NCBI GenBank assembly: GCA_900314605.1
Contig: OMVX01000016.1
Span: 1 to 37,456 of the forward strand
Length of the DNA: 37,456 nt
Origin: an uncultured Methanobrevibacter sp.
GTDB taxonomy: Archaea; Methanobacteriota; Methanobacteria; Methanobacteriales; Methanobacteriaceae
Direction: 5' to 3'
Shown here: positions 1 through 37,456 of the stretch, piece by piece
How positions within the stretch are numbered: the first letter of the stretch is position 1
Layout: the number at the start of each line of letters is the position of its first letter
The notes under the pieces: model-generated
Told to the model about the DNA's origin: nothing
The model's database searches: none
Seen by the model: the letters and a program-made list of their open reading frames with translations, nothing else
Translations under genes and position numbers: made by a program

Positions 1-91
1 TAAAATAACAGGGATGATCTTCAGGAATCATATTCCTCAAGTCCCTTGGGATTAACATGGTCTGATTAATAGTATCATCTTTTAAAACCAT
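1..91 (-). CDS. Transposase, N-terminal fragment (runs off left edge)
   Basis: Reading the minus strand from an ATG at 91 gives 30 codons without a stop before the window ends. The peptide has the pattern NQTMLIPRDL followed by MIPEDHPCYF. This is the N-terminal signature of IS1182/DUF772-type transposases, which begin with a short N-Q-x-x-L-x-P segment and an I-P-x-x-H motif. The rest of the enzyme, including the DDE catalytic domain, lies outside the window, so I cannot say whether the element is intact. No clear ribosome binding site precedes the ATG; a second ATG at 58 is possible. The family call rests on 30 residues of motif memory. Confidence 0.7.
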   Translation of the reverse strand, partial: MVLKDDTINQTMLIPRDLRNMIPEDHPCYF

Positions 92-483
92 AAATAAAAT
101 AACCATAAATATTAATATCTATATTTAATAGTTGTCCTTCATAGTATTTAAATTTAAAGAATAAATAACAGAAAAAAAAATTATAAAAAAAAGTAAGTTT
201 GTGTCCCACCCTCAAAATTTAAAAAAAATAAAACACTAAAATTTAAAATGAAAATTAAAATAATCTTAAATATTTTTATATAATAAACTTAAAAACTATA
301 ATAATATAATGTAAAATATATTATTAATATATTTGCTTTTAAAAATTTATATTAAAAATAAATAAATTATATTTTCAAAATTAAAATATTAAATGAACTT
401 GTTTTAAAATTTAATTTTAAATTAGACTTATACACTTAATGTACAATATAAATTTTTTAAAATTTTACTAATAAAAAAAAATT
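92..483. other. Intergenic region: probable IS flank and lysS promoter
   Basis: This AT-rich stretch separates the transposase start from lysS. The 13 bases at 201-213 (GTGTCCCACCCTC) are strikingly GC-rich for this sequence and could belong to the end of the insertion sequence, but no matching inverted copy is visible because the other end is off the window. Two TATA-like boxes face lysS: 273-285 and the better placed AATATAAAT at 444-452, which would start transcription near 474 and give a leader of about 28 bases. Confidence 0.35.
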
Positions 484-501
484 ATGATTATTGGTGATTA
501 C

Positions 502-2088
502 ATGGAACATTGGATAGAGAGAATAGCTGATGATTTAAATAGTATGGATGTTAAAAAACATAAAATTGCATGTGGTACATCCATTTCCGGTTCAATACAT
601 ATTGGAAATTCATGTGATATATTTATTGCAAATGCAGTGGGAAAAGTACTAAAAAAATTAGATAGTGATGTTGAAGTTATCTGGATTGCAGATGATCATG
701 ACCCTTTAAGAAAAGTACCTTATCCACTTCCAGAATCCTACTCTAAATATTTAGGTATGCCATACTCTACAATTCCATGTCCTGATGGATGTTGTGATAA
801 TTTTGTAGAACATTTTGAAAAACCTTTATTTAATGTATTAGATGATTATGGTATAGATATGACTATTAAATCTGGATTTGAAATGTACAAATCTGGAGAA
901 TATAATGATTATATTAGAAAATCACTTGAAAAACATGATGAAATTAGAGAAATATTCGACCAGTATAGAAGGGAACCTTTAAATGAGGATTGGTTACCAT
1001 ATAATCCTATTTGTGAAGAATGTGGAAGGGTAAATACTACAAAAGCATATGGATATGAAAAAGATAAAGTATACTACAAGTGCGAATGTGGCCATGAAGG
1101 GGTTGCTGATATTACTAAAGGTGATGGTAAACTTACATGGAGAGTAGAATGGGCAGCAAGATGGAAAATATTTAATATTACCTGTGAACCATTTGGTAAA
1201 GATCATGCTGCTAGTGGTGGAAGTTATGATGTTAGTAAAGTAATCACCGAAAAAATATTTGATTATAAAGCACCATACCCTGTTCCATATGAATGGATTA
1301 CTCTTGAAGGTGAAGCAATGAGTAAATCCCAAGGGGTTTTCTTTGCACCAGATGAATGGTTAAAAATTGGACCTGCTGAAAGCTTAAATTATTATTTATT
1401 TAGAAGTAAACCATTAAAACCAAAAGATTTCTCTCCTAAAATGAAATTTTTAGATTTAATGGATCAATTTGACACAACAGAAAAAATATTCTACGAAGAA
1501 GAAGAGGCACCTTCAGAAAAAGAAGAGCGTAAATTCAAGGAAATTTACAATGTATGTCAAATAAATGAAAATGAAAATTTACCATTTAGACCTCCTTACA
1601 GATTCCTTGTAAATGCTGTGCAAATTGTAGGAGAAGGAGATTTAGAGAAAATCTTTAAAATCTTAAAGAAAAACTCACAATTATCAAAAAGCTTTGAAAA
1701 TAAAGAGTTTAAAGATTTAAATGAAACTGAGCTTGCCCAATATAAAGAAAGAGTAGAAAATGTACAATACTGGTTAGATAACTATGCACCAGGATTTGTT
1801 AAATTCCAAGTCCAATACAATTCTATTCCAAACTTGCCACTTCCAGAAGAACAAAACGGATTTTTAAGTGAACTTGCAGATTTACTTGAAGCAAATGACT
1901 TTGAAAAATCTGAAGATTTACATGATGAGATGTATAAAATATTAGAAAAATATGGTCTTAAACCACAAAAGGCATTTCAGGCTATATATAAAATGATACT
2001 TGGTAAAAAACAAGGCCCAAGAGCAGCATCATTTTTATTATCTTTAGATAAAGACTTTGTTATTAAAAGATTAAGAAAAGAAGAATAA
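502..2088 (+). CDS. lysS: Lysyl-tRNA synthetase, class I
   Basis: This enzyme charges tRNA-Lys with lysine in the cytoplasm. It is the class I (Rossmann-fold) form found in most archaea and some bacteria, not the class II LysRS of E. coli. With the start at 502 it has 528 residues. The HIGN signature lies at residues 33-36 and the second ATP-binding motif, MSKS, at 273-276. Cysteines 171, 174, 194 and 196 form a zinc-ribbon-like insert. The C-terminal third is the helical anticodon-binding part. An ATG at 484 is also in frame, but GGTGAT at 493-498 sits ideally before the ATG at 502. The gene is monocistronic and converges on the coiled-coil gene. Confidence 0.95.
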
Positions 2089-2117
2089 ATTATATAATTT
2101 ATTCATTTTTTTTATTT

Positions 2118-2846
2118 TTATCTAAAACTTAATTTTGATAAGAAACCACTACCTTGTTGGTCTTTTAATTTTTCAGACAAATTACTAATCTGTTTTTTAA
2201 GATTTTTAATTTCTTTATCTTTATTGTTAAGCTCTGTATGAAGTTTATCATAATTTTTTTGTTTATTAGTAATGGAATTTTTTAAATAAGAAATTTCATC
2301 TTCTAGTTTAACAATAGTTGCAGCATATTCATCTTTTAATTCTTTTTTGAAATTTTCTAATTTTTTAAGTTCCATTTTTAAATTTTCATTTTCCTCTTTA
2401 ATTTTTGGTATAGATTTATCAGAAACTTCTTTTAATTCATTTTCTGCTGATTTTAATTCTTGAGTTAATTTTTCATTTTCTGCTTTTAATTTTTCAAATT
2501 CAGCATCTTTTGAATCATCGGGCTTTGTATCTGTTTTTTGAACATTTTCAATTTCACACTTTAAATTTTCATTTTCTTCTTCTAATTTTTCATATTTAAC
2601 TTTAAGAAGTGCTAATTCTGCTCCAGCTTTAGTATATGTTTCACTTAAATCTGCATTAATATCTAATTGGTCAAAATATTTTTTAGTACTTTCATTTAAT
2701 GCTTCAGTTAATTCTGTTTTTACTTGTTTCAATTCGTTATTTTCTTTTTTTAAATTAGGAATAACCTCATTAGTTAAATAATTAAGTTCGTTAGCTTGAT
2801 TTTTAATTTTGTTTTCATTTTGATCTAAATTATTTTCTTCTACCAT
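2118..2846 (-). CDS. Coiled-coil protein of unknown function
   Basis: I do not recognise a specific family. The 242-residue protein is almost entirely Lys/Glu/Asn/Leu-rich with heptad spacing, so it should form one long coiled coil from about residue 10 to 230, ending in a short Gly-Ser/aromatic tail (GFLSKLSFR). There is no signal peptide, membrane segment or cysteine, so it is probably cytosolic. The ATG at 2846 is preferred to a GTG at 2855 because it leaves a weak GTGGT ribosome site in front. It could be a structural or chromosome-organising protein; weak similarity to SMC or tropomyosin-like proteins would be compositional only. Confidence 0.75.
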   Translation of the reverse strand: MVEENNLDQNENKIKNQANELNYLTNEVIPNLKKENNELKQVKTELTEALNESTKKYFDQLDINADLSETYTKAGAELALLKVKYEKLEEENENLKCEIENVQKTDTKPDDSKDAEFEKLKAENEKLTQELKSAENELKEVSDKSIPKIKEENENLKMELKKLENFKKELKDEYAATIVKLEDEISYLKNSITNKQKNYDKLHTELNNKDKEIKNLKKQISNLSEKLKDQQGSGFLSKLSFR

Positions 2847-3128
2847 ATGGACCACTTAACGATATAACTTATTAAAGTAAAATTATATTCATTTCACTAA
2901 AAAAAAAAAAAAAAATTAAATGAAATAATATTGTGCTAAACTATAAATTTATACTTTTTAATATATTAATTTAATTTTTTAAGTCTACCTAAATAGGATA
3001 TATTAAAAAAAAATATGAAATTAAAAACTAAATGATATTATTAATATTAAAAAAAGAATAAAAATTAATTAAAATGTGATAAAAGTTTAAAAATGAATAT
3101 ATAAAAAAATAAGTAAATAAAAAATAAA
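2847..3128. other. Intergenic AT-rich region with a 17-base A run
   Basis: No gene is visible. A run of 17 A lies at 2899-2915, flanked by a short inverted repeat (TTCATTT at 2888-2894, AAATGAA at 2918-2924). On the minus strand, TATA-like sequences lie at about 2876-2890 and 2948-2960, so the promoter of the coiled-coil gene should be here. If the more distant box is used, the transcript would carry U17 in its leader. Confidence 0.4.
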
Positions 3129-3186
3129 AAAAAAACTAAATCAAATATAATAAATTAAAAGTGGAGAGTATTGATTTAGTTTTTTT
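3129..3186 (-). terminator. Long-stem hairpin and U tract at the end of nrdD
   Basis: Positions 3129-3144 and 3171-3186 are perfect inverted repeats of 16 bases (core CTAAATCAA / TTGATTTAG) around a 26-base loop, overlapping the nrdD stop codon (TAA at 3178-3176). On the minus strand the second arm ends in a run of T followed by more T-rich sequence, as in an intrinsic terminator. The loop is unusually long and contains TCTCCACTT, complementary to the nrdD ribosome binding site. Confidence 0.6.
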
Positions 3187-5494
3187 GGAATCTGCGTCTA
3201 TCAACAAGTTCTTGACGTTTACCTGCATTCCATCCCCCATTAGCAGATTTAGCATGACCTACTTGTTGAACATATCCAGTAATTCTATCATACCATTCTA
3301 CATCTTCACTTTCACCACAAGTAGGACATTTGTTAGATAAACCTTTCATTAAAGTTTTACATTTTAAACAGAAACTTAATGCTGAACTATAAGCCCAAAA
3401 TCCAATATCAGATTTATGAGCAATTTTATTAGTTAAACTCATTAAAGATTGTGGATCAGAGTAAGATTCACCCATAAATGCATGGAAAATATGTCCACCC
3501 GGAGTAATTGGATGGTATTGTTCTTCTATTTTTATTTTATCTACAAGAGAGATATCAGCACTAACTGGTACATGTGAAGAGTTAGTATAATAGTTTGCAC
3601 CATTGTCTCCTTGTAAGATAGTTTGATCCCCAAATTGTTCTTTATCAAGAGTAGCGAATCGGTAAGCTGTAGATTCTGCTGGAGTTTGAATGACAGACCA
3701 TCTTAATCCAGTTTCTTTTTGTAATTCACTAGCCCTATCATATAAGTATTGGATACATTTTACACCAAATTTATTAACTTCTGGATTATCAATACCTTGG
3801 CCGAATAATGCCATTAACATTTCATTAAGACCAACAAAACCAAATGATAATGTTGAATTATCAATTCTGTAATAGTACTCATCTTTTATTTTTTGAGTTA
3901 AGAATGGGAGAATATCATAATCATTTAAACAATGTAGACCTTGTTCTCTTCTAATAAGTAAGGTTTCAACTGCAAGGTCCATATAATTATCTAAGTATTC
4001 AAATACTTGAGATTCATCTTTAGATTGATATCCTATTCTTGGTAAGTTTAAAGTAACATAAGCAAGGTTACCAGTTCTAAGACAATCATTTTCCCAGTCT
4101 CCAGTCCAGTTATCTTGGAGTTGAGTCCTACATCCCATATAATTAGCCATGTTATTTCTGTATTTAGGTAACATGTTTACGAAGTAAGGAGAACCGAATT
4201 TAGCAGAGAGTTTATGAACATTGAATAAATCATCTTCATAATCACCATTTAATGTTTCTTTACGTAAAGTGTAAATTGTATTTGGGAAAAGATGTGGTTT
4301 ACCTTCTTTGTCTCCTCCATATAAAGTTTCAGTAAATGCCCTTTGAATTAATCTGGTTTCTTCTTCAAAATCACCATAAGTTCCAACTACTTCACCTTTA
4401 GGACCATATGCAGTTACATCCTGTAAGAACTTTGGAACACCGAATTCTAATTGCATACTTGTAAATGGTACTTGTGAACCTCTAGCAGCATAAGCCATGT
4501 TTAAATTATAGATTAACATTTGAACACATTGTTTAATGTCTTCATATGTTCTACCTCTTGCAAATGGTGCAACAAATACATTCCAGAAGGACATTGCTTG
4601 TCCACCTGACATGTTTTGTTGTGCTGCAAGCATTATTTCTCCAGTATGATTCATTAAAGTTTCCATATGTGCAGGTGATCCTGCAACAGAAGTATGGTCA
4701 CCTGTTCCATCAACTTTAAGACCATATTTTATAAATTGTCTAATATCATGTTGTAAACAGTTTAATGGTCTGGAAGCAAAATATTCTAAATCGTGAATAT
4801 GTATATCTCCTGACATGTGTGCATCTGCTAAATGAGATGGTAACATATGTAATAATGCATATTGTTTTAATGCTTCATCTGCTACATATTTATGAATAGT
4901 TTCAGGATTGTGCATCATATTAGCATTACTGTTATTTCCATTTTCTATTAAAGATGAAATATTATAAACAGGAATACCTAAACGAGTATAGCTTTTCCTT
5001 AAATCTTCAAGACCATATTCTATAAGTTTAGTATTAACCATTTCCCTAATCATTGGTGCAGTTAAGGAATCAACATTTAATTTTTTTAGTTCTTTCCATA
5101 CTTCAGATGCTATTTTAAAAGCTGTTTCTTGTGATGCACCTGTTTCTTGAACTAAAGTATTTGCAATTTTTGACAAATCAAAAGATTCTATTTTATCTCT
5201 TGAAGTTCTAACTTTTAAAGTAGTATTAGCTAAATATTTATTAGCTGACTCTTCATCAATTTCTGATAAAGATTCATAAACTATTTCTTTAATCTCTTTA
5301 GTAGTGATTCCATCATATAATGATGAAACTACTTTAGCAATAATTTTATCAGACTCAAAAAATGGAGCTTCAACCATAACTAAAGATTTTAATAATTTTT
5401 CATAACTGAATCTTTCCATAACTCCATTATTCTTAACAACTGAAACTTTTATATCTTCTTTTAAAGTCTCTGCAATATTTGATCTAGTTTTCAT
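3176..5494 (-). CDS. nrdD: Anaerobic (class III) ribonucleoside-triphosphate reductase
   Basis: This glycyl-radical enzyme makes deoxyribonucleotides from ribonucleoside triphosphates under anoxia. The 772-residue product has an N-terminal ATP-cone (about residues 15-95, allosteric site) and a catalytic barrel that includes YMGCRTQ, which carries the likely thiyl cysteine. A C-terminal zinc site follows (CLKCKTL and CPTCG), then the glycyl-radical loop GGWNAGKRQE near the end. All key elements are present. The start is ATG at 5494, behind a GGAG site; an upstream GTG at 5509 lies inside that site and is rejected. The activating enzyme NrdG is not next to it and must be elsewhere. The upstream region carries three inverted repeats and the 3' end a long hairpin, so expression is probably controlled. 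Confidence 0.96.
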   Translation of the reverse strand: MKTRSNIAETLKEDIKVSVVKNNGVMERFSYEKLLKSLVMVEAPFFESDKIIAKVVSSLYDGITTKEIKEIVYESLSEIDEESANKYLANTTLKVRTSRDKIESFDLSKIANTLVQETGASQETAFKIASEVWKELKKLNVDSLTAPMIREMVNTKLIEYGLEDLRKSYTRLGIPVYNISSLIENGNNSNANMMHNPETIHKYVADEALKQYALLHMLPSHLADAHMSGDIHIHDLEYFASRPLNCLQHDIRQFIKYGLKVDGTGDHTSVAGSPAHMETLMNHTGEIMLAAQQNMSGGQAMSFWNVFVAPFARGRTYEDIKQCVQMLIYNLNMAYAARGSQVPFTSMQLEFGVPKFLQDVTAYGPKGEVVGTYGDFEEETRLIQRAFTETLYGGDKEGKPHLFPNTIYTLRKETLNGDYEDDLFNVHKLSAKFGSPYFVNMLPKYRNNMANYMGCRTQLQDNWTGDWENDCLRTGNLAYVTLNLPRIGYQSKDESQVFEYLDNYMDLAVETLLIRREQGLHCLNDYDILPFLTQKIKDEYYYRIDNSTLSFGFVGLNEMLMALFGQGIDNPEVNKFGVKCIQYLYDRASELQKETGLRWSVIQTPAESTAYRFATLDKEQFGDQTILQGDNGANYYTNSSHVPVSADISLVDKIKIEEQYHPITPGGHIFHAFMGESYSDPQSLMSLTNKIAHKSDIGFWAYSSALSFCLKCKTLMKGLSNKCPTCGESEDVEWYDRITGYVQQVGHAKSANGGWNAGKRQELVDRRRFQKN

Positions 5495-5539
5495 TTTTTT
5501 AATCTCCACTTATTTTCAAAATGTATATTAAACACTATT

Positions 5540-5556
5540 TTAGGACATTATCCTAA
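5540..5556 (-). promoter_or_regulatory. Inverted repeat at the predicted nrdD start site
   Basis: TTAGGA (5540-5545) and TCCTAA (5551-5556) form a perfect inverted repeat around CATTA. It sits about 20-35 bases downstream of the TATA-like box at 5575-5584 on the minus strand, so it would cover the transcription start, a position typical of archaeal repressor sites. The binding protein is unknown. Confidence 0.45.
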
Positions 5557-5574
5557 TTTACACTTTTAAAAAAT

Positions 5575-5584
5575 TTTATATAAA
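5575..5584 (-). promoter_or_regulatory. Putative TATA box of nrdD
   Basis: TTTATATAAA is a good archaeal TATA element. It would place the transcription start near 5555-5550 and give a leader of about 55-60 bases before the ATG at 5494. The sequence is symmetric, so orientation is inferred from the gene. Confidence 0.5.
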
Positions 5585-5610
5585 GTCTATAAAATTTTAT
5601 TATGTACATA

Positions 5611-5654
5611 TAGTTTAGTTAAACTAGTATATATTAGTTCGTATAGTTACGAAC
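5611..5654. promoter_or_regulatory. Two palindromes upstream of the nrdD promoter
   Basis: TAGTTTA-GT-TAAACTA (5611-5626) and GTTCGTA-TAGT-TACGAAC (5637-5654) are perfect inverted repeats with 7-base arms, 10 bases apart and 30-80 bases upstream of the nrdD TATA box. The second is the most GC-containing piece of this spacer. A 12-base inverse copy of TATAGTTTAGTT (5609-5620) recurs at 5737-5748. They look like operators for one or two regulators, perhaps NrdR-like, but they do not spell an NrdR box I can recognise. Confidence 0.45.
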
Positions 5655-5871
5655 ATTTGATATTTTTTATAGAAAATATTAAATCACGAATATAAAAAAA
5701 TCATAAATGGAAATACATTCTAAAATAATAAACTATAACTAAACTATAATCTAATATATCATATAAAACATTAAATTAATTAAAAATTAATTTATAAAAA
5801 AATTTACTTAAAAATAAATAATAAACATGAAGAAATTCTATTTAGATAATAAGAATACATCATAAATTAAT

Positions 5872-5922
5872 TTAAAATAAATAATAATTAATAATAATTA
5901 ATTAAAATAAATAATAATTAAT
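5872..5922. repeat. Direct repeat, 21 bp, period 30, behind the DP2 gene
   Basis: An identical 21-base unit beginning TTAAAATAAATAATAATTAA lies at 5872-5892 and 5902-5922, next to the DP2 stop codon. The intervening bases are variants of the same AAT-rich pattern. This is low-complexity sequence, probably from replication slippage. The rest of the nrdD-DP2 gap (5655-5871) shows no gene. Confidence 0.6.
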
Positions 5923-8900
5923 TTATAAGAAAATATCTAAAGAACTTTGCTTAGATTTATCAGATTCAAATAAAGAATTAATTCCGAATTCCTGAATTTC
6001 TAATCTTTGTTCAAGATAATGTGAAACTGGATATCTATGAACTAACTGTTGGGAAATATCTAAATACTTAGTAACAGAACCTTTAGAAACACTTAAAATT
6101 AAATTTCCACCACATTTACATTTACCAGAAAGTGGCATACGTCTGTATTTAGAATTACATTTAGTACATCTAACCTTTTGTTTGGAAAATGCACGAACAT
6201 TACCCATAATATCAGGTAAAAAATGACTGGATAAAACTCCTTCAACAACAGCTCGTTGATCAACAGCCCTAATAATTTCAGCTAAACCTATTTGTCCATC
6301 AACTTTTTCTTTCATAGAAGGTAACTTTTTATATAAACATAAAGTTGGTCCTGAATGAATACTTGAGGTATGATGTGAAAACATTAAATTTTCATATTGT
6401 TCAGGTTCACCTAAATGCATACTAACATTATCAATCAAATCTAAAAAGTCAGCTGGTTTAAGATTATCTTTTTTGGTTCGCTCAAAAAATTCTAGAGGAA
6501 ATCTTTCATAAATATCTAAATTATGAGATTCATCATCAATTTCTTGAGGATCAATTCTTGTAGATAAAACTAAAGGAGCATCCATACTTCCACCACGAGT
6601 ACTTGGAAGATAAGTTTTAGAAAAATTAATCAAAGGATCTAGAAGTAACATTACAGAATCTTCATCACTATCACAATTTCTCCTTTTAGCTGAATGGAAA
6701 TAAGGATGAGCATAACATCCAAGTGCTTTAGTAAATCCTACAATACGGCCTAAAACACCTGCTGAAGTATGAGGTGCTAAACCTGCAATTAAATGTCCTA
6801 TTAAATCTTCACGACTTTTAACATTATAAAAGGTATCCATTTTATAAAATCTTTTAAGTTCATCATCAACATAATGAGCAACATCTACAAGATAATCTGC
6901 ACAATTATCAGAAATAACTACATCTTGAACCTTAAGTTCAATAATCTGATTATCATTAGTAATTTCCTGACCATAACAGTCATGTTCATAACCCATTTCA
7001 AGGAGCTTTTCAACTGTAACTCCTATTTCTTTTGGAATAAAATGGGTAAGAGGTAAATCTGTTGAATCATGACGAATAGTTGCATCTTTAAATGTGAATA
7101 CATTATTTTTAGAACGGAGTATACCTTTTTCTAAAGGTTCAGGTACTTTATTTTCAGAAATCATACCTACAACACCTTTCATCTCATCAAGTTTACGAAC
7201 ACCAACATTTTCAGATGCATTAGAAAGTAATTTAGAAAGGTTAATCGTTTTTTGGGAATTTTTTCCAAATTCAGTAGGACTTCCACAATATGGACATAAT
7301 GCCTGAAATGAACTTAAACCACAAGCAGGATTAGTACATTTACGATATGCAAGTTCTATTTTAATACTTCCTTTACGTGCTGCCTCTGCAACCAATCGTC
7401 TATTACTTCCATAATTACCTATAGGGAATAAAACATGAGGTGCAGGACGCATTAATCTTTCTTTAGATTTTTCTGGCCTTCCAACACGAGTACCAATATA
7501 AATAGGAGCTTTGTATTCAATAGGAGCTTCTGAAATAAGGTTTAAAATTCCTACACTATCCATATCAGAATCGTTCATCTCTTCTAAGGAAAATTCACGA
7601 GTGAAAGTATGAACTAGTGCATAAGAAGTATTTGAGTCAATAACAACTTTACCATCTATTACTTTATGAGGAATACCTATAACTTCCATTAGACGTTTTT
7701 CATATTGAATATCTAATTGAAGCTCATCACCATCTTTATAATCCCCTTTAAATGATAAAATATATTTAATCAAATCATTTAATTCAGATTTACTAATATC
7801 ATGATAACAATAAGTATACTTAGGATGTAAAGGAATATTATATTCTTTTGATATTTCAAATGCCTTTAAAGCCGTAATATCTCTATCAAATTCCAAATTG
7901 ACAAGATTAAATTGGTGAGTATCTTCTGAATTGTATTTAGATGAATTTTTAATATGTTCAATCCACCACTCTTCACACCATCCAGATTGTAGCATAGGCT
8001 GATTGTTTCTTAAAAATTCACCAAATGCTATTAACATATCACCTACAAATAAAATTTCAGAAATATTGTTTTTGACTTTACGAGCTTCTTTTAAAGAATT
8101 AACTTGAACTACATCACCATTTTTAAGTTTAACAATAGGTCCTTCAATAGAATCTACAGGTACAACACAGTTACCTTTACCAGGTCTTTCGATTTTCATC
8201 TGAGTACCTACAGCAATAAATTCAATAATTTCCATTGTTGCAGGGTGAACACCCATAGTTGCTAATCCTGTATTACGTGATCTACCATATCTTAATCTAA
8301 ATCCTCCTTTCTCAGAAGGGTAACTTAAAACTGGCCTACCACCAATAATATCTTCAATATATTTAGAAGAAATCGGAACATCATCTACTTCACCAGGATG
8401 AAGCTCAATATCTTCATTTTCTTCAGCCTCATCACTAGTATCCTCCTCAGTTTTAGGTTTAGAATATTCTTTTAAAAAGTCCCATCCATCTAATTCTAAT
8501 TTATTAGCAATTTTATGGATCTTTTTGGATTTCTGAATAACACCTTCAACCATAGCAAGAAGAGCACCACCACGAATATTATTGGTTTCTACTCTAGGTA
8601 AGTCTCTGTGAGATACTTCAAGTTGATCAGTAGGTTCTCCACTAACTTCTACTGGAATACTTCTTGCTGCTAGTCTTACCTCATCTGCATTAGGAGAATA
8701 TTGTAAGTTAGTAACTTCAGATTCATAAATTTCCACTTCTTCTACATATCTTTCGATTTCATCATCAGTAGGTTTGAAAATTTGAAGTTTTGTAGCTTCA
8801 CGAATTTTATCTCCAAGTAACACAGCTAAAGCAGCAGCAGTACCACCAGCACTTCTAATTGGACCTGCAAAATAAACTGCTACATATTTAGTTCCATCTG

Positions 8901-9288
8901 AATTATCTTTGATTTTAACTTGAGAAATACCTTCTAAAGGAGCAGCTACAACTCCTTCTGTAAGTATAGCTAAAGCTGTTCTAAGAGCCTGATCTGCATT
9001 AGCTTCACGTTTTGAAGCACCTTCTTTAGTATCCTCATACTCTTCACTAGATGCAATTTCAGCAGCAATTTGAAAAGCAACTTTTTCACGATCTTGAAGT
9101 TCATGGTCTAATTGCTTAATACGTTCTGCAACACCTTCAGGGCCTACAAGCCCTTCAACTCTTTCCGCTAAATCTTTAGCTCTTGGAATTTCACATTTAG
9201 TAGTCATATCCAAACCCTTAGACCTAGCTTCATTAGCTATATCATATAGCTCAAGTGTTTCTTTTTCTAAACGTTCAAAATAATCCAT
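5923..9288 (-). CDS. polC: DNA polymerase D large subunit DP2
   Basis: DP2 is the catalytic subunit of the archaeal replicative polymerase D; it pairs with the exonuclease subunit DP1, which is not in this window. The 1121-residue length is near the family norm, with no intein. The catalytic acidic motif reads NCDSDED with D873 and D875; I recall Gly between the two aspartates in most homologues, here Ser. Two zinc modules are visible (about residues 650-672, CTNPACG with CPYCG, and about 1039-1060, CTKC with CKCGG). The last eight residues, QSSLDIFL, match a PCNA-interacting (PIP) box. The start is ATG at 9288 behind AGGGAT; the 26 codons upstream are AT-rich noise. Neighbours are unrelated and transcription is probably monocistronic. 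Confidence 0.97.
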   Translation of the reverse strand: MDYFERLEKETLELYDIANEARSKGLDMTTKCEIPRAKDLAERVEGLVGPEGVAERIKQLDHELQDREKVAFQIAAEIASSEEYEDTKEGASKREANADQALRTALAILTEGVVAAPLEGISQVKIKDNSDGTKYVAVYFAGPIRSAGGTAAALAVLLGDKIREATKLQIFKPTDDEIERYVEEVEIYESEVTNLQYSPNADEVRLAARSIPVEVSGEPTDQLEVSHRDLPRVETNNIRGGALLAMVEGVIQKSKKIHKIANKLELDGWDFLKEYSKPKTEEDTSDEAEENEDIELHPGEVDDVPISSKYIEDIIGGRPVLSYPSEKGGFRLRYGRSRNTGLATMGVHPATMEIIEFIAVGTQMKIERPGKGNCVVPVDSIEGPIVKLKNGDVVQVNSLKEARKVKNNISEILFVGDMLIAFGEFLRNNQPMLQSGWCEEWWIEHIKNSSKYNSEDTHQFNLVNLEFDRDITALKAFEISKEYNIPLHPKYTYCYHDISKSELNDLIKYILSFKGDYKDGDELQLDIQYEKRLMEVIGIPHKVIDGKVVIDSNTSYALVHTFTREFSLEEMNDSDMDSVGILNLISEAPIEYKAPIYIGTRVGRPEKSKERLMRPAPHVLFPIGNYGSNRRLVAEAARKGSIKIELAYRKCTNPACGLSSFQALCPYCGSPTEFGKNSQKTINLSKLLSNASENVGVRKLDEMKGVVGMISENKVPEPLEKGILRSKNNVFTFKDATIRHDSTDLPLTHFIPKEIGVTVEKLLEMGYEHDCYGQEITNDNQIIELKVQDVVISDNCADYLVDVAHYVDDELKRFYKMDTFYNVKSREDLIGHLIAGLAPHTSAGVLGRIVGFTKALGCYAHPYFHSAKRRNCDSDEDSVMLLLDPLINFSKTYLPSTRGGSMDAPLVLSTRIDPQEIDDESHNLDIYERFPLEFFERTKKDNLKPADFLDLIDNVSMHLGEPEQYENLMFSHHTSSIHSGPTLCLYKKLPSMKEKVDGQIGLAEIIRAVDQRAVVEGVLSSHFLPDIMGNVRAFSKQKVRCTKCNSKYRRMPLSGKCKCGGNLILSVSKGSVTKYLDISQQLVHRYPVSHYLEQRLEIQEFGINSLFESDKSKQSSLDIFL

Positions 9289-9531
9289 AGTATCCCTTAT
9301 ATAAATATAAAAAAGATTAGAATTCATTAAAGATAATTTAAGTAAATTTAAATAAATAAAAATCAAGTAATTATGTAGATATTTTTATTAAAATTAGTAT
9401 TTAATAGTATTGTGCTAGTGAAAACTAATATATAAATAAACTTTTTATGTGAAAATAAATCATTAATAAATAAATTATAAAAACTATAAAAAGAAGATAT
9501 CAAAAAATGTATTTTTATAATTAAAATTTCA

Positions 9532-9555
9532 TAACATGGAAAAGATACCATGTTA
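9532..9555 (+). promoter_or_regulatory. Inverted repeat upstream of asnA
   Basis: TAACATGG (9532-9539) and CCATGTTA (9548-9555) are perfect 8-base arms around AAAAGATA, 65 bases before the asnA ATG. A TATA-like TTTTTATAAT at about 9512-9521 would put the transcription start inside the repeat, suggesting a repressor operator, for example one responding to asparagine or nitrogen supply. The regulator is not identified. Confidence 0.45.
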
Positions 9556-9619
9556 AATGATATACGTATACAGTATTTTAATAAATTTAATAAATAAAAA
9601 ATTTAATCTGGAGAATAAT

Positions 9620-10627
9620 ATGGAAAAACTTTATATCCCTGAAGGTTATAAAAGCCCACAAAATATGAGAGAAACACAAACTGCTATAAAAGACTTAAAA
9701 GATTATTTTGAAAGAGCCCTTTCTGATACACTTAACTTAACACGTGTTTCAGCACCTATTTTCGTTACATCCGAAAGTGGTATTAATGATAATTTAAATG
9801 GTTTTGAAAAACCTGTGAAATTCTTTATCCCGAATCAAAATAAACAAGTAGAAGTAGTTCATTCTTTAGCCAAATGGAAAAGATTAGCATTATATAGATA
9901 TGGATTTGAAAAAGGTGAAGGATTATATGCTAATATGACTGCAATTAGAAGGGATGAAGAAGTAGATAATATTCATTCAGTTTATGTAGACCAATGGGAC
10001 TGGGAGAAAATTATAGATAAGTCTGAAAGAAACATTGACACTCTAAAAAAATATGTGTTTAGAATTTATATGGCTCTTAAGCAGACTGAATATTATATCT
10101 GCGGTAAATATCATTTCATAGAACCAATTCTACCAAATGAAATTTATTATGTAACTACACAAGAATTAGAAGACCGTTGGCCAAATAAAACATCAAAAGA
10201 AAGAGAATATCTAATTACTAAAGAAAAAAAAGCTGTTTTTTTAATGCAAATTGGAGGTGCATTAAATAGTGGAAAACCTCATGATGACCGTGCACCTGAT
10301 TACGATGATTGGGAATTGAATGGAGACATACTATTATATTATCCATTATTAGATATTTCATTAGAGATTTCTTCCATGGGAATTCGTGTAGACAATAATT
10401 CACTTCTTAATCAGCTTGAAATAGCAGGTTGTGAAGAAAGAGTAAATTTACCTTACCACCAAGCTATTACAGACCAAATATTACCTCATACAATAGGAGG
10501 TGGAATTGGTCAGTCAAGACTTTATATGTTTTTCTTAAGAAGAGCTCATATAGGCGAAGTTCAATCTTCTGTATGGCCATTAGAAGTTTATAAGAATTTA
10601 AATAACCATAATATTAATATAATTTAG
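9620..10627 (+). CDS. asnA: Aspartate-ammonia ligase (bacterial-type asparagine synthetase A)
   Basis: AsnA makes asparagine from aspartate, ammonia and ATP through an aspartyl-AMP intermediate; it has a class II synthetase fold. The 335-residue protein matches E. coli AsnA block by block: VVHSLAKWKR, HSVYVDQWDWE, RAPDYDDW, LNGDILL, SSMGIRVD and TIGGGIGQSR are all present and in order. The ATG at 9620 follows GGAG; 21 upstream codons to 9557 are rejected. It faces away from DP2 and converges with thiC. Most archaea use AsnB or the AsnRS-like AS-AR enzyme, so a full bacterial AsnA suggests horizontal acquisition. Codon composition is as AT-rich as the neighbours, so any transfer is not very recent. 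Confidence 0.95.
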   Translation: MEKLYIPEGYKSPQNMRETQTAIKDLKDYFERALSDTLNLTRVSAPIFVTSESGINDNLNGFEKPVKFFIPNQNKQVEVVHSLAKWKRLALYRYGFEKGEGLYANMTAIRRDEEVDNIHSVYVDQWDWEKIIDKSERNIDTLKKYVFRIYMALKQTEYYICGKYHFIEPILPNEIYYVTTQELEDRWPNKTSKEREYLITKEKKAVFLMQIGGALNSGKPHDDRAPDYDDWELNGDILLYYPLLDISLEISSMGIRVDNNSLLNQLEIAGCEERVNLPYHQAITDQILPHTIGGGIGQSRLYMFFLRRAHIGEVQSSVWPLEVYKNLNNHNINII

Positions 10628-10686
10628 ATATTAATCTTAAATAGATTATTAATCTTATAATTAATACAATTTAGATTATTAATCTT
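10625..10686. repeat. Three copies of a short palindromic unit after asnA
   Basis: The palindrome-containing unit TAGATTATTAATCTT occurs at 10642-10656 and 10672-10686, with a one-base-shorter variant at 10625-10638 overlapping the asnA stop codon. The core AGATT-ATT-AATCT is symmetric. It may aid 3' end formation or simply be slippage in AT-rich DNA. Confidence 0.5.
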
Positions 10687-10775
10687 GATTTTAAAAATTA
10701 AGGAATTAAATAAAAAATATAAAAGTAATAAATAAAATAAATAGATTAATAATAAAAAATAATAAGTTAACATTT

Positions 10776-10788
10776 AAAAAAAAAAAAA
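10776..10788 (-). terminator. Poly-T terminator of thiC
   Basis: A run of 13 A on the plus strand, so 13 U in the thiC transcript, begins a few bases after the thiC stop codon. U tracts alone terminate archaeal RNA polymerase, so this is the likely end of the thiC message. No hairpin precedes it. Confidence 0.5.
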
Positions 10789-10791
10789 GAA

Positions 10792-12096
10792 TTAAAATGT
10801 ATTAAAGACATCATCATCTGCTTTATCTAACCAACTGTTTACTATTTTAATAGCACAGTAGTCTCCACACATAGTACATGCGTCATCATCAGATGGAGGT
10901 CTGTTTGCTCTTTTTGCTTGAGCTACATCAGGAGCAATAGCTACATCATATTGAGCTTGCCAATCTAATGCTTTACGAGCTTTAGCCATAGCTAAATCTT
11001 TCTCACCATTATGGATTCCTTTAGCCATATCTCCTGCATATGCACCGATTCTAGTAGATATTACTCCTTCTTTTACATCTTCAGGAGAAGGAAGTGCTAA
11101 ATGTTCTGCCGGAGTTACATAACATATAAAGTCTGCTCCTGCTTTAGCAGATTCTGCTGCACCAATAGCTGATACAATATGATCATAACCTGGAGCAATA
11201 TCACATACTAAAGGTCCTAACATATAAAATGGTACATTTCTACATAATTTTTTCTGAATAGTAACATTTGCTGGAATTTCATTAATAGGAATATGACCTG
11301 GTCCTTCAATCATAGTCTGTACATCTGCTGCTCTTGCACGATCAACAAGTTCACCAAGGACAATAAGTTCTTGAACTTGAGCCCTATCAGTTGAATCTGC
11401 AATTGCACCTGCTCTCATAGCATTTGCAAGTGATAAAACTACATCATATTCTTTTGCAATATCTAAAATATAATCAAAGTTTTTGTATAATGGATTTTCT
11501 AATTTATTTTCAACCATCCATGATGAAATAAATGATCCACCACGAGAAACTAAACCACATTCACGACCTTGGGTTTTAAGTCTTTTTAAAGTTTCAACAT
11601 TTACACTACAGTGGATTGCCATAAAGTCTATTCCATCTTTAGCTTGTTTTTCAATAGTTTTAAACATGTCATCTTCTTCCAGGTATATAACAGAACCATT
11701 TTTTCTAATAGATTCTATTGCTGCTTGATATATTGGAACACTTCCAACTGGAAGTGGAGACATTGCTAAAACCCTTCTTCTTATATCATCTAAATCTCCA
11801 CCAATACTTAACTCCATTAAACAATCTGCACCAGCATCAACAGCTACTTGTGCTTTTAAAACTTCTTCATCAAAATCAACAATATCAGTAGAAGTACCTA
11901 CAGTTGCATTAACTTTGGTTTTAAGACCTTTACCAATACCTGTAGCTTTAATATCATGATTTACATTTTTAGGAATTACAATAGTACCATCTATAATAGA
12001 GTTTAAAATAAATTCCTCACTAACATTCTCCCTATTAGCTACAGTTTTCATTTCTTCTGTAATATTACCTTTTCTTGCCTCTTCAAGTTGTGTCAT
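10792..12096 (-). CDS. thiC: Phosphomethylpyrimidine synthase ThiC
   Basis: ThiC converts 5-aminoimidazole ribotide to the HMP-phosphate half of thiamine, using a [4Fe-4S] cluster and S-adenosylmethionine. The 434-residue protein matches the compact archaeal/bacterial form. Recognisable blocks include [14 protein letters not shown], a [11 protein letters not shown] stretch, [12 protein letters not shown] and [11 protein letters not shown]. The cluster-binding cysteines close to the C-terminus read CTMCGDYC (C407, C410, C414), a CX2CX3C spacing, where I recall CX2CX4C in E. coli. The ATG at 12096 follows AGGTGAT. It is transcribed alone; upstream lies a large palindrome at the predicted transcription start, so thiamine-responsive repression is likely. 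Confidence 0.95.
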
Positions 12097-12189
12097 TAGA
12101 TCACCTAAATTTAAAAAAAATTAATGATATTTTAAATTGAATATTGAAAAAATCCAAATAAAAAATTTATCAAATACAATTAAATAAAA

Positions 12190-12214
12190 TCAACTTTAAT
12201 TAAATTAAAGTTGA
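12190..12214 (-). promoter_or_regulatory. 25-bp palindrome at the thiC promoter
   Basis: TCAACTTTAAT (12190-12200) and ATTAAAGTTGA (12204-12214) are perfect 11-base arms around TAA. The palindrome lies about 95 bases upstream of the thiC start codon and just downstream of the predicted transcription start. Archaeal thiamine genes are known to be controlled by ThiR (HTH plus ThiN domain) binding palindromic operators; assigning this site to ThiR is inference from position. Confidence 0.55.
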
Positions 12215-12218
12215 ATTA

Positions 12219-12255
12219 CTATTATAATTCATAATAGAACTTCCTTATATATAAA
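12219..12255 (-). promoter_or_regulatory. thiC TATA box and second inverted repeat
   Basis: On the minus strand TTTATATATAA (12255-12245) is a strong TATA element. Between it and the 25-bp palindrome lies a second inverted repeat, CTATTAT-AATTC-ATAATAG (12219-12237), which would straddle the transcription start. The rest of this spacer (12256-12448) shows no gene. Confidence 0.5.
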
Positions 12256-12448
12256 TTAATCTTTTTAATTTGAATATAATTAAAATAAACTTGATATAAG
12301 TCAAAGAAAATTTAAAATATAAAAAAATGAAAAAATAAAAAAAAGATATATAAAAATAAGATATGGAAAAAATCTCTAAAATAAAAATTAGATTATAATA
12401 AAAAAAAGAAAAATATAATTAAAATTATATTGGAAAATTTAAAATGAC

Positions 12449-13375
12449 CTAATCATCAATATTGAAAAAATCATTCATTCTAGAGGTAGCTTCCTCTAAT
12501 GTAGGAATATTAGTTTGAGTTCCACGTTTTTCAACAATAAAAGATGAAACAGAAGAAGCTAATTTAAGAGCCTCTTTTAAATCATAACCATTTAAATAAT
12601 AATATAAAAATGATGCTCGGTAAGAATCTCCAGCACCTGTTGGATCTACAGCAGGTTTATAAATTGCATCAACAGAATCTTCACCTTCTAAGGTATAAAT
12701 AAAACTACCATGTTCTCTACAAGTTTTAATAATAATTTCTGGACCAATTGATAATAAACCGTCTATATCAAGATTTAATTTTTCTAAAATTATGTCAATT
12801 TCATAATTATTTCCAAATAATATTTTAGAATTTGTAATAATTTGTTTTAATCTATCCTTAGAATAGGTGTTTAAATCTTGACCTGGATCGAAAGATACAG
12901 GTATACCTAGTTCTTTAGCTTTACAAGAGACTTTCCAATTATAATCTGGGTCTCCTGTTGCAAGATGAACCAAATCCACTTGAGAAAGAGCCTCAACCGG
13001 TACCTCATGATATTTTAAATATTTTGATGCGCCTTCATAGAAAAATGTTAATTGATCTGAATTATTATCATTTACCATAATTGCTGTAGCATCAGATTCA
13101 CCATCAACATAAATCATATAATCAAGATTAATATTAGAATCATTAAGAGCAGCATAATAATCTGAATTTTTAAAATTTTCGCCAACTGCTGAAATTAATG
13201 TGGAATTTAATCCTAATTTTGAAGCTACCATTGCTACATTAGCTCCAGCGCCACCATATAAATGTAACATAGAATCCATATGAATGGAAGTGTTTGGTTT
13301 TGGGAAATCTTCAACATCAATAATTAAATCTAAAGCAGTAATACCAACAACTAATAATTTAGGTCCATCTGTCAA
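12449..13375 (-). CDS. PfkB-family carbohydrate/nucleoside kinase
   Basis: This 308-residue kinase belongs to the ribokinase/PfkB family. An N-terminal GGAGANVAMVASKLG glycine-rich signature (about residues 41-55) and the C-terminal DPTGAGDSYRASF motif, which holds the catalytic Asp and anion hole, are both intact. The substrate cannot be read from sequence; archaeal relatives such as MJ0406 are nucleoside kinases, and sugar kinases are the alternative. The start is a TTG at 13375: GGTGAT at 13378-13383 sits at the right distance, and the ATG at 13368 is out of frame. The inverted repeat TAATCTA-ATTAA-TAGATTA (13391-13409) lies just upstream and may be an operator. It follows the ModE-like gene at a distance of nearly 390 bases, so it has its own promoter. 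Confidence 0.85.
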   Translation of the reverse strand: MTDGPKLLVVGITALDLIIDVEDFPKPNTSIHMDSMLHLYGGAGANVAMVASKLGLNSTLISAVGENFKNSDYYAALNDSNINLDYMIYVDGESDATAIMVNDNNSDQLTFFYEGASKYLKYHEVPVEALSQVDLVHLATGDPDYNWKVSCKAKELGIPVSFDPGQDLNTYSKDRLKQIITNSKILFGNNYEIDIILEKLNLDIDGLLSIGPEIIIKTCREHGSFIYTLEGEDSVDAIYKPAVDPTGAGDSYRASFLYYYLNGYDLKEALKLASSVSSFIVEKRGTQTNIPTLEEATSRMNDFFNIDD

Positions 13376-13390
13376 TTTATCACCGTAAAA

Positions 13391-13409
13391 TAATCTAATT
13401 AATAGATTA
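13391..13409 (-). promoter_or_regulatory. Inverted repeat upstream of the PfkB-family gene
   Basis: TAATCTA and TAGATTA form perfect 7-base arms around ATTAA, 15 bases before the TTG start codon. A site in that place could block transcription or ribosome access. The remainder of the gap to 13762 is AT-rich with no gene visible. Confidence 0.35.
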
Positions 13410-13762
13410 AGTAAAAAATTAAATTAAAAATTAATTTAGTTTAAACTGTAATAATTTTAAAATATAATCTCTAAATTATTTAAAATAAGTACTTAAAACT
13501 TAAAATCTAAACTAAATAAAAAATTTAAAAATACATATTCATAGTAACTAATTTTATTTTAATTATATAATAAATTTATTGTAGATTTTAAAAATTAATA
13601 GAAAATAAAAATTTTATCTAAAAATAATTTTAAAAAAAATGTTAAAAAGTATATATAAAAAACTATTAAAGGATAAATTAAAATTACAAAAGGGATAATA
13701 GATAGTTTAATGAAAAAATTAGTATAATTAATAAAAATATCAAAATACAATAATAAAAAATG

Positions 13763-14758
13763 TTAAAAACCTATAGGAGTGAAACCTTCTAATTTTATAA
13801 TATCTGAACAGTTATTTAATATATAATCTATAAGATTATCAACTTTTCTATTATATCCTGGTCTATGTACAAAACCTAGAGAATGTTTAGTTTGGATTTT
13901 CAAAACATCTGACCCTTTAAAATAACTGGCATTTAAAAAAGTATATAAATTATCAGAATTTTGAACTAATTTAAATGCATCAAATTGTGATGATACTTCT
14001 TTTTTAATATTAAATGAAACTCCATGATTTTTTAAAGTTTTCCATACTAATCTTTGAGCTGTTCCTTTAACAGCTACAAAATCCAAAGATTCTAAATCTT
14101 CAATATTTTCTATTTGTCTATCATTATTAAAATTAATATAATTATAGTTCTCATTTAAATGAATACTTAATGAAGGATTTAAATTATCATTATCTACAAT
14201 ATTAAATGGATTTGTAGAATATTCATTTTTGAAATTAATAGTGTTTTTAATGGAAGAGACTAAAACCATATAATCAAATGCAATAGGTGTAAAATTTAAA
14301 TTTTGTGAAAAAGCAAGTAAAGGATCATCTAAAGCAAGTAAATCAATTAAATCATCTTTTGCAAGGTTAAATGCACTGTCATTATCAGTACTATATACTT
14401 CGATATTAAATGGAAGGTTTAATGATTCTAACAAACCTGTAATAATATGTCCCCCTGCAATACGAATATTATCATTAAGTGTTAAACGATTATTATATGT
14501 ATGATAAATATCTAAAAGTTCTAAACCTTTTTTGGTAATTTCACTACCAGAACCTACTTTTTTAACTAATTTATAACCTAATTCTTTTTCAGCTTTAAGT
14601 ATTCTTCTATTAAATACAGAATGAGAAATACCTAATTGTTTAGCTGCTTTTCTTTGAGAATAAGTTTTTGTAAGAAGATCTAATGATTCAAATAATTTAT
14701 AATTATAAATTTTACCATCTACTTCAATACCTATTACTGGTTTAATATTAGAAGACAT
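13763..14758 (-). CDS. ModE/LysR-type HTH regulator with a ligand-binding domain
   Basis: The N-terminal part (about residues 10-80) is a ModE/LysR-like winged HTH: QRKAAKQLGISHSVFNRRI is the helix-turn-helix and KLVKKVGSGSEITKKG the wing. The remaining 250 residues resemble a periplasmic-binding-protein-like sensor domain as found in archaeal ModE-type regulators, rather than the TOBE/Mop domain of E. coli ModE. Such proteins often sense molybdate or tungstate. The setting fits: formate dehydrogenase, MoaA, MobB and formylmethanofuran dehydrogenase lie within 18 kb. The start is ATG at 14758 with GTGA in front; a GTG at 14767 is less likely. It is divergent from phi. The ligand is inferred, not seen. 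Confidence 0.75.
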   Translation of the reverse strand: MSSNIKPVIGIEVDGKIYNYKLFESLDLLTKTYSQRKAAKQLGISHSVFNRRILKAEKELGYKLVKKVGSGSEITKKGLELLDIYHTYNNRLTLNDNIRIAGGHIITGLLESLNLPFNIEVYSTDNDSAFNLAKDDLIDLLALDDPLLAFSQNLNFTPIAFDYMVLVSSIKNTINFKNEYSTNPFNIVDNDNLNPSLSIHLNENYNYINFNNDRQIENIEDLESLDFVAVKGTAQRLVWKTLKNHGVSFNIKKEVSSQFDAFKLVQNSDNLYTFLNASYFKGSDVLKIQTKHSLGFVHRPGYNRKVDNLIDYILNNCSDIIKLEGFTPIGF

Positions 14759-15185
14759 AAAACTCACTGAAAATAATTAAAAGAATATATATTAATATAA
14801 AAAATCCAAATATAAAAGTTTTCAATAGTATTATGTCTAATATAAAATTTAAACCTTCTTATTAGATTTTAGAGTTTTCTAAATTATAAGAATTAAGGAT
14901 AAAAAAACCTATTACTTGTCCAACAATAAATATTACTTTATTTAACCTTAAAAAAAAGGTAAAAAATAATTTAAACCCGTTATAAACTTATATAAAAGCA
15001 AATGGAATTTTAAAAAGAATTTAGTTAAAATTAAAGTTTTATGATAAGGAAAATACTATTTTAAAAATAAGTTAAGTTTATGAAAGTAGCAATTTTAATA
15101 GATATAATTATATTTAAATAAATTCATATAAATTGTATATAATATTAATAAGATATTATGCTTAGTAAAAGAGGAAAAAGATAAT
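14759..15185. other. Divergent promoter region between the ModE-like gene and phi
   Basis: No gene is visible. A TATA-like TTATATAAAAG at 14988-14998 faces phi but would give a leader of about 165 bases; weaker AT boxes lie nearer, around 15110-15145. A small inverted repeat, ACCTT/AAGGT with an A-rich loop, lies at 14945-14960. On the minus strand TAATATAAAAT-like sequence near 14835-14847 could serve the regulator gene. Confidence 0.35.
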
Positions 15186-15776
15186 ATGGATTTAATGAAA
15201 TCATCTATTAGTGCTATAATAAAGAATATTGAAACAGCAGAAACATATCTTGATGAAAAGTCTATTGAAAACTTTATGAATATTATAAACGAATCTGATA
15301 ATGTTTTTGTAATAGGAGCAGGTAGATCTGGACTTGTTGGAAAAGCATTTGCAATGAGATTAATGCATTTAGGTATAAGTACATATGTAGTAGGAGAAAC
15401 AATATCTCCTGCAATAAATGAGGGAGACTGTATTATTGCAATATCTGGTTCTGGAGAGACAAACACAATAGTTTCTTCAGCAAAAATTTCTAAAGAAAGA
15501 GGAGCCAAAATTTTAGCTTTAACATCATACACCGAATCTACACTTGGAAAATTAGCTGATGCAACCATATATATTCAAGGAAGGACAAAAATCGAGGCAT
15601 ATGATAAAAACTACTTAAAACGTCAAATAGATGGTAATTACACATCACTTACCCCACTTGGTACTGCATTTGAATTAACATCCTTAGTATTTTTAGATGG
15701 TTTAATATGTGCATTAATGAATAAAATGGGTAAAACTGAAGATGACCTTAAAAAAAGACATACAGTACTTGAATAA
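15186..15776 (+). CDS. phi: 6-phospho-3-hexuloisomerase (SIS domain)
   Basis: PHI interconverts hexulose 6-phosphate and fructose 6-phosphate. In methanogens it works with hexulose-phosphate synthase (Hps, often fused to Fae) in the reverse ribulose monophosphate route to make ribose for nucleotides. The 196-residue protein is one SIS domain: GAGRSGLVGKAFAMRL and ISGSGETNT are the phosphosugar-binding loops. The C-terminal KRHTVLE end and LTPLGTAFEL block are typical of PHI. The start ATG follows an AGAGG site. FmdE follows after 48 bases, so the two may share a transcript. Hps is not in the window. The large reverse-strand frame over it is a shadow. Confidence 0.9.
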   Translation: MDLMKSSISAIIKNIETAETYLDEKSIENFMNIINESDNVFVIGAGRSGLVGKAFAMRLMHLGISTYVVGETISPAINEGDCIIAISGSGETNTIVSSAKISKERGAKILALTSYTESTLGKLADATIYIQGRTKIEAYDKNYLKRQIDGNYTSLTPLGTAFELTSLVFLDGLICALMNKMGKTEDDLKKRHTVLE

Positions 15777-15824
15777 ATAATTTAATTAATTTAATTAAAA
15801 TAAAAAAATGTTATAGGTGATAAT

Positions 15825-16394
15825 ATGGATTTAAAAACTTATGATGAACAGCTTGAAAAGGTAAAAGAATTCCATGGAGAAATTTGTGGTGGAACTGCAA
15901 TCGGTACAAAACTTGCAATGTATGGTATGGAACTTATGGGCATGGAACTTAATACAAGACATAAAAATTTAATGGTTTTTATTGAACTTGATAGATGTAT
16001 GTCTGATGCAATCCAAGTAGTTACAAAATGTAACATGGGAAAAAGGGCATTAAAACAAATGTATTATGGTAGATTTGCAGTAACATTCTATAATATGGAT
16101 ACTGAAGAAGCAATCAGAATATCAGATGCTGATGCAAATAAACAAACATGTCAAAAAGAAACAAAAGAAGAATTAGTTAAAAGGTTTAGGGAAACTCCTG
16201 CTGAAGAATTATTTAATGTTCAAAAGGTTAAAATTGTAGGAATTCCTGAATCACAAAAACCAGGACCACTACACAAATCAACATTCTGTTCAGTATGTGG
16301 TGAAAAGGTAGCAGATGACCAACACCTTGTTATCGGCGGTAAACCAGTTTGTAAAGGATGTGCTTTAGGTACATACTATGAAATAATTGAATAA
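15825..16394 (+). CDS. fmdE: FmdE-family protein with C-terminal zinc finger
   Basis: FmdE was named from the molybdenum formylmethanofuran dehydrogenase operon of Methanothermobacter, but it is not a core subunit and its function is unsettled; it is often found near molybdopterin enzymes. The 189-residue protein has the FmdE domain at residues 10-130, with the FHGEICGGTAIGTKLA start, the Cys in LDRCMSDAIQ, and a C-terminal zinc ribbon (C155, C158, C176, C179). AGGTGAT precedes the ATG. Here it lies between phi and fdhA without fmdC or fmdB, so it may serve formate dehydrogenase or the distant fwd operon. A hairpin terminator follows, separating it from fdhA. Confidence 0.88.
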   Translation: MDLKTYDEQLEKVKEFHGEICGGTAIGTKLAMYGMELMGMELNTRHKNLMVFIELDRCMSDAIQVVTKCNMGKRALKQMYYGRFAVTFYNMDTEEAIRISDADANKQTCQKETKEELVKRFRETPAEELFNVQKVKIVGIPESQKPGPLHKSTFCSVCGEKVADDQHLVIGGKPVCKGCALGTYYEIIE

Positions 16395-16422
16395 AATTAT
16401 TCCAAAGAATACTATTAAATTT

Positions 16423-16460
16423 AAGACCGATAATTGGTCTTTTTACTTTTTTTATTTTTA
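16423..16460 (+). terminator. Hairpin terminator after fmdE
   Basis: AAGACC (16423-16428) and GGTCTT (16436-16441) pair around GATAATT and are followed by a T-rich tract (TTTTACTTTTTTTATTTTT). This resembles an intrinsic terminator and closes the phi-fmdE transcript. Confidence 0.65.
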
Positions 16461-16687
16461 TCTTGTATAAAATCTATAATATTAAAAAATTCAAACTATT
16501 TATTAACACTGATAAATGATTCAATCAATCAAAAATTAAAAATAGAACATTAAAGTCTTTAGAAAATAGATGATACTAATTCATAATCTGCGAAGATATA
16601 ATGGTAGAATTAAATTATAAGTATAAAATAGATTTTTTTAAAATTCATAAACAAATAGACTGAAATATTAAAAGGAGTTAAAGGAGA

Positions 16688-18757
16688 ATGGTTGATATAA
16701 AATTTGTTCCAACAATATGTCCCTATTGTGGAACTGGTTGTGGACTTAACCTTGTTGTAAAAGATGGGAAAGTCTGTGGTGTAGAGCCATGGAAAAGAAA
16801 TCCTGTTAATTCTGGTAAATTATGTCCAAAAGGAAATTTTTCATGGGAATTTATTAACAGAAAAGATAGATTAACAAAACCATTAATTAGAGAAAATGGT
16901 GAATTAAGAGAATCTAGCTGGGATGAAGCTTTAGATAAGGTTGCAAAAAAATTAAATGAATTTAAATCTGAAGATCCTAAAAAGATTGGTTTTTATGCAT
17001 GTGCTCGCTCTCCAAATGAAAACATATTTATTACACAAAAATTTGCAAGAGTAGCATGTAATACACACAATGTTGATCACTGTGCACGTATTTGTCATGG
17101 CCCTACTGTAACAGGTCTTGCAACTTGCTTTGGTTCTGGTGCAATGACGAATGGGTTTGACAGTATAGAAGAATCTGATTATATAATTGTCATTGGTGCA
17201 AATAGTATGGAAGCACATCCCTTATTTGCTCGTAAACTTATGAGGGCTAAAGAAAATAATGATGCAAAAATTATTGTTATTGATCCTCGTTTTACACCAA
17301 CAGCAAGAATTGGAGATAAATATCTTGAAATTAAAACCGGTACTGATGTAGCCCTATTAAATGGTATGATGAAAATTATTCTAGATGAAGGTCTAGAAGA
17401 TAAAGAGTTCATTAAAAATAGAACAAAAAACTTTGAAGAGTTTAAAAAAGTTGTGGACAAATATGATTTAGATACTGTAAGTGAAATTACAGAAGCTGAT
17501 AAAGATTTAATAAAAGAAATTGCAATCGAATATGCTAAAGCAGATAAAGGAGCTATAGTTTATTCTCTAGGTATTACAGAACATTCACATGGTGCAGATA
17601 ACGTTATGTCAACTGCAAATATGGCAATGCTAACAGGTAACCTAGGAAGGGAAGGTACTGGCGTAAATCCACTAAGAGGACAAAATAATGTACAAGGGGC
17701 ATGTGATATGGGTGCATTACCTACTGATTATCCAGGATATCGTAAAGTAAATGATGCTGAAACTACTAAGTGGATGAATGAATACTGGAACGTGGAAATG
17801 GATTGTGAACCTGGTTTAACTTTAATTGAAATGATGAATGCTGCTCATGATGGAGATTTAAAAGTACTATACATACATGGTGAAGACCCTGTATTATCAG
17901 ATGCAGATATTACCCATACTAAAGAAGCAATTAATAATTTAGAAATGTTAGTGGTTCAAGATATATTTTTAACTGATACTGCACAATTAGCTGATGTTGT
18001 ACTTCCTGCAGCTGGTTGGGGTGAACAGGAGGGTACTTTCACCAATGGAGAAAGACGTGTACAGAGAGTACGTAAAGCACAGAACCCTCCTGGAGATGCA
18101 AAATTAGATTGGAAGATTATGGAAGAAATTGCAATAAGAATGGGTCCAGATGCACATCCCGAACAGTTCCATTACCAAACAGCACAGGATATATGGGAAG
18201 AGTTAAGAGAAATAGCTCCATCAATGTCAGGAATCACATCAGAGAAGTTAGATAGACCTGAAGGTTGCCACTGGCCATGTTATAGTGAAAAAGATGAATG
18301 TGGCCCTTTAATGTATAAGAAAAAATTCGCACATCCTGACGGATTAGCTATATTCCAGCCAATAGAACATTTAGGCCCTGTTGAAGTTCCTGATGAGGAG
18401 TATCCATTCCTTTTAACTACAACACGTATTTTATTCCATTATCATGCTGCAACAACACGTAGATGTAAAACACTAGATAGAGAAGTAAAAACCGGATATA
18501 TAGAAATAAGTAAAGTTGATGCTGAAAACTTAAATATCCTAGATAAAGAAATTGTAAGGGCAAGTTCCAGAAGAGGAACAATTGATATTGCTGCAAGAGT
18601 AACAAAGGATATTAAACCAGGTATTGTTAATATTCCTATGCATTTTAGTGAATGTGCTGCTAATATGTTAACAAATGCTGAATCTTTTGATCCTAAATCT
18701 AAAATGGTAGAACTTAAAGCTTGTGCAATAAAAGTAGAGAAAATTAGGAGAGATTAG
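16688..18757 (+). CDS. fdhA: F420-dependent formate dehydrogenase, alpha subunit
   Basis: FdhA oxidises formate to CO2 at a bis-pterin Mo or W site and passes electrons to FdhB and F420. The 689-residue protein begins with the [4Fe-4S] site C11-x2-C14-x3-C18...C46. The active-site loop [13 protein letters not shown] carries cysteine (C136) where some homologues have selenocysteine. The molybdopterin oxidoreductase domain and a C-terminal pterin-binding domain (from about residue 570) follow. Two purine-rich ribosome sites precede the ATG, AAGGAG at 16671-16676 and again at 16681-16686; the second is almost touching the start. fdhB follows with no gap. The formate transporter gene fdhC, usual at this position in relatives, is absent. 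Confidence 0.95.
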
Positions 18758-19978
18758 ATGAGTTTTAAGGTAAATGATATGGCTTATGCATATTCTGCTA
18801 ATGATACTATTAAAGACAAAGGAGAATATGGTGGAGTTGTAACTAGCATAATGAAATATTTACTGGAAGAGAATATTGTAGATGGAATACTTGCAGTTGA
18901 AAAAGGCTGGGATTTATATGATGCTGTACCTACCCTTATTACAGACCCTGAAGAATTAATTAAATCTGCAGGTTCACTTCACTGTGGTACATTAAACTTA
19001 GCTAAAATCTTAACAAAATATTTAGATGGAGCAAGAGATATGAAACTTGCTATTACATGTAAACCATGTGATGCAATGACCATTAGAGAGTTAATAAGAA
19101 AAGGAAAGATAATTGAGGATAATGTTATTTTGATTGGAGTAAACTGTGGAGGTACAATGGCCCCTGTAGACACTATAAAAATGATAAAAAAAGTTTATAA
19201 CATGGATCCAAGTGAAATAATAAAAGAAGAAATTGTTAAAGGTCAGCTTGTAATGACTTCTACAGATGGTAGTGAAAAAAGAATTAAAATAGATTATCTT
19301 GAAGAAAAAGGTCTTGGAGGTAGACGTGAAAATTGCCGAAGATGTAGTTTAAAAATACCTACCAATGCTGATTTAGCTTTAGGTAACTGGGGAGTTACAG
19401 GTGATTTAAAAGGTAAGGCAACCTTTGTCGATGTATGTTCTAAAAAAGGCGCAGAGATTTTTAATAAAGTCGTTGATGATGGGCTTGTAAAAACTGTAGA
19501 AGCTAAATCTCAAGGTATAGAAATTCGTCAAAATATTGTAAATACAATGCTGAATCAATCTAAAAAACAAAAAGAAAAAGATTTTGAAAAAACAACTGGC
19601 GATATTATTGATGTTTTAAAAATATATAAAGATGAATTATCTAAATGCATTAAATGTTATGGTTGTAGAGAAGCATGTCCATTATGTTACTGTGAAGATT
19701 GTTGTCTTGAAAGTGAAGGTCCAGAATGGATACCTGGAGGATATACACCTGCTGCACCATTTTTCCATTTAACTCGTATGGTTCATATGGCTGATACATG
19801 TACTAATTGTGGGCAATGTAGTGAAGTATGTCCAAGTGAAATACCTGTAAGTAAAATCTGGGCTACAGTAAATGAAAAAATTAAAGAAACCTTCAACTAT
19901 TATAGTGGTAGGGATAATAAAGGTGTACCTTTACCATTTAGTGAGTATGAAAACACTACTACAAGAAGAGCTAAATAA
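18758..19978 (+). CDS. fdhB: F420-dependent formate dehydrogenase, beta subunit
   Basis: FdhB is the F420-reducing iron-sulfur flavoprotein partner of FdhA. The 406-residue protein has the FrhB/FdhB fold (GEYGGVVTSIM at the N-terminus, SLHCGTLNLAK, CKPCDAMTIREL, GVNCGGTM). It ends with two ferredoxin-type clusters: C297-C300-C303-C307 (CIKCYGCREACP) and C348-C351-C354-C358 (CTNCGQCSEVCP). The ATG directly follows the fdhA stop codon, with AGGAGAG inside the end of fdhA, so translation is coupled. In other methanogens FdhAB also docks to heterodisulfide reductase and feeds formylmethanofuran dehydrogenase, which is encoded 6 kb away here. Confidence 0.95.
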   Translation: MSFKVNDMAYAYSANDTIKDKGEYGGVVTSIMKYLLEENIVDGILAVEKGWDLYDAVPTLITDPEELIKSAGSLHCGTLNLAKILTKYLDGARDMKLAITCKPCDAMTIRELIRKGKIIEDNVILIGVNCGGTMAPVDTIKMIKKVYNMDPSEIIKEEIVKGQLVMTSTDGSEKRIKIDYLEEKGLGGRRENCRRCSLKIPTNADLALGNWGVTGDLKGKATFVDVCSKKGAEIFNKVVDDGLVKTVEAKSQGIEIRQNIVNTMLNQSKKQKEKDFEKTTGDIIDVLKIYKDELSKCIKCYGCREACPLCYCEDCCLESEGPEWIPGGYTPAAPFFHLTRMVHMADTCTNCGQCSEVCPSEIPVSKIWATVNEKIKETFNYYSGRDNKGVPLPFSEYENTTTRRAK

Positions 19979-20015
19979 AAAAAATGGAAAAAAATTGATT
20001 AAATATTTTTCCTAA

Positions 20016-20378
20016 TTATTTTAAAACTTTTAATTTGCCGTTTTTAGTGCTTTGTTTATAAGTTTCAGTTGTTTTATAAGTTACTGTAAACTTATAGTTA
20101 CCTTTTTTATTAATATTACATGCCTTAATATCAGCTTTATTAAGGGTTAGTTTAGCTATACCCTTAGAATTGGTTTTTACTTTATATATTTTCTTATTAT
20201 TAACTTTAAAGTAAACTAATTGGTTTTTTATAGCTTTATTTTTACTGTCTTTTAATGTAGAGGTTAATTGCATGTTTTTTGAAGTGCTTTTATAGGTTTT
20301 CTTAACTGATTTAACATTAGATAATTTAGTAAGTTCTTTGTTTAGTGATAGTTTTGTTGTTGCATTATTATAATAATA
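20016..20378 (-). pseudogene. Remnant of an adhesin-like Ig-repeat protein
   Basis: The C-terminal 85 residues from an internal ATG at 20273 form one Ig-like/invasin-type repeat, with a KVNNKKIYKVKTNSKGIAKL strand pattern and YKFTVTYK. The open frame continues upstream to 20378 (residues ending in TYKSTSKN, the expected linker into the domain) before a stop at 20381-20379. There is no signal peptide, no start codon with a ribosome site, and only about one domain remains of a protein type that usually has many. It is therefore a decayed end of a large surface adhesin, a common class in gut Methanobacteriaceae. It points against fdhB. Confidence 0.7.
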
Positions 20379-20381
20379 TTA

Positions 20382-20681
20382 TACTTTTAATTCTTTAAGC
20401 ACTTAACAAAATTATAAAATTAATTTTGAATTTTATAAGAAAATTAGAAAATAAAATATTTTTTTGCAAAAGAAAATCATTGGGAAATTAAAATCAAAAT
20501 CATTATAATTCAATGAAAAACAAAAGTTAAGGTGAATTGGCTTATTTTATAGAAAATTACATAAAAATTAATTTTTTTTATAAAAATTTTTATAGTATTT
20601 CTACAAAGTTTAATATAAATTAAAAATAATAAATGAAAAAAAATATTTTTTTAAAATACTATTATAATGTGATGTGTAATT
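20382..20681. other. Intergenic region upstream of the methyltransferase gene
   Basis: About 300 AT-rich bases without a gene. It probably once held the rest of the adhesin gene and now carries the promoter of the downstream gene; TAATATAAATTA around 20611-20622 is the best TATA-like candidate. Confidence 0.3.
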
Positions 20682-21293
20682 ATGGCAAATAATACAGGAC
20701 TTGTACCAAAAAACGGTCATAGAATACATGGAAGAAGTAGTGAATCATTTTTAGATGCTAAAGAAATTATTAACTCTCTAGATTTAAAAGGAGATGAAGT
20801 ATTTATGGATGCAGGATGTGGAGATGGACATGCTGCTATTGAAGCACTAAGTATATTAAATGATGATAGTATTGTTTATGGTGTAGATATATATGAAGAG
20901 TCTATTGAAGATTTAGAAAAATATAAAACCGAAAACAATATTGAAAATCTTATTCCTCTTGTTGGTGATTTAACCAAGAATGTTGATGTAGAAGATGACA
21001 CTATAGATGTAATTTTAATGATCAATGTATTCCACGGATTTAAGGCAGCAGAAAAATTAGATGAAGCTGTAGAAGAGTTAAAAAGAATGATTAAACCTGG
21101 TGGAAAAATAGCAATTATGGATTATAAAAAACAGGAAACTAAATATGGTCCCCCAATAACAGTTAGAAGTAGTCCAGAAGAAATAGAGCAACTTTTCAAT
21201 AAACAGGGGCTTAAATTATTATCTTTAGATAATGAGACTGGAGAAGATATTGAAGAAGGAAAATCTCATTATTTAATAATTTTTACAAAATAA
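20682..21293 (+). CDS. Class I SAM-dependent methyltransferase
   Basis: The 203-residue protein shows the class I methyltransferase fold. Motif I is VFMDAGCGDGHAAIEAL (about residues 38-54), the acidic end of strand 2 is VYGVDIYEES, the motif IV region is VILMINVFHGF, and a post-motif MIKPGGKIAIMDYKK follows. The substrate cannot be told; UbiE/COQ5-like and arsenite methyltransferase-like enzymes share this layout, but the cysteines needed for arsenic are missing. A GTGATG site precedes the ATG. The cysteine synthase-like gene follows after 35 bases on the same strand, suggesting a two-gene operon and perhaps a role in sulfur or SAM-linked metabolism. Confidence 0.85.
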   Translation: MANNTGLVPKNGHRIHGRSSESFLDAKEIINSLDLKGDEVFMDAGCGDGHAAIEALSILNDDSIVYGVDIYEESIEDLEKYKTENNIENLIPLVGDLTKNVDVEDDTIDVILMINVFHGFKAAEKLDEAVEELKRMIKPGGKIAIMDYKKQETKYGPPITVRSSPEEIEQLFNKQGLKLLSLDNETGEDIEEGKSHYLIIFTK

Positions 21294-21328
21294 GAAATTT
21301 AAAAAAATAGTTATCTGGTTTGAGGCTT

Positions 21329-22291
21329 ATGAATATTGATAAATTAATTGGTAATACACCAATGATAAAGATTAATTATGAATATGAAGGTAAAATAGAT
21401 TGTATATACACTAAACTTGAATATTATAATTATTCTGGTAGTATTAAAGATAGAATTGCATATTATATTATTAAAGAAGAAAGGGCAAATGGTAGACTTA
21501 AAGACAAACAAGCAATTGTAGAGGTTACAAGTGGTAATACTGGTATTGCTTTTAGTGCAATTGGAGCTTTACTTGGCCATGAAGTTCATATTTATATGCC
21601 TGATTGGACATCTATTGAAAGAAGAAAACTAATTGAAATGTATGGTGCACATGTTCACCTAGTATCAAAAGAAGAGGGAGGATTTAAAAAAGCCCTTGAA
21701 CTTGCAGAAGAATATTCAAAAGAACATGATTGCTTTAGGCCTTTACAATTTGATAATCCATTAAATGTTGAAGGACAATATAAAACCACTGGTAAAGAAA
21801 TAATTGACAGTCTTCCAGATGTAAATGGTTTTGTATCTGGTATAGGAACCGGTGGAACATTAATGGGTGTAGGTAAAAGATTAAAAGAACATAACCCTGG
21901 AACAAAAATAATCGCATTAGAACCATCTACATTATCTATTCTTAAAATGGGAATGGAAGAAGGTAGTCATATGATTGAAGGAATTGGAGATGACTTTATT
22001 CCAGGAATCGTTCAGAAAGATTTAATTGATGATATTGTTTTAATAGATGATTGTGATGCAATAAACATGTCTAAAAGAATTGCTCGTGAATTTGGTTTGG
22101 GAGTAGGAATATCAAGTGGAGCAAATTTCTTAGCTAGTGTTCTAGTAAACAATGAAAATTTAAAAATTGCTACTGTTTTTCCAGATGATAATAAAAAATA
22201 TATAACTACAAAATTATCAGAAAAAATCGATGAAAATCCTAAATTAATTTCAAATAAAATTAAACTGATTGATTTTGAAATAGTAGAATAG
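21329..22291 (+). CDS. Cysteine synthase-like PLP enzyme
   Basis: This belongs to the CysK/cystathionine beta-synthase family of fold-type II PLP enzymes, which join sulfide to an activated serine. In the 320-residue protein the PLP lysine is K40 in SGSIKDRIAYY, the substrate loop is TSGNTGIAFSAIG, and the phosphate-binding loop is GIGTGGTLMGVGKRL. The asparagine loop and C-terminal GVGISSGAN block are also intact. The ATG at 21329 with TGAGG in front is chosen over a TTG at 21320, which overlaps that site. Methanogens can also make cysteine on tRNA, so this enzyme may be a second route or may use O-phosphoserine. It probably shares a transcript with the methyltransferase. Confidence 0.88.
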   Translation: MNIDKLIGNTPMIKINYEYEGKIDCIYTKLEYYNYSGSIKDRIAYYIIKEERANGRLKDKQAIVEVTSGNTGIAFSAIGALLGHEVHIYMPDWTSIERRKLIEMYGAHVHLVSKEEGGFKKALELAEEYSKEHDCFRPLQFDNPLNVEGQYKTTGKEIIDSLPDVNGFVSGIGTGGTLMGVGKRLKEHNPGTKIIALEPSTLSILKMGMEEGSHMIEGIGDDFIPGIVQKDLIDDIVLIDDCDAINMSKRIAREFGLGVGISSGANFLASVLVNNENLKIATVFPDDNKKYITTKLSEKIDENPKLISNKIKLIDFEIVE

Positions 22292-22482
22292 CTAAATATT
22301 TAAAACAAAGAAAAAATAAAATCTATAATTAATAATAGTAGCCCAAATACCATTAATTAATAATAAAAATAGAATAATTTTACATAAAAAAATTTAATAA
22401 AAAGAAATTATTTAAATACTTGAAATAATAATTTAATATGAAAAAAAAATTTTAGTATTTAAAAATTTAAGAAGTGATTAAT

Positions 22483-22968
22483 ATGAAAAAATGGGGAAAA
22501 ATTTTAATTGGACTTTTATTAATAGTTGCTCTTTTTTCTTTATTTACAAATGTATTATTCCTTGCTTTAGATACTAGTGAAAGTCAACAAGAGCCTGGTG
22601 CAGATATGGCTGCTCTATGGTCAATTCAAGGAGGCTTTAGATGGATTTATCCAGGTAGTACAACTGATTCATCTGGAAATACCTTACATAATATTTATTT
22701 GTTTGAAGACCATAACCCAATGGCCCATGCAAAGGAAATGGTAGAACATACCTACAATATACGTCCAACTCTCTGTGTAACTATAAACAATGAAGCCTCC
22801 AGTAGAATATTTGGAGATAATATGATTAACAATATTCGTGAAGAAAATTGGGGAGCAGGTAATGATAGAGGAGATGCAGTAAGTTCATCTCTTAGTACAT
22901 CTTTTCCAAACCCTATTGGTATAATTATAAGCTTATTTACCGGAGATTTAAGAATATTTCCAATATAA
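22483..22968 (+). CDS. Unknown secreted or membrane-anchored protein
   Basis: I do not recognise this 161-residue protein. It begins with KKWGKILIGLL and a hydrophobic stretch to about residue 30, which is either a signal peptide or a single membrane anchor. The remaining 130 residues are polar and lie outside the cell in either case. They contain WSIQGGFRWIYPGS and a DHNPMAHAKEMVEH stretch with three histidines that could bind metal. A hydrophobic IGIIISLFTGDL segment lies near the end. The start at 22483 follows AGTGATT; a GTG at 22474 is part of that site. Neighbours are unrelated. Confidence 0.7.
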   Translation: MKKWGKILIGLLLIVALFSLFTNVLFLALDTSESQQEPGADMAALWSIQGGFRWIYPGSTTDSSGNTLHNIYLFEDHNPMAHAKEMVEHTYNIRPTLCVTINNEASSRIFGDNMINNIREENWGAGNDRGDAVSSSLSTSFPNPIGIIISLFTGDLRIFPI

Positions 22969-23061
22969 TAATAATTTAAAAATATGATAGATTAATTAAA
23001 TTGAATAAAAATTAATTAATCTATTATAATTCCTTTTTAATTAAACCAAAGTTATAAAAAA

Positions 23062-23988
23062 CTATTTTTCCTTATTATATGGTTCTCGCTTGCTGATACC
23101 ATCTAAAAATATTGCTTTTAATTCTTCATCACTTGCACCATTTCTAAGAGGACCAATTATATCTATTAAATTATCATTTCTAAGTAAACATGGTTTGATT
23201 TGACCTCTTGGTGTAAGTCTTAGTCTTGTACAATTTGAACAGAAGTTTGTATTATCTAAGGGTTTTACTATTTCTATCTCACCTTTACCAATATAATATT
23301 TACGACGATTCTGCATATCTTTTCTAACCTTTACATCATCTGCTATTTTTTCTATTTCCTCTTCTATCGGACTAATATTTAAATGATAATCCTGTGAGAA
23401 AATATTATCCTCACAATTTTCACTTTCCATAAGTTCTATTAATTGTAAAATAAGTCCATTATCCCGAGAGAATCTAAACATATCCCAGACTTCATCTTCA
23501 TTTATACCCTTCATCATAACCATATTAATTTTTACAGGACTTAATCCTACTTCAACAGCTTTAAGAATTCCATCTTTAACTGAATCTAGATAATCTTTTT
23601 TGGTTAAAAATTTATATCTGTCTTTATTTAGAGTATCTAGAGAAACATTTACCCTATCTAAACCTGCGTCTTTTAAATCTTTTGAATACTTTGATAAATA
23701 AGTACCATTTGTTGTAATTGAAATGTCTTTAAATCCTATTTGGCTGATTTTATCTACAATATCCACTATATCTTTTCTAATTAATGGTTCTCCACCTGAT
23801 AATCTAACCCTTCTAACACCTAAATCTTTTGCAATTTTAGTAATTTTTTCTATCTCTAAGGGAGTCATTTCATCTTTAGAAGGAAGCATTCCATCATGAT
23901 GGCAATACAAACAATTAAGATTACATCTGTTTGTTATTGACATTCGAAAAGAAAGAATAGGTCTATTGTACTGATCTTTAACTGACAT
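23062..23988 (-). CDS. moaA: GTP 3',8-cyclase MoaA (molybdopterin synthesis)
   Basis: MoaA is the radical SAM enzyme that, with MoaC, turns GTP into cyclic pyranopterin phosphate, the first step of molybdopterin synthesis. The 308-residue protein carries the radical SAM cysteines C22, C26 and C29 (CNLNCLYC), the SGGEPL motif, and the C-terminal second cluster motif CSNC with a third Cys in RGQIKPCLL. The C-terminal double glycine of E. coli MoaA is absent, as I would expect for archaeal forms. AAGGAGA inside the end of mobB precedes the ATG, and the gap is 5 bases, so it is co-transcribed with mobB. The product serves FdhA and FwdB. Confidence 0.95.
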
Positions 23989-23993
23989 TAAAC

Positions 23994-24701
23994 TTATTTC
24001 TCCTTTTTATTAATTGATATTTGAATATTGTTAAAATCTGAAGGGCCATACTCTTCAATTTTTATAGATTTTAACATTCCCATAATAGTATTTGTTAAAA
24101 AATCTTCTACAAATCCATTTATGCCAATTACAGATCCATCTACAGATAATGTTAATTCACTTTGATTATTATCATCATAATCTAATTCATCATTAATAAT
24201 AGCCTTAGCAATAGAATGAGAATCATGATAACCACATTCTTTTGTATGTAATGTTGGTAGAATATCATATCCATATTTTTCTACTTTATCAACTAATGTT
24301 TGAACATCATCATCACTTAAATTTTTAGCATCTACCACTTCAATAGTGTATTCATCATCTAAATCTGGAGATGTTGAAATTTTTGGATAATTATAATTTT
24401 TAAATCCTTCAATTAATACAAAATCTGGCTCATCTATAATTTTAATTAAAAAAAGTAACCTTTCTAAAGATATGGTTTGATTAATATTAAAATAAGTTCG
24501 TTTTCCAATACCTACTGTAAATTGTGAACCTGCCATAGTATGTTTATAAGTATCTGTTCCTTTATGGTCCATTTCCATTTGATGATGAGAATGTTTTATA
24601 CTTGCAACCTTATAATTTCTTTTTGTAAGTTCTTCAATAATTCGAGCAGTAAGTGAAGTTTTACCAGTGTCTTTTTGACCTGCAACAGATATTATCCTCA
24701 T
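23994..24701 (-). CDS. mobB: Molybdopterin-guanine dinucleotide biosynthesis protein MobB
   Basis: MobB is a GTP-binding protein that assists attachment of GMP to molybdopterin, yielding the dinucleotide cofactor used by Fdh and Fwd. The 235-residue protein starts with the P-loop GQKDTGKTS (residues 8-16), then [15 protein letters not shown] and a C-terminal extension of about 90 residues beyond the core. That extension contains ECGYHDSHS and a [15 protein letters not shown] stretch; its role is unknown. GGTGAT precedes the ATG. It is the first gene of the mobB-moaA pair and diverges from the fwd operon across a 743-base regulatory gap; a TATA-like ATATATAAAA on the minus strand lies near 24748-24758. 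Confidence 0.92.
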
Positions 24702-25091
24702 ATAATCACCATAAATAAAACTAATTTTAATATTTTAAATTTAATTTTTTATATATTTTTATTACCTTTTATAATGATTTATTAATTTTATAATTAAAAT
24801 TAATATTTTTTATAATTAAATAGAGATAAAAAGCATACTTTTGAAAATTTAGGGATAATTTTAGTAGATATAAAATTTTAATAATTTAATGAACTTAATA
24901 TAGATAAAATATTTTAATAAATTAATTTTAAAGATTTTAATAGATTTAAAACAAAGATAATCCCTTTAAAAAATGATTCAAAAATCTAATAGAAAAATCT
25001 TAAAAAAAAATAATAGATTTAATATAAAAAAATAGGACCATTTCAAGTGTAAAGTCTAAAAATTTGAAAATTAAAAAAAATTGTAAAAAAT

Positions 25092-25110
25092 ATGTGTAGT
25101 AAGAACACAT
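25092..25110 (+). promoter_or_regulatory. Palindromic operator, distal copy
   Basis: ATGTGTA-GTAAG-AACACAT: an inverted repeat with 6 of 7 arm positions paired. It is identical to the proximal copy in 18 of 19 bases, and like it is directly followed by TATA-like sequence (TACATATTTAG). The two copies lie 259 bases apart. Confidence 0.6.
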
Positions 25111-25165
25111 TACATATTTAGTAATACTTTGAGTATAGAAAAATAGTAGAAAAAATAGACATTTT

Positions 25166-25193
25166 TAGGTAAAACTAAAAAAAAATTTACCTA
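25166..25193. promoter_or_regulatory. Hairpin between the two fwd operators
   Basis: TAGGTAAA (25166-25173) and TTTACCTA (25186-25193) are perfect 8-base arms around a 12-base A-rich loop. It could be a protein site, an early terminator for a transcript from the distal palindrome, or part of a small RNA. Nothing decides between these. Confidence 0.4.
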
Positions 25194-25350
25194 TATTGAA
25201 AAAATATGAAATGCTTAAAAAATACTATACTAATATAATAATAATTATAAATAAAAAATAAAGATTTTAAAATAAATTAATTATAAATAGAAAATATAAA
25301 ACTGAATTTAAAAAAAATAAAAGGATATTAAAAATAATAAAAAAATCAAA

Positions 25351-25369
25351 ATGTGTAGTAAGTACACAT
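25351..25369 (+). promoter_or_regulatory. Palindromic operator, proximal copy
   Basis: ATGTGTA-GTAAG-TACACAT is a perfect inverted repeat with 7-base arms. ATATATAAAG follows at once, so a bound protein would touch the promoter; relative to the second TATA box at 25407-25416 it lies about 40-55 bases upstream, an activator-like position. The HTH-ferredoxin protein encoded 88 bases downstream is the natural candidate to bind it. Confidence 0.65.
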
Positions 25370-25456
25370 AATATATAAAGGTTTTTAAAAGATTTTATTG
25401 AGCATCTTTATATATATACAAAAAGAGATGATTAACCAATACACATGGTGAATAAT

Positions 25457-25912
25457 ATGCCGAAACATATTTCATCTGGTCTTAAATATATTGCTGCAGT
25501 TGAGTTAAAAAGTAAAGGTTTATCTCATAAAGAAATTGCAGATGAATTGGACTTGGATCGTTCAACTGTATCTCATTATCTAAATGGGCGAAATCTTACT
25601 TGGGACTCAATTGATGTTGCAAATACAATTGTAAACATGTGTCCTAAAGATTTTTTATCTATGATGCAAGTATTATTTAAGGATATAGACAAAATACGAA
25701 CAATGACTCTTATATTAAAATCAGAGGAATATAAGACAATTGTTAGTAAATCATGTATCGGTTGTGGATTGTGTGTAGATTTATGTGTAATGAAAGCTAT
25801 TAAATTAGATTCATTAAAAGCCAAAATAGAAGCTGATTTATGTTGTGGATGTCTAATCTGCGAAGAGGAATGTCCAACAAGATCAATCAGAATTTTGGAG
25901 GTTAACAAATGA
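25457..25912 (+). CDS. HTH-ferredoxin fusion, first gene of the fwd operon
   Basis: The N-terminal third is a DNA-binding helix-turn-helix of the Cro/C1 or Tfx-like kind (about residues 12-45: [20 protein letters not shown]). The C-terminal third is a two-cluster ferredoxin: C100-C103-C106-C110, followed by Val rather than the usual Pro, and C129-C132-C135-C139-Pro. By position and its two [4Fe-4S] motifs it corresponds to FwdH of Methanothermobacter, but the HTH suggests it is also, or instead, an iron-sulfur-sensing regulator of the operon. The start is ATG at 25457: GGTGA at 25447-25451 precedes it and rules out the in-frame ATG at 25445. The product has 151 residues. fwdF overlaps its stop codon (ATGA). 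Confidence 0.85.
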
Positions 25913-27012
25913 TCAAAAATGAGAAAGAAATTAAAGGTAATGACTTTAATATAACAAGATCAGCAGAAGAATTACGTAAACTTTCTTTCAACGATCATGT
26001 TTGTATTGGTTGTGGAATTTGTGAATCCACTTGTCCTGTTGAAGCTATCAGTTTAGATGCTATAGCTAACATCGAACGTAATTATACAGGAACTTACTTC
26101 AGTGGACATGAAAAAATTACACAAAACAATGTTTTGGAAACTAATAAAGCAGGTAATAAGACTAAACTCACAATTAATGAAGATAAATGTGTTCTTTGTG
26201 GAATGTGTAGTGGATTATGCCCTGCTAGTGCATTAACCTTAACCATTGATAATGAACCAATTAAAAACATTGATGCGTACCCAAGTTACATTGCTTATGC
26301 TGAGTGTAATGACGACGAATGTATATACTGTGGTAAATGTGAAATCGCATGTCCTAGAGATGCTATTACAGTAAAAAGAAATTTACCAGAAAGAGCAAAA
26401 TTAGTTACTGGTGAAATAACCCCAGATAAAGATACTTGTATCTATTGTGGTGTTTGTGAAGAAATGTGTCCGGCAGATGCAATCGATGTAACTAAAGCAA
26501 TTGGTGAAGAAGACATAGTTATTGATACAGATAAATGTGTTTACTGTTTAGTATGTAAAAAAGCATGTCCTGTTGAAGCAATCACAGCAGTATGTAGATT
26601 ATGTCCATATGGTGAATACGATTTAGATGAAGCAGATGCAGAAATAACTGGAACCACAATTATAAGTGAAGATGATTGTATTAGCTGTGGTTGGTGTGAA
26701 GGTGTTTGTCCTACAGATGCAATGACAGTTAAAAAACCATTTGAAGGAACACTTGTAACTGATCCAGAAAAATGTGGAACCTGTGGAGCATGTGTAGACT
26801 TATGTCCATGTAATGCTTTATCATTCCCTAAAACTAAAGGACCAGGTGAAAGATCTGTCCAAATCGTATCAAACGATGATTATTGTATAAAATGTGGAGC
26901 ATGTGCAAGAATCTGTCCTAATGACGCTATTGAAGTAAGTAGAACTGGTGTAAACCACACCCCTACAAATTCTGAATCTTGGACAGATGCATTAGAAGCT
27001 TTAAAAAATTAG
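25909..27012 (+). CDS. fwdF: Polyferredoxin subunit of formylmethanofuran dehydrogenase
   Basis: FwdF carries electrons to the CO2-reducing site of the complex. The 367-residue protein contains eight CX2CX2CX3CP motifs spread from residue 28 to about 345, so it should hold eight [4Fe-4S] clusters. They run [84 protein letters not shown] and [19 protein letters not shown] pair between the fifth and sixth adds two extra cysteines. GGAGGT precedes the ATG, which overlaps the stop of the upstream gene. In the M. wolfei complex FwdF is the electron wire linking the catalytic units. Confidence 0.96.
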
Positions 27013-27021
27013 GTGATATAT

Positions 27022-27252
27022 ATGGAACTTAAAGTAAATCAAGATAATTGTTTAGGATGTGGTGTCTGTGTAGTAGCATGTCCTATTAATGCTTCTATTA
27101 GTCCAGAAGTTGCTGGAGGACATGGTTCAAAAACAGAAGAAACTATTATGATGGTAGAAAATGGATTTATTAAATTATTTTCACCTGAAAAATGTGATGA
27201 GTGCGGAACATGCCAAATGTTTTGTCCTGTAGACGCAATATGGTTAGAATAG
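27022..27252 (+). CDS. fwdG: Ferredoxin subunit of formylmethanofuran dehydrogenase
   Basis: FwdG is the small two-cluster ferredoxin that relays electrons between FwdF and the catalytic FwdB. The 76-residue product has CLGCGVCVVACP near the N-terminus and CDECGTCQMFCP near the C-terminus, linked by a variable segment. GGTGAT overlaps the stop codon of fwdF and fixes the ATG at 27022; the upstream GTG at 27013 is within that site. The gene is in tight series with fwdF and fwdD, consistent with a single transcript. Confidence 0.95.
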   Translation: MELKVNQDNCLGCGVCVVACPINASISPEVAGGHGSKTEETIMMVENGFIKLFSPEKCDECGTCQMFCPVDAIWLE

Positions 27253-27261
27253 GTGATAATT

Positions 27262-27822
27262 ATGCATTATGCAAATACTTATTTAGACAAACCAGTAGTA
27301 GGAGATTTAGAAGAAGCTGCTACTGAAGGAACTGAAAAAGTACTCCATTGTATGTTAAACACAGGGTCTGATATTTATCAAGGTGCATGTAAGAAAAGAG
27401 GTTCAACCTTAAAAGAAGAATATAAAAATGCTTCTGGAACCTGTTACATGGATCCTAGAGATATGGCAGCATTAGGTGTTAAAAACTGGGATACTGTACT
27501 TGTAAAAACTGATTATGGTGAAGTTGTTGTAAATGCAGCAAAATCCAGAGATGCACCTCATAAAGGAACTGTCTTTATTTGTAAAGGACCATGGGCTAAT
27601 ACTGTAGTTAGTCATGAAACCTACTGTTGTTCAGATCCAACTTATAAAGGAGTTAAATGTACCGTTGAAAAAACTGACAGAAAAGTTTTATTAATGGCAG
27701 ATTTAATGAGATGGGTTTACAAAAAATATGTTGATGAAACTGATGATGATGTTGTTGAAAACATGGAATCATTAGGAGAATTACCTGTTTATAAAGGACG
27801 TAAATGGGAGGATTTAAAATGA
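27262..27822 (+). CDS. fwdD: Formylmethanofuran dehydrogenase subunit D
   Basis: FwdD is the pterin-binding C-terminal domain of a molybdopterin enzyme made as a separate subunit; together with FwdB it cradles the tungsten or molybdenum cofactor. The conserved core ([49 protein letters not shown]) lies in about residues 30-150. At 186 residues it is longer than the roughly 130 I recall for Methanothermobacter: about 25 residues extra at the N-terminus and a 35-residue acidic tail. GGTGAT fixes the ATG at 27262. Its stop codon overlaps the fwdB start. Confidence 0.93.
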
Positions 27823-29195
27823 GTTACGAACCACCAATTACTGATTATGATGAAATTGTAGAAAATTGTACATGTGCATTTTGTGGATGTAACTGTGATG
27901 ATTTAGACTACTTAGTTAAAGATGGTCATGTTGTAGCAGTAAGACATGCATGCAGATTAGGTGCAAGTAAAATTATGGAAGATATGGACCAAAGATTAAT
28001 TGTACCTATGGTAAGAGGAGCAAATGGAGAACTTGAAGAAGTTGACTGGGATACTGCTCTTGATACTGCTGCAGAATATATTGCAAAATCTGTAAGACCT
28101 GTATTCTATGGTTGGTCTGAAACTTCAACCGAATGTATGAAAGAAGGTATAGAATTAGGTGAATATATTGGTGCTGTATTAGATAACCAAGCTACTATCT
28201 GTCACGGACCAAGTTTACAAGCTGTGCAAAATGCAGGATACCCTATTCAAACTTTAGGAGAAGTTAAAAACAGAGCAGATATGATTGTTTACTCTGGTAG
28301 TAATGCAATGAACTCTCACCCAAGACATATGGGAAGATACTCTGTATTCCCTCGTGGATACTTCAGACAAAGAGGAAGATTTGATAGAACTGTAGTTACA
28401 ATGGATCCTAAATTTTCAGATACTGCAAAAATGTCTGATAAATGGATAGGATTCGAACAAAACGGTGATTACGGATTCTACAATGCTATTAGAGCTGTAT
28501 TAAAAGGTAAAAAACTTACCCAAAATGTAGTTTCAGGAATTCCTGCTGAAGATATTTATGAATTAGTAGAAGAAATGAAAAATGCTGAATTCGGTGTTCT
28601 CTTCTTCGGTTTAGGTTTAACTCACACTTTATCCAAACAAAGAAACATTGATATTGCTATTAAAATGGTTATGGATTTAAACAGATTCAGTAAATGGGGA
28701 CTTACCCCTATGAGAGGTCACTTTAACGTAAACGGTTTCAACATCTTTATGGCATATGAAACTGGATTTGCATTTGGTGTAGACTTCTCTAGAGGATATA
28801 CCAGATATATGTTAGGTGAAACTAACACAATCGATTTACTTGTAAGAAAAGAACCTGATTGTTTCTTAGTAATCGCTGCAGATCCTGGTGCTCACTTCCC
28901 TAACGGAGCAAACCAACACTTAGCAGATATCCCTGTTATTCAAATTGATATTCACTGGGGACCATCTACTGAACTTGCTGATGTAGTATTACCAGGTTCC
29001 TTTATTGGAGTAGAATGTGCAGGTACCAGTTATCGTATGGATGGAGTACCTATCTACATGAAAAAAGCAATTGATAAACCTGAAACCTGTCGTGATGATG
29101 AATGGATTGTACGTGAACTTAAAGAAAGAGTTATGAAACTTAGAGAAGAACCTAACGTAGCTCCTAAATACGTACCTAACCCGGCAGCAGAATAA
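27819..29195 (+). CDS. fwdB: Formylmethanofuran dehydrogenase subunit B (catalytic)
   Basis: FwdB reduces CO2 to formate at a bis-pterin W or Mo site; formate then passes through a tunnel to FwdA. The 458-residue protein has the [4Fe-4S] cysteines in [10 protein letters not shown] with C45, and the metal ligand C128 in ATICHGPS, a cysteine and not selenocysteine. The cofactor-binding blocks ([45 protein letters not shown]) are all present. GGGAGG at 27806-27811 fixes the ATG at 27819, overlapping the end of fwdD by four bases. The Cys-only site does not tell W from Mo use. Confidence 0.96.
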
Positions 29196-29208
29196 AAAAG
29201 GTGATTAT

Positions 29209-30933
29209 ATGGAATATATACTTAAAAATGGTATTGTTTATGATCCTGCTAATGAAATAAAAGGTGAAAAAAAGGACGTATGCTTCAAAGATGGTAAAAT
29301 CGTTGAAGATGTTTCTGCTGCAGCAAAAGAAATAGACGTAACTGATAAAATAGTTATGCCAGCAGGTGTAGATACACATGCTCACGTTGCAGGACCAAAA
29401 TTAGTTTTAGGAAGATTATACAGACCAGAAGATTCAAGAAGGGGAGTAACCCAAAAAACCAAAAATGAAAGAGGAGAATCTGGATTTTCTATTCCAAGTT
29501 GTCCTACAACTGGATACAGATACTCAAGAATGGGATACGGAACTGTTTGTGAAGCAGCTATGCCTCCTTTAGAAGCAAAACACACTCACGAAGAGATTTG
29601 TATTATACCAAACATTGATATAAACCCATTAACATTATTTGGTAACAACTGGTTCATTTTAGAAATGGCTAGAGAAAATAAAATTGATGAAATGGCAGCA
29701 TTTATATCTGCATGGTTAAAAATTACCAAAGGATACGGTGTAAAAATTGTTAACCCTTGTGGTAGTGAAGCATGGGGATGGGGAATGAACGTACACGGTT
29801 ACGATGATAAACCACCTTACTTTGACGTTACCTCCAGAGAAGTTGTAAGAGCTCTTGCAAAAGCAAATGAGAAATTAGGACTTCCACACTCTATACACAT
29901 CCACCCTAATGATTTAGGTCACCCAGGAAACACTAATACTACAATTGAAACACTTGACTCCCTTAAAGATATTGTTAAAAGTAATAGTAAAGCAGCATCT
30001 GTAAGAGATCAAATTGTTCACTGTACCCACATGCAATTCCACTCCTACACTGGAACTAACTGGAGAGATGCAGGTTCTGGTGCAGAAGAAGTTGCTAAAT
30101 TCTTAAACCACAACAAACATGTAACCGGAGATATTGGTCAAGTAACTTTAGATGAAACTACTACCATGACTGCAGATGCACCAATGGAATACGACTTATA
30201 CCAATTATCTGGTTTAAAATGGGTTAATGCAGACATTGAATGTGAAACTGCTGCAGGTATTATACCTTGTATTTATTCACCAAAAACTCCTGTTAGTACA
30301 TTACAATGGGCTATTGGTCTTGAATTATTCTTACTCACTAAAGACCCATGGCAAATTAACTTAACTACTGACCACCCTAATGCTGGACCATTCACTAGAT
30401 ACCCAAGAATTATCTCTTGGTTAATGAGTGCTCCAAAAAGGATTTCTATGATTGAAAATGGTGAAGTTCACAATTGGGCAGAAAAAAGAACTAGTCTTGC
30501 TACTCTCGACAGAGAATATGACTTCTACGATATCGCTACTATTACTAGAGCATCCAATGCTAGAGTACACGGATTTACAGATAGAGGTAACTTATCTGTT
30601 GGATCTAATGCAGATATTGCAGTATATGACTTAGAACCTAATAACTTCGACCCATCTAAAGACCCTGAAGCTGTTGAAAAAGCATTCAGCCGTGCTAAAT
30701 ACACAATCAAAGATGGTCAAATTATGGTTCAAGATGGTGAAATTGTTAGTACTAAACCTTCCCAAGTTCTTTGGACTAATGTTAAAGGTATTGAAGACCA
30801 AGAAAAAGCAGTACTTGACCAAGTTATGCCATTCTTTACTCAATACTACTCAGTCAAATGGGAAAACTACAAAGTACACGACCACTTCTTATCTAACCCA
30901 ATTAGGGTTGACGTAGAAATGGAAGGTAAATAG
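29209..30933 (+). CDS. fwdA: Formylmethanofuran dehydrogenase subunit A (amidohydrolase)
   Basis: FwdA condenses formate with methanofuran at a binuclear zinc site. It is an amidohydrolase of 574 residues. Metal ligands are visible: H57 and H59 (THAHV), K179 as the likely carboxylated lysine (GVKIVNP), H230 and H232 (SIHIHP), and an Asp in [15 protein letters not shown] precedes the ATG, 13 bases after fwdB. The gene uses more C-ending codons (AAC, CAC, ACC) than the flanking single genes, as expected for a very highly expressed enzyme. Confidence 0.97.
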
Positions 30934-30942
30934 GGTGATAGT

Positions 30943-31809
30943 ATGAAAACAATAACTTTTGATGTTAAAAAAAGAAACCAAATCGCATTAGAAATGGATG
31001 AAGTTATTCCAGATAAAATTTACTCTTGGGAAGCTGAAGACTTTGATAAATATGCTGTTCCTGTTGGAAACTCAAGATTCCCAATTACAGATTTCTTTGA
31101 CATAACAGTAGAAGGAACTGCTGACTCTCCTGCTGAAGTTAAAATGATCTTTAATGGGGACTGTGGAAGAGTAAAATATATTGGAAACAAAATGAGTGCT
31201 GGTGAAATCATCGTTAATGGTGATGCAGATTTACACGTTGGTGCTGAAATGTCTGGTGGAGCAATTACTGTACATGGTAACTGTGAAGCACATGCAGGAC
31301 GTGAAATGACTGGAGGTACTCTTGAAATTTTCGGTAATACCAAAGAATTTACTGGTGCTTCTTACATCGGTGAATGGAGAGGTATGAGAGGTGGAAAAAT
31401 TACCGTCCATGGAAACGCAGGAAAACAATGTGGTGAATGTTTAGTTGGTGGACATATCCACGTTAAAGGTGACTGTGATATTCTTGCAGGTATCCACATG
31501 AGAAAAGGTCTTATTGAAATTGATGGAAATGTTAACCGTTGGCCTGGTGGACAAATGAAAAACGGTAACATTATCATCCGTGGAAGACTCGGAAGATTAC
31601 TTGAAGGTTTCGTAGAAGAAGAAATCGTTACTAACCCTGTTATAAATGGCATTGAATTTGATGGTACATTTATCAAATATAAAGGAGATATTGCACTTAA
31701 AGGTAAAGGTCATTTATACATCGATGCAGAGAAAAACAGAGATAAATTATCTGCATGGGAAGATGAAGATGATGAATACATCTCTCTCGGTGACAACAGA
31801 TTAAGATAA
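30943..31809 (+). CDS. fwdC: Formylmethanofuran dehydrogenase subunit C
   Basis: FwdC is a right-handed beta-helix related to the C-terminal domain of glutamate synthase (GXGXG); it scaffolds the A and B subunits. In the 288-residue protein the turn repeats are plain between residues 60 and 220, each with a G-x-x-M-x-x-G and a V-x-G-N/D element. A charged tail of about 40 residues follows. GGTGAT precedes the ATG and it lies 9 bases after fwdA. It is the last gene of the operon; a strong terminator follows 26 bases later. Confidence 0.95.
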
Positions 31810-31835
31810 GTAATCTAAAAAATTCGAAACACTCC

Positions 31836-31870
31836 AGGGAAATAGGTTTATGCCTATTTCCCTTTTTTTT
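31836..31870 (+). terminator. Strong intrinsic terminator of the fwd operon
   Basis: AGGGAAATAGG (31836-31846) and CCTATTTCCCT (31853-31863) pair perfectly over 11 bases with a 6-base loop, TTTATG, followed at once by a run of T. It is the strongest hairpin in the window and marks the end of the operon. Bases 31871-32160 after it hold only AT-rich sequence. Confidence 0.88.
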
Positions 31871-32173
31871 ATAAACTATTTCTTGAAAAATATTATTAGT
31901 ATACTAAACTGCTTATTTTAAAAAAAAAAAATTATTTTAAAAAAAAACAGCATTAAAAGGCAAAAATTTATTTGAAACTATAAAAAACTTTTTTTTAAAA
32001 AAGAATGAAAGAAATTATTAAAAAAAAATAATTTTAGTCAAGACCTAAAATATTAAAAAATCTAATTTTTAGAAAGAATTTTAAAAAGATTAAAAAAGTA
32101 AGTTTTTTTAATTATGATAAAATAATAGTATAATAATTAGATAATATTTTTTTATTTGATTTGAGGTGAAATA

Positions 32174-32464
32174 ATGGCTAAAGAAATAAAAATGGAACCT
32201 GAAGATGCAATTGACTATGTTCGTAAAAATGTCGAAGTTGGAGATATTTTAGAGATTTCTTATAATCGTATATACTCACCAGGAGAAGTACTTGGTATTA
32301 CAGAAGAAGATCCTGAAACCGGAGAAGGATTAACTATTTCTCTACAATTAAATGGTGAAATGTTAACAGATGTTGTTGATATTGATCTAAAAAATATCGT
32401 CGATGAATTAATTGAGATGCGACATATACATGAAGATGAAGAAATTGTAATAGAGTTTTATTAA
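32174..32464 (+). CDS. Small conserved archaeal protein, DUF2097-like
   Basis: This 96-residue acidic protein has a beta-strand-rich pattern with GDILEISYNRIYSPGEVLGI in the middle and a C-terminal EMRHIHEDEEIVIEF. I recall this as the DUF2097 family of Methanobacteriales, whose function is unknown; the assignment is from memory. There are no cysteines, membrane segments or recognisable catalytic residues. GAGGTGA precedes the ATG. It is a single gene behind the fwd terminator, separated by about 360 bases, and converges on copA. A TATA-like stretch around 32135-32150 is its likely promoter. Confidence 0.75.
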   Translation: MAKEIKMEPEDAIDYVRKNVEVGDILEISYNRIYSPGEVLGITEEDPETGEGLTISLQLNGEMLTDVVDIDLKNIVDELIEMRHIHEDEEIVIEFY

Positions 32465-32673
32465 AATTCATATAATTACAATTATAATTAATTTTTTTAT
32501 ATTTATATAAGAAACTATCTTTTTAATCAGTCATATTTTTAATTAAATTGAAAGAAATTCTTGACCTTTTTTTACAAAATTTTTTCTAAACTTATAATCT
32601 AAAAAATAGTATTTGAAAAATAATACTAAGATAATTAAAAAAAATAAATTAAAAAATAATATTAAACTATATT

Positions 32674-35121
32674 TTATTTTTCTTTTTTTATAGGTGGAAT
32701 ATAAGACTTTAACATAAGTGAAAGTGTAATAACAGTTACAGAACTTAATGCCATAGCCAGTGCAGAAAATTCAGGTCTGAAAAGTATTCCAAATAAAGGA
32801 TAATATGCACCTGCAGCAAGTGGTATTAAAATTATATTATATGCAAATGCCCAAAATATATTTTCCTTTATTCTAGTCATTACTTTCCTAGATATTTCTA
32901 GTGCTGCAACTACATTTTCTAGGTTTCCATCCATAAGAACAATATCTCCACTTTCAACAGAAATATCTGTACCATCTGCAAGAGCAATACCTATATCTGC
33001 ACCTGTAATAGCTGGTGCATCATTAATACCATCACCTGTAAATAAAACCTTTCCATTATATTTTGTTTGAATTTCTTCAATTTTATCTAGTTTTTCATTA
33101 GGAAGAATATTACAGTATACATTATCTATTCCAACCTCATCTGCCACATTTTTTGCATTTGTAGAATTATCTCCTGTTAACATATAGCTTGTAATACCCA
33201 TACTTTGAAGTTTAGAAATTGTGTTTTTAGAATTATCTTTAATTTTATCTGTTAAAGTTAAAATTCCGCAGAGATTATTACCAATAGCTAAAAATATTAC
33301 TATTTTAGATTTGATAATATTTTCATATTTACTAATAAATCCTTTAGAAATTTCAATATTATTATCTTCAAGAAGAGTTTTATTACCTACTATTACCTCA
33401 TGAGAGTTAATTATTCCTTTAAGACCTTTTCCAGTGAAATTTTGAAAATTATCAACATCAAGTATATTAATATTATTCTCATTACCATATTTTACAATGG
33501 CTTTTGCCAGTGGATGGTTAGAATTTATCTCCATACTTAGAATATAAGATAAAATCTCATCTGGGACCATACTATTTAATGGTATAATATCTGAAACTAC
33601 AGGTTTACCTTGTGTAATTGTACCTGTTTTATCAAATGCTGCAAACTTAATTTTCTCAGCAGTTTCTAATGTTACACTATTTTTAATTAATATACCATAT
33701 TCTGCCGCTCTACCAATACCAACAGTTACTGCAGTAGGTGTTGCAAGACCTAATGCACATGGACAAGCTACAACTAATACTGATATCATAGTAGTTAATG
33801 CAAATAGTAAGCTTGAAGAAAGTATAAAATACCATATTCCAAATACTAGAAGAGCTAATGTAATAATAATTGGAATAAATACACTGACAACTTTATCTGC
33901 AAAACTTTGAACTGGAGGTTTAGAGGACTGTGCTTTTTCAACCATCTGAATAATTTGTGAAAGGAGTGTTCCTTTTCCTATCTTTTGAGCTTTTATTTTT
34001 ATTATACCTTCCTGATTAATAGTACCTGCATAAACTTTAGAGTCTTTGATTTTTAGTTTAGGTATTGGCTCTCCATTAATCATTGACTCATCTATATAAG
34101 ATTTACCATCAAATACTAATCCATCAACTGGAACTTTATCTCCTTCTTTTACAATTAAAATATCCCCTATAGAAATATCTTCAATTAATATTTCTTTTTC
34201 AGAAATTATATTAGCTTCATCATCTAATTCTAATTTAATAGCTGTTTTAGGTTGTAGACCTATTAAAGATTTGATTGAAGATGAGGTTTGCTTTTTAGCT
34301 CTAGCTTCTAAGTATCGACCTATCATTAAAAATGAAGGTAACATTAGTGCAGTATCAAATAACATAAAACTTGAATCTAAAATAATATGGAATGTTCCAA
34401 GTATACTTGAAATATATGCAACAAGTATTCCCATAGTATACATTACATCCATATTAAGATTTTTATGAAAGAGTCCTGTTAGTCCTGCTTTAACAATAGG
34501 ATAAGATACATAAATAAATGGACCTATGGATATTATTAATGATAATTGTCCTAAGCTTAAATAAGGAATGTGTATATGGTTAAACATTAAATACATTAGT
34601 AAAAAAGAAAATGACAAACCAACAATAATACGGTTTCTTTTTTCTTTTAAATCATTTTGATACAGTACTTCCATATCAGTTTCATTAAGTTCCCCATCTA
34701 AAGATAAATATTCAAATCCACATTCTTCAATTACCTTAACCATATCATCTATAGATATCTGATTATTATCATAAACAACAGTAACAATACCTGAAGATAA
34801 ATCTGCATGAGCATTAAAAATACCATCTAAACGTTCAAGTGATTTTTCAACTAATATTACACATGATGCACAATGCATTCCTTGGGTTTTAAGTTTGACT
34901 TCATTTTTTAAAATATTAAATCCTAAACCGCTAACAGTTTTATCAATCTCATCTATTGTTATTTTACGAGGATTAATTACCATATGTGCTTTATTAGAGT
35001 TTAAATCTACATTTACTTCATTTACACCATCTAATCGATTAAGTGACTTATCAAGTGTTAATGCACATGAAGCACAATGCATACCATCTATTGATAGATC
35101 CATGGTTTTAGATTTTGCCAT
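32674..35121 (-). CDS. copA: Copper-exporting P-type ATPase
   Basis: CopA pumps Cu(I) (or Ag(I)) out of the cytoplasm at the cost of ATP. The 815-residue protein has two N-terminal heavy-metal domains, each with GMHCASC (C16/C19 and C84/C87), then membrane segments, an actuator domain, the transmembrane CPC motif (about residue 457), the phosphorylation site DKTGT (about 495), the GDGIND hinge, and two last helices with YN and MALSS. CPC, YN and M-x-x-S-S define the Cu(I) (type 1B-1) subgroup. The start is ATG at 35121 behind a weak GAGTTGAT. The chaperone gene lies just upstream on the same strand, 111 bases away. Confidence 0.96.
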   Translation of the reverse strand: MAKSKTMDLSIDGMHCASCALTLDKSLNRLDGVNEVNVDLNSNKAHMVINPRKITIDEIDKTVSGLGFNILKNEVKLKTQGMHCASCVILVEKSLERLDGIFNAHADLSSGIVTVVYDNNQISIDDMVKVIEECGFEYLSLDGELNETDMEVLYQNDLKEKRNRIIVGLSFSFLLMYLMFNHIHIPYLSLGQLSLIISIGPFIYVSYPIVKAGLTGLFHKNLNMDVMYTMGILVAYISSILGTFHIILDSSFMLFDTALMLPSFLMIGRYLEARAKKQTSSSIKSLIGLQPKTAIKLELDDEANIISEKEILIEDISIGDILIVKEGDKVPVDGLVFDGKSYIDESMINGEPIPKLKIKDSKVYAGTINQEGIIKIKAQKIGKGTLLSQIIQMVEKAQSSKPPVQSFADKVVSVFIPIIITLALLVFGIWYFILSSSLLFALTTMISVLVVACPCALGLATPTAVTVGIGRAAEYGILIKNSVTLETAEKIKFAAFDKTGTITQGKPVVSDIIPLNSMVPDEILSYILSMEINSNHPLAKAIVKYGNENNINILDVDNFQNFTGKGLKGIINSHEVIVGNKTLLEDNNIEISKGFISKYENIIKSKIVIFLAIGNNLCGILTLTDKIKDNSKNTISKLQSMGITSYMLTGDNSTNAKNVADEVGIDNVYCNILPNEKLDKIEEIQTKYNGKVLFTGDGINDAPAITGADIGIALADGTDISVESGDIVLMDGNLENVVAALEISRKVMTRIKENIFWAFAYNIILIPLAAGAYYPLFGILFRPEFSALAMALSSVTVITLSLMLKSYIPPIKKEK

Positions 35122-35232
35122 TATATCAACTCTAATATAATAATAGGGAATATAGTAATTTCAAAATAAAAATAAATAAATAAATAATAAAGAATTTTAT
35201 AATATTTAAAATAAATTAAATTAAATTTTTTT

Positions 35233-35445
35233 TTATTCTGTTGAAAAACCTGCTTCTTCAACAGCATCTTGAATATCTTCATCACTAACTTTACTTGCAT
35301 CATAGTCAATGATTACATTACCCTCTTCTAAACTAGCTTTTGCATCATCAACACCATCCAAATCAGTTAATGATAATTCAATTGCTTTAACACAATTAGG
35401 ACAATGCATACCTACAACTTTTACTTCTTTTTTATCATTTACCAT
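35233..35445 (-). CDS. copZ: Copper chaperone (CopZ-like heavy-metal domain)
   Basis: This 70-residue protein is one heavy-metal-associated domain with the copper ligands C15 and C18 in GMHCPNC. It should carry Cu(I) to the N-terminal domains of CopA, encoded next in line. GGAGGT precedes the ATG at 35445; a longer frame to 35499 is rejected because that ribosome site lies inside it. Upstream, an 18-bp perfect palindrome (35500-35517) may be a copper-responsive operator; the 111 bases between copZ and copA hold AAAT-type tandem repeats and no clear terminator, so both may be on one transcript. Confidence 0.92.
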   Translation of the reverse strand: MVNDKKEVKVVGMHCPNCVKAIELSLTDLDGVDDAKASLEEGNVIIDYDASKVSDEDIQDAVEEAGFSTE

Positions 35446-35499
35446 AATTGAACCTCCAATAGATAATAGTGAATTTTTATAATAATAAATTTTATGCAC

Positions 35500-35517
35500 T
35501 AGATATAATTATATCTA
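35500..35517. promoter_or_regulatory. Perfect 18-bp palindrome upstream of copZ
   Basis: TAGATATAATTATATCTA is its own reverse complement. It lies 55 bases before the copZ start codon and in the divergent gap to the PAP2 gene. It could be an operator for a copper sensor, or simply a symmetric TATA region. Confidence 0.4.
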
Positions 35518-35670
35518 TATTTAAAAAAAAATATTCTATAAATCATTTTAGAATTAGATTAATAAAAATTTAATTAATAAATAAGAACATAATATAATTT
35601 ATAGCAATATTTTATAAAATATTTCAATTGAAATATTAAAATATTTAGTAAAACTAAAGGAGAGGTTAAA

Positions 35671-36648
35671 ATTTATTTATTTGAAATTTTAATATTTTTA
35701 GAAGCTATACGTGAAGCTACGGGAGGAATATTTAATAAATTTTTCCTCGATGCCTCTTTTATAGCGAATCTGCCAGAAGCCATGTTTATAATAGCTATAA
35801 TATATTGGTGTTTTGATAAAAAACTTGGAGAATTTCTTCTAGTGTCACTGGCATTTGCCCGTAATATTTCGGCTATGGTTAAAAATGCTGTAACAATATA
35901 CAGACCTTTTATAATGAACCCTAATATTCATCCTCTAGAAGAGGCAATGGAAGAAGCAACAGGATATTCATTCCCAAGTGGACATACAACAACTGCTACA
36001 ATATTGTTTGGAGGAATATATCTTAAAAAGGAAAAAATTGTAACTAGTTTAAAAATTCTTTTAGTTTCATCTATTATAATTGTAGGATTAAGTCGTCTTT
36101 ATGTAGGAGTACATACAATATGGGATGTAATTTTTGGATTTCTATTTAGTTTAATAGTATTAATAATAATGAAAAAAGTCTTTGATAAATATGAAGACCG
36201 ACCTAATTTTGATTTAATAATATTAGCAGCAGGAATAATATTATCCATAATTTTAATACTATACACTACCTTTAAAGGATATCCAATGGATTATGACAGT
36301 GCAGGAAAGTTAATCGTAGACCCTAGTAAAATGGCTCTTGACAGTTATAAAAATACAGGTTTTACAGTTGGAGTACTTCTTTCATGGGTTATAGAAAGAA
36401 GATTTATTAAATTTTCAACAGATGTAGGTATTGATTCTAAATTTGCTAGAATTTTAGGAGGATTTATAGGATTTGAACTTATAATGTATGTAATTGCACC
36501 TGCTATGAAACCTCATATGGCTAAAATATATAGCAAGTTTTTGACTAACTTTTTATTAAGTATATACATTGTTGTAATAGTTCCTTTATGTATTAAAATA
36601 GTGGAAAAAATAAGAGAAAAAAGAGCAAATAAAGAAATTACAACTTAG
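35671..36648 (+). CDS. PAP2-family membrane phosphatase with a non-canonical start
   Basis: The protein has the three phosphatase motifs of the PAP2 superfamily: K-x6-RP (VKNAVTIYRPF), PSGH in SFPSGHTTTA, and SR-x5-H-x3-D in LSRLYVGVHTIWD. It has several membrane helices, so it acts on a lipid or phosphorylated carrier at the membrane. The first ATG is at 35782, but the 37 codons before it encode a convincing N-terminus (LFEILIFLEAIREATGGIF, then FFLDASFIANLPEA leading into the first helix) and hold no ATG, GTG or TTG after the stop at 35629. AAAGGAGAGGT (35656-35666) points to an ATT at 35671 as start; an assembly error is the alternative. The conservative start is 35782 (288 residues). Confidence 0.8.
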   Translation: MYLFEILIFLEAIREATGGIFNKFFLDASFIANLPEAMFIIAIIYWCFDKKLGEFLLVSLAFARNISAMVKNAVTIYRPFIMNPNIHPLEEAMEEATGYSFPSGHTTTATILFGGIYLKKEKIVTSLKILLVSSIIIVGLSRLYVGVHTIWDVIFGFLFSLIVLIIMKKVFDKYEDRPNFDLIILAAGIILSIILILYTTFKGYPMDYDSAGKLIVDPSKMALDSYKNTGFTVGVLLSWVIERRFIKFSTDVGIDSKFARILGGFIGFELIMYVIAPAMKPHMAKIYSKFLTNFLLSIYIVVIVPLCIKIVEKIREKRANKEITT

Positions 36649-36690
36649 TTATTTTAGTATTTAATACTTAAAATAACTTATTTTTTTTAA
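36647..36690 (+). terminator. Hairpin terminator of the PAP2 gene
   Basis: AGTTATTTTAGTAT (36647-36660) pairs with ATACTTAAAATAACT (ending at 36678), one T bulged, and a T-rich tract follows. The hairpin overlaps the PAP2 stop codon (TAG at 36646-36648). It separates this gene from the convergent mevalonate gene. Confidence 0.65.
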
Positions 36691-36827
36691 AAAAAAAAAC
36701 TATTAATTAAATTGATTGAAATTTAGCTGATTTTTATTTAAAAATAAATCTTTTAAAAAAATTATCCAAAATCTAATTTTATAAAAAAATATCATAATAA
36801 AATAAAAAAAATATTAAAAGTCTAAAT

Positions 36828-37217
36828 TTATAAAATAGTTATTGAAGATTCATCACTGTTTACTTCTACTTTTACTCCATTTTCTAAAGATTCTATATTT
36901 TCTGGAGAGTCTACCATAGGTATATCGGACATTATAGCACCAGTTGCAATAATAGGTTCTGCTTTAAGACATATAATAGCTTTTGGTGCAGTATTATTTT
37001 TCATCATCTGGAAAATAACATAAGAACCTACAGTTGAACCTTTTCCACCTGGAATAAATAATACCTTATCTTTAACTGATTGTCCTTTTAATTCATGATT
37101 TTTATCTATAACTTCTCCATTTGATGGGTCTACTCCACCTAAAAAACTTATAGGTTCACTGCTAACAAGAAGTTCTCCACTTGCTTTACCTTTTGCTATT
37201 TTTCTACACTTTATCAT
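36828..37217 (-). CDS. Phosphomevalonate dehydratase small subunit (aconitase X swivel domain)
   Basis: The large and small subunits of this enzyme remove water from mevalonate 5-phosphate to give trans-anhydromevalonate 5-phosphate in the archaeal mevalonate pathway that leads to membrane isoprenoids. The 129-residue small subunit shows the swivel-domain signature: [16 protein letters not shown], a [16 protein letters not shown] block, and [17 protein letters not shown]. The family is also listed as DUF126 or AcnX. The start ATG at 37217 follows AGGGATAT, as at DP2. The large subunit is not adjacent and must lie elsewhere; some relatives encode both together. Confidence 0.92.
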
Positions 37218-37456
37218 AATATATCCCTTATTAAATTAATATAATAAAAAAGTAAATTGGCCAAACAAATATAGTGAAATAATATTTATAGTTTTTATAT
37301 TTGAATAAACAATAATCTATTTTTAATATTATATTTTTTAATTTTATAATATAGTTTTTTCGAGTCTGTAAAATTTTATAGGCTTGCGTTAAATATTAAT
37401 TTTTAAATATTAATTTTTTTGGTTAAAAAAAGTTTCTAATTTTTCTTTGATTTAAA
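37218..37456. other. Right-edge intergenic region with a tandem repeat
   Basis: No gene is visible. AAATATTAATTTTT is present twice in tandem (37391-37404 and 37405-37418), next to the only GC-containing stretch here, GGCTTGCG at 37381-37388. The promoter of the mevalonate gene should lie at about 37240-37260, where the sequence is too AT-rich to place a TATA box with confidence. Confidence 0.4.

Follow-up and report, generated by a model that had tools for sequence, protein, structure and literature searches.

In the dominant methanogens of gut and rumen, CO2-dependent methanogenesis begins with formylmethanofuran dehydrogenase, and, to our knowledge, little has been established about how the genes for this enzyme are controlled. 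In Methanothermobacter, FwdH is listed as a component of the tungsten enzyme encoded by the fwdHFGDACB operon, and this enzyme is reported to be made constitutively; the DNA-binding protein Tfx, associated with the molybdenum fmdECB operon of the same genus, binds downstream of the fmdECB promoter (PMC3087415). More generally, sites of archaeal repressors usually lie over the TFB recognition element (BRE) and TATA box or downstream of the transcription start, and those of activators lie upstream of the BRE (PMC5512572; PMC5937170). The repressor NrpR of Methanococcus maripaludis follows this pattern, with nif operators that come after the TATA box and lie immediately past the start (PMC5512572).

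The window analyzed here (37,456 nucleotides, contig OMVX01000016.1) comes from an uncultured Methanobrevibacter sp. with a genome of 2.37 Mb; among named relatives, a contig scan with one protein placed Methanobrevibacter sp. Reindeer_1_mag_112 and Methanobrevibacter sp. 87.7 closest to it. On its plus strand lies a formylmethanofuran dehydrogenase operon headed by a gene (25457..25912, with an alternative in-frame start at 25445) for a protein in which an N-terminal, lambda-repressor-like HTH_3 domain (PF01381) is joined to a 2[4Fe-4S] ferredoxin (PF14697/PF00037), so that the Pfam assignments agree with the helix-turn-helix and two-cluster ferredoxin architecture described for it in an earlier note on this DNA. 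The genes that follow on the same strand encode the polyferredoxin subunit FwdF (25909..27012; NF042909 above cut-off), the small ferredoxin FwdG (27013..27252; Fer4 domains and operon position), FwdD (27253..27822; Molydop_binding, with NF042908 below cut-off), the catalytic subunit FwdB (27804..29195; TIGR03129, 564 bits), FwdA (29209..30933; TIGR03121 above cut-off), and FwdC (30943..31809; TIGR03122 above cut-off). Judged by its domains (HTH plus a two-cluster ferredoxin with eight cysteines) and by its place at the head of the operon, before fwdF, the HTH-ferredoxin gene is fwdH, the first gene of fwdHFGDBAC. Divergently, on the minus strand, lie mobB (23994..24701; PF03205/TIGR00176) and, downstream of it, moaA (23062..23988; TIGR02668 above cut-off).

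The gap between mobB and fwdH holds one 19-bp dyad, ATGTGTA-N5-TACACAT, at three sites, which we call C, A, and B and to which no strand is assigned. Site C (25092..25110; ATGTGTAGTAAGAACACAT) has 1 mismatch to the dyad, and site A (25351..25369; ATGTGTAGTAAGTACACAT) is a perfect copy with the spacer GTAAG; these are the 2 palindromes pointed out in the earlier note, located precisely where it had placed them, 259 bp apart. It reported no third full copy, but a degenerate third copy with 2 mismatches, site B, is present at 25428..25446 (ATGATTAACCAATACACAT), with the right half intact and the left half eroded, which explains why it was overlooked; in the nearest relative, site B is perfect (ATGTGTAATCAATACACAT). 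Site A overlies the place where the BRE is expected, immediately before TATATAA (25372..25378, plus strand), which we take to be the TATA box of the promoter of the fwd operon; almost all relatives have a TATATAA-like sequence at an equal distance from site A. Of the TATA-like sequences that had been placed after each of the 2 repeats, this one is conserved, but the sequence following site C contains no conserved TATA box. Directly 3' of site B lies GGTGA (25447..25451, plus strand), the Shine-Dalgarno sequence of fwdH, with CACATGGTGA conserved across genera. Between the TATA box and site B, the leader (25379–25425) contains a stretch conserved in many genera, TTTCTATTT...TAGTAGG / GTAGAAA, which, together with its equivalents in relatives, probably surrounds the transcription start.

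We compared the regions upstream of fwdH at 102 loci of the order Methanobacteriales and, in addition, one genome of a sister order. Site A, at up to 4 mismatches, is kept in 89 of the 102 regions, and in most it ends 1 to 3 nt before the TATATAA box; the right half of site B, ACACAT, is kept in 98/102. Site B starts 77 to 80 bp after the start of site A (77 to 78 bp in 60 of the 63 loci that show both sites clearly) and abuts the fwdH Shine-Dalgarno sequence in most genomes. The positions of both sites are identical in 3 families, namely, that of the Methanobrevibacter-like genera and 2 others, f2 and f3, which we infer to be Methanothermobacter-like, and the sister-order genome (G151, 1.24 Mb) carries the pair as a variant, 79 bp apart. 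Conservation of the palindrome upstream of fwd in relatives, the lack of which the earlier note had named as refuting the proposal, was thus found across the order for A and B; a conserved pair of "twin" operators does exist, but it consists of A and B, and the palindrome at 25092, put forward as one of the twins, is the variable site C. On this comparison, sites A and B are ancient elements with fixed positions, and their status as operators of the fwd operon is strongly supported. As expected of an autoregulated gene, the promoter of fwdH itself contains a conserved operator-like site, and the sites lie where archaeal repressor operators do, over the BRE/TATA region or downstream of the start, the latter as placed from the sequence.

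Another way to read site B, and through it the motif in general, is as an RNA hairpin that controls translation beside the Shine-Dalgarno sequence, given that in most genomes B is a dyad able to form a hairpin and stops just short of GGTGA. We regard this as very improbable, because the dyad at site A lies outside the transcript, because in one locus (L146) about 190 nt have been inserted between site B and the Shine-Dalgarno sequence and the A–B spacing is still 79 bp, and because the left arm of B is lost in the window species and in genus g8, so that a full hairpin cannot form there. Furthermore, the same motif occurs upstream of the promoter at both A and C, and a search of positions 24600–25600 against Rfam returned no match at E ≤ 1.

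The low G+C content of this intergenic DNA invites the suspicion that such palindromes arise by chance, as does a loose search of the window with 3 mismatches allowed, which gave 7 matches against 3.9 expected. However, none of 2,000 dinucleotide shuffles of the mobB–fwdH intergenic region contained any site with up to 1 mismatch, whereas the window has 2, and 34 non-redundant fwdH upstream regions contained 60 sites with up to 2 mismatches versus 0.24 expected from shuffles. Together with the conservation across the order, the shuffles refute chance as an explanation, and we give it virtually no credence. Of 151 genomes of the order, 71 contain the perfect dyad and none contains a match to a reversed-pattern control; among the matches listed, those on fwdH-bearing contigs are located at fwdH or upstream of it by at most about 2.3 kb, with the more distant ones adjoining mobB. 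Weaker matches (differing from the 12 fixed bases at no more than 2 positions) across the window genome show no excess over the reversed control (103 versus 107), so the regulon looks very small.

A looser pattern applied to 12 genomes of f2 and f3 also matched sites by a methyltransferase-like gene and, in 2 genomes, by a thi4-like gene. The former are represented by ATGTGTGTATGAGACACAC or a near copy of it, conserved at one intergenic locus upstream of a TATA-like sequence, in g19 genomes (L179, L183, L184, and L185; 1501–1519), and the latter by ATGTGTATCACGAACACAT-like dyads in 2 g19 genomes (L172 and L178; 1501–1519), where the thi4-like gene starts about 20 bp beyond the dyad.

Unlike A and B, site C varies among lineages. 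A site near −355 is found in most Methanobrevibacter-like genera and is absent from f2, f3, and g7. Genomes of g9 and g3 have a dyad copy 30 to 110 bp upstream of mobB, which in L142 is followed directly by a TATA-like sequence facing mobB, and in loci with a polyferredoxin gene between mobB and fwdH, the 19-bp dyad lies on either side of that gene. In the window, 391 bp separate site C from mobB, which leaves the target of the site uncertain there. The proposed tuning of mobB-moaA is therefore weak for the window itself, and it is the genera with a motif close to mobB that speak for it; the link between site C and mobB appears to depend on lineage, with mobB a possible but uncertain second target in the window species. 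The extra polyferredoxin gene between mobB and fwdH, about 40% identical to FwdF at the protein level, was seen in several g9 genomes (L148, L149, L156, and L157), at about −1700 to −430 from fwdH. A second dyad, TTTAGG-N4-CCTAAA followed by AATTTT, lies beside site C in many g9 and g8 genomes (L022, L026, L028, and others), and a related sequence, TTTAGGTAAAACTAAAAA, is found in the window at 25162–25182, about 55 bp after site C.

The best candidate reader of the sites is FwdH, an assignment that the sequence data support moderately. Orthologues of FwdH occur throughout the order, and nearly every operator-bearing genome has one full-length match. Mean conservation reaches 0.94 in the N-terminal arm and 0.97 in the recognition helix versus 0.73 over the whole protein, and all 8 cluster cysteines are near-invariant among 102 sequences. 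The AlphaFold2 model (mean pLDDT 92.8) combines a helical HTH domain with a ferredoxin domain. A full-length FwdH-like chain was not found in the PDB, where FwdF of the same enzyme is present, which indicates that FwdH is not in the solved enzyme; a fold search of the PDB with FwdH matched mainly ferredoxin parts, none at E ≤ 0.001. By sequence, the nearest PDB matches of the HTH domain include lambda-repressor-like control proteins, e.g., restriction-modification C proteins, although these matches are weak. A literature search, with a coverage lying mostly outside subscription journals, returned FwdH solely as an enzyme part and found no DNA-binding role or operator.

A natural comparison is provided by g12, a genus that we infer to be Methanosphaera-like, in which 12 loci (L246–L257) retain fwdG, fwdD, fwdB, and fwdA in order and have lost FwdH and FwdF. 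FwdB exceeds the curated cut-off in 18 of 20 g12 genomes, and no site with up to 3 mismatches was found within 700 bp upstream of the fwd genes in the 12 genomes searched. The suggestion that the HTH-ferredoxin protein acts on these sites gains from its near-invariant recognition helix and from the joint loss of protein and sites in a lineage that keeps the enzyme, but a ModE-like gene, found in every operator-bearing genome tested, is missing or weakly matched in g12 as well, so that the joint loss is not specific to FwdH. The operators could instead belong to another regulator, notably the Mo/W-responsive ModE, which has the distribution of the operators, with FwdH as only an accessory ferredoxin; both fwd and mobB serve Mo/W metabolism. 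ModE is nevertheless disfavored because none of 21 modA loci has such a site at the promoter, modA being the usual ModE target, and because none lies in the 6.5 kb around modE in 20 genomes; the unusually high conservation of the FwdH recognition helix and the reported constitutive synthesis of the tungsten enzyme also weigh against it, and we consider this assignment improbable. In the window genome, modA itself was not found. A search by the TFX_C domain (PF14601) found Tfx neither in the window genome nor in most of the relatives that carry the operators, and its absence rules it out as the reader in the window genome.

The reading we prefer, with a probability of roughly 0.6, is that sites A and B, joined by site C in many Methanobrevibacter-like genera, are operators of fwdHFGDBAC and that FwdH is both their DNA-binding protein and an autogenous repressor. 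The HTH domain would bind the 19-bp dyad as a dimer, with the 2[4Fe-4S] ferredoxin domain serving as the input, and FwdH would, most likely, repress its own operon. Bound at site A, it would cover the BRE next to the TATA box, and bound at site B, it would block early transcription in the leader. The half-eroded state of site B in the window species and in genus g8 counts against this reading. Operator occupancy would be set by the state of the clusters, which may reflect either the redox state of low-potential ferredoxin or the Fe-S supply. The reported constitutive production of the tungsten enzyme in Methanothermobacter argues against strong or simple Mo/W control and is compatible with a redox or Fe-S feedback of this kind.

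Because A lies over the BRE position and B in the leader, repression fits the sites better than activation does. FwdH could also act on them as an activator, recruiting TFB to a weak BRE from site A in the manner of TFB-RF1 and EarA, with sites B and C being auxiliary. The sites of these 2 proteins lie just upstream of the BRE/TATA, the TFB-RF1 palindrome is conserved at a fixed distance (PMC5512572; PMC5937170), and at our locus the sequence of site A takes the place of a recognizable BRE. Yet site A, at 1 to 3 nt from the TATA box, falls over the BRE rather than upstream of it, and site B, downstream of the presumed start, occupies a repressor-type position (PMC5512572), so that activation, although it retains some plausibility, seems to us unlikely.

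We tentatively go one step further, at less than even odds: FwdH may be a ferredoxin-linked transcription factor rather than an enzyme subunit, one that draws its electrons from the pool of low-potential ferredoxin. Through a switch of two operators on either side of the core promoter, it may set the expression of the first CO2-reducing step of methanogenesis, an arrangement kept since the ancestor of the Methanobacteriales. If so, FwdH would have to be reassigned from enzyme part to regulator, and ferredoxin or Fe-S state would be linked to methane formation. A short, order-wide, and exactly placed operator with an adjoining candidate reader makes the control of fwd directly testable.

Compared with described systems, the locus appears to be new in combining a probably autoregulated archaeal operon and an unusual HTH-ferredoxin candidate reader with a two-operator frame around the promoter. 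The Methanothermobacter fwdHFGDACB operon is its closest counterpart: the same gene heads the same operon, with the same operators, in all Methanothermobacter-like genomes searched, whereas the subunit order is HFGDACB there and HFGDBAC here. Tfx resembles FwdH in being encoded beside a formylmethanofuran dehydrogenase operon and differs in its C-terminal domain, which is TFX_C rather than a ferredoxin. TFB-RF1 of Pyrococcus and EarA of Methanococcus have conserved sites beside the BRE/TATA of the target operon, as found here, and the TFB-RF1 palindrome, too, lies in the promoter of its own operon (PMC5512572; PMC5937170). Both are, however, activators with sites upstream of a weak BRE, and their recognition sequences are unrelated to the dyad described here. 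We know of no ferredoxin domain in either protein. NrpR is a different protein responding to a different signal, and the placement of one operator on each side of the promoter core is a feature of the present locus. Restriction-modification C proteins act as autoregulatory dimers on paired dyads; they lack a ferredoxin domain and work at bacterial promoters, whereas FwdH carries a ferredoxin domain and is archaeal.
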